Assembly: GCF_025758695.1 (NCBI RefSeq)
Contig: NZ_JANJQP010000002.1
Location: 310,001 to 374,000 of the forward strand
Reading direction: 5' to 3'
DNA length: 64,000 nt
Source: Oenococcus kitaharae
GTDB lineage: Bacteria; Bacillota; Bacilli; Lactobacillales; Lactobacillaceae
Within the stretch, counting starts at the first letter, position 1. Every line of letters begins with the position of its first letter. A program made the position numbers and the translations under genes. The notes below the pieces were generated by a model. It worked only from the letters and a program-made list of their open reading frames with translations, was not told where the DNA came from and did no database searches. Positions 1-64,000 of the stretch are shown piece after piece.

Positions 1-1037
1 ATCTTTTTAATTAGGAGCTGAATCAAATAACTGGAACCGACAAAGAAAATAATCAAGGCAATGACAATCGAAACCAGTTCGGTTGGTACGCCTGAAATGT
101 TGGGCATACCGGATCCGCCAACCGTGAGGGCGGAGAATAAAGCTGCTGCCAAGATAACACCGATAAAGGAGCCGGATCCTAACAGAGCAACCGCCATGCC
201 GTTAAAGCCTGTTTCTGGTGTCGAGTTTTGAACAAAGACGTTGCCATAATGGCCCAGTCCTTCCGTTACACCACCTAAGCCAGCTAAGGCACCGGATAAG
301 GTCATTGCCCAGATCTGTGTTGCTTTTTCATTGATACCGGCATATTTAGCCGCATCAGCATTTTTACCGACGGCTTCTATCGAGAAACCAAAGGTCGTTT
401 TTTTCATAATAAACCAGACTAGGATTGTCACGATCACGGCAATAAAGATACCTGCAGAAATGGAGGACTGATTGGTTAAATCCGACAGCCACTTTATTGC
501 GATGCTGCCGTGATCACCAACTTGGTTAGTCGAATCAGTTGTTTGCCTGATGGCCTTTGGAAAAGATGTGATTGCACTATTGCCAAGGTAGAGAATAACA
601 TAGTTCAGCATAATCGTAATGATGACTTCAGATGCGCCAAATTTCGCGCGCAGGTAGCCGGGAATCAAGCCAGAAATGCCGCCAAGTATGACACCAAAAA
701 GGGTTGCACCGATAATAATCAGGAAATCTGGTAATTGTGGGAAGGCTAAGGCAAACCAAACGCTCCCCACCCAAGCGGCGTAGAGTTGGCCGGACATACC
801 AATATTGAAAAAACCAGCCTGTTGCGCAACCAAAAAGGATAAACCGGTCAAAATAAGCGGTGTCATCTGTGAGAAAATTTCACCAATATTTTGTGGCGTA
901 CCAAAAGCTGTGGCAATCAAAGAACCATACCCGCTGAAGGGATTGTAACCGAAGATCAGCATAATGATGGCACCGGCAACTAATCCGAAGACAACAGATA
1001 GAACCGCAATCAATGCTTTGTTGTTAGTTTGTGTCAT
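1..1037 (-). CDS. Nucleoside ABC transporter permease (partial, runs off left edge)
   Basis: Inner-membrane permease of a BMP-type nucleoside importer. The minus-strand frame opens at the ATG at 1037 (MTQTNNKALIAVL) and stays open to base 1, so the C-terminus lies outside the window. Hydrophobic segments alternate with short loops, and the stretch GLSFLVAQQAGFFNIGMSGQ is typical of the BPD_transp_2 permease family used for ribose and nucleosides. The ATG overlaps the TGA of the ATP-binding gene (ATGA), so the two are translationally coupled. In this transporter class a second permease gene usually follows and would lie to the left of the window. The exact substrate (nucleosides rather than sugars) is inferred from the BMP-type binding protein encoded upstream. 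Confidence 0.88.
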   Translation of the reverse strand, partial: MTQTNNKALIAVLSVVFGLVAGAIIMLIFGYNPFSGYGSLIATAFGTPQNIGEIFSQMTPLILTGLSFLVAQQAGFFNIGMSGQLYAAWVGSVWFALAFPQLPDFLIIIGATLFGVILGGISGLIPGYLRAKFGASEVIITIMLNYVILYLGNSAITSFPKAIRQTTDSTNQVGDHGSIAIKWLSDLTNQSSISAGIFIAVIVTILVWFIMKKTTFGFSIEAVGKNADAAKYAGINEKATQIWAMTLSGALAGLGGVTEGLGHYGNVFVQNSTPETGFNGMAVALLGSGSFIGVILAAALFSALTVGGSGMPNISGVPTELVSIVIALIIFFVGSSYLIQLLIKK

Positions 1038-2611
1038 TGTTTGGCCTCCGCTTTGGTTGCTGATAATTCCTGTCTTGCTTTTTGCAGGCTCATGCCCGTC
1101 ATCATAAGGCCCAGTTCTTCTTTGCTCGTCTCTTTGGCATCAACGGTACCGATAATTTTGCCGGATGAGATGACGGCGATTTTATCAGCTAAATCTAAGA
1201 TTTCATCGAGTTCGAAGCTGACCAGCAAAACAGCTTTTCCGAGATCTCTTTGTGAAACGAGCTGTTTATGAATATATTCAATCGCGCCGACATCTAGTCC
1301 ACGAGTCGGCTGAGCTGCGATGACAATTTTTGATTTTCGGGATAATTCACGAGCTAAAACGGCTTTTTGCTGATTACCGCCAGAAAGAGCCCCGGCTGGT
1401 TCTTCAATAGAAGTAATCTTCACATCGAATTGATTGACTAGTTTGCGTGCATGGTCTGCGATAGCTTTCCATTGGAGGACGCCCATTTTGGCGTAAGGCG
1501 ACTCATAATAATTTTGGATGACCATGTTGTAAGCCAGAGACATGTTGACTTCTAGGCCATGACGCAAACGATCTTCAGGAATATGTGCGGTACCGGATTG
1601 AATAATTTTCCGAGGAGATTTATTCGTGATGTCTTTGCCGTCCAGTGTGACCTTACCAGATTGTATATGGGTCAGGCCCGTAATTGCTTGGACCAACTCT
1701 GTCTGGCCATTACCATCGATGCCCGCAACACCAATGATTTCACCCGCATGGATATCTAGGGATAAGTCATTGACTTTGGTGACGCCTTCAGCGTTTTGAA
1801 CAGTTAGATGTTCAATATCAAGAATGTTTTTGCCAACTTGGGCCGGCTTTTTTTCTGTCGTAAAGGAGACTTTGCGGCCAACCATTTTTTCGGCCAATGT
1901 GACTGCAGAAACATTTTTCGCATCAAATGTTTCATAAGATTTGCCGGCACGAATGACCGTTACGCGATCAGCAGCCTGCCTGATTTCTTCTAGTTTATGT
2001 GTAATCAGAATAATTGCCTTGCCCTCAGCCGCCAGATTTTTCATGATCGCGATTAATTCCTGAATTTCCTGCGGTGTCAAAACGGCAGTAGGTTCGTCAA
2101 AAATCAGGACATCAGCTTGGCGGTAAAGTGTTTTTAAAATTTCAACACGCTGCTGCTGGCCGACTGAAATATCGGCTGTTAAAGCTTCTGGATCAACAGC
2201 AAGTTTGTATTTATCAACGAGTTCCTGAATTCTCTGTTTAGCTGCCTTTAAATCCAAGGACATGCCCTTAGTGGTCTCGGCACCAAGGATGATGTTTTCA
2301 GCCACTGTGAAGGCATCTACGAGCATAAAGTGCTGGTGAACCATACCGATACCGAGCTTGGCTGCGGTCGCGGGATCTTTGATTGTGATTTTTTGACCGC
2401 GCAAAAAAATCTCGCCAGAGGTCGGCTGCAGCAGACCTGACAAGATATTCATCAGTGTAGACTTTCCAGCACCGTTTTCGCCAAGCAAAGCGTGAATCTC
2501 ACCAGCTTTAACATCTAGATTGATATCATCGTTGGCGGCAAAATCACCGAATTTCTTGACAATGTGCTTCATTTCGATTGCAGGAATGTCCTGCTGGGTT
2601 TGATTTACCAT
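1034..2611 (-). CDS. Nucleoside ABC transporter, duplicated ATP-binding subunit
   Basis: Cytoplasmic ATPase of the importer, 525 residues, with two fused ABC domains as in the ribose/nucleoside (RbsA/NupA) type. The first half has an intact Walker A (GENGAGKST), the signature ISVGQQQRVEI and Walker B (ADVLIFDEPTAVL). The second half has a degenerate P-loop (GIDGNGQTE) but an intact signature LSGGNQQKAVLARE, the usual asymmetry in this family. I place the start at 2611 rather than at an in-frame start 21 bases upstream, because GAGGAAAGC sits just before this ATG. It lies between the binding protein and the permease in one minus-strand operon. Confidence 0.93.
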   Translation of the reverse strand: MVNQTQQDIPAIEMKHIVKKFGDFAANDDINLDVKAGEIHALLGENGAGKSTLMNILSGLLQPTSGEIFLRGQKITIKDPATAAKLGIGMVHQHFMLVDAFTVAENIILGAETTKGMSLDLKAAKQRIQELVDKYKLAVDPEALTADISVGQQQRVEILKTLYRQADVLIFDEPTAVLTPQEIQELIAIMKNLAAEGKAIILITHKLEEIRQAADRVTVIRAGKSYETFDAKNVSAVTLAEKMVGRKVSFTTEKKPAQVGKNILDIEHLTVQNAEGVTKVNDLSLDIHAGEIIGVAGIDGNGQTELVQAITGLTHIQSGKVTLDGKDITNKSPRKIIQSGTAHIPEDRLRHGLEVNMSLAYNMVIQNYYESPYAKMGVLQWKAIADHARKLVNQFDVKITSIEEPAGALSGGNQQKAVLARELSRKSKIVIAAQPTRGLDVGAIEYIHKQLVSQRDLGKAVLLVSFELDEILDLADKIAVISSGKIIGTVDAKETSKEELGLMMTGMSLQKARQELSATKAEAKQ

Positions 2612-2673
2612 GCTTTCCTCGTGTCTCCCCAATATGTAGGCTCACCGCCGTAAAGCGATGGGCAGGATTAATC

Positions 2674-3759
2674 TTATTGTACCGAAGCGTAAGACTTTGG
2701 ATGAATAGGTACTTTAATTGCGCCTGATTCGATCCGCTTCTGCTGAGCTTGAACAGCTTGCCAAACACTGGCACTCATTGAATCTCTTGCTAGATAAACA
2801 CCATTCTGCTTGAAGCCGAAGGTAACAACTTTGCCACCAGGGAACTTGCCGGCCTGTGCTTGTTTTGCAATATCGATCACTGATTGGCCAACTTCCTTAA
2901 CAGCCGAAGCCAAAGTGAAGTTTGACTTGTTGCCGTTTTTGTCGGTATAAGCGCCATCAGCTTTTTGGTCACGGTCAACACCAATGACCCAAACTTTATT
3001 AGCTGCTGTATTCCTCTGGTTCAAAGCTTTCGCTTCAGCAAAGACACCGTTACCAGTACCGCCGGCAGCTGTAAAGATCACATCATCGCCGTTGGCGTAC
3101 ATGGCAGAAGCAATTGTACGGCCTTGGGCTGCGTTAGCAAACGAGTTCGCATATTGAACATCAATACGGATATTTTTGTTGACAGACTTAGCGCCTGCAA
3201 CATAACCGGCCTGGAACGTATCAATGACGTCACCCTTCACGCCACCGATGAAGCCGATCTTTTGAGTCTTTGAAGCTTTTGCCGCTGCCACACCGGCCAG
3301 GTATGAAGACTGTTCGGTCTGGAATGTTACTGAAACGACGTTTTTAACATTTGGAATGACATCATCGATAATGGCGTAGTTAACTTTTGGATTCTGTTTA
3401 GCGGACTGCTTAACGACTGTTTCCAAAGAGAAGCCGATTCCGATAATGGTATTGAACTTAGCCTGAACGGCTGAGTTAATATTTGGCCGATAATCAGATT
3501 CATCGTTACTCTGGAAATAGTTATATCCGCCATTTCCCTTGGATAAACCTGCACTCTTACCATATTTCTGCAATCCTTCCCATGCAGACTGGTTAAATGA
3601 GTGATCATCAATACCACCAGTATCAGTGATGATAGCAACTGATCTCTTTCCAGCTGCGTTGTTGGTGCCTGATTTGCCGCTATTAACGCCAAAGTAAATA
3701 CCAACCGCTGCGATGATTACGACGACTATTCCAACAATAGTCCAACGAAAACGATTCAT
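2674..3759 (-). CDS. BMP-family nucleoside-binding protein
   Basis: Extracytoplasmic binding protein of the nucleoside importer, 361 residues, of the BMP/PnrA-like (Med) family. Family hallmarks are visible: IITDTGGIDDHSFNQSAWEG near the N-terminus, a GIGFSLE segment and GFIGGVKGDVIDTFQAGY. An AGGAGAG Shine-Dalgarno sequence precedes the ATG at 3759. It is the first gene of the operon. The N-terminus is a hydrophobic helix (about residues 7-25), but there is no lipobox cysteine and no cysteine anywhere in the protein. Binding proteins of this family are normally lipoproteins, so here it is probably held by an uncleaved signal anchor. Purine or general nucleoside specificity cannot be decided from sequence. 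Confidence 0.92.
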   Translation of the reverse strand: MNRFRWTIVGIVVVIIAAVGIYFGVNSGKSGTNNAAGKRSVAIITDTGGIDDHSFNQSAWEGLQKYGKSAGLSKGNGGYNYFQSNDESDYRPNINSAVQAKFNTIIGIGFSLETVVKQSAKQNPKVNYAIIDDVIPNVKNVVSVTFQTEQSSYLAGVAAAKASKTQKIGFIGGVKGDVIDTFQAGYVAGAKSVNKNIRIDVQYANSFANAAQGRTIASAMYANGDDVIFTAAGGTGNGVFAEAKALNQRNTAANKVWVIGVDRDQKADGAYTDKNGNKSNFTLASAVKEVGQSVIDIAKQAQAGKFPGGKVVTFGFKQNGVYLARDSMSASVWQAVQAQQKRIESGAIKVPIHPKSYASVQ

Positions 3760-4098
3760 AAAACTCTCCTAAACTTTTTTGCTAAATCTTCACACTAATA
3801 GCGTTTTGTCCAAAAATATTCGGATTACCACCCTAAACGCGTTACCAATTAGCTTAAATGTAGAATAGCCCAAAAATACACGAACGTTATTTTTTTTATC
3901 TTTTTTTCAAAAAATATCAGTCTTCTTGCAAAATTAAAAAAAGTACTGCCAACCGTTGTTACAGACCGATTATTTGTTAGCAAGAAAAATGTCTGATCGA
4001 ATCTTGTTATGGCTAAAAGCTTGAAAAGATAGATGTAAAAGCTTTGACAATTCTAAAAAGTTCGGAAAAAGCCATTGCAGAATATTAAAATATTCTTA
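3760..4098. other. Intergenic region with candidate regulatory sites
   Basis: This 339-base A/T-rich gap separates the divergent nucleoside importer and the metallophosphatase. Read on the minus strand it contains TAATCCGAATATT (3815-3827) and a CGTTCG-containing element (3880-3886), both resembling PurR-type PurBox cores (CCGAAC/CGAAC). That would suit a nucleoside importer, but each has a mismatch. A perfect inverted repeat GAATATT-AA-AATATTC lies at 4080-4095, immediately before the metallophosphatase start. I see no small gene or RNA here. Confidence 0.3.
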
Positions 4099-4932
4099 AT
4101 GAATAAATTTGAAAGGCATAACGAACTCGACAAAACAATTTTAGTCTCTGATATTCACGAAAATTGGCAGGCATTAAGAAAAATTACCCAGCTGCCGGAA
4201 TTTGGCCAGGACGGTTATACGCTGATTTTTTTAGGTGATTACACTGATAGCAATGGCAATAATTTACACGAACCAATCAAGGTGATTGATTTTATTATGG
4301 ATCAGGTTGAACATCATGGCGCGCTGGCCATTCACGGCAATCACGACGATATGTTGTATGGTACGGCCATTGGGGATTCGGATAAGTTTTTTAATTGGGG
4401 CAGGAATGGTATTTTAGGCAGTCAGAAACGTCTCGGACTAACACCAAATGATATTAATATCGAGCTGACAAAAGAAGAGCTGAACGAAAAGTACGCCCAT
4501 TATATTGATTTTTTGGATAGGATTCCTTATGGTATCGAAGACCAGCAGCGTTTGTTTGTCCATGCGGGCCTGGATTGGAGCAAACAGGATTACCATGATA
4601 CTGCTATTGAAGATTTGATCTGGATTCGCGAACCCTATATTTTCAGCAGCGGCATGAAGGCGTATTTGGAAGACCCTAAGAAAAGAGGGGCGATTGATTC
4701 TGTTTGGCATCGTAATCAGACGGACAAAGTGATTGTGACGGGGCATACACCGACTTTTCTGCTGACTGGCAATAGCCGCAACCCGATTGCAGCCATGCAG
4801 CATGATGCAAGTGATCGTGTTCGGTATGACATTGACGGCGGATCGCATTCTGCTTCAATAGAGGCAGCGTTGAATGTTTTGATTTTGGATAAAGATGGTA
4901 GTGAAATCCGTCGGACGCGTTTGCTTGCTTAA
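4099..4932 (+). CDS. Metallophosphoesterase (calcineurin-like, Ser/Thr phosphatase type)
   Basis: Probable di-metal phosphoesterase of 277 residues. The metal-binding signatures appear in order: DIHENW (D-x-H), GDYTDSNGN (G-D-x-x-D), GNHDD (G-N-H-D), then VHAGLDW and GHTPT. This is the layout of the PPP/ApaH-like group that cleaves phosphoproteins or dinucleoside polyphosphates; the substrate is unknown. An in-frame TTG lies 24 bases upstream (4075), but neither start has a clear Shine-Dalgarno sequence. I favour the ATG at 4099 because TAAAAT (4086-4091) ends exactly 7 bases before it, like several other genes here. It is a single gene, followed by the metal-resistance pair. Confidence 0.82.
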   Translation: MNKFERHNELDKTILVSDIHENWQALRKITQLPEFGQDGYTLIFLGDYTDSNGNNLHEPIKVIDFIMDQVEHHGALAIHGNHDDMLYGTAIGDSDKFFNWGRNGILGSQKRLGLTPNDINIELTKEELNEKYAHYIDFLDRIPYGIEDQQRLFVHAGLDWSKQDYHDTAIEDLIWIREPYIFSSGMKAYLEDPKKRGAIDSVWHRNQTDKVIVTGHTPTFLLTGNSRNPIAAMQHDASDRVRYDIDGGSHSASIEAALNVLILDKDGSEIRRTRLLA

Positions 4933-4962
4933 TTTGCCAAGGGGCTTTTTTATTTATTTATC

Positions 4963-5007
4963 ATATGCTAACATGAGCATATAAACATATGAATAGTTGA
5001 TCATGTG
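4963..5007 (+). promoter_or_regulatory. ArsR-family operator region upstream of cadD-like gene
   Basis: A perfect inverted repeat ATATGCT-N6-AGCATAT occupies 4963-4982. A second, imperfect one (CATATGA-N8-TCATGTG) occupies 4986-5007. Both lie between the metallophosphatase stop and the exporter start at 5025. Dyads rich in ATATGA/TCATAT are typical operators of ArsR/SmtB metal repressors. The regulator encoded by the second gene of this operon is the obvious ligand (inference). Confidence 0.6.
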
Positions 5008-5024
5008 TTAATCAGAGGCGAGCT

Positions 5025-5621
5025 ATGTTGACAGTTTTATCAGGTGCTTTTCTGTCTTATTTCGGGACGACTTCAGATTACTTTGTCATGTTGTTGGCAA
5101 TTTTTGGGAAACATAAAAAAAGCCGCTGCCACCGCCGGATTTTCATCGGTGAATTGATCGGCAACGGTATTTTGATAGCGGTTAGTTTGTTGATGGCTTA
5201 TCTGTTGAAGTTTATTCCGGAAAGCTGGATTTTAGGTTTGCTGGGGTTGTTTCCAATTGCTGTCGGTCTGAAGACTTTCTTCTCCAAAGAAGACGAAGCT
5301 GCCAAAGCCAAGGCCTCCGATGCGCATTTGATTCGTGATGTTGTGCTGATGACGCTGACCACCTGCAGCGCTGACAATCTTGCGATTTACGTTCCCTTTT
5401 TTTCCAGTGTCAGTTTTAGTTATCTGCCGATGATCTTGATTGTCTTTTTGCTCGTGTTGTCGATTGTTTCTTTAACTGCCTTGAAAATGACGAAGTTTCC
5501 ACTGATTCGCGGCTTTTTGAATCGCTATGCAGATCTTTTCCAGCTGGTTGTTTATGTGTTTCTCGGTGTCATGATCATGTGGGAATCAGGGACGATGCGG
5601 CATTTGCTGTCAATGCTTTAA
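5025..5621 (+). CDS. cadD: CadD-family heavy-metal (cadmium) resistance transporter
   Basis: Integral membrane protein of 198 residues with about five or six hydrophobic segments, a polar central loop (residues ~85-105, rich in K, E and A) and the N-terminal pattern LSGAFLSYFGTTSDYFVMLL. These match the CadD/cadmium-resistance transporter family, distant relatives of LysE exporters. It would export divalent metal (Cd, possibly Zn) from the cytoplasm. AGAGGCG precedes the ATG. It is followed after 9 bases by an ArsR-type regulator and preceded by operator-like dyads, the classic self-regulated resistance pair. The cation exported is uncertain because the regulator's visible metal site is of the zinc/cobalt type. 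Confidence 0.78.
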   Translation: MLTVLSGAFLSYFGTTSDYFVMLLAIFGKHKKSRCHRRIFIGELIGNGILIAVSLLMAYLLKFIPESWILGLLGLFPIAVGLKTFFSKEDEAAKAKASDAHLIRDVVLMTLTTCSADNLAIYVPFFSSVSFSYLPMILIVFLLVLSIVSLTALKMTKFPLIRGFLNRYADLFQLVVYVFLGVMIMWESGTMRHLLSML

Positions 5622-5630
5622 AATAGAGGT

Positions 5631-5996
5631 ATGTCCGAAAGTTTAAAATTGATCCACCAGGCCAAACTGGATGAAGCGGCTAAAATCGCCAAGGTGCTGG
5701 CTAGTCCAACGCGAATCCAGATTTTGAATCTGCTAGAGCAGGATCGTTTGAATGTGGGCGAACTGGTTTCGGCTTTAGGATCGGAGCAGTCAACAGTTTC
5801 CCATCAGCTGCAAAAACTACGTGCCTATCAATTAATCAGTCAAGAACGGATCGGAAAATCTGTCTATTACGAATTGGATGACCCGCATATTGTCGACACA
5901 CTCAATCAGCTTTTGGGTCACGTTGACCATTTGTTGTTAGGCGAGGACCATGCTGGTAAACATGTTTCGGACTGTTTTGACATCAACAAAGATTAA
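5631..5996 (+). CDS. ArsR/SmtB-family metal sensor repressor, CzrA-like
   Basis: Winged-helix repressor of 121 residues. The core has LASPTRIQILNLL, the recognition-helix region SEQSTVSHQLQKLR, and a wing around ERIGKSVYYEL. The last long helix carries D84, H86, H97 and H100, exactly the spacing (and by chance the numbering) of the alpha-5 Zn(II)/Co(II) site of Staphylococcus aureus CzrA. The cysteine motif of the alpha-3N site of CadC/ArsR (ELCVCD) is absent; the equivalent segment reads GELVSAL. Metal binding is expected to release DNA and derepress the upstream exporter. TAAAAT ends 6 bases before the ATG, so a short-leader transcript of its own is possible besides read-through from cadD. 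Confidence 0.9.
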   Translation: MSESLKLIHQAKLDEAAKIAKVLASPTRIQILNLLEQDRLNVGELVSALGSEQSTVSHQLQKLRAYQLISQERIGKSVYYELDDPHIVDTLNQLLGHVDHLLLGEDHAGKHVSDCFDINKD

Positions 5997-6024
5997 AAAT
6001 GTTTAACAAGGTATTGCTATCCAT

Positions 6025-6039
6025 ATGTAACCGCTTTTA
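6025..6039 (+). promoter_or_regulatory. CcpA-binding (cre-like) site upstream of butA
   Basis: The sequence ATGTAACCGCTTTTA matches the cre consensus WTGNAANCGNWNNCA at all but one defined position. It lies just upstream of a TACAAT hexamer (6048-6053) that could be the -10 box of the acetoin reductase gene. This placement would allow carbon-catabolite control by CcpA (inference from consensus only). Confidence 0.5.
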
Positions 6040-6092
6040 AAAAGTTGTACAATAACACTTGTGAATTTAAAAACAAAGGACGTGTGAATGAG

Positions 6093-6866
6093 ATGACAAA
6101 AAAAGTAGCAATTATTACCGGTGGCGGACAAGGAATCGGCGAGGGAATTGCCAAGCGCCTGTCACATGATGGATATGCTGTCATTATTAACGGCCGGACG
6201 CAATCCAAATTGGATAAAGTCGCTGAAGAAATCAAGACAGCTGGCGGTCAAGCCGTGACTTTTGCCGGGGATGTTTCGGATCGCGCTGTTAATGTGGCGT
6301 TAATTAAGAAGGCTGAAGACGAATTTGGCCGTCTGGATGTTTTTGTTGCCAACGCTGGAATTGACTGGGTGGATAACATTGAAGAAACGCCGGTTGAAGA
6401 GGTTGACAATGTCATTAATATTAACCTGAAGTCGCAAATTTGGGCTTTGCAGACGGCACCGCGTTTAATCCGCAAATCGGGTGACGGCGGATCGATCGTG
6501 CTGGCATCATCAATTGCTGGTATGGAAGGCTTTGAGATGCTGGGTATTTATTCAGCGACAAAGTTTGCCACACGCGGGCTGGTGCAAGCGGCTGCTAAAG
6601 AATTGGCTGTTGATAAGATTCGAGTGAATGCTTATAACCCAGGCATCGTTTTAACGCCAATGTGGGATGAAATCGATCAGCGTTTCTCAGAGCGCAAGAA
6701 TGTACCTTTGGGATCGACACGCCAAGCCTTTATTGACGGTATTCTTTTGGGACGAGGCGAGGAGCCTGAAGATGTTGCCAAACTAGTTAGCTTTTTGTCT
6801 AGCGATGAAAGTGATTATATTACGGGCCAATCTATTGCTGTTGATGGTGGGATCAAGTTTTCTTAA
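6093..6866 (+). CDS. butA: Acetoin/diacetyl reductase, short-chain dehydrogenase
   Basis: Cytoplasmic NAD(P)H-dependent SDR of 257 residues, likely reducing diacetyl to acetoin and/or acetoin to 2,3-butanediol. Visible are the Rossmann motif TGGGQGIGEGIA, NAGI, the catalytic Ser in ASSIAGMEGF, and Y-x-x-x-K in YSATKFA. The segment YNPGIVLTPMWDEID is characteristic of ButA-type acetoin reductases. The ATG at 6093 follows AAAGGA; an in-frame start 48 bases upstream lacks support. It is monocistronic, with a cre-like site upstream and a strong hairpin terminator downstream. In a malolactic bacterium this fits citrate/pyruvate flavour metabolism. General SDR activity is certain, the exact substrate likely. 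Confidence 0.85.
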   Translation: MTKKVAIITGGGQGIGEGIAKRLSHDGYAVIINGRTQSKLDKVAEEIKTAGGQAVTFAGDVSDRAVNVALIKKAEDEFGRLDVFVANAGIDWVDNIEETPVEEVDNVININLKSQIWALQTAPRLIRKSGDGGSIVLASSIAGMEGFEMLGIYSATKFATRGLVQAAAKELAVDKIRVNAYNPGIVLTPMWDEIDQRFSERKNVPLGSTRQAFIDGILLGRGEEPEDVAKLVSFLSSDESDYITGQSIAVDGGIKFS

Positions 6867-6890
6867 TTTGTCTGATCTTTACATTTATGT

Positions 6891-6930
6891 AAAAGCTTAT
6901 TATCTGAATTTGCAGATAATAAGCTTTTTT
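6891..6930 (+). terminator. Rho-independent terminator after butA
   Basis: A perfect 16-bp stem (arms 6891-6906 and 6913-6928) with a 6-base loop is followed by T residues. Confidence 0.85.
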
Positions 6931-6956
6931 AATAAAAAAAGCCCCCAAAGGGCTTT
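6931..6956 (-). terminator. Rho-independent terminator after galM
   Basis: Arms AAAGCCC (6938-6944) and GGGCTTT (6950-6956) with a 5-base loop. On the minus strand the hairpin is followed by a T run (A run at 6934-6940), ending the galKTM operon. Confidence 0.85.
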
Positions 6957-6969
6957 AAAGAGCGTGTAT

Positions 6970-8013
6970 CTATAGGTGGCAGTATTGATAATCGATGCTG
7001 AAAGTCTTTGTGCTGCCGTCTTTAATCACAACATCGCCTAAGCTTGGAATGTTCTCACTGTTAGGTGCAGTTTGAGCTTCCAAGGCCATAGCGGCCCAAG
7101 GGCGGGCTGCACCATGATTAAAAGTCAGTCCCCGATCAATTGCATCGGCTGAATAAGCGACAATAGCGTTTCTTGTGGAATAGAGACGGACTTGTCTGCC
7201 ACTGCTGCGATCCGTGATGACAGCTGCAGAATCAGTGCCAGCGCGATTGTCCGGATCCAGCAAAAAGACGTCGTCGAACCCGCCTTCAGAAGTCGTTTTT
7301 TGTAACTGTTCCAACGCTTTGCCCAGGTCTGGCTGATTTTTAAGATCGTAAGGTCCTTGATTTACAATCAGATGACCGTCAGGGGCTTTGCTGGCATCGA
7401 AAGCCAAATGCTGATCACTATTCAGCCATAGATTATGCCCTGTGATATCACCAACTTCATCGTCAGCCAGATTGAAATAGGTATGCAGTGTCGGGTTAAA
7501 AACGCCATCTGCATGAGTTTGTCTGCCTGCAAAGGTGACCGTTAGACGATCGTCTTCGCTTAATTCATAACTGACTGTCAGCAATAAATCACCAGGGAAA
7601 CCGTCTTCAGCGGCCGCCATCTGTTTAGATAAAACAATTTTGCCACGGTCATCTGCCTGCTCGACTTGAAAGAATTGAAAAGAAAAACCTTGCGGCCCAC
7701 CGTGCAGTGAATTGCCGTTTTCGTTCTCTAACAGAGAAATATTTTGGCCGTTCAGTGGAAATGAGGCATTCTTAATGCGGCCAGCGGTGCGCCCAACCAC
7801 ATGATTGAGATAAAGATCATTGTCGGTATAATTGCTTAAATCATCTGACTTTAACAACAGCTGACGCCGTTTGCCGGCATCCAAGACAGAAAATTCTTGC
7901 AAAATGCCGGCGAAATTCAGGACAGAAATTTTAGTTCCGTGCTGATTAACCAGTGTATAGCGAATCACTTTTTGCTTATTATATCTGCCAAAAGCATCTT
8001 GACGAAAAATCAT
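6970..8013 (-). CDS. galM: Aldose 1-epimerase (galactose mutarotase)
   Basis: Converts beta-D-galactose to the alpha anomer used by galactokinase. The protein has 347 residues, the usual GalM length. Expected catalytic residues can be placed: His104 in NSLHGG, His177 in NPTLHTYFNL, and Glu312 in AMALEAQTAPN. AAGGAGC precedes the ATG at 8013. It is the last gene of galK-galT-galM, separated from galT by 32 bases and closed by a terminator. Confidence 0.94.
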   Translation of the reverse strand: MIFRQDAFGRYNKQKVIRYTLVNQHGTKISVLNFAGILQEFSVLDAGKRRQLLLKSDDLSNYTDNDLYLNHVVGRTAGRIKNASFPLNGQNISLLENENGNSLHGGPQGFSFQFFQVEQADDRGKIVLSKQMAAAEDGFPGDLLLTVSYELSEDDRLTVTFAGRQTHADGVFNPTLHTYFNLADDEVGDITGHNLWLNSDQHLAFDASKAPDGHLIVNQGPYDLKNQPDLGKALEQLQKTTSEGGFDDVFLLDPDNRAGTDSAAVITDRSSGRQVRLYSTRNAIVAYSADAIDRGLTFNHGAARPWAAMALEAQTAPNSENIPSLGDVVIKDGSTKTFSIDYQYCHL

Positions 8014-8045
8014 TTTGAGCTCCTTTTTAAGAGGCCGATTTCGTT

Positions 8046-9521
8046 TTAAAGTTGTTTAATAAAACGATCAAAGGCTTCTTGACCTTGTGCATTGCGTTTG
8101 AAAACACCAGCATCTTCCAAGACGCGAGCAAAGACACGCCCTGCAGCCTGCAAAACATAATCATCTGCTTCTTGGGCATTGCCTGTAAAACTCGCCTTCA
8201 ATTTTTCAGCCCAGAGACGATGGTAATCAGCCATTTGATTGTCTTGACCGAGCACAAATTTAACCACTTCGGCTAATTCAGTCTTCAGTCTAGCTGGTAA
8301 GATAGCCAATCCCATGACTTCAATCAGGCCGATATTTTCTTTTTTAATATGCTGGACATCTTGATGCGGATGAAAAATGCCATCAGGATATTGGCTGGAA
8401 GTCTGATTGTCGCGCAGGACCAGGTCCAATTCAAATTGGTTGTCTCTAAAGCGCGCAATCGGTGTCACTGTATGATGTTTGGTGCCTTGGCTTTCTGCAC
8501 GCACATCAACCGACTCATCGGAATAGTGCCGCCAGCTGTCCAAAATATGTGCGGCTGCTTTGACTAGATCAGCTTGATCTTTGCCAGCCAAACGAATCAC
8601 AGACATGGGCCATTTCACGATACCAGCTGAAACACCGGGAAAGTCTGTCAAAGCAAAAGTCTTTTCTACTTGTGCTTTGGCCATCGGAAATTCGTGCCGG
8701 CCGCCTTGATAATGGTCGTGGCTTAAAATCGATCCGCCGACAATTGGCAGATCAGCATTGGAACCAACCGTATATTCAGGAAACTTGGTCACGATCGACA
8801 AAAGGTTATTAATCGTGACGGCGTCAATATGCATGGGGCGGTGTACTGGCGCAATAAAAATCGCATGTTCATTGAAATAAGCGTAAGGCGAATATTGAAA
8901 GCCCCAAGTCTCGTGATTTAAGGGCAGACGCACGATGCGGTGTTCAGCACGAGCCGGATAGCCTAGACGCCCTGAATAGCCTTCGTTTTCCATACATAAC
9001 TGGCAAAGCGGGTAGCTGGTCGAAGCTTGTCTTCCGGCTGCAGCAATGGCTTTAGGATCTTTTTCCGGTTTGGATAAATTGATTGTGATTTCTAGATTGC
9101 CATAATCCGTTTTTGTCTGAAAAGCGATATTTTTGGCAATTGCTTTAGTTTTGATGTAGTCGCTGGCCTTGGATAAATTAAAGAAATAATCTGTAGCTGT
9201 GTTAGGTGACTGTTTGTATTTTTCCCAGAAAATGTGATTAACCGTGCTGGGTTTTGGGACCGTGAAAGCCATTAACTCAGAACCTAAAATTTCTTTATCT
9301 GTGAGTGAGTCTTCAATTTTTCCATTCGCGACGGCTGTTTGAAGCAGCTGATCACGCACCTGCAGGATATCTTTGTCAGAAATGCCAGTCGGAAAATCTT
9401 GATGTTCTTCACCACTTAAGGCATAAATCCGATTGACTAAATATAATTTATCCATCTCTGAATAAGTACGGCCGCAGCCGATCACCAAATCCGCAAAAGT
9501 CTCCGCTAAATTCTGCGTCAT
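8046..9521 (-). CDS. galT: UDP-glucose--hexose-1-phosphate uridylyltransferase, class II
   Basis: Leloir enzyme exchanging UMP between UDP-glucose and galactose 1-phosphate. Its 491 residues mark it as the long Gram-positive class II GalT rather than the ~350-residue class I. Family segments such as [17 protein letters not shown] and [20 protein letters not shown] are present. GGAGG stands 7-8 bases before the ATG. It lies in one operon with galK (26 bases upstream) and galM. No galE is present in this window, so the UDP-galactose epimerase must be elsewhere. Confidence 0.95.
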
Positions 9522-9547
9522 TAAAAATCCTCCATAAAAATGTTGTT

Positions 9548-10720
9548 TTAATCTACTGCTTTTGAACCGTCGCCGATCTGTGCAACGTAGAAACCGGCAC
9601 GATAACCGAATTTCTTAAAGTAACGGTCGCCAACGACTTGTTTGACTTGATCCACTTTATCTTTGTCAACAAGGGCGATTGCACAGCCGCCGAATCCTGC
9701 ACCAATCATACGAGCACCTAAAACACCTTCCTGCTGCTGAGCTGTTTCGGCTAATGTGTCCAACTCATCACCAGTGACCACGTAGTCATCTTTCAAAGAC
9801 TTATGAGAACGGTTCATTAGTTGGCCGAACTGTTTGAGATCGCCCCTTGTCAGTGCATCTTTAGCCAACAGGGTCCGCTGATTTTCATAAACAGCATGGC
9901 GTGTACGCTTAATTAAGGTCTCATCAGCGATCAGATCCGTATTTTTATCAAATTCGCTGATGCTCAATTCGCCCAAAGATTTGATAGGCAGCTTGCTCTG
10001 CAGTCTTTTCAGTGCTTCTTCGCATTGCTGACGGCGCTCATTATATTTGGAATCTGCCAATTTGCGCTGCTTGTTTGTATTCATAATCAAAATCACATTA
10101 TCGCCAAACTTAGCCGGTACCAATTCATAGTCCAGTGTATTCGTGTCCAAGAAGATGGCCTGGTCTTTTTTACCAAAGCCGATGGCAAACTGATCCATGA
10201 TGCCTGAGTTGACGCCAATGAAGTCATTCTCAGCTTTTTGACCGGCTTGAACCAGCTGCAAGCGTGTAGTTTTCAGATCGAATAAATCTTCCAAAACAAC
10301 ACCGATCAACAACTCTAGTGAAGCTGACGAGGATAGGCCCGAAGAATTTGGCAGATTGCCCTCTATGGCCAGGTCAAAACCGTTAGGAATCTGGAAGCCT
10401 TCCTTCTCAAGGGCGAGAATCATGCCTTTGACGTAATTGTCCCAGCTGTTGTTAGGACTTTTTTGTATTTTATCCAAATCAAAACTAACAACACCTTGTT
10501 CTTCAAAATTGCCCGAATAGAGGCGAACTGTCTGATCTTGTCTTTTGGATGCAACACCATAAGTGCCCAATGTAATTGCAGCTGGAAAAACATGTCCGCC
10601 ATTATAATCCGTATGTTCGCCGATCAAATTAATGCGTCCAGGCGAGAAAAAACGCCGCTCTGGTTTAGCTGAAAATTTTTCTTGAAAAATAGTCTCTAAT
10701 TTTGTATAAATATCCGTCAT
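9548..10720 (-). CDS. galK: Galactokinase
   Basis: GHMP kinase of 390 residues phosphorylating alpha-D-galactose at C1. Visible motifs are the galactokinase signature [15 protein letters not shown], the ATP-binding loop [14 protein letters not shown] and the C-terminal [15 protein letters not shown] start it at the ATG at 10720, preceded by TTTGGAG; an in-frame start 45 bases upstream has no ribosome-binding site. It is the first gene of galKTM. A GalR-like operator and a cre-like site lie between it and galR, so the operon seems to have its own promoter rather than relying on read-through. Confidence 0.96.
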
Positions 10721-10834
10721 GAATAAAACTCCAAATTTCGTCTCGAAATCAATACTTTCTAACAATGCGTGTTTGCAGGTGTGATTTATCTAACTGCCTA
10801 CTCAGCTTCTCTTTCCTACTGAGATATTTTTTGT

Positions 10835-10848
10835 AAACATTTAGTAAA
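10835..10848 (-). promoter_or_regulatory. Candidate GalR operator upstream of galK
   Basis: The 14-mer AAACATTTAGTAAA occurs here and again at 12010-12023 upstream of the galactose permease, identical and each preceded by T. It is the only such shared element in both gal promoter regions, and the TTTAC/GTAAA half-sites resemble LacI-family GalR operators. Binding is inferred. Confidence 0.55.
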
Positions 10849-10882
10849 TCCGAAAAGTAGTTTACCACAAAAACGCATTACA

Positions 10883-10896
10883 AGAAAGCGCTTACT
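10883..10896. promoter_or_regulatory. cre-like site at the galR 3' end / galK upstream region
   Basis: AGAAAGCGCTTACT (from 10883) carries the cre core GAAAGCGCTTAC, matching consensus except at the outermost bases. It overlaps the galR stop codon and lies upstream of the galK operator, a plausible CcpA site for galKTM. Confidence 0.5.
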
Positions 10897-11905
10897 CATT
10901 TTTTTGAAAAGAATCTCGATAGATCAGCCGACTGGGGATAGTGACCCACTTAGTCCAAGTTCGACTGCTTTGGGCGAGTTCGCTGGCTTGGCTGACGGCG
11001 CTTGCGCCCAGCGCGTGCTGGGGCAGATTTACGCTGGTCAAAGAGGGACTCAAATAGGCAGCGGTATCTAAGTCATCAAAGCTGGCCAGAACCAAGTCTG
11101 TTCCAATCATGAGGCCGCTCTCCTGCAGTGCTTTGATGGCGCCGATTGCGATCACATCCGAAGCAATTAATAAAGCATCACAAGGCTTGTTTTGCTGCAG
11201 TAGTGCTTTGACCGCATCCACGCCGGCAGCAGACGACCAGCCGCCCAGTATTTCGTTGCTCTCAAGCTGCTGTTGGGACATCCATTTTTCATAGGCGATT
11301 GTCCGTGGATCCTTGCTGCGGTTTTTGATTTGGCCATCCAGGCCAATTCGTTCGTTAATCCCGCCGATAAAGGCAATATGCTGACGGCCGCTTTGTTTGA
11401 ATTCGTTTAAAATTCTCTCGGTCATTTCCGCTAAATCCGGATTGACGGAATCGATATCGGCTAATCGATCTCGGGAATCAACAAGCACCAGATTCGGGTT
11501 GATTTTCTTGATTTGCCTAATGGCCGAAATAGATAGGTCGCCGGTCACGATGACGGCCGAATATTGGCTTAAATCAATATCTTTGAGGCCATCGGTCAAG
11601 CGAAAAATACCCGCAATTGTGACTCTGCTTTGTTTTGCGGCCTGTTTAATGCCTTGGTGGACGCTGCGCCAATAAGGGTCGTCGACCTCTCTTTGCTCGG
11701 ACATGCTGGTAACAACAGCAATCGTGGCGACGCTCTTTCTTCTTTGCTCGCGATTATTTTCATAATTCAGCTTGCCCGCGATTTGTTTCACTCGTTTGCG
11801 CGTACTTTCAGTCACAGATAAAGTCGGATCTGAATTTAAGATTCGAGAAACAGTCCCAGGGGACACGGCTGCGAGTTTTGCAATTTCCTTAATCGTTACT
11901 GTCAT
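10892..11905 (-). CDS. galR: LacI-family transcriptional regulator of galactose genes
   Basis: DNA-binding repressor of 337 residues. The N-terminal LacI helix-turn-helix reads TIKEIAKLAAVSPGTVSRIL, followed by the hinge and a periplasmic-binding-protein-like effector domain (segments VLVDSRD, IAFIGGINER, ALLIASDVIAIGAIKALQE). It lies between galKTM and the divergent galactose permease, so galactose is the expected inducer. No Shine-Dalgarno sequence is visible before the ATG; a TACAAT element about 15 bases upstream would leave only a very short leader. A cre-like site lies in the shared promoter region. Confidence 0.9.
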   Translation of the reverse strand: MTVTIKEIAKLAAVSPGTVSRILNSDPTLSVTESTRKRVKQIAGKLNYENNREQRRKSVATIAVVTSMSEQREVDDPYWRSVHQGIKQAAKQSRVTIAGIFRLTDGLKDIDLSQYSAVIVTGDLSISAIRQIKKINPNLVLVDSRDRLADIDSVNPDLAEMTERILNEFKQSGRQHIAFIGGINERIGLDGQIKNRSKDPRTIAYEKWMSQQQLESNEILGGWSSAAGVDAVKALLQQNKPCDALLIASDVIAIGAIKALQESGLMIGTDLVLASFDDLDTAAYLSPSLTSVNLPQHALGASAVSQASELAQSSRTWTKWVTIPSRLIYRDSFQKNE

Positions 11906-11933
11906 AGTCTAGTTAAATTCATTGTAATATTTT

Positions 11934-11947
11934 TGTTAGCGCTTTAC
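11934..11947. promoter_or_regulatory. cre-like site in the galR-galP intergenic region
   Basis: Read on the minus strand the element is GTAAAGCGCTAACA, matching the cre core AAAGCGCTAACA with two outer mismatches. It lies 29 bases upstream of the galR start and could give CcpA control of galR. Confidence 0.45.
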
Positions 11948-12009
11948 TTAAGCCACATGAAAATATGCATTTTTTACAGCTGACAGCGGGTGTTTCAAAT
12001 TTTTTTAAT

Positions 12010-12059
12010 AAACATTTAGTAAAAAACTTGACTTTTATTTTGGAAGCGCTTACTATAAT
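12010..12059 (+). promoter_or_regulatory. Promoter, GalR-like operator and cre site of the galactose permease gene
   Basis: In order: the shared operator AAACATTTAGTAAA (12010-12023), a -35 box TTGACT (12028-12033), and 17 bases later TACTAT (12051-12056) overlapping TATAAT (12054-12059). A cre-like element TGGAAGCGCTTACT (12041-12054) overlaps the -10 region. GalR would block just upstream of the -35 box and CcpA would occlude the -10, a coherent two-input promoter. Confidence 0.65.
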
Positions 12060-12116
12060 TTGCAGGTTCTATCCCTACAAATGTTTGGCAATACAACCTG
12101 GATTAAGGAGAGTTTT

Positions 12117-14042
12117 ATGGAAAAAACAAAGAAGACAGTAACTTCGAGGCTGTCTTATTCTTTTGGTGCTTTTGGCCATGACATGTTTTATGCGACCTTG
12201 TCGACCTATTTCATTATGTTTGTGACATCGCATCTATTCGATAAGGAAAGCGGCGCATCAGGTGCCCGCATGATCGGCTATATTACGCTGATCATTATGG
12301 TACTGCGTTTTATCGAATTGGCGATTGATCCCTTTATTGGCAATACGATCGATAATACGACAACGCGTTGGGGCAAATTCAAGCCTTGGGTCGTTGTTGG
12401 CGGTACTGTTGGATCGATTGCACTGACATTATTGTTTACAAATCTCGGCGGGTTGAATATATCTAATCCGATCTTGTATTTAATTATTTTTGCTGTTTTG
12501 TATATCACGATGGACGTGTTTTATTCTTTTAAGGATATCGGCTTTTGGTCAATGATTCCGGCTTTGTCATTTGATTCTCGCGAACGTGAAAAGACAGCGA
12601 CATTTGCTCGTGTTGGTTCAACGATCGGGGCGAATATTGTCGGTGTAATTGTCATGCCGATTGTGCTTTTCTTCTCTTTGAACAGCAATAACGGGCAGGG
12701 AGACAATCGTGGCTGGTTTGCTTTTGCCTTAATTATCGGCTTGGTCTCCTGGATTTCAGCCATTGCAGTTGGTTTAGGAACTAAAGAAATTGATTCTGAT
12801 CTGCGTAAAAACAAAGAAAAGACCTCGCTGAAGGACGTTTTGCATGTTTTGACGCGCAATGATCAGTTGATGTGGCTGTCTCTGTCTTATGCTTTTTATG
12901 CAACTGGTATTCAGATCACGAACGCTCTGGAACTGTATTACTTTACTTATATCTTGGGTAACGCCAGCCAGTTTTCAATTCTAGCTACGTTAAACACCTT
13001 TATCGGCTTGCTGGCCGTCTTATTGTTCCCGCCGCTGGCCAAAAAGTTCAATCGTCGAAACGTCTTCTTCATTTCGATTGCTGTCTTGATTGTCGGTATT
13101 GCCGTGTTTACGATGGCTGGCAATTCTCTACTGCTGGTTCTGATCGGTGCTGAACTCTTCTTTATTCCACAGCCATTGGTTTTCCTAGTCGTTTTGATGA
13201 CAATTACGGATTCTGTCGAATACGGCCAATTAAAGTTCGGACATCGAGACGAAAGCCTGACTTTGTCTGTTCGCCCTCTGCTTGATAAGCTGGGCGGCGC
13301 GATTTCAAACGGTGTTGTCGGTATCACGGCTGTTTGGGCCGGCATGACGGCTGGTGCTTCTTCTCATACAGTCACAGGTCAGGGAAGTACGATCTTCAAA
13401 ATTATGATGTTCGGCCTGCCTTTGCTGCTAGTGGCCATTGCCACGATTGTGTTCTTTAAGAAAGTCACTTTGGATGAAAAAGCACACGCCAAAATTGTTG
13501 ATCAGTTGGAAAAAAGCTGGGGCAAAAACTTCAGTGACAGCAAGGAAAACGCTAGGGTTCCCGTTGCTGCATTAAAAGAAGGTGAATTCGCCTACTATGC
13601 GCCGATTTCCGGTGATCTCGTACCCCTGAAGGATGTCTCTGATCCGACTTTTGCTTCCGGATCCATGGGTGAAGGTTTTGCGATCAAGCCCAATGATGGC
13701 CGGGTTTATGCACCTTTTGACGGTATCATTCGAACGACTTTCTCGACACGGCATGCCGTCGGGATGGTTTCTGATGACGGTATTGCCAGTCTGATCCATA
13801 TCGGAGTTGGGACGGTGAACATGCGCGGGACTGGTTTTATTAATTACTTCGAAAGCGGCCAGCATGTCAAACGCGGTGATTTGCTGATCGAGTTCTGGGA
13901 TCCAGCCATTCAAAAAGCTGGCTTCGATGATACCGTAATTGCTGTGATTACGAATTCTAACAGCCTGTCGCATTTTGAACTCGTGAAAAGCAGCGGCCAA
14001 GTCACTAAAGATGATCTGATATTAAAGCTAACTAAAAAATGA
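12117..14042 (+). CDS. Galactose/lactose permease, GPH family with C-terminal EIIA domain (LacS/GalP type)
   Basis: Secondary sugar transporter of 641 residues, close in length to LacS. Residues ~1-460 form a GPH-family carrier of about 12 helices (early segment SRLSYSFGAFGHDMFYATLS; AIDPFIGNTIDNTTTRWGKF). A linker leads to a IIA(Glc)-like domain from ~485 on (YAPISGDLVPL, RVYAPFDGII). The HPr-phosphorylated histidine is conserved as His561 in LIHIGVGTVNMRG, so PTS-dependent tuning of transport is possible. The start at 12117 follows AAGGAGAG. It is divergent from galR and galKTM. Whether the main substrate is galactose or lactose is unclear; no beta-galactosidase gene is nearby, favouring galactose. 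Confidence 0.9.
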   Translation: MEKTKKTVTSRLSYSFGAFGHDMFYATLSTYFIMFVTSHLFDKESGASGARMIGYITLIIMVLRFIELAIDPFIGNTIDNTTTRWGKFKPWVVVGGTVGSIALTLLFTNLGGLNISNPILYLIIFAVLYITMDVFYSFKDIGFWSMIPALSFDSREREKTATFARVGSTIGANIVGVIVMPIVLFFSLNSNNGQGDNRGWFAFALIIGLVSWISAIAVGLGTKEIDSDLRKNKEKTSLKDVLHVLTRNDQLMWLSLSYAFYATGIQITNALELYYFTYILGNASQFSILATLNTFIGLLAVLLFPPLAKKFNRRNVFFISIAVLIVGIAVFTMAGNSLLLVLIGAELFFIPQPLVFLVVLMTITDSVEYGQLKFGHRDESLTLSVRPLLDKLGGAISNGVVGITAVWAGMTAGASSHTVTGQGSTIFKIMMFGLPLLLVAIATIVFFKKVTLDEKAHAKIVDQLEKSWGKNFSDSKENARVPVAALKEGEFAYYAPISGDLVPLKDVSDPTFASGSMGEGFAIKPNDGRVYAPFDGIIRTTFSTRHAVGMVSDDGIASLIHIGVGTVNMRGTGFINYFESGQHVKRGDLLIEFWDPAIQKAGFDDTVIAVITNSNSLSHFELVKSSGQVTKDDLILKLTKK

Positions 14043-14048
14043 TTTTTG

Positions 14049-14076
14049 AAACATCCGATTGTGCGGATGTTTTTTT
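14049..14076 (+). terminator. Terminator after the galactose permease gene
   Basis: Arms AAACATCCG (14049-14057) and CGGATGTTT (14064-14072) with a 6-base loop, followed by further T residues. Confidence 0.85.
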
Positions 14077-14167
14077 GTTAAAATAAATCTAATTCATAGG
14101 AAAGGCTTTTCTATTCTTGGCGGCTTGGATTAGTTTACAACACGCAATAATCAATGTTTTAGTGCTC

Positions 14168-14191
14168 AAGGGGACAAGTGTCTCTTTTTTT
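14168..14191 (+). terminator. Terminator-like hairpin in the MFS leader region
   Basis: AAGGGGAC (14168-14175) can pair with GTCTCTTT (14180-14187, two G-U pairs) around the tetraloop AAGT and is followed by Ts. It may be part of a regulated leader for the downstream transporter. Confidence 0.4.
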
Positions 14192-14241
14192 AACGCATTC
14201 AAATAATTATTGCTGTTAGTCCGAACTATAAACACTTGATC

Positions 14242-14271
14242 AGTGGTCGGCGATGAGCTGACCACTTTTTT
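14242..14271 (+). terminator. Strong intrinsic terminator 34 bases before the MFS gene (possible attenuator)
   Basis: AGTGGTCGGC (14242-14251), loop GATGA and GCTGACCACT (14257-14266) form a 10-bp stem with one G-U pair, followed by a run of six Ts. The next gene on this strand starts at 14305, and the previous gene already has its own terminator. A transcription attenuator for the MFS gene is therefore plausible. An alternative pairing of GCTGAC with upstream GTTAGT (14215-14220) could act as anti-terminator (inference). Confidence 0.6.
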
Positions 14272-14304
14272 ATTGGCGGTCTGACATGCTCTTTGGAGTG
14301 TCAT

Positions 14305-15486
14305 ATGGACAATAAAATAATTCGCCAAAATCTCTACAAAGGCTATATCTACCAATTTGCTAGTTATTTCGGTATCACAAGCCTTTGGGTTATGTACTTG
14401 GGGCAGCAAGGTCTGTCCTTATGGCAGATGGGCCTCTGTGAAAGCATTTTTCATATTGCAAGTTTTGTGTTTGAACTGCCAACAGGTGTTTTAGCCGACC
14501 GTTTCAAATACAAAACCGTTCTGGTTTTCGGCCGGCTGATGGCTCTTATTAGCGCAGTTATCATGCTGTTTGCCAATAATTTCTTTTTCTTTGCTGTCTC
14601 CTTTATTTTCAGTGCCTGGTCTTACAATATGCAGTCCGGCACGATTGATGCCCTGATGTATGAATCATTGGACCCAAAGGATCGTCATGGCCGATATCCG
14701 CATGTGGTCAGCGTCAGCAATTCTTTAATCGAAGCCGCTAGCACAATCGGCGCCATGTTAGCTGCTGTTTTTGTGCATTGGCATTTTCAAATAACCTACT
14801 GGATTGAAATTGCCTGCGCCATCATCGCCGGTCTGGCAGCTTATAGGATGCATGAGCCGATCCGACAAAATGATCGTTTAGCCACGGAACAGCCGCGCAT
14901 TTGGTCCATTATTAAAGAATCGGCAAAATTTTTATATCAGACCAAACAGCTTCAGCATCTGATGCTGATTGAGGCTGTGTTTTCCAGCATTTGTACCTGT
15001 TATTATTACTATTTCCAGTCTCTGATGGCCGACTATCATTTCAGCAGCTGGTTAATTTCGTTTTTGATGCTGGTTTCAGCTGTTACCAACATTGCTGCTG
15101 TTCAGATGACGCCCTATTTGCAGAGCCGTTTTTCTCAAAAACATTTAATTTTTGGTCTTAGTACTCTGCTGACATTGTGCCTGCTGCTGACATGGGTTAA
15201 TTGGATTCCGACTTTAATCGGCCTTTATTTAATTGTCAACTTGCTGGCTGCAGCTGTGGAACCGTTATTCAGCAATTACAATAATCAATTAATTCCGAGC
15301 GGTCAACGAGCGACCCTGATTAGCACGGCCAGCATGCTGTTCTCTTTATCGATGATTGTTGTTTTTCCATTAGTCGGTTATTTAATCCAAATTGTGAATT
15401 TTTCGATGGCTTTTGGTCTACTGGGATTGATCTTTTGTGCCCTATTATTTTGGGAAACGTTGGTCACCAGAAAACAAGCTGCTTGA
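14305..15486 (+). CDS. MFS transporter
   Basis: Polytopic membrane protein of 393 residues with about 12 hydrophobic segments. After the second helix it has the major-facilitator motif A (TGVLADRFKYKTV), and a YMHEPIR-like polar central loop divides two six-helix halves. Proton-driven efflux of drugs or small metabolites is the usual role of such proteins; the substrate is unknown. The ATG at 14305 follows TTTGGAGTG; a TTG 12 bases upstream is an alternative. It stands alone, convergent with gatD only 3 bases beyond its stop, and is preceded by two terminator-like hairpins that may control it. Confidence 0.82.
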   Translation: MDNKIIRQNLYKGYIYQFASYFGITSLWVMYLGQQGLSLWQMGLCESIFHIASFVFELPTGVLADRFKYKTVLVFGRLMALISAVIMLFANNFFFFAVSFIFSAWSYNMQSGTIDALMYESLDPKDRHGRYPHVVSVSNSLIEAASTIGAMLAAVFVHWHFQITYWIEIACAIIAGLAAYRMHEPIRQNDRLATEQPRIWSIIKESAKFLYQTKQLQHLMLIEAVFSSICTCYYYYFQSLMADYHFSSWLISFLMLVSAVTNIAAVQMTPYLQSRFSQKHLIFGLSTLLTLCLLLTWVNWIPTLIGLYLIVNLLAAAVEPLFSNYNNQLIPSGQRATLISTASMLFSLSMIVVFPLVGYLIQIVNFSMAFGLLGLIFCALLFWETLVTRKQAA

Positions 15487-15489
15487 TTT

Positions 15490-16224
15490 TTAAAAACTTT
15501 CAGTTGGGATCGCGGCTAATTTGCCTTGCCAATCAATCTCTGGATAGCGTTTTGACAGCGCGTTTTTCAGGATGCGCTTGGCTAAATTACCATTACGCGT
15601 CAGAATCGGCCCGTGAAAATAGGTGCCGTAGACTTGTCTATAAATTACGCCCTCTGTCTGGTCATCGCCGTTATTGCCGTTGCCGGAAATAACATGACCC
15701 AGAGCTTTTTCGCCCTCGCCCAAAAAAGTACGGCCCTGATGGTTTTCAAAACCATGATAGGTTTCGCCGTTTTCGTTATTTTTAATTTCGATATTGCCGA
15801 TTAGGCGTTTGCCGCGCATACCATCTTTTAATTCAGGCGAATTGAGATTAACAGTATGATGCGACATGACGCCGATACCGTTGATGACTTTGCCATCCGC
15901 AAATTCCATGGTCCGGCCTAATAATTGGAAACCACCGCAAACAGCCAATAATGATCCGCCTTGTTCGATATAAGCTTTGATTTCCGCTGATTTGCCCGGC
16001 AGGTCTTTAGCGGTCACGGATTCTTCGTAGTCTTGACCGCCGCCAAAAAGCACGAAATCATAATCGTCAGCCTTAAATGTGTCATGGAGCGAAACGAGAT
16101 GATAATCGACGGTCACACCAATTTGTTTAGCATAGTAAGTCAAAGCGATCACATTGCCGTAATCGCCGTATGTATTCATCAAATCACCATATAAATGTGC
16201 AATTCGAAGCTTATAAGCTGTCAT
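15490..16224 (-). CDS. gatD: Lipid II isoglutaminyl synthase, glutaminase subunit GatD
   Basis: Glutamine amidotransferase of 244 residues that supplies ammonia to MurT for amidating the alpha-carboxyl of D-Glu in lipid II. The nucleophile Cys96 lies in LLAVCGGFQLLG and the catalytic His204 in GTYFHGPILTRN, the CobB/CobQ-like arrangement of GatD (Cys94/His189 in S. aureus). Its start codon shares one base with the murT stop (TAATG), so the pair is translationally coupled. Amidation is usually needed for efficient cross-linking and for lysozyme resistance. Confidence 0.93.
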   Translation of the reverse strand: MTAYKLRIAHLYGDLMNTYGDYGNVIALTYYAKQIGVTVDYHLVSLHDTFKADDYDFVLFGGGQDYEESVTAKDLPGKSAEIKAYIEQGGSLLAVCGGFQLLGRTMEFADGKVINGIGVMSHHTVNLNSPELKDGMRGKRLIGNIEIKNNENGETYHGFENHQGRTFLGEGEKALGHVISGNGNNGDDQTEGVIYRQVYGTYFHGPILTRNGNLAKRILKNALSKRYPEIDWQGKLAAIPTESF

Positions 16225-17585
16225 TAAAAACTCCCTTTTGCCAAGCCGGCTTTGGTTAATTCTGCTCGGAACATGAGCATGCTCGTATATGTTGCGGCTA
16301 CGTAAGCATTTTTCGTTGGCAGGGCTTTAATGCGGTCAATCAGTTTGCCAAAATCCTGTTCGACAATTTGGTCGGGGAAACCGGCCATTTTCAAACGGAC
16401 GCTAAAATCTTGATAACGCTGGCCGCCAACGATAATTTTAGCCAGTTTTGTCTCATGGAGACGTTCGAATTCCGCGTCAAAAATCCAGCTGGTATCAATC
16501 CCATCAGCGTAATTAGCGTTTAGCAGCGTAACGAGGCTGAAGGGCTGGGGATCGCTGATCATCATGTCGATGACGCTGTTAGCACCGACGGGATTTTTAA
16601 TCAGCACAATCGTGACAAGGTGGTCGCCGATGTGCAGCTGTTCTTGACGGCCGAAGATACGTGAGTCTTCATTAAGCGCAGCGAAAATTTGATCAGCGCA
16701 CAACCCGAATTCACGGCCCAAAGCATAAGCAGCCAGCGCGTTATAAATATTGTAGAGACCGCCTAAAGGCAGTGTGAAAGCATGCTGATCAATTTCAAAA
16801 TCAGATTTAGCTGGCGTTAGCGAATCGACTTTGGTGACGGCGTATTTCAGATCGGGCCGTTTGAAACTTTTATCAGGCGTAAAATAGCTGCCCAAATTGG
16901 CGTAAGTCAAATAGTGGTAATGCAGTACCTGATCATCGGTCGGAGCCAAAATGCCGTCCGTGTTCGTTGGTGCGCGGTGGTCGCCAGTCTCGGGACGGTC
17001 GGCGAAACCAAAATAGACAACTGGATTGGGATAGGGTTTGCGTGCAAAAATCGGAGAATCACCGTTGGCAATCACTTCAGCTTTTGGGCTGCTATTGATA
17101 CCATCGGTGATTTTTTCATAAGTTGTATAAATTTCGCCATAGCGATCCATTTGGTCGCGAAAAATATTTGTCAAAACAAAATGACTGGCCTGCAGACTCT
17201 GAGCCGCTGCTTTGACGTTAGCTTCATCGACTTCTAAGACAGCGATTGGCTTTTGTCCCTGCCGATTAGCCTGACGGATTTGAGCAGCGTGGGCCATAAT
17301 TGTGGCGACGATACCTTGAATCATATTGGAACCGGATTTATTTGTAATAATCAAGCGGCCGCTTTGAGACAAGACACGCGCACAAAGGGCAGTTGTCAAC
17401 GTTTTACCATTTGTGCCTGTGATAATCACGGTCTGGATTTTGTTGGCAAATTCTTTTAAAATAGCTGGATCCAGCTGATAAGCGATTTTGCCGGGGAGCG
17501 AGGTACCGCCGCGATGAAGAATTTTATGTAATAGTATGTAGCTTGTCGATCCGGCAAACAAGGCGAATTTGCTTCTAATAGTCAT
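16224..17585 (-). CDS. murT: Lipid II isoglutaminyl synthase, Mur-ligase subunit MurT
   Basis: Mur-ligase-like ATPase of 453 residues forming D-isoglutamine in lipid II with GatD. It has the P-loop TGTNGKT, the segment VLEVDEANV, NIFRDQMDRYGE and a C-terminal MurT domain. In staphylococcal MurT the middle domain holds a Cys4 zinc ribbon with spacing C-x2-C-x18-C-x2-C. Here the equivalent positions, in the same spacing, are Ala214, Asp217, Thr236 and Lys239, so zinc cannot be bound there, although flanking residues (LHYHYLTYANLGSY, FKRPDLKY) remain. I start at 17585 (MTIRSKF). There is no Shine-Dalgarno sequence, but TATAAT ends 6 bases upstream, suggesting a leaderless message divergent from tdk. 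Confidence 0.93.
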   Translation of the reverse strand: MTIRSKFALFAGSTSYILLHKILHRGGTSLPGKIAYQLDPAILKEFANKIQTVIITGTNGKTLTTALCARVLSQSGRLIITNKSGSNMIQGIVATIMAHAAQIRQANRQGQKPIAVLEVDEANVKAAAQSLQASHFVLTNIFRDQMDRYGEIYTTYEKITDGINSSPKAEVIANGDSPIFARKPYPNPVVYFGFADRPETGDHRAPTNTDGILAPTDDQVLHYHYLTYANLGSYFTPDKSFKRPDLKYAVTKVDSLTPAKSDFEIDQHAFTLPLGGLYNIYNALAAYALGREFGLCADQIFAALNEDSRIFGRQEQLHIGDHLVTIVLIKNPVGANSVIDMMISDPQPFSLVTLLNANYADGIDTSWIFDAEFERLHETKLAKIIVGGQRYQDFSVRLKMAGFPDQIVEQDFGKLIDRIKALPTKNAYVAATYTSMLMFRAELTKAGLAKGSF

Positions 17586-17591
17586 AAACAA

Positions 17592-17626
17592 ATTATAGAC
17601 TAGCATAAAAATATCACTGATATAAT
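17592..17626. promoter_or_regulatory. Divergent -10 elements of murT and tdk, both 6-7 nt from their start codons
   Basis: On the minus strand TATAAT spans 17597-17592, six bases before the murT ATG. On the plus strand TGATATAAT (extended -10 TGn plus TATAAT at 17621-17626) ends seven bases before the tdk ATG. With normal initiation 6-8 bases after the -10 box, both transcripts would begin at or next to the A of ATG. Only weak -35 sequences are seen. Confidence 0.55.
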
Positions 17627-17633
17627 TGGAAAC

Positions 17634-18248
17634 ATGACACAGCTATTTTTTGAATATGGTGCTATGGGATCCGGCAAGACAATCGAAATCCTGAAGGTAG
17701 CACATAACTATGAATCACAAGGCAAGAAGGTCCTACTGATGACGCCCGATGTTGACGACCGGGCTGGTGTCGGCATTATTGCCAGCCGTATTGGCTTAAA
17801 ACGCGAAGCGATTGCGATTCATAAAAAAGACAATCTCTTTGACGAAGTAGCTAAGAACACGGAGGCAATTTCTGCTGTTTTGATTGATGAAGCCCAGTTT
17901 TTAAGCGCTGCGCAGGTTGATCAACTGGCAGAAGTTGTTGACGATTTGAATATTCCTGTCATGACTTTCGGCTTGCGTCAGGATGCTTTTAATCATCTCT
18001 TTCCTGGTTCCCAACGGCTTTTTGAAATCGCAGATAAATTAGAAGAGATGAAAACGATTTGTACCTTCTGCGGCAAAAAAGCCATTACACAATTGCGTAT
18101 TGTTAATGGCAAACCACAGTATGCCGGTGACCAAGTTTTCATTGGTGGAGATGAGGCTTACGTGCCTGTCTGCCGCAAGCATTGGCATCATCCTGATAAA
18201 AAGCGCCTTGCAGAGCTATTTCCTCAAAAAGATCAGCCTGCTGACTAA
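17634..18248 (+). CDS. tdk: Thymidine kinase
   Basis: Cytoplasmic salvage enzyme phosphorylating thymidine, 204 residues. It has the P-loop YGAMGSGKT, the DEAQF segment (VLIDEAQFL), a CTFCGKKA half of the zinc-binding lasso and the substrate-binding YVPVCRKHW region. A perfect TATAAT with an upstream TG dinucleotide ends seven bases before the ATG; TGGAAAC between them gives at most a weak ribosome-binding site. It is divergent from murT; downstream is an unrelated membrane protein. Confidence 0.95.
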   Translation: MTQLFFEYGAMGSGKTIEILKVAHNYESQGKKVLLMTPDVDDRAGVGIIASRIGLKREAIAIHKKDNLFDEVAKNTEAISAVLIDEAQFLSAAQVDQLAEVVDDLNIPVMTFGLRQDAFNHLFPGSQRLFEIADKLEEMKTICTFCGKKAITQLRIVNGKPQYAGDQVFIGGDEAYVPVCRKHWHHPDKKRLAELFPQKDQPAD

Positions 18249-18329
18249 AACAGATTGTAGTGGAATTAATTAAATAATGATTTTATATATCTCTTTTTGT
18301 TATAATTTGCAAGCAAAAGGAGTTTTTTT

Positions 18330-18755
18330 ATGAAAAAGAATCCTATTAGCACTTATTTATTGCTGCTACTCTTGCTAGTGTCAACCTTTTTAACACATAG
18401 TGGTCACGGCGACGCGGCGAATTTTTCGACCCGTCATGAAAATTACTGGCAGTTTATTTCCACACCGACTTATCTGCTTCCTTTTTTTCTACTTGTGATT
18501 TTTCTGCTGCTGGCCTTATTTTGGCAAATTAAGCAGGCAGGTAAAGTTGTCATGATGATGGTCGGCCTAGCGTTAGTTGTCCATCTCGCGATCTTATTGT
18601 CGGCGATTAGCCCCTTTTTTCCAGCGTTGCTGCAAGGCAGATTCGCATCAGCCGCCGGCATCTTTTTCACTTATACCTGGGGACTATTGATTGACCTGCT
18701 GCTGGCTGTGATTTTGCTGGTCATGCTAGTTCGTAAAAATATCGTCAAAGATTAA
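18330..18755 (+). CDS. Small membrane protein of unknown function
   Basis: I do not recognise this 141-residue protein. It has four clear hydrophobic segments (about residues 7-22, 48-68, 75-94 and 108-135). A short extracytoplasmic stretch after the first helix contains HSGHGDAANF and several polar residues. The start follows AAAAGGAG, and a TATAAT at 18301-18306 gives a normal-length leader. It ends at a bidirectional terminator shared with bioY. It is not in an operon with tdk by any visible coupling. Confidence 0.75.
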   Translation: MKKNPISTYLLLLLLLVSTFLTHSGHGDAANFSTRHENYWQFISTPTYLLPFFLLVIFLLLALFWQIKQAGKVVMMMVGLALVVHLAILLSAISPFFPALLQGRFASAAGIFFTYTWGLLIDLLLAVILLVMLVRKNIVKD

Positions 18756-18782
18756 AAAAACAGGCTCAAGGCCTGTTTTTTA
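18756..18782. terminator. Bidirectional terminator between the membrane protein and bioY
   Basis: AAAAACAGGC (18756-18765) and GCCTGTTTTT (18771-18780) with a 5-base loop; A-run on one side and T-run on the other serve both converging transcripts. Confidence 0.85.
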
Positions 18783-19334
18783 TTATTTATTAATCGGATT
18801 TAATTTCGGTAGATAACGCCAAGACAGCATTGTGATACCGCAGATGATTGTAATTTTGATCAATCCCGGCACTAGAAAAGGCAGAATGCCGTTTTCTATG
18901 GCAGCCGGCAGTGTCATTGGCGCGGCAAACATGAGCCAGACAGCTCCGATAATTAACTGAATCGTGGCTGCTGACAGATTGGCAATACCTAATTGCCAAC
19001 TATTATGATCACGATTGATCAAACGAACCAGCAGGATGTAGACTAAAAATCCCCAGATATAACCGCCAGTCGGTCCCAATAGAACACTCAGGCCGGCGTG
19101 GGCGTTAGCGAAGACGGGAAGTCCTAACCAGCCCATCAGGATATAGATTGACAAGGACTCAATCCCGACAGTCAAGCCGAAGATACTGGCAATTAGGCCA
19201 ACAGCCAAGGTCTGGCCTGTAATCGGGACCCAGATTAATGGGATTGTGATTTGCGAACTGAATCCTAGGAAAATAGCTAATAAGAAAGCCAGTCCGATCT
19301 TTTTTAAATTGTTTTGAATGGTGAATTTATCCAT
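18783..19334 (-). CDS. bioY: Biotin transporter substrate-binding component BioY
   Basis: S-component of an ECF-type biotin uptake system, 183 residues with about six helices. BioY features visible are TIPLIWVPITGQTLAVGL near the N-terminus and LLGPTGGYIWGF in the middle. No energising EcfAAT genes are nearby, so it probably uses the shared cellular module. It overlaps the birA 3' end by 8 bases and is co-transcribed with it, a neat pairing of biotin import with the biotin sensor. The bacterium seems to depend on external biotin for the AccB encoded in the lipid operon. Confidence 0.93.
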   Translation of the reverse strand: MDKFTIQNNLKKIGLAFLLAIFLGFSSQITIPLIWVPITGQTLAVGLIASIFGLTVGIESLSIYILMGWLGLPVFANAHAGLSVLLGPTGGYIWGFLVYILLVRLINRDHNSWQLGIANLSAATIQLIIGAVWLMFAAPMTLPAAIENGILPFLVPGLIKITIICGITMLSWRYLPKLNPINK

Positions 19335-20316
19335 GATATAACCTTTCTTTTAAATTTACTTTTGTAATTTCGCCAGCCGTAAAATGCCGTTGTTGGCCCT
19401 TGCTGTCTTCTAGTACCAGCTCAGCGGCGTCATCGATTTGCCGGACAGTACCACTGATTTTTTGATGATTCAATTCCAGTACAACCTGATGATGCAGGAT
19501 ATAGGAATGCTGTCGGTATTCGCCTAGGAAATTAGTGCTTTTATATGATGCATATAGTCCGAAAAACTGATTGATCAAGGCAGCGATTAAAACATTTCGC
19601 TGTTGGCCGTCATCTTGGCCCAGGCTGCCGGCCTTGTTTTGTAAGGAAACAGGCATGGGGCTCTGCGGTTCGGCTACGTTAATCCCAATCCCGACAAGCA
19701 GAGCACTAATTTGGCCGCTTTCCAAGTCCGTCATTGCTTCAGACAAAATCCCGCCGCATTTTCTATCCTGAAATAGGAGATCGTTGACCCACTTGTACTG
19801 GATTTGAATACCAAAAACTTCTTTAATAGCACGCCCGCAAGCAACGGCAGAAGCGGTCGTTAACAGGCCGGGTATCACGGTCTCACCTTGTTTCAGCGGC
19901 AAAGCAAAAGTCATATAAATCCCGCTGTTGGCCGGTGAAAAAAAGTTGCGGTCACGACGGCCATGACCGTTGCTTTGCTCGTTTGCAATGATAACTGCTG
20001 GCTTTTTTAAGCCCTCAGCCAGCATTTTTTTGGCTAGTGTATTAGTCGAATCGACGTTTTCAAATAGATGCAGCGCGACGCCGGCAGGTATTGTCAGAAG
20101 ACTACGGATAATCTTTTCGTCTAAACGGTCATTCGCTGATAATTTGTATCCTAAGCCATGTCTGCTGTCGATGAGATAACCCTGATTTTTTAACGTATTA
20201 AACGCCTTCCAAATCGCCGTTCGGCTGATAGCTAATTGAGTTGCCAGTTCATTTCCTGAACGCCATTCTCCTGGATGCCGGCTGAGAAATGCGAGCAGGG
20301 TCTCACTTGTTGACAA
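19327..20316 (-). CDS. birA: Bifunctional biotin--protein ligase / biotin operon repressor
   Basis: 329-residue BirA of the regulatory type. The N-terminal winged helix (residues ~1-60, ISRTAIWKAFNTLKNQGY) is followed by the ligase domain with the biotinoyl-AMP loop NGHGRRDRNFF (the usual GRGRRG with a His) and KWVNDLLFQDRKCGGIL, and a C-terminal SH3-like domain. It biotinylates AccB and, loaded with biotinoyl-AMP, should repress its own operon. The start is a TTG at 20316, supported by GGGGGTGAT about 6 bases upstream; no ATG fits. An operator-like dyad overlaps its promoter. Confidence 0.93.
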   Translation of the reverse strand: MSTSETLLAFLSRHPGEWRSGNELATQLAISRTAIWKAFNTLKNQGYLIDSRHGLGYKLSANDRLDEKIIRSLLTIPAGVALHLFENVDSTNTLAKKMLAEGLKKPAVIIANEQSNGHGRRDRNFFSPANSGIYMTFALPLKQGETVIPGLLTTASAVACGRAIKEVFGIQIQYKWVNDLLFQDRKCGGILSEAMTDLESGQISALLVGIGINVAEPQSPMPVSLQNKAGSLGQDDGQQRNVLIAALINQFFGLYASYKSTNFLGEYRQHSYILHHQVVLELNHQKISGTVRQIDDAAELVLEDSKGQQRHFTAGEITKVNLKERLYHG

Positions 20317-20332
20317 TAAAAATCACCCCCAT

Positions 20333-20371
20333 TTGTTAACCAATTGTCAGGTATAAGTTGACCATTGTCAA
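20333..20371 (-). promoter_or_regulatory. birA-bioY promoter overlapped by a BirA-like operator
   Basis: On the minus strand a -35 box TTGACA (20371-20366) stands 17 bases from GACAAT (20348-20343). A BirA-type dyad overlaps it: a perfect half-site GGTTAACAA (20341-20333) and, 14 bases away, an imperfect partner TGGTCAACT (20364-20356; 6 of 9). This geometry would give biotin-dependent autorepression. Confidence 0.6.
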
Positions 20372-20502
20372 GAACTTTTTATTTGATGTTCGAATTACTT
20401 TTATTTGTTTTTAATAGGAAAATTAATTTGTAATTTTTTCTTTTGTATGCCTTTATTTGGGCATAAATGATATTTTTATGCGTTTTTGGAAGTGCTTGAG
20501 GT

Positions 20503-20531
20503 TTGACAATACGCAGAGCTGTTGCTAAGAT
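20503..20531 (+). promoter_or_regulatory. Promoter of the fatty acid biosynthesis operon
   Basis: TTGACA (20503-20508), 17 bases, TAAGAT (20526-20531). Downstream, between the expected start of transcription and the first gene, TTTGA occurs three times (20547, 20554, 20565), resembling half-sites of FabT operators, but no clean palindrome is seen. Confidence 0.6.
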
Positions 20532-20582
20532 ACAAAGCACAAACACTTTGATGTTTGAAATAAATTTGAAGGAGGTTGACTG

Positions 20583-21047
20583 TTGTTATTAAATGCTCGA
20601 CAAATCGCTGATTTGATTCCTAACCGATATCCGATCGCCTGGATTGACGGCGTTACGAAATTTACACCGGACGAATCAATCACGGCCGTCAAAAATATCA
20701 CGGTCAATGAACATTTCATGCAAGGGCGGCAAGACATCACAGCCGTTCCGAATATTTTGATTATCGAGATGCTGGCTCAAGCGGCTTCCATATTAATTCT
20801 GAAGTCCCCGAAGTTTGCGCATAAGACTGCCTACTTAGGCGGCATTCACTCAGCACGATTTGTGCGCTCGCTGCTTCCAGGTGAACAGGTCGAACTCAGT
20901 ATTGAATTGACCAAAGTGCGTGAAAACATGGGTGTCGTCGACTGTACGGCATTGGTGGGCACAGAACAAATTGCGAGTGCACAGCTTTTGTTCGTTGTTT
21001 CACCCGAGGAGACAGCTTCACCGGAAAAGGACGAACTTGTTCATTAA
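20583..21047 (+). CDS. FabZ-like protein lacking the catalytic histidine
   Basis: Hot-dog-fold protein of 154 residues, first gene of the fatty acid operon and clearly related to the complete FabZ encoded at 27188. Compared with that FabZ, HRYP becomes NRYP, and the active-site block [11 protein letters not shown] is replaced by GRQDITAVPN, one residue shorter. The catalytic His is Arg49, while the active-site Glu is kept as Glu62 in LIIEMLAQA. A dehydratase activity is therefore doubtful; a structural or regulatory partner of FabZ is an alternative (inference). The start is a TTG, 7 bases after AAGGAGG. The C-terminus is extended and acidic. Confidence 0.85.
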   Translation: MLLNARQIADLIPNRYPIAWIDGVTKFTPDESITAVKNITVNEHFMQGRQDITAVPNILIIEMLAQAASILILKSPKFAHKTAYLGGIHSARFVRSLLPGEQVELSIELTKVRENMGVVDCTALVGTEQIASAQLLFVVSPEETASPEKDELVH

Positions 21048-21067
21048 AAAAACGCGGGTGACAGCGT

Positions 21068-21538
21068 ATGACTGATCAAAAAATTAAAAAGATCAGCGGC
21101 CTGCTGATCGAAGTTTATAACGATATCCTGCAAGTTGAAGAAAAATATCTTCGTACGAGTCGTTTTAAAGATATTACAGTCAAAGAAGTGCACACGATTG
21201 ACGCGATTACGATGTATGACCACAAGACCACGACCGCTGTGGCTCGTAAATTGCAGCTTTCTCCAGGAACTGTGACGGCTTCGATCGACAAACTCGTAAA
21301 AAAGGGCTACGTTGTACGGCTGCAATCTGCTGATGACCAGCGTGTCATTCGCTTAGGCCTTACAAGACGCGGCCGGCTCATCTATCGTGCACATGAATCT
21401 TTCCATCGCCAAATGACCGAAACTTTCTTAGGCGGAATGGATAGCAGCCAAGTCGATTTGATCGAACGTGCCATGCTTAATTTACGGTCCTTCTTAGAAA
21501 TCACGACTGAGAAAGGCAATAGCGATGAAGACAGTTAA
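21068..21538 (+). CDS. fabT: MarR-family repressor of fatty acid synthesis FabT
   Basis: Winged-helix regulator of 156 residues at the position fabT occupies in streptococcal, lactococcal and enterococcal fab operons (just before fabH). The DNA-binding part shows VARKLQLSPGTVTASIDKLV followed by the wing around SADDQRVIRLGLTRRGR. In those bacteria FabT binds long-chain acyl-ACP and represses the cluster; the same is expected here. It overlaps the fabH start by 14 bases. Confidence 0.92.
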   Translation: MTDQKIKKISGLLIEVYNDILQVEEKYLRTSRFKDITVKEVHTIDAITMYDHKTTTAVARKLQLSPGTVTASIDKLVKKGYVVRLQSADDQRVIRLGLTRRGRLIYRAHESFHRQMTETFLGGMDSSQVDLIERAMLNLRSFLEITTEKGNSDEDS

Positions 21539-22496
21539 GATGATTGCCACGGCCAGCCAAGTGCCTAAAAAGGTTGTCAGCAATGACGATCTGGCAGCCA
21601 TGATGGATACATCAGATGACTGGATTAAGAGCCGCACCGGTATCTCTAATCGCCATATTGCGGTCACTGAGACAACCTCGTCTCTGGCGGCTGGCGTTCT
21701 AAAACAACTGATTCAAGACAGCGGTATCCATCCCGAACAAATTTCGTATGTGATTGTGGCAACGATGAGTCCTGACCGTCTAGCGCCTTCAACGGCAGCT
21801 ACGATCTCGGCTGCGATGGGACTTACTAATGCATTTGCATTTGATGTTAACGTTGCCTGCTCGGGATTTGTTTACGCCTTGCAGCTAGCCCAGGGGCTGG
21901 TGAATAGCTTGTCAGCAGGTTATGGCGTCGTCATTGGTTCGGAAGTGTTGTCCAAACTAGTCGATTGGCAGGATCGAAGTACTGCCGTGCTGTTTGGTGA
22001 CGGTGCGGCTGGTGTCTTGTTAGAAACAACTCAGGAAGCAAACCGTATATTGGCAACTGATTTGCGCACTTATGGTGAACAGGCCGAATCGTTGACAGTC
22101 GGCAGCTATGAAACTTCTAAAGTTTGGCAGCAGCCGCAGACAGGCAGTCCTTATTTTCAAATGGACGGTAAAGCGGTATATTCATTTGCCACGCGACAGG
22201 TGCCAGCGTCTATTCGACGGGCTTTTGACCAAATTGAACAGACGCCGGATGACTCGGATTACTTTCTCATGCACCAGGCTAATCAGCGAATCATGAATAA
22301 GGCAGCGCAGATTTTAGGGCAGCCTAATGAGCGTTTTCTTAGCAACGTTAGCGAGTTCGGCAACACGTCTTCAGCAAGTATCCCCCTGCTATTGGATCAG
22401 TTTATCCGCCAGGGTGTGATTCAGCGAGGCCAGTTATTAACACTCAGCGGCTTTGGTGCTGGTTTGAGTGTTGGCACGATTATTTATCATTTTTAA
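21525..22496 (+). CDS. fabH: 3-oxoacyl-ACP synthase III
   Basis: KAS III of 323 residues that condenses acetyl-CoA or a branched starter with malonyl-ACP to begin fatty acid chains. The catalytic triad is visible: Cys in NVACSGFVYAL, His in FLMHQANQRI and Asn in EFGNTSSASIP. The ATG at 21525 lies inside the fabT 3' end, after GCAATAGCG, consistent with coupling. AcpP follows after 42 bases. Confidence 0.95.
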   Translation: MKTVKMIATASQVPKKVVSNDDLAAMMDTSDDWIKSRTGISNRHIAVTETTSSLAAGVLKQLIQDSGIHPEQISYVIVATMSPDRLAPSTAATISAAMGLTNAFAFDVNVACSGFVYALQLAQGLVNSLSAGYGVVIGSEVLSKLVDWQDRSTAVLFGDGAAGVLLETTQEANRILATDLRTYGEQAESLTVGSYETSKVWQQPQTGSPYFQMDGKAVYSFATRQVPASIRRAFDQIEQTPDDSDYFLMHQANQRIMNKAAQILGQPNERFLSNVSEFGNTSSASIPLLLDQFIRQGVIQRGQLLTLSGFGAGLSVGTIIYHF

Positions 22497-22538
22497 ACAT
22501 CAATCAACTACTATTAAAAATTTTGGAGAAACAAACAC

Positions 22539-22790
22539 ATGACTAAAGAAGAATTATTCAACAAAGTAAAAGACATTATCGCCGATCAGACTGGTGAAGA
22601 TGCAGACAAAATTGAAATGACGACCGACATTAAAAACGATTTGGATGCCGACAGTTTGGATGTTTTTGAAGTAATGAACGAGATCGAAGACCAATTGGAT
22701 GTCAAGATCGAAGTTGAAGAAGGTTTGAATACGGTTGGCGACTTGGTCGATTTTGTCTCAAAGCAATTGGTTGCAAAAAAGGGAGAATAA
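22539..22790 (+). CDS. acpP: Acyl carrier protein
   Basis: Acidic helical protein of 83 residues carrying growing acyl chains on a phosphopantetheine arm. The attachment serine lies in the classic DADSLDVFEVMNEIED. A TTGGAG sequence precedes the ATG. fabK follows 5 bases after its stop. Confidence 0.95.
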   Translation: MTKEELFNKVKDIIADQTGEDADKIEMTTDIKNDLDADSLDVFEVMNEIEDQLDVKIEVEEGLNTVGDLVDFVSKQLVAKKGE

Positions 22791-22795
22791 ATCCG

Positions 22796-23755
22796 ATGGA
22801 ATTATTAAGTCCGTTTTTCAAATCACTCGGTTTACGTTATCCGATTTTTCAGGGCGGCATGGCTTGGGTGGCAGATGGGAAACTGGCAGCTGCTGTTTCT
22901 AACGCCGGCGGCATGGGAATTATTGGTTCCGGTCATGCACCGGCTGATGTCGTCCAAAGTGAAATTGAGATTGCTAAATCTTTAACCAAGCGTCCTTTTG
23001 GTATTAATGTGATGCTGCTTTCTCCACATGTTAAGGAAGTCATTAAAGTCATTTTGGCAGAAAAAGATTCAATTGCTTTGGTAACGACTGGTGCTGGCAA
23101 TCCTTCTGAATATTTAGCTGCTTTTCAACAAGCTGGTATTCGGGTGATCCCTGTTGTGCCTTCAACTGGCATGGCTCGGATTATGGCACGTGAAGGTGTT
23201 GATGCTGTAATTGCTGAAGGTATGGAATCCGGTGGGCATATCGGCCGAATGACGACCATGGCTCTGGTACCGCAGGTTGTTGATGCAGTTGATATTCCTG
23301 TGATCGCTGCGGGCGGTATTGGCGACGGCCGTGGTTTGGCAGCTTCCATGATGCTGGGTGCCCAAGGCGTCCAGATGGGCACGCGTTTTCTCGTAGCCGA
23401 AGAATGTCACATTCATCCTCTTTATAAAGAGGCTGTTTTAAAAGCTAAAGACATTGACACACTCGTGACTGGTAAATATATCGGTCATCCGGCGCGCGTG
23501 CTGAAAAATAAAATGGCTGTGCGCTTTATCCGTGATGAAAAGATCGAAGCACAAAAAAACGATCCTGATTATGCGGCAGTTGAGGAACTCGGTAACGGTA
23601 GCCTAAGGCGCGCCGTACAGACCGGCGATCCGGAACAAGGATCTTACATGGCTGGTGAAATTTCTGGATTGGTAAATAAAATACAACCGGTTGCTGAAAT
23701 TTTGCAGGAAGTTACTGACCAGGCAGCGGCACTGCTCGGAGGGCAAGAAAATTAA
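22796..23755 (+). CDS. fabK: Enoyl-ACP reductase II (FMN-dependent)
   Basis: TIM-barrel flavoprotein of 319 residues of the FabK/nitronate-monooxygenase family, performing the last reduction of each elongation cycle. Visible are PIFQGGMAWVAD at the N-terminus, GTGAGNP-type and EGMESGGHIGRMTTMALVP, and AAGGIGDGRGLAASMMLGA. FabK replaces FabI, as in streptococci, and implies intrinsic resistance to triclosan-type FabI inhibitors (known for FabK). Its stop overlaps the apparent AUU start of fabD. Confidence 0.94.
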   Translation: MELLSPFFKSLGLRYPIFQGGMAWVADGKLAAAVSNAGGMGIIGSGHAPADVVQSEIEIAKSLTKRPFGINVMLLSPHVKEVIKVILAEKDSIALVTTGAGNPSEYLAAFQQAGIRVIPVVPSTGMARIMAREGVDAVIAEGMESGGHIGRMTTMALVPQVVDAVDIPVIAAGGIGDGRGLAASMMLGAQGVQMGTRFLVAEECHIHPLYKEAVLKAKDIDTLVTGKYIGHPARVLKNKMAVRFIRDEKIEAQKNDPDYAAVEELGNGSLRRAVQTGDPEQGSYMAGEISGLVNKIQPVAEILQEVTDQAAALLGGQEN

Positions 23756-24683
23756 GTTAGCTTATTTGTTTAGCGGACAAGGCGGCAAAATTGCCCCTTT
23801 GGACAGCCGATTATATGAAAGTTTTCCAGTTTTTTCTAAAGTGTTTCAAAAAGCTGCAGAGATTTCTGGTATTGATTTTTGGCAAATGTGGCAGACCGGA
23901 GATGTACGTTTAGAACAAACGCGTTTTGCACAACCTGCTATCTTTACGCTGAGTACAGCCTTGTACCGCGTTATCTCTAATCAATTGCCCGCGGCACAAG
24001 CTTTAGTTGGCTTGAGTTTGGGAGAGTATAGCGCCTTGGCAGCGGCCGGTACATTAGAATGGGACGCTGCTTTTCGTCTGATTCAAAAACGTGCTGAATT
24101 AATGCAGCAAGCTAGTGAAGCTTTTCCTGGTGCTATGGCAGCTGTTATGAGTACTGATACTGATTTAATTGAACGCGTCTGCCGAGAAATTTCGCAGCAG
24201 ACCAATCAGATTGTTCAGCCGGCTAATTATAATTTTCCCAAGCAGACGGTGATAGGCGGTCAGACACAAGCTGTGGCGGCAGCGGTTTCGAAATTAACGG
24301 AAGCCGGTATCAAGCGGATCGTCGATTTACCGGTCAGCGGTGCTTTTCATACACCTTTAATGGCAACGGCTAACGACCAATTTGTTCAGGAATTAGCTGA
24401 AACTGATTTTAGGCCAATGGCGATCAATGTGATCAGTAACACGACAGGTCAAGCTTTTCAAGCAGGCACAATCAAAGAGACGTTAAGCCGGCAGATGGTG
24501 TCATCGACCCGTTTTACAGATTGCTTACTAGAATTGCAGCGTCAAGGTGTGACTCACGTGATTGAATTAGGTCCTGGCCATTCTTTGGTGAGCTTCGCTA
24601 AAAAAACAATCAAACTCGACAGTTATCAGGCTGTTAGTGATGCGCAATCATTGGATGAAGCATTAGCAGCGGTCTCAAACTGA
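23751..24683 (+). CDS. fabD: Malonyl-CoA--ACP transacylase, apparently with an ATT start codon
   Basis: Transfers malonyl from CoA to ACP, about 310 residues. The nucleophile lies in VGLSLGEYSALAAAG, the His in SGAFHTPLM, and the N-terminus is KLAYLFSGQGG. No ATG, GTG or TTG stands at the expected place. The codon aligned with the normal start is ATT at 23751, in ATTAA overlapping the fabK stop, and GGAGGG (23738-23743) lies exactly 7 bases upstream. An in-frame TTG at 23691 would add 20 residues translated from inside fabK and has no ribosome-binding site. The next ATG would remove the GQGG motif. Hence AUU initiation is the best reading, unless the base is a sequence error. Confidence 0.9.
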   Translation: MKLAYLFSGQGGKIAPLDSRLYESFPVFSKVFQKAAEISGIDFWQMWQTGDVRLEQTRFAQPAIFTLSTALYRVISNQLPAAQALVGLSLGEYSALAAAGTLEWDAAFRLIQKRAELMQQASEAFPGAMAAVMSTDTDLIERVCREISQQTNQIVQPANYNFPKQTVIGGQTQAVAAAVSKLTEAGIKRIVDLPVSGAFHTPLMATANDQFVQELAETDFRPMAINVISNTTGQAFQAGTIKETLSRQMVSSTRFTDCLLELQRQGVTHVIELGPGHSLVSFAKKTIKLDSYQAVSDAQSLDEALAAVSN

Positions 24684-24703
24684 TATTCGGAGGATTTTCT
24701 TGC

Positions 24704-25435
24704 ATGGATTTACAAAATAAAACAGTTTTGGTTACTGGAAGTACACGCGGTATCGGGCTAGCAATATCCAAAGCTTTTTATCAAGCCGGATGCCGAGTTG
24801 TTTTAAACGGACGCAAAACTATTCCGGAACAAGTATTAGCTGAATTTACTGATTCGCAGCGCGTGTTTGCTGTGACGGGTGATGTGGCGGATGCTTCTGA
24901 AGCACAGGAGATGGTTGCTCAGGCACTTGCACATTTTGGTCAATTGGACATCTTGGTGAACAATGCCGGCATCACACACGATATGCTGGCTAATCGCATG
25001 ACTTTGGAAGACTTTAAGGCGCCGATTGAGACTAATCTGATTGGCAGTTTTAACGTCACACAGCCTGCTTTAAAAGCCATGTATCGTGCCCGCAGCGGCT
25101 GTATTATTAATATTTCCAGTGTCGTTGCCTTAATAGGCAATGTTGGCCAGGTCAATTATGCAGCCAGTAAAGCCGGCTTGATTGGCATGACAAAGACGAT
25201 TGCCAGAGAAGCGGCCCGCAGAAATGTGCGCTGCAACGCGATTACACCTGGCATGATTGATACAGATATGGTGGCTGTTTTATCTGAAAAAACACAAGAA
25301 AAATTAAAATCCGAAATTCCGCTAGGCCATTTTGGCCAGCCCGATGAAGTGGCTCAAACGGCCGTCTTTTTAGCGGAAAACGATTATGTGACAGGTCAAG
25401 TCATCACAGTTGATGGCGGTCTGGCTATGGTCTGA
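24704..25435 (+). CDS. fabG: 3-oxoacyl-ACP reductase
   Basis: NADPH-dependent SDR of 243 residues. Motifs: cofactor loop TGSTRGIGLAIS, NNAGITHD, catalytic Ser in INISSVVAL and Y-x-x-x-K in NYAASKAGLIG. GGAGGATTTT precedes the ATG. Fits the operon order fabD-fabG-fabF. Confidence 0.95.
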   Translation: MDLQNKTVLVTGSTRGIGLAISKAFYQAGCRVVLNGRKTIPEQVLAEFTDSQRVFAVTGDVADASEAQEMVAQALAHFGQLDILVNNAGITHDMLANRMTLEDFKAPIETNLIGSFNVTQPALKAMYRARSGCIINISSVVALIGNVGQVNYAASKAGLIGMTKTIAREAARRNVRCNAITPGMIDTDMVAVLSEKTQEKLKSEIPLGHFGQPDEVAQTAVFLAENDYVTGQVITVDGGLAMV

Positions 25436-25461
25436 TTTTAATTTCACGATGGAGGAAATGT

Positions 25462-26694
25462 ATGACACGAGTAGTAATCACAGGAATGGGGGCAGTAACG
25501 CCCTTGGGAAACTCGACCGATGAATTTATCGAGGGATTGAGACAGGAAAAAGTTGGTTTTCGTCCTATTTCGGCTTTTGATTCAAGTGCAACAGGGGTTA
25601 CCTTGGCTGGTGAAACAGATGGTTTCGACCCTTTACAGCGTTTGACTAAAAAAGATTTGCGCAGAATGGACCGTTTTTCTCAATTAGCACTTTATTCTGC
25701 TTTAGAAGCCTATGAACAAGCTGGCTTGGATGAAAAAACCGTCGATGACGAACGCTTTGGTGTCATTTATGGTTCTGGTATTGGTGGATTAACAACGATT
25801 CAAGATCAAGTGATCCGCATGCATGATCTTGGAGACGATCGCGTATCGCCGATGTTTGTTCCGACTTCTATTGCGAACATGGCCGCTGGCAATTTGGCAA
25901 TCCGTTTTGGTGCTAAGGGTATTTGTATGACCATTGTCACTGCTTGCTCATCGGGTGCCAATGCTATTGGAGAAGCTTTTCGGACAATTCAAGCTGGACG
26001 CGCGGATATCATGCTGACAGGCGGATCAGAAGCTTCAGTCAACGAAATCGGTATCAGTGGTTTCGCTGCTTTATCTACTTTGTCAAAATCCACAGATCCA
26101 ACCAAAGCCTCTCTGCCTTTTGATACAGCCCGAAACGGCTTTGTCATGGGTGAAGGTGCTGGTACTTTGATTTTAGAATCCTTAGAACATGCCCGTGCAC
26201 GCGGTGCGAAGATCTTAGGCGAATTGGTCGGCTATGGTGCGACAGAAGATGCTTATCATATTACCAGCCCAGATCCAGCGGGTACGCAAGCCGCTCGCGC
26301 GATGAAGCTTGCTATTGAAGAAGCTGGCATAGACAAAACACAAGTCGGATATATTAATGCACACGGTACTGCTACAAAAGGTAATGATTCAGCAGAAGCT
26401 GCTGCAATTAATCAATTATTTGGCAGCGATAGTCATGTTTTGGTCAGCAGTACCAAATCGATGACTGGCCATTTACTTGGTGCAGCCGGTGCGATCGAGG
26501 CAATTGCGACTGCTCGTGCATTATCAGACGGCCAGCTGCCAGTTAACGTCGGTATCACTGAACAAGATCCAGAATGTCCAGTTCAATTGGTCAATGAAGC
26601 CAATAAGCAGACACAAGCAGATTATGCTTTGAGCAATTCATTTGGTTTTGGCGGGCACAATGCGGTGCTCGCATTAAAGAGATGGAGTGATTAA
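25462..26694 (+). CDS. fabF: 3-oxoacyl-ACP synthase II
   Basis: KAS II of 410 residues carrying out elongation. The Cys-His-His triad is seen in VTACSSGANAIG, NAHGTATKGND and SMTGHLLGAAGAIE. GGAGGAAATG stands before the ATG. accB starts only 2 bases after its stop. Confidence 0.96.
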   Translation: MTRVVITGMGAVTPLGNSTDEFIEGLRQEKVGFRPISAFDSSATGVTLAGETDGFDPLQRLTKKDLRRMDRFSQLALYSALEAYEQAGLDEKTVDDERFGVIYGSGIGGLTTIQDQVIRMHDLGDDRVSPMFVPTSIANMAAGNLAIRFGAKGICMTIVTACSSGANAIGEAFRTIQAGRADIMLTGGSEASVNEIGISGFAALSTLSKSTDPTKASLPFDTARNGFVMGEGAGTLILESLEHARARGAKILGELVGYGATEDAYHITSPDPAGTQAARAMKLAIEEAGIDKTQVGYINAHGTATKGNDSAEAAAINQLFGSDSHVLVSSTKSMTGHLLGAAGAIEAIATARALSDGQLPVNVGITEQDPECPVQLVNEANKQTQADYALSNSFGFGGHNAVLALKRWSD

Positions 26695-26696
26695 AA

Positions 26697-27191
26697 GTGG
26701 ACGAAAAAGCGATTAAAGCTTTAATCGAACAGGTAGATCAAAGCAGTATCCGTGAATTTGACTTGACGGTTGATGGCGTACATCTTTATTTATCTAAAAA
26801 TAAGACTGCCAATCACAGTGTGCCTGCAACAGCAGATACTTCGCAGTTGAAGGCTTCGGATACACCAGTTTCAGCAGCTGATAATGCTGCTCAGGCCGTA
26901 GAAGAAGTACCAAAAACAACCGCCGCGGAATCTGAGGATAATTTTCAAACAATTAAATCACCTTTAGTCGGCGTGGCTTATCTGCAGCCCAACCCAGAAG
27001 CTCAAAGTTATGTGAAAGTTGGCGATCAGGTGAAAGTCGGTGATGTGGTTTGTGTGATTGAGGCCATGAAGATGATGACGGAAATTAAGAGCCAGGTCGC
27101 TGGCCAAATTGCAGAAATTCTTATTGATAATGAATCAATGGTTGATTACGATCAGCCCTTGATCAAAGTAAAAACAGAGGTAGGAAAATGA
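26697..27191 (+). CDS. accB: Biotin carboxyl carrier protein of acetyl-CoA carboxylase
   Basis: 164-residue BCCP: an N-terminal segment, an Ala/Pro/Thr-rich linker (residues ~40-80) and a C-terminal biotinyl domain with the biotinylated Lys in EAMKMMTEI. The start is a GTG directly after fabF. Its stop overlaps the following fabZ start (ATGA). It is the expected substrate of BirA encoded nearby. Confidence 0.94.
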
Positions 27192-27625
27192 CAGATAAAA
27201 TTGAAATGACAGCTGAAGAAATTCAAGCTGTGTTACCGCACCGTTATCCGATGCTGCTGGTTGATAAAGTCTTGGAATTAGTTCCTGGAGAAAGCATTAC
27301 AGCACAGAAAAACGTCACGATCAATGAAGAATTTTTTCAGGGTCATTTTCCTGGAAACCCAGTTATGCCTGGTGTTTTGATTGTTGAATCTTTAGCACAA
27401 GCTGGTGCAATTGCCCTGCTTAAAATGGATCGTTTTGCCGGCAAGACACCTTATTTTGGCGGTGTTGATAAAGTTAAGTTCCGCCGTATGGTCCGCCCTG
27501 GCGATGTGTTAAAGTTAGAAGTTACTTTGGATAAATTGAAGGAAAATATCGGCAGCGCTCATGCACTTGCGACCGTTGATGGGGAAAAGGCTTGTTCAGC
27601 GGATTTACTTTTTCTGATTGGGTGA
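27188..27625 (+). CDS. fabZ: 3-hydroxyacyl-ACP dehydratase
   Basis: 145-residue dehydratase with a complete active site: His53 in [13 protein letters not shown] and Glu67 in [10 protein letters not shown], plus the N-terminal [11 protein letters not shown]. Whether it can also isomerise to make unsaturated acids (FabN-like) cannot be read from these motifs. It sits between accB and accC, as in many lactic acid bacteria. Confidence 0.94.
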
Positions 27626-27635
27626 GGTAAACATG

Positions 27636-29018
27636 ATGTTTAAACGGGTCTTGATTGCCAACCGTGGCGAGATAGCAGTTCGAATTATTCGAGCACTTCG
27701 TGAAATGAAAATAGAATCTGTTGCGGTCTATTCAACAGCTGATCGCGACAGTCTTTATGTTCAGCTGGCCGACATTGCTGTCTGCATCGGCGGTCCGCAA
27801 CCGGCGGATTCTTATTTGAATATTCAAAATATCGTCAGTGCAGCTGTCCTTTCAGGTGCTGATGCCATTCATCCAGGGTTCGGTTTTCTATCTGAAAATG
27901 TTGAGTTTGCGCGCATTTGTGAAGAGTGCGGTTTGGTTTTCATTGGTCCTAAAGCTGACACAATTGAGTTAATGGGTAACAAATCCAATGCTCGCGATAC
28001 GATGAAAAAACATGGTATTTCGGTCATCCCAGGCAGTGAAGAAGCTGTTACATCTGTCGATGCGGCTTTACAGGTTGCAGATGAGATCGGTTATCCAGTC
28101 ATGTTAAAGGCGGCGGCTGGCGGCGGCGGCAAGGGTATTCGTGTGATCAACAGTGCAGAGGATCTTCGTCAGAAGTTTGCTGATGCCCAACACGAGACAA
28201 AGCTTTCTTTTGATGATGACAGTATGTATTTGGAAAAAGTGATCGAAAACCCGAAACATATTGAAGTACAAATCATGCGCGATGCTTTTGGCCACGTACT
28301 GGCTTTTCCGGAGCGTGATTGTTCCTTACAGCGTGAACACCAGAAAATGGTTGAAGAAAGTCCTTGTTCTTTAATTAATACACAAGAACGCCAGGCTTTA
28401 TTAGCTCAAGCGGCTAAAGCTGCGAATGAGATTGATTATTTGAACACAGGTACTTTTGAATTTCTAATGGACAGCCAGCATCATTTCTACTTTATGGAAA
28501 TGAATACGCGTCTTCAAGTGGAACACCCGGTCACAGAAATGGTAACAGGACTTGATCTTGTGAAAATGCAGATTCACGTTGCGGCCGGAGAGGCCTTACG
28601 TTTGCAGCAAAAGGATATTCATATTGATGGCAGTGCGATTGAGTGCCGGATTAACGCTGAAGATCCGCGGCATCATTTTATGCCGCAAGCCGGCCTGATT
28701 AAGAAGATTCATTTTCCATTGGGCTGCCCAGGTGCGCGCATTGATTCTGGCGTGGATTCTGGCAGCAGAATTCCGCCTTTCTATGATTCGATGATCGCTA
28801 AGCTGATTGCTCACGGAAAAGACCGACCAGAAGCATTATCAATTATGGATCGTATGCTGGCTGAAATGTCGATCGAGGGTGTTAAAACAAATCTTGATTA
28901 TCAGCGTGATTTAATGCATGCCCCGGCAGTTGTTCAGGACAGTTCGACAACCGATTATATCGAAAAAGAGTTTTTGCCTTTTTGGAAACAAAAATTTACT
29001 GAGAAGGAGGCTTCATGA
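27636..29018 (+). CDS. accC: Biotin carboxylase subunit of acetyl-CoA carboxylase
   Basis: ATP-grasp enzyme of about 460 residues carboxylating the biotin on AccB. Motifs: RVLIANRGEIAVRIIRAL, the ATP loop KAAAGGGGKGIRV, EMNTRLQVEHPVTE. Two adjacent ATGs (27633 and 27636) compete; 27636 leaves 8 bases after TGAGG and gives MFKRVLIAN. The 3' end overlaps accD by 4 bases. Confidence 0.95.
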   Translation: MFKRVLIANRGEIAVRIIRALREMKIESVAVYSTADRDSLYVQLADIAVCIGGPQPADSYLNIQNIVSAAVLSGADAIHPGFGFLSENVEFARICEECGLVFIGPKADTIELMGNKSNARDTMKKHGISVIPGSEEAVTSVDAALQVADEIGYPVMLKAAAGGGGKGIRVINSAEDLRQKFADAQHETKLSFDDDSMYLEKVIENPKHIEVQIMRDAFGHVLAFPERDCSLQREHQKMVEESPCSLINTQERQALLAQAAKAANEIDYLNTGTFEFLMDSQHHFYFMEMNTRLQVEHPVTEMVTGLDLVKMQIHVAAGEALRLQQKDIHIDGSAIECRINAEDPRHHFMPQAGLIKKIHFPLGCPGARIDSGVDSGSRIPPFYDSMIAKLIAHGKDRPEALSIMDRMLAEMSIEGVKTNLDYQRDLMHAPAVVQDSSTTDYIEKEFLPFWKQKFTEKEAS

Positions 29019-29878
29019 CTTGGTTCGACCGATTAACAAGTTTCTCAAAACAGCAGACCGATAAGCTGCTGCATACATACTCATCACAGATTCCTTCAGG
29101 GATCATACGTGAATGTCCGAAATGTCACGGGCGTTTTTATTATCGGCGTCTAGGCAGCATGGAAATTTGTCCTGATTGTGGTTATGCTTTTCGGATTCCA
29201 GCTAGGAAACGATTGAAAATCTTGTCCAATGACGTGACTGAATGGGATGAAGATGTTGTCAGCTCCGATCCTTTGTCATTTCCCGGCTATCAGGAAAAAT
29301 TGTCTAAGGCCAGAAAAGCTACCAAGTTAAACGAAAGTGTCTGGACTGGGCGCGCTCGTTTGAACAAGTATTTGGCTGCAGTCGGTATCATGGATCCTTT
29401 TTTTGTGATGGGCAGTCTAGGCCAAGCGACCGGAGAAAAACTAGCACGACTTTTTGAACGAGCCACTGAACAGAAACTGCCGGTTATTCTATTTACTGCT
29501 TCTGGCGGTGCGCGGATGCAGGAGGGGATTCATTCCTTGATGCAGATGGCTAAAATTACGGCAGCTGTTAGCCGTCACGCCGAGGCGGGATTATTATACA
29601 TTGTCGTTTTAACTGATCCGACCACTGGCGGCGTGACGGCGAGTTTTGCTATGGAAGCCGACATTACACTAGCCGAACCTAAGGCACTGGTAGCCTTTGC
29701 AGGCCGGCGTGTGATCGAACAGACAACGGGTGGTAAATTGCCGGACGACTTTCAAAGTGTTGAAAAACTGCAGGAAAACGGTTTTGTCGATGAAATCGTC
29801 CCGCGCCAGAATTTAACTCAGGAACTTGAATCTCTGCTGGCTTTAAATCAACAGCGTATATGGGGGGCAGCGATATGA
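29015..29878 (+). CDS. accD: Acetyl-CoA carboxylase carboxyltransferase subunit beta
   Basis: 287 residues with the N-terminal Cys4 zinc ribbon (ECPKCHGRFYYRR and ICPDCGYAFRI) followed by the crotonase-fold domain (FTASGGARMQEGIHSLMQMA, PTTGGVTASFAM). Start ATGA overlaps accC stop; AGAAGGAGGC precedes it. With AccA it transfers carboxyl to acetyl-CoA. Confidence 0.95.
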   Translation: MTWFDRLTSFSKQQTDKLLHTYSSQIPSGIIRECPKCHGRFYYRRLGSMEICPDCGYAFRIPARKRLKILSNDVTEWDEDVVSSDPLSFPGYQEKLSKARKATKLNESVWTGRARLNKYLAAVGIMDPFFVMGSLGQATGEKLARLFERATEQKLPVILFTASGGARMQEGIHSLMQMAKITAAVSRHAEAGLLYIVVLTDPTTGGVTASFAMEADITLAEPKALVAFAGRRVIEQTTGGKLPDDFQSVEKLQENGFVDEIVPRQNLTQELESLLALNQQRIWGAAI

Positions 29879-30645
29879 CAGAAGAGAAAGCCATTTCTGC
29901 CGCCGAAGTTGTCAAACAGGCCCGCAGTGATGGAAAAAGCGACAGTCGAAAGTTCATTGACCAGCTGCTGACAGACTTTCACGAATTCCATGGTGACCGT
30001 CATAGCGGTGATGATCCGGCCATTATTGCTGGTATTGGGCGTCTATCCGATCAGCCAATCACATTGATTGCCACGCAAAAAGGGATTGAGGTCAAAGATC
30101 GTCTGGCTACACATTTTGGCAGTCCAGAACCTTGGGGCTACCGCAAAGCGATTCGCCTGATGAAACAGGCTGAACGTTTTAGCCGGCCTGTCTTAACTTT
30201 GATCAATACGCCGGGTGCTTTTCCAGGTGTCGATGCTGAAAAAGGCGGGCAAGGCGAAGCCATTGCTTCATGTATCGCGACCATGATGTCTTTAAAAGTA
30301 CCTGTGATTGCTTTGATCTTTGGAGAAGGCGGCAGTGGTGGCGCTTTAGCGCTGGCTAGTGCTGACCAGGTGTGGATGACAGCACATAGTGAATATTCGG
30401 TCTTATCTCCGGAAGGCTTTGCCTCAATTTTATGGAAAGATGCTAAGCGCTCTGCGGAAGCGGCTGAATTAATGGGTCTGACGCCCAAGGCTTTGCTGGA
30501 TGATGGGATTGTCGACCAGATTATTGCTGAACCGTTGGATATCACAGCTTTAAAACAGCAGTTAGTCACCGAATTTAAAGAATTATTTGCGATGCCAGCT
30601 GCAAAATTAGTTGATCAGCGCTATGCGCGTTTTCGGAAATTTTAA
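29875..30645 (+). CDS. accA: Acetyl-CoA carboxylase carboxyltransferase subunit alpha
   Basis: 256 residues, start at 29875 overlapping the accD stop (ATGA) after a GGGGGG ribosome-binding site. Motifs: FHGDRHSGDDPAIIAGI, NTPGAFPGVDAEKGGQGEAI, FGEGGSGGALALA. Last gene of the lipid operon, followed by a terminator. Confidence 0.95.
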   Translation: MTEEKAISAAEVVKQARSDGKSDSRKFIDQLLTDFHEFHGDRHSGDDPAIIAGIGRLSDQPITLIATQKGIEVKDRLATHFGSPEPWGYRKAIRLMKQAERFSRPVLTLINTPGAFPGVDAEKGGQGEAIASCIATMMSLKVPVIALIFGEGGSGGALALASADQVWMTAHSEYSVLSPEGFASILWKDAKRSAEAAELMGLTPKALLDDGIVDQIIAEPLDITALKQQLVTEFKELFAMPAAKLVDQRYARFRKF

Positions 30646-30652
30646 ACAAATC

Positions 30653-30678
30653 AGCCAGCCGTGACGACTGGTTTTTTG
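30653..30678 (+). terminator. Terminator of the fatty acid operon
   Basis: AGCCAG (30653-30658) pairs with CTGGTT (30668-30673), one G-U, with a partly paired inner loop, followed by Ts. Confidence 0.65.
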
Positions 30679-30739
30679 TTATTGGATAAGGAAATGTTGT
30701 GACTGAAATTTTTAAAAGCGAGCACGTATACTAGAAGAG

Positions 30740-31813
30740 ATGGATAAATTTTTTGCCCAAATAGAAAAGGTTGTTGATCGTTTTGACGAATTAAACGAAC
30801 TGCTGGCAGATCCGGAAGTCACGGCCGACAGTAATAAATACACAAAATATGCCAAGGAATTAGGCGAGATCACGCCGATTGCCGAAAGCTATCAGCAGTA
30901 CAAAAAAAATGCCCAGGAAATCGCAGACGATAAAAAACTTTTGGCTGATAAGGAGATGTCTGATTTAGCCAAAACGGAATTGGCTATACTAGAACCCGCC
31001 CAAGAAAAACTGGCTGACGAACTGAAACTGATGATGATTCCAAAGGATCCCAATGATGATAAAAACATTATTATTGAAATCCGGGGTGCCGCAGGCGGGG
31101 ATGAAGCTAATTTGTTCGCCGGCGATTTGTTGAACATGTATGCACGCTACTCGCAGTCTCAGAATTGGCAGTTTGAAATTGTTGATCAGACGCCTGGCGA
31201 AGCTGGTGGTTTTAAAGAAGTCGTAGCCAATATTTCCGGTGAGAAAGTTTATAGCAAGCTCAAATTCGAATCCGGTGCCCATCGTGTCCAACGTGTCCCC
31301 GTTACGGAAACGCAGGGACGTGTTCATACGAGTACGGCCACAGTCGGAGTGATGCCGGAATTTGAAGATATTGATAGTGACGATTTAATTGACCCTAAAG
31401 ATGTGCGCGAAGATGTCTATCGCTCTTCGGGAGCCGGCGGCCAGCATATCAATAAGACGAGTTCGGCCGTTCGACTGGTGCATTTGCCGACGGGTATCAA
31501 AGTGGAAATGCAGGAGCAGCGTTCTCAGCAGCAGAACCGGGCTAAAGCTTGGCAGATTCTGCGTTCGCGTGTTTACGATCATTTTTCTCAAGAAAATCGT
31601 GAGCTCTATGATCAGCAAAGAAGGACTAAAATTGGTAACGGCGATCGTTCTCAACGCATCAGGACTTATAATTTTCCGCAAAACCGTGTGACGGATCATC
31701 GCATCAATTTTACTTTGAATAAATTAGATCGTGTCATGAATGGTGATTTAGAAGAAATCATCGACGCTCTGATTATTGCTGACCAGACAAAGCAGCTCGA
31801 GGAAATGATTTAA
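30740..31813 (+). CDS. prfA: Peptide chain release factor 1
   Basis: 357-residue RF1 recognising UAA and UAG. The GGQ motif that triggers peptide release is in SSGAGGQHINKTSSAVRL. It starts the conserved Firmicute block prfA-prmC-tsaC. TATACT (30727-30732) ends 7 bases before the ATG, with AGAAGAG between, so the leader would be very short if that is the promoter. Confidence 0.96.
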   Translation: MDKFFAQIEKVVDRFDELNELLADPEVTADSNKYTKYAKELGEITPIAESYQQYKKNAQEIADDKKLLADKEMSDLAKTELAILEPAQEKLADELKLMMIPKDPNDDKNIIIEIRGAAGGDEANLFAGDLLNMYARYSQSQNWQFEIVDQTPGEAGGFKEVVANISGEKVYSKLKFESGAHRVQRVPVTETQGRVHTSTATVGVMPEFEDIDSDDLIDPKDVREDVYRSSGAGGQHINKTSSAVRLVHLPTGIKVEMQEQRSQQQNRAKAWQILRSRVYDHFSQENRELYDQQRRTKIGNGDRSQRIRTYNFPQNRVTDHRINFTLNKLDRVMNGDLEEIIDALIIADQTKQLEEMI

Positions 31814-31827
31814 CTATAATAGGGAAC

Positions 31828-32655
31828 ATGACGACTTTACGCAAAATAAGAAATGATTTTTTTAAAACGTCGATTGATTTTGAAACAATCGATCTTTTTT
31901 TGCGTGGTGAATTAAACTTAAATAATACCGAGCTGCTCCTGAAATTTTCAGATGAAATCCCGGACGACAAAGAACAACAGTTAAGATCGGATTTCCAGCA
32001 GGTTGTTTCGGGCAAACCGGTTCAGTATGTCTTGGGTTTTGCGAATTTCTACGGGCGTCATTTTAAAGTTGATTCGCGAGTTTTGATTCCGGAAGTCGAG
32101 ACGGCCGAACTGATTGATCATGTGAAAGATGCGGTTCTGCTGCCCTTGGAGAAGGATTTTTCTATTTTAGATGTCGGCACGGGCAGCGGTAATATCGCCA
32201 TTACCCTGGCTTTGGAGTTAAAAGCGGAAAAAGTGTTAGCAGTTGATATCAGCAGGAAAGCCTTGAATTTGGCCAGGGAAAACGCACAAAATCTCTCAGC
32301 TTCCAATGTGAAATTTGTTTTATCTGATTTATTGGACAATGTCACCGGCCAATTTGATTTGATCGTTTCTAACCCGCCCTATATTTCGCAAGGCGCTGAC
32401 AGTGTCGACAAGCAGGTATTGGATTATGAGCCTCATCAGGCGCTCTTTGCTGGAGAAGATGGTTTGACTATTTACCGCCGCTTAATCCCGGAAATGGTTA
32501 GCCATTTAAAAAAGGATGGATATGCTATTTTTGAAATGGATGATGCCCAAGGGCCGGCGATTTCCAAACTAATTCAAGCTAGTTTTCCCAAGGCCCAGCC
32601 GGAAGTCTTTCAAGATATGGCTGGCCTTAATCGTTTTATTGCATGGAGGAATTGA
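31828..32655 (+). CDS. prmC: Release factor glutamine methyltransferase
   Basis: SAM-dependent enzyme of 275 residues methylating the GGQ glutamine of release factors. Motifs: FAN-FYGRHFKV, ILDVGTGSGNIAI and the substrate-binding NPPY in IVSNPPYISQ. TATAAT ends 7 bases before the ATG in the short gap after prfA, so the gene may have its own short-leader transcript. Confidence 0.94.
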   Translation: MTTLRKIRNDFFKTSIDFETIDLFLRGELNLNNTELLLKFSDEIPDDKEQQLRSDFQQVVSGKPVQYVLGFANFYGRHFKVDSRVLIPEVETAELIDHVKDAVLLPLEKDFSILDVGTGSGNIAITLALELKAEKVLAVDISRKALNLARENAQNLSASNVKFVLSDLLDNVTGQFDLIVSNPPYISQGADSVDKQVLDYEPHQALFAGEDGLTIYRRLIPEMVSHLKKDGYAIFEMDDAQGPAISKLIQASFPKAQPEVFQDMAGLNRFIAWRN

Positions 32656-32656
32656 A

Positions 32657-33673
32657 GTGACATTACTATTACATACGAATGATCAAGATATTCAGCGCGC
32701 GGCTGATATTTTGGCAAAAGGGGGCGTGGTAGCCTTTCCTACTGAGACAGTCTACGGCATTGGTGCTGATGCGACAAAGTCCGAGCCAGTTGATAAAGTT
32801 TTTGCAGCCAAAAAAAGGCCTCATGACAATCCTTTAATCGTGACCGTTTCTGACGACCAGATGCTGCGTCGTTTTGCCAAACTAGATCAGCGGGCTGAGA
32901 AACTGATTGCGCATTTCTGGCCGGGTTCTTTGACTTTGATTCTGCCTTTACTTGATGATGAAATTCTGCCAAGTAATGTCACGGCCGGTTTGCCAACAGC
33001 CGCATTTCGTAATCCTAAAAGCCAAGTGACGAGAAATCTGATCAGTCTTTTTAACAATCCGATCGTTGGCCCATCTGCCAACTTGTCAACGAAGCCCTCA
33101 ACGACAACAGCTGCACATGTCATGCATGACATGGCCGGCCGAATTGATGCTGTGATTGATGATGGCCCTTCGCAAATCGGTGTTGAGTCAACGATTGTCG
33201 ATTTATCAGTCCCTGATGCCACGATTTTACGTCCTGGTGCAGTCACAGCTGATGAAATTGCGGCAGTGATTGGCCAAAAAGTCATCGACCCTAGCTCACC
33301 AATTACAGTTGCTAAGGGCGTTGCCCCAAAAGCACCCGGCATGAAATACCGTCATTATGCGCCAAGCAAAGACGTGGTTATTTTTCAGGCTGAAGATGCC
33401 GAACAACTAAAAACTGTGCTGAAATCCAGTGATGCAGTCTTGGCTTTAACGGACATATTAGCGAAGTTCGATCTTCCAAAAGAACGAAGCTGGTCATTAG
33501 GAAAGGATGCTAATTCAGCTGCTGAGGAATTGTTTTCTGCCTTGCGCGCTTTTGACGACCGTGACAGTATCCAGAGAATCTATGTCCAAGGTCTAGCGAA
33601 AAAAGGCATCGGCGAAGCTTACATGAATCGTTTGGAAAAGTCAGCTGGCGGCCAACATTTTCATTTGGAATGA
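32657..33673 (+). CDS. tsaC: L-threonylcarbamoyladenylate synthase (Sua5/YwlC type)
   Basis: Makes the threonylcarbamoyl-AMP used for t6A modification of ANN-decoding tRNAs. 338 residues: the YrdC domain ([41 protein letters not shown]) followed by a C-terminal Sua5 domain ([13 protein letters not shown]). I start at the GTG at 32657, 6 bases after GGAGGA and one base after the prmC stop. A TTG 18 bases upstream is less likely. Confidence 0.93.
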
Positions 33674-33695
33674 TAGGATAGATAAGGGTTCTAAA

Positions 33696-34325
33696 ATGTC
33701 TAAATTTACAGTTATTGATCATCCGTTGATTCAGCACAAATTGAGGATTTTGCGTGACAAGAATACGAGCACAAAAGATTTTCGCGAGCTGGTCAACGAA
33801 ATTGCCACTTTGATGGCCTATGAAGTCAGTCGTGATATGCAGCTGGAAGATGTCGAGATTGACACGCCGGTCGCACACACGATCGTCAAGCAGTTAACAG
33901 GAAAAAAAGTGGCGGTTGTGCCGATTCTGCGTGCGGGATTAGGTATGGTCGATGGTGTTGTCAAATTAATTCCAGCAGCTCGCATCGGTCATATCGGTAT
34001 GTATCGAGATGAGAAAACACTGGAGCCGCATGAATACTTTATCAAGCTGCCTGAAGATATTGAGAAACGTGAAGTCATCGTGGTTGATCCGATGCTGGCG
34101 ACAGGTGGGTCGGCTAAAGATGCGATCGCGGCTTTAAAAAAGCGTGGTGCTCGTTATATTAAATTAATGGTTCTGGTTGCGGCACCCGAGGGTGTCAAAG
34201 CTGTCCAAGCGGCTGATCCGGATGTTGATATTTTTGCAGCAGCACTGGATGATCATTTGAACGATAAAGGCTACATCGTACCAGGATTGGGTGATGCCGG
34301 AGATCGTTTATTCGGCACAAAATAA
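33696..34325 (+). CDS. upp: Uracil phosphoribosyltransferase
   Basis: Salvage enzyme converting uracil and PRPP to UMP, 209 residues. The PRPP-binding loop is [16 protein letters not shown], and the C-terminal [20 protein letters not shown] binds uracil. AGGG precedes the ATG. Follows tsaC after 22 bases; a hairpin terminator ends it. Confidence 0.96.
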
Positions 34326-34328
34326 TTA

Positions 34329-34348
34329 AATCGCGATAGCGGTTTTTT
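34329..34348 (+). terminator. Terminator after upp
   Basis: AATCGC (34329-34334), loop GATA, GCGGTT (34339-34344, one T-G pair), then a T run. The next ribosome-binding site follows at once. Confidence 0.65.
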
Positions 34349-34362
34349 CTTTTTGAGGTGAT

Positions 34363-35145
34363 ATGTTCGAGAAACGTATTTTAAACATCAAAGGTGGCAG
34401 CAACTTTCGGGATCTGGGCGGCTATTCGACGGTTGACAATCGACAGGTCCGCTGGGGTCGTCTTTTTCGTGGCGCCAAAATGGCCGATTTTTCAACTCAT
34501 GATCTAAAAGTACTTAAGCATCATAAGATTGCACGCGTGATTGATTTTAGAAGCCTAGACGAACGTTTGAATGATCCAGATGCCTACTCGGAGTCAATTG
34601 AAGAGATTGAACTGCCTTTGTTAAACGAGGATACAACCAATTCCACGGCTGATGCCAATGACTTTCAGCACCAGGCACATGAATTCGGTTTTGCCTATGA
34701 ACGGATGATGGCCACTTATCGCAATATGGTGGTCGATGAATTTTCTCAGCAGACACTGCAGGCTTTCTTTCAATATTTGTTGGATGACCGTCAAGGCGCT
34801 TTGTTATTTCATTGTACAAAGGGTAAGGATCGCACTGGCTTGGCCTCGGCACTTTTTCTATCTGCAGTTGGTGTTGATAAAGAGACAGTTTTTCGGGATT
34901 ATGCGTTAACTGATCAATTTAATCAGCCTGAAAATGAAGCTGAGTTGGCCAAAATGGTTCGCCAAGGGGCTTCGGCGGCTGATATCGATAATGCCAAACA
35001 TTTTATCATGACAGACCCAGATTATCTTGCCAACGCTTTTGCAGCAATGAATGAGGTGGCTGGCAGTCTGCAAGCCTATCTCACACAGATAATCGGTTTG
35101 AATCAGGATAGTTTGGCTGAATTAAAACAGCGTTATCTACGTTAA
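34363..35145 (+). CDS. Tyrosine/lipid protein phosphatase (dual-specificity type)
   Basis: 260-residue phosphatase with the Cys-x5-Arg active site in FHCTKGKDRTGLASALFL and an N-terminal NFRDLGGYST motif typical of the bacterial PTP (LipA/IphP-like) family. Could act on phosphotyrosine or phosphoinositides; the substrate is not known. TTGAGGTGAT precedes the ATG. Confidence 0.88.
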   Translation: MFEKRILNIKGGSNFRDLGGYSTVDNRQVRWGRLFRGAKMADFSTHDLKVLKHHKIARVIDFRSLDERLNDPDAYSESIEEIELPLLNEDTTNSTADANDFQHQAHEFGFAYERMMATYRNMVVDEFSQQTLQAFFQYLLDDRQGALLFHCTKGKDRTGLASALFLSAVGVDKETVFRDYALTDQFNQPENEAELAKMVRQGASAADIDNAKHFIMTDPDYLANAFAAMNEVAGSLQAYLTQIIGLNQDSLAELKQRYLR

Positions 35146-35210
35146 TATTCCTTTAAAACTGGCACGCCTGTCTATTTTGAATCAGCAACTAGGCTAGAAT
35201 TAACTTTGTA

Positions 35211-35843
35211 ATGGCAAGAAGAAAACTAATTGTATTATCTGCTTTGGTTATATTATTAGCGGCTGTTTTTACACTCTTTTTTGTGGTTCGTCCGCATGCG
35301 GCAAGGACTCAGGGTCAAAGTTCGTCCCTGCTATCACAATCACAGAAGAGTCAGACCGCTGCATCCGGCAGCAGGACACCGGTCAAAAAAGCACTTCCTG
35401 TCAAAATTGATTGGCAGGCCGCGTCTGAAAAGAAGGCTTATCCTGTTTTCTCGGAAAACCCCGGCACTTGGGTGCAGGTTTCTTTGAAGGCACAGCGTGT
35501 TTATATTAAATCGCAAACCGGCCGAATTCTCTATACGATGTATTGTTCATCAGGCTTGGATAATACGACACCAACAGGAACTTTTTATATTCAGGCTGAA
35601 CGCGGGCCTTCTTTTTTCAATCCATCCTTAAATGAAGGTGCTAATTATTGGGTCTCTTTTAAAGATCATGGTGTTTATCTTTTTCATAGTGTGCCGACAA
35701 GTGCTGATAAAAGTTACAATGTGGCCGAAGCTGAGAAACTGGGTCATCCAGCCTCTCATGGCTGCATTCGTCTAACTGTGCCTGACGCCAAATGGTTCTA
35801 TGAAAATGTTCCTTTTAACACAAAAGTTGTCATTGGCGATTAA
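35211..35843 (+). CDS. L,D-transpeptidase (YkuD domain), membrane-anchored
   Basis: 210 residues: an N-terminal membrane helix (about residues 5-25), a Ser/Gln-rich linker to ~55, then the YkuD domain. The catalytic block HPASHGCIRLTVPDAKWF contains the essential His-x-x-Ser-His-Gly-Cys. It is expected to form or edit peptidoglycan cross-links outside the membrane, a beta-lactam-insensitive route. No good ribosome-binding site is seen; TAGAAT ends 10 bases before the ATG. The tail is 5 bases from the convergent sugar ABC operon, with no obvious terminator between. Confidence 0.92.
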   Translation: MARRKLIVLSALVILLAAVFTLFFVVRPHAARTQGQSSSLLSQSQKSQTAASGSRTPVKKALPVKIDWQAASEKKAYPVFSENPGTWVQVSLKAQRVYIKSQTGRILYTMYCSSGLDNTTPTGTFYIQAERGPSFFNPSLNEGANYWVSFKDHGVYLFHSVPTSADKSYNVAEAEKLGHPASHGCIRLTVPDAKWFYENVPFNTKVVIGD

Positions 35844-35847
35844 GCGA

Positions 35848-36663
35848 TTATTTGATTGCCCCTTCGGTGGCACTTTGCATAATCTGTTTCTGCAGCAGAA
35901 TAAAGAGAATAATGATTGGAATAATTGCCAGCACGAGTCCTGCTAGCGCCAACTGCCAGTTACTATTGTTTTCACCGAAGAAGAAATACATACGCAGCGG
36001 AATTGTGTACATGCCGTCTTTGTTAATCACGAGCGATGGCAGCAGATAGTCATTCCATATTTTCATGGCATTCAGGATAACAACGGTTCCGGTCATGGGT
36101 GAGACAGACGGTAGAATAACTGAAAAGAAAGCCTTGACCGTATTAGCGCCATCAATCATGGCTGCCTCGTCAATACTTGTTGGGACGCCTAGAAAGGCTC
36201 CGTAATACAAAATAATCGATAAGCTCAAAGCTAATCCTGTATTCATAAGGATTAGGCTGATCCGGTTCAAAAAGTCGATTCGCCCGAAAATGGAAATCAG
36301 CGGAATCATAATCGACTGAAAAGGAATCAGCATTGTGGCCGCACAAAGGTAGTAAATGATTGAGCTGATTTTACCGTGTGTTCGAGCCAAAGCATAGGCT
36401 GTCATCGAAGCCAGCAGTGTAATCAGTAACACACTCGTGACCGTGATTAAAACCGAATTGAAAAAACTTTGGACATAGTTCAAAGAGCGGAAGGCCTCAG
36501 TGTAGTTGCCGAAAGTCGGCCGGGACAACATCAATGGATTGCTGAACAAGTCTGATTTTGTTTTCAGCGAATTGATGAACACAATCACGAAAGGATATAA
36601 CCAGATTAATGCCAACAGGATGCTGATAATCCAGGTAATGTTTTTAACAACTTTAGCTTTCAT
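35848..36663 (-). CDS. Carbohydrate ABC transporter permease (MsmG/MalG type)
   Basis: 271-residue permease with about six helices and the cytoplasmic EAA loop in SIDEAAMIDGANTVKAFFSV, which docks onto the ATPase. Start at 36663 follows GGGGGAAC; a frame extension of 13 residues upstream has no support. It overlaps the 3' end of the partner permease by 11 bases. Confidence 0.92.
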   Translation of the reverse strand: MKAKVVKNITWIISILLALIWLYPFVIVFINSLKTKSDLFSNPLMLSRPTFGNYTEAFRSLNYVQSFFNSVLITVTSVLLITLLASMTAYALARTHGKISSIIYYLCAATMLIPFQSIMIPLISIFGRIDFLNRISLILMNTGLALSLSIILYYGAFLGVPTSIDEAAMIDGANTVKAFFSVILPSVSPMTGTVVILNAMKIWNDYLLPSLVINKDGMYTIPLRMYFFFGENNSNWQLALAGLVLAIIPIIILFILLQKQIMQSATEGAIK

Positions 36664-37519
36664 TTTGGTGTTCCCCCTTTCTGGAGAAGTAAAGCTGGCC
36701 AAAGGAAATCAACGCCACGAAGATAAAGAGCAGAATACCGGCTGCCTGCGCGTAACCTTGCTGGTAGTTGACAAATGCCGTGTTGTAAATATTCATCGCA
36801 ATCATTTCCGTTGACCGGTAAGGGCCGCCGTTAGTTAAGGCCAGGTTTTGCTCGTAGAGTTTAAAAGAGTTTGCCAGCGTTAAGAAAAGACTGATCGTGA
36901 AGGCCGGGGCCAGCTGCGGCAGTTTGATCCACCAGAAGATCTGGCCTTCGTTGGCGCCGTCTAGTTTTGCCGATTCGATCGTGCTGCGCGGAATTGCATT
37001 GAGAAAAGCAACATAAATCAGCATGATATAACCGCTCATCTGCCACCAGAAGAGAATGACCAGGCCCCAAAGGCCGCTCTCAGGCGTGCTTAGCCAGCCG
37101 CTAAAAAAGGAGAGATGCAGCTGACTGCCAAGAGCACCAAAGACCTGAATAAAGATAAATTGCCAGATAAATCCCAGCAGGATGCCGCCGATCAGGTTCG
37201 GAATGAAGAAGATTGTTCGTAGAAATTTAGTGAAACGATTATCCTGACGAGTGACGAGGAGCGCGAAACTAAGCGCAATCACATTGATACCGGCGACTGA
37301 CAAAAGTGAAAATAGGAAGGTCAGCCAGCAGCTCTGCAGGAAATTGGCATCGCTGAATAGCAGAAAGTAATTTTTCAAGCCAATCCATGAAGCTGTGATA
37401 CCGTTGGAATTTGTAAAAGAGTAATAGATGCCGATTAAAAAGGGGATTAGAATAATGATGCTAATGAGAAGCAGGCTGGGAAGGACAAAAAGCCAGTAAT
37501 AATATTTTTTCTGAAACAT
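36653..37519 (-). CDS. Carbohydrate ABC transporter permease (MsmF/MalF type)
   Basis: 288-residue permease with six helices and an EAA-like loop in RSTIESAKLDGANEGQIFWW. It begins directly after the binding-protein stop and pairs with the next permease. The sugar is not predictable; the order binding protein-permease-permease is the CUT1 (oligosaccharide) pattern. Confidence 0.92.
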   Translation of the reverse strand: MFQKKYYYWLFVLPSLLLISIIILIPFLIGIYYSFTNSNGITASWIGLKNYFLLFSDANFLQSCWLTFLFSLLSVAGINVIALSFALLVTRQDNRFTKFLRTIFFIPNLIGGILLGFIWQFIFIQVFGALGSQLHLSFFSGWLSTPESGLWGLVILFWWQMSGYIMLIYVAFLNAIPRSTIESAKLDGANEGQIFWWIKLPQLAPAFTISLFLTLANSFKLYEQNLALTNGGPYRSTEMIAMNIYNTAFVNYQQGYAQAAGILLFIFVALISFGQLYFSRKGEHQNES

Positions 37520-38803
37520 TTACTTGCCTCCTTGGATCTGCCGCAGCTGATAATACTGTGATTCAGTGCGTTGTACGAACTGCTGCCAGCTGATCTTATT
37601 TGCAAAATAACGCTGCATGTTTGGACCGATAGCTTCTTGATTAAAGCCGTTGGGAAACTGTTTGTGCACGGGAACTTGCGCATGTTTGCCAGTACCGATC
37701 CGATAAATTTCTTTTGAAAGCGGATCTGGTAATTTATTCAGATCAAAATTGATTGTTGGCGGGACATAGCGCATCTGCTGGACAATCACTTTTTCACTTT
37801 CGGGTGAATTATAAAGCCATTGAAGAAAATCCTTGGCATCCTTTTCCCGCTGCGGATGTTCGTTGGTGATACCTAAATACCAAGAGGATCCGGTCATAAT
37901 TTGTCCCTGGCCTTTGACGAAATAAGGCAGCATGCCAAGATTTTTCGCCGAAAAACCTTTTTGGGCCTCGTCCAAAGTCGGAATAATCCAGTTTCCCTGC
38001 GGAATCATGGCTACTTTGCCATGAAAAAACAAATCTTGGACAGAAGCGTCATATCGAACTGACAAAATCGGCTTGACATTATAGCGTTTGACCAAATCAA
38101 CATAGTCTGCCATTCGCTTGCTATAACGCCAGTTTAAGTGCTGGCTGCGGTAGGCTTTTGTCAGATTATTGTGATAAGACTGGGACAAAAACTGTGCTGA
38201 AAATGATGTGATTGAACTTGTGTCAGCACCGTTAAAACCAAAAACACCAGAGAGGCCGAGTGCTTTTTTCTGGGCATTTAATTTTTCAACTGCTGCTTTG
38301 AAACTGGCATAGTCCTTGATCCGACCGGCATCGATGCCGGCTTTTTTGAATACGGCTTTGTTATATGCCCAACCGTAGCCTTCAATATCAACAGCGACGC
38401 CAAGGCTGTGGCCGTATATCCGGCCGCCGCTTTTTAAGGACGGGACAATTTTCTTTTGAATGGGCAGATTGTCCAAATTTAGCAGGCGGTTATGATAACG
38501 GTCAATTTCCGGCAAGCCGCCCAGCATCACAATATCAGGAGCATCCCCGGAAACAAACTTGGCTTGTAAAGCCGAAGCACCACTGCCGTTTCCCACGGTC
38601 GTAATTTTCACCTTAATATTGGGATGTGTCTTCTCGTATAAACGAGCCAGCTCTTGATAGCCGCTCGTGACCTCGGGTTTTTGATTGAAAAATTCAATCG
38701 TATGGCTATTGCTGGTCGAGCCGTAATTGGCAAATTCTAAAACGGCAATTGAGATGACACAAAAAAGCGTGAGTAATAAAAGCGACATTCTTTTCAGATT
38801 CAT
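37520..38803 (-). CDS. Extracellular sugar-binding protein of an ABC transporter
   Basis: 427-residue family-1 solute-binding protein (segments LYEKTHPNIKVKITTVG, GDAPDIVMLGGLPEID, FFHGKVAMIPQGNW). AGGAGGTGAC precedes the ATG at 38803. The N-terminus is hydrophobic (residues ~7-27) and contains one Cys (TLFCVIS) in a context that does not fit a lipobox, so processing as a lipoprotein is unlikely. No ATPase gene or dedicated regulator lies beside it; it presumably shares an MsmK-like ATPase encoded elsewhere. Confidence 0.9.
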   Translation of the reverse strand: MNLKRMSLLLLTLFCVISIAVLEFANYGSTSNSHTIEFFNQKPEVTSGYQELARLYEKTHPNIKVKITTVGNGSGASALQAKFVSGDAPDIVMLGGLPEIDRYHNRLLNLDNLPIQKKIVPSLKSGGRIYGHSLGVAVDIEGYGWAYNKAVFKKAGIDAGRIKDYASFKAAVEKLNAQKKALGLSGVFGFNGADTSSITSFSAQFLSQSYHNNLTKAYRSQHLNWRYSKRMADYVDLVKRYNVKPILSVRYDASVQDLFFHGKVAMIPQGNWIIPTLDEAQKGFSAKNLGMLPYFVKGQGQIMTGSSWYLGITNEHPQREKDAKDFLQWLYNSPESEKVIVQQMRYVPPTINFDLNKLPDPLSKEIYRIGTGKHAQVPVHKQFPNGFNQEAIGPNMQRYFANKISWQQFVQRTESQYYQLRQIQGGK

Positions 38804-38889
38804 AGGTCGTCACCTCCTGTCGATGGCGTGAAAAGTGAAACTCTACCTACAAAATAGTCTGATAATAACTTAATTATAATATATAAATC

Positions 38890-39756
38890 TTACGATCGTT
38901 TGACTTGGCTGTTTCTTGGCCGTCCCGGCTCAAAGTAGGCTTGATAGCAGGCGTTAATCACAGCTCCTAACAGCAGAAAAAGACTGGAAAAGTTTAACCA
39001 GAACATGAGAATAATAAAGGTACCGATCGTCTGATAAGAAGAAATGCCATGAGCGAATAATGCCACATAATTTTGAAAAAGCGCGGCCATCATGAACCAG
39101 CAGCAATCGGTAAACAAGGCACCTAACCAGACATATTTGGCTTTAGGCCTTGTCTCGGGCACGAAATAATATAGAGAACACAATAGGACAAAAAAGCCAG
39201 CAAAGGCCAGCAGATTCTTGGCTTGAACGATTTCTAAAAGCCAAAAGGAGGCATGCTGCCAGTCAATTTTTAGTAAGTCTAACAAGTATTGGCCAAAAAT
39301 GATCAAAGTCAGCAGGCTCGCAAATGCCAGCAAAGCCAAGACCAGCAGCAGAAAAGATAGTGCTCGTGATAGCAGCGGATTCTCTTGCTTTTTCGGCTGA
39401 TAGATTTTGTTAAAGCAGCTTCGTAATGTGGCGATCATGCCGGAAGCCGACCAGACGGCTATTAAAATGCCCAAAGATAAGCTTTCGTTACTGCCTTGAT
39501 TGAGAAAAGAGCTGATGATGGGTTTGAGATAGCCCGACATGCCGGCCGGCGTTACTTGCAGGATGTAGCTGATGGCGTCCGCGTTTCTCACCTGCAGATA
39601 GGCCAATAGATTGCCTAAGACCAAAAGAAGCGGCGGCAAAGATAAGAGCAGGTAATAAGCTAAGACGATGGCGTTGTTTGAAATATCGGCCTGCTGAAAA
39701 TAATGGATAAACAAATCCAGCCCTTTTTTTAATCTTTTCGGGATTTTAATAATCAT
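38890..39756 (-). CDS. YihY/BrkB-family membrane protein
   Basis: 288 residues, six predicted helices, with the family pattern NAIVLAYYLLLSLPPLLLVL near the N-terminus and GALFTDCCWFMMAALF later. Homologues were once called ribonuclease BN, which is now thought wrong; the function is unknown, possibly envelope-related. Start at 39756; an in-frame TTG 39 bases upstream is not supported. The C-terminal tail is basic (GRPRNSQVKRS). Confidence 0.88.
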   Translation of the reverse strand: MIIKIPKRLKKGLDLFIHYFQQADISNNAIVLAYYLLLSLPPLLLVLGNLLAYLQVRNADAISYILQVTPAGMSGYLKPIISSFLNQGSNESLSLGILIAVWSASGMIATLRSCFNKIYQPKKQENPLLSRALSFLLLVLALLAFASLLTLIIFGQYLLDLLKIDWQHASFWLLEIVQAKNLLAFAGFFVLLCSLYYFVPETRPKAKYVWLGALFTDCCWFMMAALFQNYVALFAHGISSYQTIGTFIILMFWLNFSSLFLLLGAVINACYQAYFEPGRPRNSQVKRS

Positions 39757-39828
39757 ACTGGATGGCCTCAATCTGCTAGTAGAAGCTGGTGACAACTTGA
39801 TTATATCGAATTAAACTTGACCGCTTTT

Positions 39829-39882
39829 TTGCCAGTGATTTTCTTGTGTGAACTATATAGACCAATGTTAGTTTTACTAACA
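39829..39882 (+). promoter_or_regulatory. Promoter and palindromic operator of the mannose-family PTS operon
   Basis: TTGCCA (39829-39834) and TATATA (39854-39859) are 19 bases apart, a plausible promoter. The perfect palindrome TGTTAGT-TTT-ACTAACA (39866-39882) begins right where transcription should start, an ideal repressor site. The regulator is not encoded next to it. A TAAAAT further down (39912-39917) could serve a second promoter. Confidence 0.5.
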
Positions 39883-39943
39883 ATCATTCAGGATTTATCG
39901 GCCAGGTAGGCTAAAATTCGGGCATGTACCTAGGAGAACAGGG

Positions 39944-39964
39944 ATCAGCCGGGAAGCTGATTTT
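39944..39964 (+). other. Small leader hairpin before PTS IIB gene
   Basis: ATCAGC (39944-39949) and GCTGAT (39956-39961) with a 6-base loop, followed by TTT and then the ribosome-binding site. It is short for a terminator; it may affect mRNA stability or be an anti-termination target. Confidence 0.35.
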
Positions 39965-39981
39965 AGATGGAAGGTGAAAGT

Positions 39982-40476
39982 ATGGCAATTGCAGCGGTGA
40001 GAATTGATGGGCGCTTGTTACATGGGCAAGTGGCGAATATGTGGACGAGTGTGATCAAGCCTACTCGGATCATGGTCATTGATAATGCAACAGCCGATTC
40101 AGAAATTGAAAAGGCGGCGATTAAGTTGGCTCGGCCAGCTGGTGTTAACTTAAGTATTTTAAATGAGGAAAAAGCGATTGATCATATCCTGAAGGGACGC
40201 TATGACAGTCAGCGCGTGTTTATCCTAGCTCGTAAACCGCAAGTGATTGTCAATCTGCTTGCAGCTGGCGTGGCGATTACAGATGTCAATGTCGGCAATA
40301 TGTCCGAGTCGGAGGGGACGCGTCCGCTGACCAAATCAATTAACGTTCTGCAGGAAGATGTTGACGCTTTTATGGCACTGCATGATAAAGGCGTCAATCT
40401 GACAGTCCAAATGGTGCCGAGTGATCCATTGCTGGATTTGATGCAGCTGTTACACAAATTTAGTCAAGTAAGATAA
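39982..40476 (+). CDS. Mannose/fructose/sorbose-family PTS EIIB component
   Basis: 164-residue cytoplasmic IIB that passes phosphate from IIA to the incoming sugar; phospho-His14 is in RIDGRLLHGQVANMW. Start at 39982 after GGAAGGTGA; a further ATG 15 bases upstream lies in front of that site. First of the order IIB-IIC-IID-IIA. The sugar (mannose, glucose, fructose, sorbose or an amino sugar) is not decided by sequence. Confidence 0.93.
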   Translation: MAIAAVRIDGRLLHGQVANMWTSVIKPTRIMVIDNATADSEIEKAAIKLARPAGVNLSILNEEKAIDHILKGRYDSQRVFILARKPQVIVNLLAAGVAITDVNVGNMSESEGTRPLTKSINVLQEDVDAFMALHDKGVNLTVQMVPSDPLLDLMQLLHKFSQVR

Positions 40477-40492
40477 GGGAGAGAGTAGTAGC

Positions 40493-41398
40493 ATGAGTGG
40501 GCAAATTTTGCTTTGGCAGGTAATCCTGTTAACGATTTATTCAATGTATCAAATTATTGATGATCTGACCTTTATTTCCTCTCTGGCACAGCCAGTCTGG
40601 GCCGGATTAATTACTGGAGCCATAATGGGCAACATGACTCAAGGCCTGATCATCGGTGGTTCTTTGCAGCTGACTGTTTTGGGTGTTGGGACATTTGGCG
40701 GTGCCTCTAAAATCGATGCTAATTCTGGCACGATTTTGGCCACGGCTTTTTCAATTAGTTCCGGTATGAATGCCCAAACGGCCGTCGCCGCAATTGGTGT
40801 GCCGGTAGCTTCTTTAATGATTGAGACCGATGTCTTAGGACGTTTTACAAACACCTTCTTCCAGCACCGGGTCGACAAAATGATCGAAGAGGAAAACTAT
40901 CGCGGTTTTGAACGTAACTATCTTTATGGCACGATTCCTTGGGCTTTGTCCCGCGGTATCCCAGTCTTTATTGCTTTACAATTCGGCGGCGGACTGGTTG
41001 CACAAATTGTGAAAGTGCTGAATACACAGATGGTCTGGCTCAGTAATGGTCTGGCAACGGCGGGCGCTTTATTGCCAGCTGTTGGTTTTGCGATTCTGCT
41101 GCGTTATCTGCCGGTTAAAAAACATTTTGCCTATTTGATTTTGGGCTTTACGTTAACAGCACTTTTGAGCACAGTCTTCACAAATATTCAGTCTTTGGGC
41201 ACAGGCCTTGCATCTGTTGCCAAGGGCTTTACGAACAGTTTCAGTGCCATGCCGATGGTAGCCATTTCCTTGATTGGTTTTGCCTTGGCTTTGAATGCTT
41301 ACAAACAAGAGGTGGGCAAACTGCCGGCCTCTCATAGCACAGCAGCTGCACCTAAAAATGATGATGGGGATGGTGAGATCAATGGCGACGAAGACTAA
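40493..41398 (+). CDS. Mannose-family PTS EIIC component
   Basis: 301-residue membrane protein forming part of the sugar channel; segments AQPVWAGLITGAIMGNMTQG and GGSLQLTVLGVGTFGGASK are typical of ManY/IIC-Man. The C-terminus is polar and ends in an acidic stretch that overlaps the IID start by 17 bases. AGGGAGAG precedes the ATG. Confidence 0.93.
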   Translation: MSGQILLWQVILLTIYSMYQIIDDLTFISSLAQPVWAGLITGAIMGNMTQGLIIGGSLQLTVLGVGTFGGASKIDANSGTILATAFSISSGMNAQTAVAAIGVPVASLMIETDVLGRFTNTFFQHRVDKMIEEENYRGFERNYLYGTIPWALSRGIPVFIALQFGGGLVAQIVKVLNTQMVWLSNGLATAGALLPAVGFAILLRYLPVKKHFAYLILGFTLTALLSTVFTNIQSLGTGLASVAKGFTNSFSAMPMVAISLIGFALALNAYKQEVGKLPASHSTAAAPKNDDGDGEINGDED

Positions 41399-42200
41399 TT
41401 ACAAGTTAACCAAAAAAGACTTCCGGCAGATGAACCGGCGAAATCTTTTCATGAACCAGTTAGGCTGGAACTATGAAAAGATGCAGGGTTCCGGTTATTT
41501 GTTTATCATGCTGCCGCAGCTGCGTAAATTATATGGTGATCATACGCCGGAGTTAAAACAAGCCATGCGCGTGCAGGATCAGTTTTTCAATACGAATCCT
41601 TATCTGAATACGATGATTCAAGGTGTTGATCTGGCCTTGGAAGAAAAAGAGGGTGTTAATTCTCTAGCCACTGTCGTTGGTTTGAAAAACGGACTCATGG
41701 GTCCGACGGCTGCAATTGGCGATACGATTTTTGCTTCTTTGATTCCGGCGATCATTGGTGCCATCGCTGCGAATATGGCTGTCCAAGGTAACGCGTCAGG
41801 CCTGTTTATCTGGCTGGCTGTGAATTTAGCAATTATGTATTTCCGCTGGCGTCAGCTGGCTTTCGCTTATAAAGGTGGTATTACCCTTGTGACCAAGCTG
41901 CAAGGGCAGATGAATGCTTTGACTAATGCGGCCACTTTGCTGGGTGTCTATGTTGTAGGTGCTTTGGTCGCCAGCCTGATTAATGTTAATATTCCCTTTG
42001 TTGCTCATATCGGAAAGATGACCATCAATCTGCAGGATCATTTGGATATGATTATGCCAAAACTGATTCCTGGTTTGGCTGTTTGGCTTATATACTGGAT
42101 GTTGGGCCGCAAACGCATGACGTCAACGCGTGCGATTTTTATTGTGATTATTGTGGCCGTTGTCTGCTCGGCATTGGGTCTTTTGGGCAAAGCTGCTTAA
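41382..42200 (+). CDS. Mannose-family PTS EIID component
   Basis: 272-residue IID partner of IIC (LTKKDFRQMNRRNLFMNQLG, NTNPYLNTMIQGVDLALEE, GLKNGLMGPTAAIGDTIF). The start at 41382 inside the end of the IIC gene gives the normal family N-terminus; longer in-frame upstream sequence is IIC coding DNA. Confidence 0.93.
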   Translation: MATKTNYKLTKKDFRQMNRRNLFMNQLGWNYEKMQGSGYLFIMLPQLRKLYGDHTPELKQAMRVQDQFFNTNPYLNTMIQGVDLALEEKEGVNSLATVVGLKNGLMGPTAAIGDTIFASLIPAIIGAIAANMAVQGNASGLFIWLAVNLAIMYFRWRQLAFAYKGGITLVTKLQGQMNALTNAATLLGVYVVGALVASLINVNIPFVAHIGKMTINLQDHLDMIMPKLIPGLAVWLIYWMLGRKRMTSTRAIFIVIIVAVVCSALGLLGKAA

Positions 42201-42218
42201 TGTAAACAAGGAGGTTCA

Positions 42219-42635
42219 ATGAAGTTAATTTTAGTCAGTCACGGTCCTTTGTCTCAGGCCTTGCTGCAAAGTGCAGAAATGATTGTCGGCAAAGTGGCAG
42301 GTGTCACGGCGCTGAGTTTGCAGCCGGGTATGAGTCCGGATACACTGCAGGCGCAGATTGAAACTGTCATCAAAGAAGACGCGGCTGGTTCTGATATTGT
42401 CGTTGCACTGGATTTGTTGGGCGGCACGCCGGCTAATGTCACAAGTAAATTGCTGGCTGTCTATCCTCAACTGAATGTGGTTACGGGTATGAATCTGCCG
42501 ATGGTCATCGAATTTGCCAATCAGCAATTGCTGGGCGGCGCACTGCATTTTGACCAGCTGCTGAGCATGGGCAAAGATGGGATTGTCGATGTCAAAGCAC
42601 AGCTTGCAAATGTCGATGATGACGAAGATGAATAA
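42219..42635 (+). CDS. Mannose-family PTS EIIA component
   Basis: 138-residue IIA phosphorylated by HPr on His9 in LILVSHGPLSQALLQSAEM. GGAGGTTC precedes the ATG. Separate from IIB, as in many Gram-positive systems. An acidic C-terminal tail (DDDEDE) is followed by a bidirectional terminator. Confidence 0.93.
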   Translation: MKLILVSHGPLSQALLQSAEMIVGKVAGVTALSLQPGMSPDTLQAQIETVIKEDAAGSDIVVALDLLGGTPANVTSKLLAVYPQLNVVTGMNLPMVIEFANQQLLGGALHFDQLLSMGKDGIVDVKAQLANVDDDEDE

Positions 42636-42644
42636 GAATAAATG

Positions 42645-42672
42645 AAAAACGAGTCGAAAGGCTCGTTTTTTT
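42645..42672. terminator. Bidirectional terminator between PTS operon and murQ operon
   Basis: AAAAACGAG (42645-42653) and CTCGTTTTT (42662-42670), followed by Ts on both strands. Confidence 0.85.
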
Positions 42673-42673
42673 G

Positions 42674-43696
42674 TCATTGGATTTGCATCGCGGATTGGCC
42701 GTAAAAAGCATGAATCGCCATTAAACGCCAGCTGAGCCAGCGCTTGTTTTCTCGGGTTGGGTAAACGCGGTTGGTCAAACAGATAAAGGCTTTTTGATTA
42801 ACTAAATCTAACGCAATCGAAGTCCCGGTGAATCCTGTGTGCCACAATTTTAATCCAGCTGGTTGCGACCAGCAGCGCCAGCCAAGCGTCCGGCCGCCTG
42901 CCACGTTATCAGACAAAAGCTGAAAAGCACTTGATGGTAAGATTTGCTGACCCTGGTATTGGCCGTCATGAAGATACATTTGCGAAAAATGTGTTAGATC
43001 TTTAATTGTCGAAAACAGGCCGGCATGTCCGCTGACGCCATCTAATAAACGAGCTTTTCCATCATGAACAACACCGCGAATGATACCGCCGCGCTGGGCT
43101 TGGTATTCAGTCGGAACGATATTTGCCAGATTGTGTTGGTCGGGATTATAGCCTGTATCTGTCATATTTAAAGGCTTAAAGATATGTTCCTGAAGGCTTT
43201 TTGAAAGATCGCCATCAATTTTAGCAATTAGCCAGCCGAGCAGCATAAAGTTCAGATCCGAGTAAATAGTTTTTGTATCAGTTGGGCACAGTTGCGGCAT
43301 TTGTTTGACGGCTTTAATTAAGCTGCTGCGGTCAAAATCCCAGACATGAGCAATGTCGGCTCGCAAACCGCTACGATGCTGTAATAACTGTCTGATTGTG
43401 ATTTCAGGTTTGTCCAAGCCGCTGATAAAACGGCCGATTGGGTCTTGTAAACGCAGTTTGCCAGCAGTCAGCAGCTGCAAAATCCGGCTGCTTGTGCCGA
43501 CAACTTTTGTCAAAGAAGCCAAGTCATAACGCATGCCGGCTTCGATCGGGATAGCATCAGCATTTTCTCCTTGAAAGCCCAGAAAATGGGATTCGTTTTC
43601 GTCATTGCCAATCAAGGCATAAGAAACACCATACACAGCTTGATCGGCAATCGCGCCACGCATTAAGTCGGCGATCGCCTGACTATTCTGCATCAT
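42674..43696 (-). CDS. Serine hydrolase of the beta-lactamase superfamily, AmiE-like by context
   Basis: 340-residue class-C-like serine hydrolase: Ser-x-x-Lys in LASLTKVVG, Tyr-x-Asn-type YSDLNF, and a late LWHTGFTGTS. No signal peptide is seen, so it probably works in the cytoplasm. It overlaps the murQ 3' end, and in Bacillus subtilis a protein of this superfamily (AmiE) beside murQ removes the peptide from MurNAc during wall recycling. The same role is inferred here. Start is one of two adjacent ATGs (43696 or 43693). Confidence 0.85.
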   Translation of the reverse strand: MMQNSQAIADLMRGAIADQAVYGVSYALIGNDENESHFLGFQGENADAIPIEAGMRYDLASLTKVVGTSSRILQLLTAGKLRLQDPIGRFISGLDKPEITIRQLLQHRSGLRADIAHVWDFDRSSLIKAVKQMPQLCPTDTKTIYSDLNFMLLGWLIAKIDGDLSKSLQEHIFKPLNMTDTGYNPDQHNLANIVPTEYQAQRGGIIRGVVHDGKARLLDGVSGHAGLFSTIKDLTHFSQMYLHDGQYQGQQILPSSAFQLLSDNVAGGRTLGWRCWSQPAGLKLWHTGFTGTSIALDLVNQKAFICLTNRVYPTRENKRWLSWRLMAIHAFYGQSAMQIQ

Positions 43697-44600
43697 TTTC
43701 AGCCTGCCAATCTGCGATAGCCGCCGTAACATTGCCAGCGTGAGCCTGCAGCAATTTGTCGGCAGTCTGATAACCGGATTTTGTTTGGGCCATGATGATA
43801 GCTTGCGGCAGTTGATGTTTGGCCTGTTGGAAAATGTTTTGGGCTGTTGTTAAGTCACAGCCGCTGGTGATGTGGATGATATTGATTGCGCGCTCGACCA
43901 ATTTAGCGTTTGTTGCCAATAAATCAATCATGAGATTTTCATAGACTTTGCCAGCTTTGATCATGATGCCCGTCGATAACGTATTCAGAATCATTTTTTC
44001 AGCTGTTCCGGCCTTCATGCGCGTCGATCCTGTGACAACTTCTGGCCCAGTTACGGCCGCGATCGTGATATCGGCATATTGGCTGAGTTGACTGTCTGCT
44101 ACACAGGTCACGGCGACCGTTAAAGCGCCTGCTTGTTTGGCAAAACGAACGGCTGCGATCGCATAAGGCGTCCGACCGCTGGCTGCTAGAGAAATGATAG
44201 TATCTTTTTCAGACAACTGCAAGGCGGCCAGATCTTTGTCAGCCAGATCGGCTGAGTCCTCAGCACCTTCGACGGCGCGGTACATAGCTGATTGTCCACC
44301 AGCCATCAAAGCGATTGCGCGTTTAGGATCCAGGCCATAAGTCGGCAGTAGTTCAACGGCATCTAAGACACCTAGACGCCCAGAAGTGCCGGCCCCACAA
44401 TAAATCAGCCTGCCGCCTTGATTAAAACGACTGCTGGCTGCATCAATGGCTTGGGCAAGCTGCTGGGATTGTTTAGCTACGGCTTTGGCGATTTTAGCAT
44501 CTTCAGCGTTGATGGTCTTAACCAGATCAATTGTCGGCATACGGTCGATGTGCATACTGTTGGGATTCCTAGATTCTGTGATGAGTTTTGTGATTTCCAT
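43683..44600 (-). CDS. murQ: N-acetylmuramic acid 6-phosphate etherase
   Basis: 305-residue SIS-domain enzyme cleaving the lactyl ether of MurNAc 6-phosphate to GlcNAc 6-phosphate. Motifs: [49 protein letters not shown]. The start at 44600 follows GCAGGAAAAC; an in-frame ATG 18 bases upstream is less well placed. No murP PTS or murR is adjacent. Divergent from msrA. Confidence 0.95.
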
Positions 44601-44657
44601 GTTTTCCTGCTTCTCCATAATCTCTATGATAATCGTGTCGGCAGCCGTCGCCTTATA

Positions 44658-45551
44658 ATGAAGACAGAAGCTGATTTCATCCTCAGCGAAAAGGCGGTGC
44701 TCCAGATGATAAACGATCCTGAAGACATCCTGAATGACATTTATAACTTGATTTTAAATCCAGCCACACGTGACTGGGAGCGCAAACAGCTTTTGACAGG
44801 TAAAAAGGCAGCTGAAACTGGCCGTCCTTTAAAGGGAGCTTTGTCTGATCTAGAATATCAGCTTCGTCCCTTGGCGGCCCGCAATAATTTAACGGCTGAC
44901 CTGTCCGATTTTTATTTAAAACTTACGAACAATGCCAGTAGTGAAGCGAAATTTGATTTGTCCAGGCATTATGAAAAAGACCCGGACTATGTCGACCGGG
45001 CCATTTTTGCCGGCGGCTGTTTCTGGTGTATGGTCGAGCCCTTTGAAAATAAGCCGGGTATTCTGTTGGTTTTGTCAGGATATACAGGTGGACACACGCA
45101 AAATCCCAGTTATGAAGAAGTCTTGCAAGGCGGAACTGGGCACGTTGAAGCTGTGGAAATCATTTTTGACACACGGATTGTTCATTATGAAGATCTCGTG
45201 GCGCTTTATTGGCAGCTGACGGATCCGACGGATGCTTTGGGGCAGTTTGCTGACCGTGGGGACAATTACCGACCAGTCATTTTTGTTCGCGATGCCAAAC
45301 AAAGACAGATCGCGCAGGCTTCTAAAACAGCTTTGGCCAAATCTGGTCTTTATGATCAACCGATTGTCACGGCGATTGAACCGGCTGGCACTTTTTGGCC
45401 TGCAGAAAACTTCCATCAGCAGTTTTATAAAAAAAATCCGCGCCGTTACAAACAACTAGAACGTTCGCGACACACATACCAGGCCTACCAGCATCTGCGT
45501 GCCAAGATACACTTGTTTTTCCGGCGTCTGAGCCGAAGGGCTAATAGCTAG
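44658..45551 (+). CDS. msrA: Peptide-methionine (S)-S-oxide reductase with a long N-terminal extension
   Basis: Repairs oxidised methionine. The MsrA domain begins near residue 113, with the catalytic Cys121 in [13 protein letters not shown], the pattern [15 protein letters not shown] and TGHVEAVEI. Before it lies an unusual helical, charged extension of about 110 residues. The start is uncertain: the ATG at 44658 lies inside TATAATG with no ribosome-binding site. An ATG at 44706, after AAGGCGGTG, would shorten the protein by 16 residues and fit a promoter with TATAAT at 44654-44659. The C-terminus overlaps the acyP 3' end by 4 bases. Confidence 0.9.
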
Positions 45552-45913
45552 CCTGTGACGATAAACTGTTTTTCCTGCCTGTCGACGGGTAGTTGCTGGC
45601 GTTCAACGCTATCAATTCTGATCCAGCCAACGGTCGACAACTGATTGATCAATGACTCAATTTTTTCAGGCTGGCCTTGAATTTCCATTTCGACTTGGCC
45701 GTTAAATAAATTTTTCACCCAGCCGGTCAGCTTCAGGGTGATCGCCAGCTGCTGGGCTTCGTAGCGAAAGCCTACTTGTTGAACACGGCCAGAAAAAAGT
45801 AAGTGAAAACGGACTAGGCCGTCGCCTGAGATTGCTGCTGCCGGATCGTCTTGATTTTCAGTCTTGGGTGGCTGATTGTGCAAAAGATCTTTGATTTTTT
45901 TAGATAAGCTCAT
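45548..45913 (-). CDS. acyP: Acylphosphatase
   Basis: 121 residues; the ~90-residue acylphosphatase fold starts near residue 33, with the phosphate loop [10 protein letters not shown] (catalytic Arg) and the catalytic Asn in GWVKNLFNG. The 30-residue polar N-terminal extension is unusual for the family. Hydrolyses carboxyl-phosphates such as acetyl phosphate. Confidence 0.9.
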
Positions 45914-46041
45914 TTTTTCTCGATCGATTGTGCTCGCTTAAAGTTCGTTTAATACACACCATCTATTATGACCCAGATTAGATTTGTTTGCGATTCGCCA
46001 CCAAACAGCCTTTCCAATTCAAAGACCTTAGGAGATCCCGC

Positions 46042-47106
46042 ATGCGAAAGTATCAACACGCAATATATGCCTTTATTGTCATTGCCATTCTTGGTCTGAC
46101 AGCGATGGTTGTCACAATCAATTTACGATCTAATCAGCAAGCACCAGCTGACCAGGCAGCATCTAGTCAAAGACGTTTGAAATTACCTGTCGGTTCTTTA
46201 AAAAAGGGTCAATTGGTTACTGGACAGACGGCCGTGCGTGATGTGATCGGCCTGCCGGCTTTTAAAGATTTTGCAGAATTCATTTTCCCAATTAATCAGC
46301 AGCTGCCGGATCGTGACATGCGTTTGGATGATATTCAGCCACTGCTGCCTTATCACAGCCATATCGACACAGCCTCGACCGTGCGTGTCGTGAATGATTT
46401 GATTCAGGCACGTCAGCGGCAGGAAAAGGTCTTTTATCCGATCTATTCGGAAGCCGAAATGAGAAAAGATCCCGAAAAACGCAATAGCGGCTTATTTTTC
46501 TTTCGTGGCCGGAAAAACGCGCCTACAGCTGTTATTAGCCCCGGCGGTGGTTTTGAATATGTCGGTGCGATTCATGAAAGTATGCCTCTAGCACTAGCAT
46601 TGAGTCAAAAGGGCTACAATCCTTTTAGCGTCCAATATCGTCTTGGCAGCGAGCAAAAAGCTGCGGAAGATTTGGCTGCCGGACTGGCTTTTATTTCCTG
46701 CAATGAGAAACAGCTGCAAGTCTCCCTAAGAAATTATTCAGTCTGGGGCGCTTCAGCTGGCGCTAGAATGGCTGCAGATATTGCCAGTTATGGGCCGGAT
46801 ACCTTTGGTGCTGATTTCAAAAGCCGGCCGGCAGCTGTAATCATGCAATATACGTCGCGCAGTGAATTTCGTCGGACTGATCCGCCAACTTATGCCGTAG
46901 TGGGCGATGATGATGCGATTGTCCCACCGGCGATCATGCGCCAACGCATCAATAATCTGAAAAAGGCCGGTGTGATAGCTGAATTTCATCATTTTCCGCG
47001 ATTGGAACATGGTTTTGCTTTAGGAATCGGGACTAGTGCCGAGGGCTGGCAGAATTCAGCTTTGGCTTTTTGGGAACGGCAGCTGGCTCCCAATCAAAAG
47101 AGGTGA
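46042..47106 (+). CDS. Membrane-anchored alpha/beta hydrolase (esterase-like)
   Basis: 354 residues. An N-terminal helix (about 6-28) anchors it outside the membrane. The hydrolase domain shows an oxyanion-type SPGGGFEYVGAIHES, the nucleophile elbow VWGASAGARMA (G-x-S-x-G), an Asp in VVGDDDAIVPP and the catalytic His in LEHGFALGIG. It resembles acetyl-xylan/BD-FAE-type esterases. The start at 46042 follows TTAGGAGAT. A similar but frameshifted hydrolase follows 5 bases later, suggesting a tandem pair. Confidence 0.85.
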   Translation: MRKYQHAIYAFIVIAILGLTAMVVTINLRSNQQAPADQAASSQRRLKLPVGSLKKGQLVTGQTAVRDVIGLPAFKDFAEFIFPINQQLPDRDMRLDDIQPLLPYHSHIDTASTVRVVNDLIQARQRQEKVFYPIYSEAEMRKDPEKRNSGLFFFRGRKNAPTAVISPGGGFEYVGAIHESMPLALALSQKGYNPFSVQYRLGSEQKAAEDLAAGLAFISCNEKQLQVSLRNYSVWGASAGARMAADIASYGPDTFGADFKSRPAAVIMQYTSRSEFRRTDPPTYAVVGDDDAIVPPAIMRQRINNLKKAGVIAEFHHFPRLEHGFALGIGTSAEGWQNSALAFWERQLAPNQKR

Positions 47107-47111
47107 TTTTT

Positions 47112-48136
47112 TTGAAAAAAAATCGATGGATTATCGCATTATCCGCTCTCGTCGTGATTGCGGCTATTGGTTATTTTCTTTTACGGCCATTTTGGACTCC
47201 TGCATCAAAAAATCAGGCGAGTCAAAGCTCTACAGGCAATCAAAATTCGGCTGCTCAGAATCCAAACCCTCGAAATTCAGGCGAATCGAGCACAGACAAA
47301 GGCAGGCCTAAAGCACCATTGGCTGGTGTCGTGTCGCCAACTTTGAAAGCCGATGCGCATCGTCATCAGACCTTTGATCTCTGGCAGAAAAATAATGTGC
47401 CCACACAGACGGATTATAAAGCCGCTGGCGGCAATGATGACGGTGCTAATTTCCGGCCGAACATGATTAGTTTTCCAGTAGCAAGAGGCACAAAAATCAA
47501 AGGCGCCGTTTTAATTTGTGCTGGCGGTACTTTTCAATTTCGCAGCAATGTCAATGAAGGCTATCCGGTCGCCGAAGAACTGGCCAAAAGAGGCTATGTG
47601 AGTTTTGTCGTGAATTATCGTGTGCTGCCATATACACAGCAGGAAGGCGCCTTGGATTTGGCCGCGGTGTCCGCTATGTTAGTTCACAGTCCGATGTTTA
47701 CGGTTTTCCGAAAAAGAACATTGCTGTCATGGGATTCTCAGCCGGTGGTATTTTAACCGGTGAAATGCTGTTGAATTATGATAGCACAGTCACGGGCCAG
47801 GCTTTAGATAAACGATACCAGCCCGACAGCCTGGACCGCATTCCGATTGACGTCGCTGCTGATGGTATGATCTATTCCTTTTATGGTCAGCTGAGTATCG
47901 CTTCTCGCAATGTCAATGAATTGCGCCGCGGTCAATTGCCGCCGACCTATTTCTGCTATGGAACTGAAGATCCCTTTGTCGATGAATTCCAGGCCAATAT
48001 CCGAGCCCTAAGGCAGGCGGGCGTTCCAGTCCAAAGCCGAGTCCTACAAGGCATCCATCATGGATATGGTTATCGGTACGGCTGGATTCCTGCTTATGAC
48101 CAATGGCTGACGCAAACATTCAACGCAACGAAATAA
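47112..48136 (+). pseudogene. Frameshifted second alpha/beta hydrolase (esterase-like)
   Basis: The first frame (TTG at 47112 after AGAGGTGA, up to ~47670) encodes an N-terminal anchor helix, a Ser/Asn-rich linker and the oxyanion region ICAGGTFQF, then continues out of register to a stop at 47756. The second frame, from about 47672 to 48136, carries the expected continuation RYVSSQSDVYGFPKKNIAVM, the Ser in MGFSAGGIL, the Asp in GTEDPFVDEF and the His in GIHHGYGYR. One inserted base near 47664-47672 would restore a ~341-residue protein. The shift separates oxyanion loop from nucleophile, so it is inactive unless the shift is programmed or a sequencing error. Confidence 0.85.
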
Positions 48137-48140
48137 ATTA

Positions 48141-48172
48141 AAAACCCGCTATTCTCAATTCAGCGGGTTTTT
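48141..48172. terminator. Bidirectional terminator between hydrolase and mleR
   Basis: AAAACCCGCT (48141-48150) and AGCGGGTTTT (48162-48171). The right arm overlaps the 3' end of mleR. Same arms as the terminator after mleP. Confidence 0.85.
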
Positions 48173-49047
48173 GTAACTTCTTTTTTTAATTCGTGAGCAA
48201 AATGATCAATCTCTTCCATTTGCAAATCTTTGCGGTAAACGAGACTGATTATAAATTCTGGCGTTTTGTCTGCAGCGATCTCGAGTGTCGCTAATTTGTC
48301 TGCTGGGCTGACGGCAATTTCAGCTAGAAAAGCAATTCCAGTGTTTTCTGCGACCATTTTTTTAATAATATTGATATCCGGTGATTCGTAAATGATTTTC
48401 GGGAAAATGCGATATTTTTCTTCTAATCGACGAAAAGCAATCGGATGGACGAATCCTTCTTTTAAAGCAACAAAATTTTCATCTTTTAAATCTGCAAAAG
48501 CGACTTTTTTCTGTTTGGCTAGCCGATGTCGGCGATTAACCACGATCTTATATTGCCGCCGATCGATCTCGACTGTCTGCCAGCCGGGCATGCTGATAGT
48601 TTCTATTGATGACAGCAGTGCCATATCCAATTGATGTTTTTGCAGTGCTTTTAACAGTAGACCTGAACCCGCTTCATGGGTGGAAATATTTTGAAACATG
48701 GCACTGTTAATAAAATGCTTAATTAATTTCGGAAAGTAAAAATTACCAATGATCTGCGGTAAGCCGAATTCTAATGTCGGCAGTGCCAGACGATCGATTT
48801 CTTCATGAGCAGCCAGGATATCCTGCATAATTTTTTGACCGTGCATTTGCAGCAATTGGCCAGCCTTTGTCAATTGAACTCTGCCATGAGAACGGCTGCG
48901 GATGATTAAATTCTGCTGAAATTCATGTTCCAAACGTTGAACTGCATAGGAAATCGTCGGCTGGCTGACATTGAAAAAAGCGGCCGTCTTTGAGAAAGAA
49001 GCTAAATCCACTAACTTATTGAAGTACTCAAGGTCTGTCAATTTCAT
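48160..49047 (-). CDS. mleR: LysR-family regulator of malolactic fermentation
   Basis: 295-residue LysR-type regulator: N-terminal helix-turn-helix FFNVSQPTISYAVQRLEHEF and a C-terminal effector domain. Divergent from mleA, the standard arrangement in malolactic bacteria, so malate or low pH is the likely signal. There is no ribosome-binding site before the ATG; a minus-strand TAAAAT ends 8 bases upstream, suggesting a leaderless or nearly leaderless message. Confidence 0.92.
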   Translation of the reverse strand: MKLTDLEYFNKLVDLASFSKTAAFFNVSQPTISYAVQRLEHEFQQNLIIRSRSHGRVQLTKAGQLLQMHGQKIMQDILAAHEEIDRLALPTLEFGLPQIIGNFYFPKLIKHFINSAMFQNISTHEAGSGLLLKALQKHQLDMALLSSIETISMPGWQTVEIDRRQYKIVVNRRHRLAKQKKVAFADLKDENFVALKEGFVHPIAFRRLEEKYRIFPKIIYESPDINIIKKMVAENTGIAFLAEIAVSPADKLATLEIAADKTPEFIISLVYRKDLQMEEIDHFAHELKKEVTKTR

Positions 49048-49104
49048 ATAAATTAATTTTATCGTATTTATAAATTTTGACTATGCGTGATGCACAAGTT
49101 TATG
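49048..49104 (+). promoter_or_regulatory. mleR-mleA divergent control region
   Basis: The palindrome ATAAATTAATTTTAT (49048-49062), containing a LysR-type T-N11-A, abuts the mleR start and could be the MleR box. TTGACT (49077-49082) with TTTATG 16 bases later (49099-49104) is a modest promoter for mleA. TGCGTGATGCA in between is a second small dyad. Confidence 0.45.
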
Positions 49105-49130
49105 CTGATCGGGTTTGTTAGGAGAGAAAT

Positions 49131-50756
49131 ATGACAGATCCAGTAAGCATTTTAAACGACCCTTTTACAAATAAGGGCACGGCTTTTACGGAAGCTGAAC
49201 GTAAAGAACTCGGTTTGAACGGACTGCTGCCAGCCAAAATTCAGAGTTTGCAGCAGCAAGTTGACCAGACTTACGCACAATTTCAAAGTAAAGAGACTAA
49301 TTTAGAAAAACGCCTCTTTTTAATGGAAATCTTCAACACGAATCATGTGCTATTTTATAAACTATTTTCTCTGCACGTGGTTGAATTCATGCCGATCGTC
49401 TATGACCCGACGATCGCCGATTCAGTCGAAAATTATTCCAGTCTTTTTGTGCAAACACAAGGCGCTGCTTTTCTGGACATCATGCATCCGGAAAATATTC
49501 AAGATAGCTTAAAGCACGCTGCTAACGGCCGTGATATCAAGCTTTTGGTCGTGACGGACGCTGAAGGTATTTTAGGTATCGGCGATTGGGGCGTCCAAGG
49601 TGTCGATATCGCTGTCGGAAAATTGATGGTCTATACAGCTGCTGCCGGCATTGACCCGGCAACCGTGCTGCCAGTTGTGATTGACGCTGGCACGAACAAT
49701 GAAAAACTGTTAAACGATCCTTTATATTTGGGCAATCGTTTCAAACGTGTACGCGGGCAAAAATATAGTGATTTTATTGATCACTTTGTGGATCAGGCTG
49801 AAACACTTTTCCCGAATCTCTACCTGCACTGGGAAGATTTCGGTCGTTCCAATGCAGCTGAGATTTTAAATAAATATGAAGACAAGATCGCCACTTTCAA
49901 TGATGATATCCAGGGAACTGGTATCGTCGTCTTAGCCGGCGTTTTAGGTGCTTTAAAAATTTCCGGCGAAAAGCTGACGGATCAGACTTACATGAGTTTT
50001 GGTGCCGGAACTGCCGGTATGGGAATTGTCAAGCAGCTGCATGAAGAAATGGTTCAAGAAGGTTTATCCGACGAGGAAGCCAAAAAGCATTTCTTCTTGG
50101 TTGACAAACAAGGCTTGCTCTTTGATGACGACAACACTTTGACTGCTGAACAAAAACCTTTCGCAGCGTCACGGGCAGATTTTGTCAATGCATCTGATTT
50201 AACCGATTTAGCTGCTGCTGTTAAGGTCATTCACCCGACGATTTTGGTTGGAACTTCAACGCAGCCGGGTGCTTTCACAGAAGAAGTCGTTAAGGAAATG
50301 GCTAAAAACACAGCTCGTCCGATTATTTTCCCCATTTCTAATCCGACAAAATTAGCCGAAGCCAAAGCCGAGGATATTTTGAAATGGACCGATGGCCAAG
50401 CTTTGATCGGGACCGGCGTGCCTGTTGCCGACATCAGTTTTAAAGGTCAAACCTATCAAATCGGCCAGGCGAATAATGCCTTGATTTATCCAGGACTGGG
50501 TCTAGGCGCGATTGCTGCACAAGCCAAATTGTTAACGCCGGAAATGATTTCAGCCGCTGCTCATAGTTTGGGCGGCATTGTTGATACTAGCAAGGTTGGT
50601 GCCGCTGTCTTGCCACCAGTTGCTAAGCTGGCTGAATTCTCGCGCACCCTGGCGATTGCTGTAGCTAAAAAAGCCGTTGAACAAGGATTAAACCGAGAGC
50701 CGATTGCAGACGTTAATAAGGCCGTTGATGATTTGAAGTGGGAGCCTGAATACTAA
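49131..50756 (+). CDS. mleA: Malolactic enzyme
   Basis: NAD- and Mn-dependent enzyme converting L-malate directly to L-lactate and CO2. The 541 residues match the Oenococcus enzyme length. Segments [41 protein letters not shown] and [13 protein letters not shown] are malic/malolactic hallmarks (metal and NAD sites). GGAGAG precedes the ATG. The reading frame is complete, so malolactic fermentation should work. Its stop shares a base with the mleP start (TAATG). Confidence 0.97.
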
Positions 50757-51700
50757 TGAATGCCTTTATTACAAGTGTTCAAAGCGTAGTTGAAATTGTT
50801 TTGATCATCGCTTTGGGATATATTTTGCGGCGCTCAGGCAAATTGAGCGATTCCTTTAAAGGCAATATTTCTTATTTAATTATGAATATTGCTTTGCCTT
50901 TATCGATTTTTGTCAGCGTGCTGCGTTATTTGACGCGCGGCCGACTGGTGTCTCTGTCAGGCGGATTGTTATTTGCGGCCGCCAGCTTCTTTTTGGGTTA
51001 TGTCATTGCTTATCTACTGACAAAAATATTTAGAATTCGTGCTGGACGGCGCGGTACCTTTATTAATATGTTTGTCAACGCAAACACGATTTTCATTGGC
51101 CTGCCTTTGAATCTGGCTTTGTTTGGCAGCAAGTCTATGCCTTATTTCTTGATTTATTATGTTATGAATACGATTTCGACTTGGGCGATTGGCGTCTTCT
51201 TCATTTCAGCTGATGATCCGACAAAAGACAAAGGCACCAAAACATCCTTTAATTGGAAAAAACTACTGCCGATGCCTTTAGTTGGTTTCCTGTTTTCGCT
51301 GGTGTTCTTATTGCTGGCCATTCCAGTACCGGCCTGGATTGATACGACTTTTTCTACGGTTGGCGGGATTGTCACACCGATGTCTCTGATTTATATCGGC
51401 ATTGTGCTGGCCGATGCTGGATTGAAATCAATTCATTTTGACCGAGATTCGATTCTTGTCCTGATCGGCCGCTTTATCATTGCACCAGCCTTAATGATTG
51501 GTATTTTGCATTTGTTTGCTGCTGGTATGCCATCCTTGGAATCATCAACTTTGATTATTCAATCGGCTGCTCCAGGATTGGCGGTCCTGCCTATTTTGGT
51601 CGGACAGAGCCATGGGGATGTTGAATATGCCACGAATGTTGTGACCACTTCGACTGTCTTGTTTATCATTGTTGTACCGATCTTGATGCAATTAGTTTGA
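50756..51700 (+). CDS. mleP: Malate transporter, auxin efflux carrier family
   Basis: 314-residue membrane protein with ~10 helices of the AEC family (VEIVLIIALGYILRRSGKLS at the N-terminus; QSAAPGLAVLPILVGQS near the end). Coupled to mleA, it should carry malate in (and/or lactate out), generating membrane potential in malolactic energy conservation. Confidence 0.95.
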   Translation: MNAFITSVQSVVEIVLIIALGYILRRSGKLSDSFKGNISYLIMNIALPLSIFVSVLRYLTRGRLVSLSGGLLFAAASFFLGYVIAYLLTKIFRIRAGRRGTFINMFVNANTIFIGLPLNLALFGSKSMPYFLIYYVMNTISTWAIGVFFISADDPTKDKGTKTSFNWKKLLPMPLVGFLFSLVFLLLAIPVPAWIDTTFSTVGGIVTPMSLIYIGIVLADAGLKSIHFDRDSILVLIGRFIIAPALMIGILHLFAAGMPSLESSTLIIQSAAPGLAVLPILVGQSHGDVEYATNVVTTSTVLFIIVVPILMQLV

Positions 51701-51718
51701 AGATAAATCATCATATTT

Positions 51719-51748
51719 AAAACCCGCTGCTTGATTAGCGGGTTTTTT
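51719..51748 (+). terminator. Terminator after mleP
   Basis: AAAACCCGCT (51719-51728) and AGCGGGTTTT (51737-51746) with an 8-base loop, then Ts. Confidence 0.85.
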
Positions 51749-51790
51749 CATGGAAAAATAGACAGTAATACAGTTGACAGGAGCAATCTG

Positions 51791-52279
51791 ATGAAAAAGA
51801 ATTTTAAAATCCAGCTTAAAGATACTTTGGCCAGCGAACAGGCCGATCAGTTTCGGAAATTTATTACCTCGCCAACGATCATTCAGCTGTCAATTGGTGT
51901 GATCGTCGGCGGCAGCCTGACCGATTTAATCAAAAGCGTCATCAGCCTGGCATCGAACTTGTTTTATTTTATGTCGCTGCTTTTATTTTCACCGCGCCAT
52001 ACAGCCAATCTCAGACTGGTGCTGGATCCTTTCAGAACTGTTTTTGAAAACGTCCTCACCTTATGTGCGATCGCGGCCTGCGTTTTCTTTTTTGTGAAAC
52101 TAATCAATAAATTCCTTGTGAAAAACGCCTCTGAAGCATTCGGCTACAATGCTCAGTTGGAAGAAACCAAAAAATTGCTGAAAGCCCAGCAGCGCAATAA
52201 TGATTTGCTGGAACAATCCTTAAAACTGCAAAAGGAATTGTTAAAAAATAGCACATCTTCGGATAAATCTTCGCATTAA
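51791..52279 (+). CDS. Divergent MscL-like mechanosensitive channel protein
   Basis: 162 residues, two main hydrophobic segments (about 35-65 and 85-110). The stretch FRKFITSPTIIQLSIGVIVG resembles the conserved start of MscL, and the C-terminal helix LEETKKLLKAQQ resembles its cytoplasmic bundle, but the rest is unlike typical MscL (~120-135 residues), so the assignment is tentative. ACAGGAGC precedes the ATG; an in-frame start 60 bases upstream is not supported. The protein ends in a long charged coiled-coil tail. Confidence 0.6.
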   Translation: MKKNFKIQLKDTLASEQADQFRKFITSPTIIQLSIGVIVGGSLTDLIKSVISLASNLFYFMSLLLFSPRHTANLRLVLDPFRTVFENVLTLCAIAACVFFFVKLINKFLVKNASEAFGYNAQLEETKKLLKAQQRNNDLLEQSLKLQKELLKNSTSSDKSSH

Positions 52280-52456
52280 GGCTTACGTTCACAGCCGCTT
52301 AAAAGTATTGTTTTTTGATCATTGTTTTTCTAACTAGTGCAGGAATGCTCATGAATTCAATTCGGCCGCAGCCAACTATTTTCAATCACACGAATAAATA
52401 AATAGAATTGAATGCGCTTCGATGTTCGAATTGACAGAGATAGGTAAAATAGAATT

Positions 52457-53863
52457 ATGCTGAAAGTTTACAACACCGCAAGTGCAAGCAAAGAAGTCTT
52501 CAAGCCCATCCAAGCCGGAAAAGTGGCCATGTATGTCTGCGGGCCGACCGTTTACAACTATATTCACGTGGGAAACGCGCGTTCGTCGATTGCTTTTGAT
52601 ACAATCCGCCGTTACCTGATTTATCGCGGTTATCAGGTGAACTTTGTCTCGAATTTTACGGATGTTGACGATAAAATCATTAATCGCGCCCAAGAAGAGG
52701 GTTTCAGCGAAAAGGAAATCGCCGATAAATACATCAAGGCCTTTTACGCCGATACCAAGCCGCTTAATATTCTGCCGGCCACAACGCGGACGAAAGCCAC
52801 TGACGTCATTGATGACATTATCGCTTTCATCGCTGATTTGATTGATAAAGGTTATGCCTACGAATCATCTGGGGATGTCTATTTTCGTGTCCGAAAGGCC
52901 AAGAATTACACGGCTTTGGTACATGAAAGCCTCGATGATTTGGAAACAGGTGCTTCAGGCCGTCTGGATGACGGTGCTTTGGCACTAAAAGAGGATCCGC
53001 TGGATTTTGCTCTTTGGAAAAACGAGCCGCGCCATGTGATTAAATGGCAGTCTCCTTGGGGACAGGGGCGTCCAGGTTGGCATATTGAATGCTCAGTCAT
53101 GTCGACCAAGTATCTTGGCGATACGATTGATATTCACGGTGGCGGCATTGATTTAGTTTTCCCGCACCATACAGATGAAATCGCCCAATCCGAAGCACAT
53201 ACGGGCAAGACATTTGTTCATTACTGGCTGCATAACGGCTTTGTCAATGTGAACAACGAAAAAATGAGCAAGTCGCTGGGCAACTTTACGACTGTGCATG
53301 ATCTTTTGGCTTCCTATGATGACCCGCAGGTGATTCGCTATTTCATGTCAGCCACACATTATCGCCGTCCGATCAATTATTCAGCTGATGAATTGGATCG
53401 TGCCAAAGTTGAATTGGACCGCATCCGCCAAGCTTATCAGCGTCTTGCCCATGCCAGCAAAACAGTTGGTGCCGATGCTGAGATTACAGATAATTTGGCC
53501 GTGATTGAAAAGAATTTCGTCACAGCTATGGATGATGATTTTAACGTTGCTAACGCTTTGTCAGCCGTTTTTGAGCTCGTAAAGCTAGCTAATTCCTATG
53601 CTGACAGCGGTCAAGCCAAACAGGATTCTGCTGATGCCATTCTCGCCATACTGTCCCAATTGATGGGCGTCTTTGGGATTGATTTGCAAGCCAATGCTGC
53701 CGCTCGTCCGCTGCCTGATAATGTGTCACAATTATTGGCGGCTCGCAAACAGGCTCGCATTGACAAAGATTGGGCCGCTTCTGATCGTTTGCGCGATCAA
53801 ATTCGCGCCTTAGGTTATCTAGTCAAGGATTTACCCGATGGCCAGCACACGGAGAAAGCATGA
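52457..53863 (+). CDS. cysS: Cysteinyl-tRNA synthetase
   Basis: Class I synthetase of 468 residues. The HIGH-like motif is HVGN in [16 protein letters not shown], and KMSKSLGNF is the KMSKS loop; zinc ligands lie in [14 protein letters not shown] and [12 protein letters not shown]. There is no ribosome-binding site; TAAAAT (52445-52450) ends 6 bases before the ATG. No T-box leader is seen in the 177-base upstream gap. The last 4 bases overlap the next gene. Confidence 0.96.
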
Positions 53864-54720
53864 CAGAGACAGGAACGATTCGCTTATTTGCCAGTGATAT
53901 GGATGGGACGCTGTTAGACAGCCATAATCACTTCAATCAGAGAAAAATGAAACAGGTCGTCGACTTGCTGCGCCAGCAAAAGAAGCATTTCGTGCTGGCG
54001 ACGGGCAATCAAGCCATGCGCATCAACAAATTCTTTTCGCCCTTTGATCCGCAAGGGGATGTGATTTCCATGGTTGCAGAAAACGGCGCTTACATTCAAA
54101 AGGGTCATCAACGTCTGCATCAATCTGTCATTAATCCGATAAAAGTCAGGCGAATTTATGATTTGCTGCAGGTTTTGGACACGAAACCGACTTCGGCTGT
54201 GTTTGCCGGAGAGGGCAGTTCTTTTGCACCTGATTGGCAGGAATCGGTCCAAAATCCCAAGACACAGATTTTTTTTGCTGGAACAATCAGCGATTTTTAC
54301 CCTAATTGGCAGGCAATTGATTCTTTTGACCAGATTACGATCCCGATTGATAAAATTTCACTCAACTGGAAACAGGATTCCGGCCAGCAGTTTTTAGACA
54401 TGCTGGAAAATGATCCGCTGTTAACCGGCCTGCGTACGCCGACGTCGGGTTTTGGCGCGATCGATATTGTCAATGCCGGTGCTGATAAAGCGACTGGGCT
54501 GCAAAGGCTGGCCAATGACTTGAAAATTCCGGCTGGCCAGATGGCAGCCTTCGGCGACGGGCTGAATGATTTGGAGATGCTCCAATATGTCGGCCAACCC
54601 TATATCATGCCCAACTCGCAAGCGGAATTGAAGCAGTATTTTGACAAGAGCCGTTTGACAGCTGCTGATAACAATCATGACGGCGTGCTGGACACGATTT
54701 TAGCAATTTTAAGTCGTTAA
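53860..54720 (+). CDS. HAD-superfamily (Cof-type) sugar phosphatase
   Basis: 286 residues; HAD motif I is [12 protein letters not shown], and [12 protein letters not shown] is motif IV. A large C2 cap lies between them, as in Cof/YbjI phosphatases acting on sugar phosphates or flavin precursors. Starts in the cysS stop (ATGA), so it is translated together with cysS. Substrate unknown. Confidence 0.9.
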
Positions 54721-54777
54721 ACGCGGTGCAATGCAAAATTTTCGCGAATGTTTAACATAGAAAGCGGGGTGTACGAA

Positions 54778-55023
54778 ATGATTCAAGGACATTTGAAAAT
54801 GAGTGATTACGGTATTTTTCAAAAAAAAGAGCTGCTGAACCAAATTGATCCGCAGCATCTAATTATTTCCGGCCCAACGGCCAATGAAAAGGAACTTCAA
54901 GATCTGCCTATCAATCCGGATTATGAGGAATTATTCGGGCAGTATGATGAAATCACGGTCGATCCGTCTGGTAAAATTCTTGATGTTTACGAAGGCGAAA
55001 AACCCAGTTACGACTGCGCTTGA
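54778..55023 (+). CDS. Small hypothetical protein beside msrB
   Basis: 81 residues, acidic, no membrane segment, one Cys at the end. Not recognised. The ATG at 54778 follows GGGGTG; a start 30 bases upstream is possible. The C-terminal region ([18 protein letters not shown]) is polar. Its end overlaps the convergent msrB by 16 bases. Confidence 0.65.
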
Positions 55024-55451
55024 TGCTTGTCGAACAGTTTAGCGTAATCGCCGTAGCCTTCGGTCTTTAAATCAGCCAGCGGGACAAAGCGCAAGGCAGC
55101 TGAATTGATGCAAAAGCGCAATCCGCCGCTGTCTAAGGGACCGTCGTCAAAGACGTGGCCCAAGTGGCTGTTGGCGGCCTTACTTCTGACTTCCGTGCGT
55201 GTCATACCAAAAGAGGTGTCGGTCTTTTCGACGATATTCGGGTCGGCAATCGGCTTAGTAAAACTTGGCCAACCGCATTCGGCATCATATTTATCCTGGC
55301 TGGAAAACAGCGGTGTGCCATCGACGACGTCTACATAGATACCAGCTTCGTAAAAATTATCATATTTTCCACTAAAAGGGCGTTCAGTAGCGCCTTTTTG
55401 TGTGACATTAAATTGTTCTTTAGTTAAACGTGATAAATCTTTTTCTGCCAT
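55008..55451 (-). CDS. msrB: Peptide-methionine (R)-S-oxide reductase
   Basis: 147 residues with [10 protein letters not shown] and the catalytic Cys in [12 protein letters not shown]. The CxxC zinc pairs of other MsrB types are absent, as in the zinc-free subgroup. Complements MsrA encoded 10 kb upstream. Confidence 0.94.
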
Positions 55452-55504
55452 ACCTTAATTTTCTCACTTTGAAGCAGGATAATGTTCATTAGTAGGAGGC
55501 AGCG

Positions 55505-56356
55505 ATGTCAGTTTTAACAGATACGTATACTTTAAATAACGGAACTAAGATTCCAAAAATCGGTTTTGGCACTTGGCAGACAGCTGAGGGCAAGACGGCT
55601 TATGATGCAGTCAGTTTAGCTTTGCAAACAGGGTATCGCCATATCGACACGGCCCGTGCTTACGGCAACGAACATTCTGTTGGCCAAGCGATTGCGGATT
55701 CTGATGTTAAAAGAGAAGATCTTTGGGTGACGACCAAATTACCAGCCGGCGATAAGACACGTGATGCCATTCTGGCCGATTTTGACCGCTCAATGACAGC
55801 TTTAAATCTTGATTATATCGACTTGTATTTGATTCACGGCCCTTGGCCTTGGTCGCAAGCCGGCCGTCGCCACTTTGACAGTGAGAATACAGAGACCTGG
55901 AAAACGCTGGAAGAATTGCAACGTTCCGGCCGGATTCGTTCGATCGGCCTGTCTAATTTCGATGTCCATGATATGACAAACATTTTGAATATTGCTGAAA
56001 TTAAGCCGGTAGTCAATCAGATTCAGTATTATATTGGTTTTACCGAGCCGAAAATTTCGGCTTTTGCTAAGGAAAACGACATTCGTATCGAAGCCTATTC
56101 GCCATTGGCTACGGGCGATATTTTAAACACGCCGTCTGTGCAGCAATTAGCTGACAAGTATCAGGTCAGCGTGCCGCAGTTAGCACTGCGTTTCACTCTG
56201 CAAAATGGCACGGTCACCTTGCCAAAAGCACGCAGCCGGCAGCATATTGAAGAAGACAGCCAGCTTGATTTTCAGATTTCAGACGCAGATATGGCCGTTT
56301 TAAACGCTTCTGCTGATGCGGCTCCGATGCACTCTCACAATAGGACTCAGGGCTGA
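55505..56356 (+). CDS. Aldo/keto reductase
   Basis: 283 residues, TIM barrel. The tetrad is visible: Asp and Tyr in HIDTARAYGNE, Lys in VTTKLPAGD, His in YLIHGPWPW; an NADPH-binding IGLSNF and LPKARSRQHIEED follow. Probable reduction of diketo-gulonate, methylglyoxal or similar carbonyls. TAGGAGGC precedes the ATG. The next dehydrogenase gene starts 2 bases after its stop. Confidence 0.9.
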   Translation: MSVLTDTYTLNNGTKIPKIGFGTWQTAEGKTAYDAVSLALQTGYRHIDTARAYGNEHSVGQAIADSDVKREDLWVTTKLPAGDKTRDAILADFDRSMTALNLDYIDLYLIHGPWPWSQAGRRHFDSENTETWKTLEELQRSGRIRSIGLSNFDVHDMTNILNIAEIKPVVNQIQYYIGFTEPKISAFAKENDIRIEAYSPLATGDILNTPSVQQLADKYQVSVPQLALRFTLQNGTVTLPKARSRQHIEEDSQLDFQISDADMAVLNASADAAPMHSHNRTQG

Positions 56357-56358
56357 TC

Positions 56359-57294
56359 ATGACGAAAATTGGGATTTTAGGCAGTGGGCATGTCGGCTCG
56401 ACTTTAGCCCAGCAGATCGTCACATTGGGTTTGGCTTCCGAACTAGTCTTAATTGATCCGAAAGCTGATAAAGTGGCCGCTGATGTCATGGATTTACAGG
56501 ATATGCAGGCTAATTTAGCTTCTCATACGCGTGTTTTTGCTGGCGGATATGCAGACTTGAAGGATGCTGATATTGTTGTCAGCGCTTTTGGCAATATAGC
56601 TGAGGCTTGGAAGACGCCGACGGATCGTTTTGCTGAGCTGCCTTTTACAAAAAAATATGTCGAGGAGAGTGCACCGCAATTAAAGGCTAGCGGTTTTCAT
56701 GGTGTTTTGGTCGTGATTTCCAATCCTTGCGACGTGATCGCATCGTTATTTCAGCGCTTGACCGGCTTTGATCGAAATCGCGTTCTAGGAACCGGCACGC
56801 TGCTGGATTCTTCTCGTATGAAACGCGCGACAGCCGCCGCTTTGGATATTGATCCGCGCAGCGTTGATGGTTACAGCTTGGGCGAGCATGGCAATTCGCA
56901 ATTTGTCGCTTGGTCGACTGTGCGTGTCTTAGGCCGCCCGATTCAAGAATTGTTGGCAGAATCTAAGACGCAGCTGGATTTGGATCAAATTGATCACGAT
57001 GCTAAAATGGGCGGTCATACAGTTTTCTTTGGCAAACGTTATACGAATTTCGGAATCGCAGCCGCCGCCAGTCGATTGCTAAAAGCGATCATCGAAGATG
57101 CTCATGAAGAGCTGCCAGTTTCAAATTATTACGCACCTTTGGATTGTTATTTAGGCTATCCGGCAATCATCGGCAAGCAGGGAATTGTTAAGCAGCTGGC
57201 TTTGGCACTGACTGACGAGGAAAAAGAGAAACTGGAGCGGTCAGCTGACTTTATTAAAGATAAGACTGCACAGGTATTAGGCTCAACTAGATAG
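56359..57294 (+). CDS. L-2-hydroxyisocaproate/L-lactate dehydrogenase family protein
   Basis: 311 residues, LDH/MDH fold: NAD loop GILGSGHVGSTLA, NPCDVIASL, and the active-site His in SLGEHGNSQFVAWS. The NPCD motif and length favour L-2-hydroxyacid (HicDH-like) activity rather than true L-lactate dehydrogenase. With the coupled aldo/keto reductase it may reduce 2-oxo acids from amino acids. No ribosome-binding site beyond AGGGCTGATC is needed because of coupling. Confidence 0.88.
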   Translation: MTKIGILGSGHVGSTLAQQIVTLGLASELVLIDPKADKVAADVMDLQDMQANLASHTRVFAGGYADLKDADIVVSAFGNIAEAWKTPTDRFAELPFTKKYVEESAPQLKASGFHGVLVVISNPCDVIASLFQRLTGFDRNRVLGTGTLLDSSRMKRATAAALDIDPRSVDGYSLGEHGNSQFVAWSTVRVLGRPIQELLAESKTQLDLDQIDHDAKMGGHTVFFGKRYTNFGIAAAASRLLKAIIEDAHEELPVSNYYAPLDCYLGYPAIIGKQGIVKQLALALTDEEKEKLERSADFIKDKTAQVLGSTR

Positions 57295-57317
57295 CCTTTT
57301 TCTTTTATACTGGAAAC

Positions 57318-58118
57318 ATGACTATTTACGATCCGACTAAAATTCCTGGGGATGTTTACGATACCCATACGCATTTAAATGATGATGCTTTATATCACGA
57401 TGTGGCGGCTTATGTTGGCCGTGCACACGAATTTCGTGTAATGGAAATGAATGTGGTCGGTTATGACGCTCAAGCTAATTTGCGTGCGATTCAGATTGCC
57501 CATGATTTTGCTGATGAGGGTGTGCGGGCAATTGTTGGTTTTCAGCCTGAAGATACGGGCGGATTTGATGCTGCTGCCCAAGAACTTTTACGCCAGCAGT
57601 TATCTGATCCGGCTGTGATCGGCGTTGGCGAGACGGGCTTGGATTGGCATTTTAAAGGATTTGACCGTCAGACACAATTGGCTGCTTTTGAAAAACATTT
57701 ACAATTGGCCACTGAATTTGATCTCCCGGTCACAATTCATATGCGCGATTCTTTTGATGATATCTACCGTATTTTGCAGGAACAAGGCATCAAAAAATTC
57801 GAAATGCATTCTTTTGCTGGTGATTGGCATCAGGCAGAGAAGCTGGTTAATTTGGGCGGTTATATTAGTTTTTCCGGCATGGTCACTTTTAAAAATGCCA
57901 AAGAAATTCATGAAGCGGCTAAAGTCGTGCCTTTAGACCGGCTTTTAGTCGAGACAGATGCGCCTTATCTGGCGCCGGTTCCTAATCGCGGCAAGACCAA
58001 TGAACCGGCTTGGACGAAATTTGTCGTTGACGGCCTGGCCGCTATTTTAGGCATTGATCGTGATGAATTAGCCCAAATTACGATGAGAAACGGGCATCGT
58101 CTATGGCCGAAAAAGTAA
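57318..58118 (+). CDS. tatD: TatD-family metal-dependent deoxyribonuclease
   Basis: 266 residues with the metal sites DTHTHLNDDAL, GVGETGLDWHF, THMRDSF-like HMRDSFDD and ETDAPYLAPV. Begins the conserved block tatD-rnmV-rsmA-veg. TATACT (57306-57311) ends 6 bases before the ATG, with only GGAAAC between. Confidence 0.94.
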   Translation: MTIYDPTKIPGDVYDTHTHLNDDALYHDVAAYVGRAHEFRVMEMNVVGYDAQANLRAIQIAHDFADEGVRAIVGFQPEDTGGFDAAAQELLRQQLSDPAVIGVGETGLDWHFKGFDRQTQLAAFEKHLQLATEFDLPVTIHMRDSFDDIYRILQEQGIKKFEMHSFAGDWHQAEKLVNLGGYISFSGMVTFKNAKEIHEAAKVVPLDRLLVETDAPYLAPVPNRGKTNEPAWTKFVVDGLAAILGIDRDELAQITMRNGHRLWPKK

Positions 58119-58663
58119 AAAGCACGATCTTTATTGTCGAGGGCAAAGACGATACGGCCAGGCTTCGTTTGGCTTTTGGCAATCAAGTCCAGACAATTGA
58201 GACGGGTGGGTCAAAAATCAGTCCGGCTGTGCTGGCTATGATTGACCAAGCCAGTCAGCAGCATGAATTGATTCTATTAACGGATCCCGATTTCCAAGGA
58301 GAGCGGATTAGAAAAATCGTCAGTCATCGGGTGCCGACAATCAGACAGGCTTTCTTGCAAAAGTCAGAAGGCCGGCCCCATCATAAAGGCTCTTTAGGTG
58401 TTGAGCATGCCGATCCGGCCATCCTACGCAAATTACTGGCACAATATGTCCAGCAGCCGGTCGCTGAAACAGCACCAGCCATCACACGTGCTGATTTAAG
58501 CGGCTTGGGCCTGATTGGCCAACAGGATTCGGCAGTTCGCCGCAGCAAATTAACAGACAAGCTGCATCTGGGCCAAACCAATGGCAAGCAACTGTTAAAA
58601 CGCCTGAATATGTTTGGCATCACAAAAAAAGAATTGAAAGAAGCGGTAGAAAATTTTGATTGA
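58103..58663 (+). CDS. rnmV: Ribonuclease M5
   Basis: 186-residue Toprim nuclease maturing 5S rRNA. The Toprim Glu is in IFIVEGKDD and the DxD-like acidic pair in [12 protein letters not shown]. Overlaps tatD by 16 bases and rsmA by 8. Confidence 0.94.
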
Positions 58664-59534
58664 AGGACCAGAAATAGGCAGTCCCGCACGGACTGCCGGT
58701 ATCTTGAATAAATATCATCTGCGTGCTAGCAAACGTTTTGGACAGAATTTTTTAATCGATTTAAACGTTCTGCGTCAAATTGCTGAATTAGCAGCAATTA
58801 ATCAGGATGATACGGTTTTGGAAATCGGCCCTGGTATTGGTTCGCTGACTGAGCAATTATCTAAAGCAGCCGGGCAGGTCGTTGCCTACGAAATTGATAA
58901 AAAACTGATTCCTGTCTTGGCGGAGACTTTAGCGCCGTACGACAATGTCAAAGTGATCAATCAGGACATTTTGAAGGCTGATTTTTCAATTTTTGACGGT
59001 ACGAAGTCCTTAAAAATTGTTGCCAACCTGCCTTATTACATCACAACGCCGATCCTTTTTTACCTGCTGAATGAAAAATTGGCATTTAAATCAATTACGG
59101 TCATGATGCAAAAAGAGGTGGCCGCACGCCTGCAGGCACAAGTCGGCAGCAAAGAATACGGGGAATTAAGTCTGGCTATCCAATATCGTACGGACGTGGC
59201 CATTCAGCTGCAAGTACCCCGGTCAGCCTTCATGCCTTCGCCAAATGTCGATTCTGCAGTCGTAATGCTGACGCCCAAGGCCGGTTTTAAAGCCTTTCCC
59301 TATGAAAAAGAGCTCTTTTCTTTGATTAAAGCCGCCTTCGCTCATCGGCGCAAATCTCTGGTCAACAACCTGCTTTTCCGCTACGGCAAAACAGATGAAA
59401 ATCGTGCTCGGATTGAACAATCTCTGACTGACAGCGGCTTTAATCTTTCGATTCGCGGTGAGCGTTTAACCCTAGAAAATTACGAACAATTACTGTTGAA
59501 TCTGCGCAAAAACGCTGTAATTTCTGCTGGCTAA
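58656..59534 (+). CDS. rsmA: 16S rRNA (adenine1518/1519) dimethyltransferase
   Basis: 292 residues: [17 protein letters not shown] loop [14 protein letters not shown] and the catalytic [10 protein letters not shown]. Dimethylates two adenines in helix 45 of 16S rRNA. The start at 58656 is a TTG inside the rnmV end; the residues after it ([11 protein letters not shown]) match the usual N-terminus of the family. Confidence 0.94.
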
Positions 59535-59545
59535 TTGTCAAACAC

Positions 59546-59574
59546 TTGTAAATTTTACTCATATCTGCTAAAAT
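59546..59574 (+). promoter_or_regulatory. Promoter of veg
   Basis: TTGTAA (59546-59551), 17 bases, TAAAAT (59569-59574) with an extended -10 (TGC just before). The leader then has a normal GAGGAGG before the ATG. Confidence 0.7.
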
Positions 59575-59604
59575 AGTAAGAGTGTAAAAACGCGAGGAGG
59601 TTAT

Positions 59605-59856
59605 ATGCCAGAAGTACTGCAGAATATCAAAGACGATCTCGATTCAAAAATCGGTAGTCAAATCACGGTAATCGCTCAGGCTGGTCGCAAAAAGACCACG
59701 ACTCGCAAAGGTGTTTTATTGGAGACCTATCCGTCACTGTTCGTTGTTCAGTTGGATAAGGCCGAAGGAACGTTCGAGCGTGTTTCTTATAGCTATACAG
59801 ATATTTTAACGAAGAATATTGATATTAACTTTGGCCGCGAGGTTAAAAGCGCGTGA
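59605..59856 (+). CDS. veg: Veg family protein
   Basis: 83-residue basic protein with the conserved ITVIAQAGRKKTTTRKGVL and VSYSYTDILT. In Bacillus Veg stimulates biofilm genes; the molecular role is unclear. GAGGAGG precedes the ATG, and the downstream position to rsmA is as in Bacillus. Confidence 0.94.
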   Translation: MPEVLQNIKDDLDSKIGSQITVIAQAGRKKTTTRKGVLLETYPSLFVVQLDKAEGTFERVSYSYTDILTKNIDINFGREVKSA

Positions 59857-59860
59857 TTTA

Positions 59861-59891
59861 AAAAGATCCTCATCATGAGGATCTTTTTTTA
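59861..59891. terminator. Terminator between veg and thrB
   Basis: Near-perfect 13-bp palindrome (arms 59861-59873 and 59875-59887) ending in Ts, with As at the other end; it should stop both veg and thrB transcripts. Confidence 0.85.
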
Positions 59892-60782
59892 ATCTCTAAT
59901 AATCCGTGCCCCTTTGGCATCAAAGGATAAAGCCGCAATTTGGGCATCCTTTAATTTTTCGGATTTCTTTAATTGATCAAGTAGCCTGTCTGCTTGATCT
60001 TTTTTGACGATTGTCATGACAGTCGTACCGGCCCCTGACAAATAGCTGCCGGATAAGCCCAAGTCATGTGCGATGCGACGAACTTCTGCCAGTTCCGGAA
60101 CGAGTTTTAAACGATAAGGTTCATGAAAACGGTCTGTCTCTAACAAGAGTACCGTGTTAGCCCAGTCGTTATTGAAAAGTGATGCCACAAGAATATTGCT
60201 TTGTGCGCTGCTTTGCACTGATTGACGACGGTCAGTCTGGTCGGGCAGGACATCACGAGATGTGCTTGTTGCTAATTGCCGATCAGGGATCACAACAATT
60301 GGCAGATAATCAGCAGGCAATTGAACTTGGTAGTGCAAAAAAGTTTTTGGTTTGGCTGGGTTGGGCCCAGCGACAACGATGCCGCCAAAGACTGCTGGAG
60401 CGACGTTATCAGGATGGCCTTCGATTTGAGCAGCACGCTGGAAAATTGTTTCGCTGCTTAATGTAACTGTGGATGATAATTCGTTGCCTAATAGGAGGCC
60501 GGCGATGATGGCTGAAGAGGATGATCCTAGGCCGCGAGCCAAAGGAATGTCTGATTCAATCCGCAGCTCTTGCGGCTCAATATCGTGATCGACAGTCAAT
60601 GCTGATAAGACGATCATATTTTTTTCATCGCTGGGAACATCGGGGCCGAAGGGGTGGTGCACCAGCCATTGGCTGCTGGGGCCGACAATTGTCACTGTCA
60701 AATACAGATTGACGGCTAGGCCCAGCGAGTCAAAGCCTGGTCCCATATTAGCGCTGGTTGCCGGCACGATAATTTTAGTCAT
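59889..60782 (-). CDS. thrB: Homoserine kinase
   Basis: GHMP kinase of 297 residues making O-phosphohomoserine. Motifs: VPATSANMGPGFDSLGLAV, the ATP loop ARGLGSSSSAIIAG and GLSGSYLSGAGTTVM. Start at 60782 (MTKIIVPA) is inside the hom 3' end (8-base overlap). Confidence 0.95.
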   Translation of the reverse strand: MTKIIVPATSANMGPGFDSLGLAVNLYLTVTIVGPSSQWLVHHPFGPDVPSDEKNMIVLSALTVDHDIEPQELRIESDIPLARGLGSSSSAIIAGLLLGNELSSTVTLSSETIFQRAAQIEGHPDNVAPAVFGGIVVAGPNPAKPKTFLHYQVQLPADYLPIVVIPDRQLATSTSRDVLPDQTDRRQSVQSSAQSNILVASLFNNDWANTVLLLETDRFHEPYRLKLVPELAEVRRIAHDLGLSGSYLSGAGTTVMTIVKKDQADRLLDQLKKSEKLKDAQIAALSFDAKGARIIRD

Positions 60783-62076
60783 GGCTGTTTTCCTTTGGCT
60801 CGACCAGCAATTTATATTCATGGATAAAACTGACGCCGCGTGCCTGGCGGATTGTCGTCTTGACTGGATTTAATTGAGCATCAGAAGCTGGATAGGTAAT
60901 AATCACGACGCGGGTACTGTCATCAACTGGATCGTACTGGCGAATATTTCGGAAATTAATGTTGCTCATTAAAAAGAAAGCTGATAGTTTATGGATAATG
61001 CCGGGCCGGTCAGCGACTTTAAAGACCATATAACGGCTGGCAATGCGATCCTTTGGTCCTGCTAGTGCCAAGGAACTGCTGGGATGTGTATTAAATTTTG
61101 CCGGTGCGGCCGATCCTGTAACCAGAGCTAATAAGTCAGCGACGACGGAATTAGCCGTTGCGTATTCGCCGGCACCAGGGCCGTAAAACATCAAACCGCC
61201 GGAATAGCGGCTGTTGACGAAAATAGCATTGTTCTCATTCTGTACAGAAGCCAGCGGGTGGTCTTTAGGCATCAGTGTTGGTGCAACGGACAATTGCAAT
61301 TTATTAGCTGCTGATTTGCTAACAGTCGCTAATAATTTGATTTCATAACCGAGATCAGAGACATCTTTTAAATCAGTTTGTGTGATCGTCGAAATACCGG
61401 TCATTTGGATATCGTTTTGCGAGACCTGTTTGCCGAATGCAAAATCAGTTAAGATGCGTAATTTATAGGCTGCATCAATACCTTGAACATCATTGGTCGG
61501 GTCAGCCTCGGCAAAACCCTTGTCCTGAGCCAGTTTTAAAGCGTCTTCATATGAGAGTTTGTGCTGGCGCATTTGTGTCAGGATAAAATTCGAAGTACCG
61601 TTCATAATACCGTTGATCTGCTGGATTTCGTCCGGAGAGAGGCTGGTCGATAAGGCCCGAAGAATCGGAATACCGCCTGCGACTGCCGCTTCATAATAAA
61701 GGCCAACCTGATTTTCTTCAGCTAATTTTGCTAAACGCCTGCCGTCTGCAGCAATTAGATCCTTATTAGCTGTAATTACGTGTTTGCCGGCTTTTAAGGC
61801 CTGCTCGATGATGTGCTTGGCGATCTTAACACCGCCGATCAGTTCGATCACGATGTCGATATGAGGATTCTCCAAAATACTTTTCGGGTCATCGGAAATC
61901 GGGAGATCTTGTGTTTTGGGATCGCGCAACTTTTCAGTATCCCTGACGACGACCTGGACGACTTCAAAAGCGACGTTAAAACGTTTGGCGTAAGTCTTGG
62001 CCTGTTCGCGCAGGATTTTGACAACACCTGTAGCGACAGTGCCAAGACCAAAAATACCGATTCGATAACTTTTCAT
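60775..62076 (-). CDS. hom: Homoserine dehydrogenase
   Basis: 433 residues: NAD(P) loop GIFGLGTVATGVVKIL, VITANKDLIA, a catalytic domain with GIMNGTSNFILTQM, and a C-terminal ACT domain (from ~residue 350, DRPGIIHKLSAFF) for feedback by threonine. No ribosome-binding site; minus-strand TGTTAGCAT (extended -10-like) ends 6 bases before the ATG. A TTG 6 bases upstream is an alternative start. Divergent from thrC. Confidence 0.93.
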   Translation of the reverse strand: MKSYRIGIFGLGTVATGVVKILREQAKTYAKRFNVAFEVVQVVVRDTEKLRDPKTQDLPISDDPKSILENPHIDIVIELIGGVKIAKHIIEQALKAGKHVITANKDLIAADGRRLAKLAEENQVGLYYEAAVAGGIPILRALSTSLSPDEIQQINGIMNGTSNFILTQMRQHKLSYEDALKLAQDKGFAEADPTNDVQGIDAAYKLRILTDFAFGKQVSQNDIQMTGISTITQTDLKDVSDLGYEIKLLATVSKSAANKLQLSVAPTLMPKDHPLASVQNENNAIFVNSRYSGGLMFYGPGAGEYATANSVVADLLALVTGSAAPAKFNTHPSSSLALAGPKDRIASRYMVFKVADRPGIIHKLSAFFLMSNINFRNIRQYDPVDDSTRVVIITYPASDAQLNPVKTTIRQARGVSFIHEYKLLVEPKENSHD

Positions 62077-62130
62077 GAACAAATGCTAACACGAAATCCG
62101 CCTTTCTGCTATTATGACCGCAGAGGTTAT

Positions 62131-63594
62131 ATGAAATTTCAAAGTACGCGTGGCAATGCGCCGGCCGTCAGCGGCCTGCAGGCGCTGATAAACGGTTTGG
62201 CGCCGGACGGCGGCCTATATGTGCCGCAAGCTTTCCCGAAGATTGATTTTAATTGGGACCAGTTGGCAAAAGCCGATTATTTTCAAATTGGGCAGCTGGT
62301 TCTCTCGACCTTTTTTGACGAATTCAGCCAAGGAGAGCTAGCGGATTTTCTGCATCAAGCCTATGCACAATTCGATAGGCCGGAGATCGTCAAAGTCCAT
62401 GCCTTAGATGGCAAACGGCAGCTTCTAGAGCTTTTTCACGGTCCAACACTGGCTTTTAAGGATATGGCTTTATCGCTGCTGCCTTATTTATTGACGGCGG
62501 CTGTTAAAAAGACCGGCCAAAAGGATGTTTTGGTTATTCTGACGGCCACTTCTGGGGACACGGGCGGTGCAGCCTTGCAAGGATTTAGCGATATCGGCCA
62601 GACACAGATTGTTGTTTACTATCCATCAGTTGGCGTCTCGGCTTTGCAGCGTCAGCAAATGACGACAACGCCAGGTCAAAATGCGCATGTTGTGGCGGTT
62701 GAAGGCAATTTTGACGATGCTCAGCGTGTTGTTAAAAAACTGCTGGCGGATCCTGAATTGGCCAAACAGATGCAGACGGCCGGCTTGCGTTTTTCTTCGG
62801 CCAATTCGATTAACATTGGCCGCTTAGTCGCACAGGTTATTTACTATATCTATGCCTATGCGCAGCTGCTCAAATCCGGTCGTCTCAAGTCTGGTGAAAA
62901 ACTGGACGTGACCGTACCAACTGGTAATTTTGGTGATATTCTAGCGGCTTACTGGGCTAAAAAGCTTGGTTTGCCATTAGGCAAATTAACAGTCGCTTCC
63001 AATGCCAATCATGTTCTGACAGATTTTTTTGCCAGCGGAATTTACAATGCCAAACGCGATTTTCATGTCACGACCAGCCCGGCCATGGATATTCTGCTCT
63101 CCAGCAACCTGGAACGTCTGCTTTTTGATGTTGCGGGTGCTGAAAAGACGCGTCACTGGATGGCCGATTTAGCTGACAAGCAAACCTTTACAGTCGACGA
63201 CAAAACCCTTGACTTGCTGCAGCAGTCTTTTAACGCAGCTTTTGCTGATGTTGACCAGACCAGCCAGACGATCAAAGAGACTTTCAGGGATCATGATTAT
63301 TTATTGGATCCGCATACGGCCGTGGCTGTTTACGCAAATCAGCAGTTTACGACTCAGCGGCAGCAATTAATTGTTTCAACGGCCAGTCCTTTCAAGTTTG
63401 CAGAAATTGTCCTATCGGCACTAGGCCAAAAGCCGGCTGATGATCCGGCCGCGAATCTCAAACAAGTCGCGCAAATTGCCAAGCTGCCTGTGCCGGCTGC
63501 GATCGCAGACTTGTTTACAAAAAAAGTCCGTTTTCACGAACAATTAACAATTGATCAATTAGGAGAAGATTTAAAAGCCAGCCTTGGCCTTTAA
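62131..63594 (+). CDS. thrC: Threonine synthase
   Basis: PLP enzyme of 487 residues, the long type. N-terminus KFQSTRGNAPAVSGLQALI; the PLP-binding Lys is in GPTLAFKDMALSLL, and TATSGDTGGAALQG binds phosphate. The start at 62131 follows AGAGGTTAT. With hom-thrB it completes aspartate semialdehyde to threonine. Its last bases overlap the convergent aspartate kinase gene by 4. Confidence 0.95.
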   Translation: MKFQSTRGNAPAVSGLQALINGLAPDGGLYVPQAFPKIDFNWDQLAKADYFQIGQLVLSTFFDEFSQGELADFLHQAYAQFDRPEIVKVHALDGKRQLLELFHGPTLAFKDMALSLLPYLLTAAVKKTGQKDVLVILTATSGDTGGAALQGFSDIGQTQIVVYYPSVGVSALQRQQMTTTPGQNAHVVAVEGNFDDAQRVVKKLLADPELAKQMQTAGLRFSSANSINIGRLVAQVIYYIYAYAQLLKSGRLKSGEKLDVTVPTGNFGDILAAYWAKKLGLPLGKLTVASNANHVLTDFFASGIYNAKRDFHVTTSPAMDILLSSNLERLLFDVAGAEKTRHWMADLADKQTFTVDDKTLDLLQQSFNAAFADVDQTSQTIKETFRDHDYLLDPHTAVAVYANQQFTTQRQQLIVSTASPFKFAEIVLSALGQKPADDPAANLKQVAQIAKLPVPAAIADLFTKKVRFHEQLTIDQLGEDLKASLGL

Positions 63595-64000
63595 TCTTCT
63601 TTTTTTGCATGGCCGTTTTCAAAGTGTGCGTCATAAATGGCCCGGACAGCTTTGGCCTCGTCTTCAGGCTTGACGCCCAGCATAATCGAAATTTCCGAAG
63701 CACCCTGATTGACCATGGTCAAGGAGACGCCGGCATCGCGCATAGGGTCGACGACGTCTGATATAGCCCCGACACGATTAATCAAGCCCTCACCGACAAC
63801 CATGATAATCGCATAATCGTTTTTCCATTCCAATGCGTCGGGCTGAATTTCTTCTTGAATCCGCTGTGTCAGTTTTTCTTTGCGGCCGCCTGTAAGCTGT
63901 TTTTTATCAAAAATAATCGTGATGTCGTCAATTCCTGAGGGCATGTGCTCATATGAGATATTCAGATCGGCGAGAATCTTTAAAATACTTGCTGTAAAAC
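63591..64000 (-). CDS. Aspartate kinase, C-terminal ACT part (partial, runs off right edge)
   Basis: The minus-strand frame is open from the stop at 63591 to the window end (last codons readable as FTASILKILADLNIS). The protein segment ISYEHMPSGIDDITIIFDK and GEGLINRVGAISDVVDPM, with VNQGASEISIMLGV, are the two ACT domains of aspartokinase that bind lysine or threonine. An internal ATG at 63944 is not the real start. The kinase domain lies beyond base 64000. First step of the aspartate-family pathway. Confidence 0.92.
   Translation of the reverse strand, partial: FTASILKILADLNISYEHMPSGIDDITIIFDKKQLTGGRKEKLTQRIQEEIQPDALEWKNDYAIIMVVGEGLINRVGAISDVVDPMRDAGVSLTMVNQGASEISIMLGVKPEDEAKAVRAIYDAHFENGHAKKED

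Follow-up and report, generated by a model that had tools for sequence, protein, structure and literature searches.

Around 8% of the genes of Oenococcus kitaharae, on the order of 100-150 genes, are very probably transcribed from sigma-70-type promoters that lack a -35 box and yield leaderless mRNAs, as judged from sequence. The basis for this is a peak of -10-like hexamers ending 6-8 nt before start codons, the conservation of these boxes, the lack of Shine-Dalgarno (SD) sequences, a start-codon bias, a pyrimidine at position -1 and the missing -35 box. In the proposed mechanism, recognition of a sigma-70-type promoter would depend on the -10 box and the bases right next to it, with no -35 box involved. 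Because the -10 box ends 6-8 nt before the start codon, RNA synthesis would begin at or near it, on its A (or G) or one or two bases before, and the mRNA, which would carry neither a 5' leader nor an SD sequence, would be translated by leaderless initiation at a 5'-terminal AUG or GUG. From these features we infer where the 5' ends lie, which sigma factor acts and how translation proceeds.

The window analysed was a stretch of 64,000 nucleotides (G000:C2:310001-374000) of this 1.75 Mb genome. The initial annotation of the window had listed ten -10-like hexamers close to start codons, interpreted them as the promoters of a set of leaderless mRNAs, and named beforehand a check for a peak at 6-8 nt against shuffled upstream sequence. 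All ten hexamers (10/10) were found at the distances given there. For the check, genes were called by a hexamer coding model in 464 kb of G000 (400 kb of contig 1 plus the window), and ten -10-like hexamers were counted at each distance from all start codons compatible with the model, these start codons being simple coding-model calls and not proteomics data. For 450 genes, the counts at spacers 0-10 were 5, 3, 4, 3, 5, 3, 22, 19, 8, 4 and 4, with a background of 4.0 per position. In 49/450 genes such a hexamer ended 6-8 nt before an ATG, while 12 were expected (Poisson P = 1e-15); since chance supplies about 12 of these 49 matches, some single genes will be false. Dinucleotide shuffles gave 8.9 ± 2.5 and local shuffles 10.9 ± 3.4, with a maximum of 19, so that the check named beforehand returned a strong peak (49 vs 9-11) and the suspected excess over chance was real. 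The peak was unchanged when starts were left uncorrected. In an unsupervised count, the 25 hexamers most enriched at 6-8 nt included a single non-SD one, TATAAT (38 vs 6.2 expected). A genome-wide count of TATAAT-N6-ATG (23 vs 19 for the reversed pattern) showed little difference and is uninformative because most ATGs are not starts.

Sixteen other genomes were sampled in stretches of roughly 40-480 kb each, and orthologous sites in relatives are not independent. The congeners compared with G000 were G005, its nearest relative among the genomes compared (97% tdk identity), and G003, G006 and G002 (O. oeni DSM 20252). The peak was found in all five Oenococcus genomes sampled (5/5), with 135 matches observed and 37 expected when pooled (P = 5e-35). 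It was seen at divergent gene pairs (58 vs 13 expected), where read-through from an upstream gene is impossible, and also at operon-internal positions with a gap under 30 nt (38 vs 6 expected). No excess was found in the twelve non-Oenococcus genomes pooled (38 vs 41 expected): the two named Leuconostoc species were at background level (3 and 3 vs 6.2 and 4.6 expected), nine other genomes of the family and order showed no overall excess, and Fructobacillus ficulneus showed a weak one (8 vs 3.2 expected, P = 0.02; shuffle maximum 6).

The boxes at 6-8 nt are also under selection, as expected of "TA-led" genes. In the diverged congener G003 they were kept in 32/35 cases, compared with 32/102 for boxes at other spacings (P = 3e-10), and in G006 in 23/28 cases compared with 26/86 (P = 2e-6), the level at other spacings being about 31%. 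In O. oeni G002, 7/8 were kept. The identity profile gave 97% for the hexamer, a value inflated by the choice of sites with a box in both genomes, 76% for the six bases before the box, about 59% for the discriminator and about 51% for the -35 region, which is the background level.

Several signatures at the start codon point in the same direction. An SD sequence was nearly absent from starts with a box at 6-8 nt (1/135), compared with 12/110 for the same hexamers at neighbouring spacings (P = 7e-4), a control that allows for the box occupying the place of the SD sequence. The expected enrichment of boxes among genes without an SD sequence was therefore confirmed, and together with the peak over shuffled sequence it supports the interpretation of a leaderless set. 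The statement that most genes here have an SD sequence is only roughly right, as the fraction was 42-60% depending on strictness, and many genes in the genome have neither an SD sequence nor a box. Sorted by start codon, the observed and expected numbers at the peak were 135/37 for ATG, 25/10 for GTG and 21/25 for TTG; ATG and GTG were enriched and TTG was not, as in TA-led genes. At spacer 6, the base at -1 was a pyrimidine in 48/52 cases, compared with 387/835 controls (46%; P = 1e-11), and in 19/22 cases in G000 alone (P = 0.0017). A pyrimidine at -1 followed by a purine at +1 is the usual initiator pattern of a transcription start, and the bias at spacer 6 fits a predicted +1 on the A of the ATG. 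The -1 base was unbiased at spacer 7 (22/41 pyrimidine), and at spacer 8 a pyrimidine was more often found at -2 (18/24), suggesting a 1-nt leader for the spacer-8 genes. Because the -1 signature is weaker at spacers 7 and 8, leaders of 1-2 nt are possible there. Outside Oenococcus, all spacer-6 matches had a pyrimidine before the ATG (16/16; background 53%), which makes a few genuinely leaderless genes probable in those genomes as well. The non-Oenococcus stretches with such matches include G013, G012, G007, G009, G020 and G021.

Poor -35 boxes had been listed as a weakness of the leaderless interpretation. They are indeed poor, but this is rather a property of the class. Conserved leadered -10 boxes, lying 15-80 nt from the start, had a mean best -35 match of 3.17 (3.53 for TATAAT/TATACT), whereas conserved leaderless boxes scored 2.42-2.60, compared with 2.54 for random hexamers. 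A TTGACA-like box 16-18 bp upstream of the -10, as in a classical sigma-70 promoter, was not enriched in the leaderless set, and neither was the TGn of an extended -10 (13% vs 16-24% in leadered sets). The evidence for a -10-only promoter class is good but not overwhelming, as the counts are small and the relatives not independent.

Of the ten boxes in the window, 8/10 recur at the same position in congeners, and the two remaining genes, arsR and hom, are not secure members of the set. The divergent genes murT and tdk have 48 bp between their start codons. The murT -10 box (TATAAT, 17592-17597, minus strand) lies 6 nt from ATG 17585 and is invariant in G005, G003, G006 and G002. The gene itself (16224-17585, minus strand), predicted to be leaderless, encodes a lipid II isoglutaminyl synthase subunit (NCBIfam MurT, 2.8e-146, below the curated cut-off). 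Its open frame reaches an upstream ATG at 17606; since this ATG is not kept in G003, G006 and G002, whereas ATG 17585 and its TATAAT are, 17585 was taken as the start. The tdk box (TATAAT, 17621-17626, plus strand) lies 7 nt from ATG 17634 and is invariant in the four congeners although its flanks have changed. It precedes the predicted leaderless thymidine kinase gene (17634-18248, plus strand; NCBIfam thymidine kinase, 3.6e-85). In the deep relative G001, tdk has TATACT 6 nt before its ATG, and most tdk orthologues from other genera carry an SD sequence, with the -10 lying farther away.

Four further boxes were located on the plus strand before genes predicted to be leaderless. These are the boxes of prfA (TATACT, 30727-30732, spacer 7 to ATG 30740), which is TATACT in G003 and TATTAT 6 nt before a GTG in G006 and G002; prmC (TATAAT, 31815-31820, spacer 7 to ATG 31828), present in all four congeners with differing discriminators in the three more distant ones; cysS (TAAAAT, 52445-52450, spacer 6 to ATG 52457; gene identity by TIGR00435, 1.4e-159), kept in 4/4 congeners; and tatD (TATACT, 57306-57311, spacer 6 to ATG 57318), likewise kept in 4/4. 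Another plus-strand box (TAAAAT, 4086-4091, spacer 7) precedes a metallophosphoesterase gene at 4099 (Pfam Metallophos, 4.5e-12); it is TAAAAT in G005 and G003 and TAAGAT in G006 and G002. On the minus strand, the predicted leaderless LysR-type regulator gene mleR has TAAAAT (49056-49061) with spacer 8 to ATG 49047, kept in 4/4 congeners. This gene is divergent from the malolactic enzyme gene (49131-50756; NF041582, 1.4e-291), which is intact, encodes 541 aa and has an SD sequence. The mleR upstream region AGTCAAAATTTATAAA is strongly conserved within the genus and is perhaps a binding site of the regulator itself. The two doubtful cases are TAAAAT (5619-5624, plus strand, spacer 6) before the ArsR-family gene at 5631 and TAGCAT (62083-62088, minus strand, spacer 6 to ATG 62076) before hom. 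The former is ambiguous, since the preceding gene (5025-5621) ends with the TAA of the box, and among the four congeners arsR orthologues were found in G005 and G003 only. The latter is only a weak TANNNT match (TAACAT in G006 and G002), and the hom start codon is uncertain, with an in-frame TTG at 62082. No Rfam families were found within the window.

The predicted leaderless set is enriched in genes for replication, repair, translation and the cell wall. Among its 38 conserved cases, GTG starts included, are PolC, DnaE, TopA, UvrC, RecU, XerD-like, ScpA, ArgS, CysS, Obg, an NFACT protein, PrfA, PrmC, peptide deformylase, YhbY, an RlmL-like methyltransferase, a YidC-like protein, PlsY, PlsC, MurT and Tdk. 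Some divergent loci are very compact. At recU/ypsA (G000:C1:364040-364063, L019) the start codons are 22 bp apart and the opposite -10 boxes overlap (ATTCTACAAT); the overlapping boxes are kept in G003, and the locus is a possible symmetric bidirectional leaderless promoter. A plsC-like gene and its divergent neighbour (G000:C1:245669-245690, L013) have start codons 20 bp apart and overlapping -10-like boxes, of which that of plsC is conserved and that of the neighbour not clearly so. Pairing of leaderless genes at divergent loci is suggestive only; with 6 double-leaderless pairs vs 2.8 expected, it is a lead and not a result.

Other explanations were weighed against this evidence. One is that the boxes are chance hexamers in A/T-rich DNA which the initial annotation happened to pick out; chance hexamers were a weakness that the annotation itself had raised. 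Chance does account for about 12 of the 49 matches in G000, but as a general account it is refuted by the peak, the shuffles and the conservation (91% vs 31%), and the peak is missing in Lactobacillales with equal or lower GC; its probability is now negligible. It could also be argued that operon-internal boxes are by-products of stop codons (TAA/TAG) near the next start, with translation achieved by coupling. Such overlap with an upstream stop was found in 12/76 same-strand matches at the peak, compared with 24/363 at distant spacings, and arsR is a case of this kind. However, most matches, including most boxes in the window, are clear of stop codons, and divergent genes show the peak as well, so this explanation is unlikely, even if some operon-internal boxes may owe their TA to a stop codon and the genes behind them may also be translated by coupling.

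The A/T-rich box might instead aid translation, by binding the ribosome without an SD sequence, by binding S1 or by keeping the start unstructured, with transcription starting further upstream. The hexamers without an accompanying -35 and the many genes with neither SD sequence nor box would agree with this. Against it, the motif matches the sigma-70 -10 consensus exactly, its T, A and T being fixed; it occurs at three spacings only, and the signature of a transcription initiator that accompanies it at -1 would be superfluous for a ribosome site. Moreover, replacing the corresponding motif in Deinococcus with a ribosome-binding site abolished expression and lowered the RNA (PMC12340547). We consider a purely translational role very improbable. 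A less remote, though still doubtful, alternative is that the promoters are real but leave very short leaders of 1-5 nt and are not strictly leaderless. The unbiased -1 base at spacer 7 and the pyrimidine at -2 at spacer 8, as if RNA started one base upstream, are in its favour. On the other hand, spacer 6 is the commonest class and its -1 pyrimidine fits a start on the A of the ATG, and a leader of 1-2 nt would behave as leaderless because it has no room for an SD sequence.

Leaderless mRNAs had been described as rarely reported in lactic acid bacteria, which makes the finding appear more novel than it is. Zheng et al. (2011) applied a motif model to 1,025 genomes and predicted leaderless genes, which they call TA-led, for two clades of this order, Oenococcus-Leuconostoc and Lactococcus-Streptococcus (PMC3160421). 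Those genes share with the present set the clade, a TATAAT-like box about 10 bp before the start and a bias to information-processing genes, and the main-text passages concerned name no Oenococcus genes. The present analysis goes beyond these passages with conservation at the level of orthologues, the absence of a -35 and the signature at -1. Whereas the prediction there was made for the clade, the excess found here is strong in Oenococcus and undetectable in the two Leuconostoc species, suggesting that Oenococcus carries most of the signal of the clade. In Streptococcus pneumoniae D39, which belongs to the same order, 70 leaderless operons have been mapped and a reporter was translated efficiently without a ribosome-binding site (PMC6212727); the evidence there is 5'-end mapping, and here it is prediction from sequence. 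No transcript-start mapping for Oenococcus was found in a literature search. The phenomenon is thus known, and was predicted for the clade in 2011; the leaderless genes of Oenococcus are a well-conserved example of it.

The closest architectural parallel is in Deinococcus-Thermus, where a -10 motif adjacent to the ORF, usually without a -35, is the promoter of leaderless genes, and the -10-only architecture has been demonstrated by mutagenesis in Deinococcus (PMC12340547). There, about a third of genes have a TANNNT motif (PMC12340547), while in Oenococcus about 8% of genes have a TATAAT/TAAAAT-like one, and the leadered promoters of the same Oenococcus genome do carry a -35. The leaderless state would mostly have been gained in Oenococcus through loss of leaders, as an SD sequence persists in most orthologues from other genera, and it would have been added to a few older cases such as xerD and uvrC. 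A leaderless-like xerD occurs in Leuconostoc carnosum and Fructobacillus as well as in Oenococcus, and a leaderless-like uvrC in G013 as well as in Oenococcus. The xerD-like gene and the aldose-epimerase gene that directly follows it (G000:C1:297419-299219, L015) are both leaderless-like, in Fructobacillus ficulneus too, and may be an ancestral leaderless pair. The idea that the leaderless genes were already SD-poor in relatives was not supported, with an SD score >=7 in 19/28 orthologues of leaderless genes vs 108/144 orthologues of other genes.

What may set Oenococcus apart, a reading to which we attach roughly even confidence, is the lineage-specific spread of a distinct, Deinococcus-like promoter class made up of a -10 only, with neither a -35 nor TGn. 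At core genes for replication, repair and translation, this promoter would be fused to the start codon in place of the SD-led start that most relatives from other genera retain, and in places divergent leaderless genes would be packed within 20-48 bp (recU/ypsA, murT/tdk). The analysis yields a concrete list of conserved, predicted leaderless genes for a lactic acid bacterium of industrial importance in wine and cider, and shows where in the family the leaderless state became common. As the change from SD-led to leaderless can be followed gene by gene between close genera, the evolution of leader loss becomes directly testable. Where a genome has few leaderless genes, a pyrimidine at -1 may help to pick out the true ones, and the annotation of start codons and promoters in Oenococcus should not presume an SD sequence.
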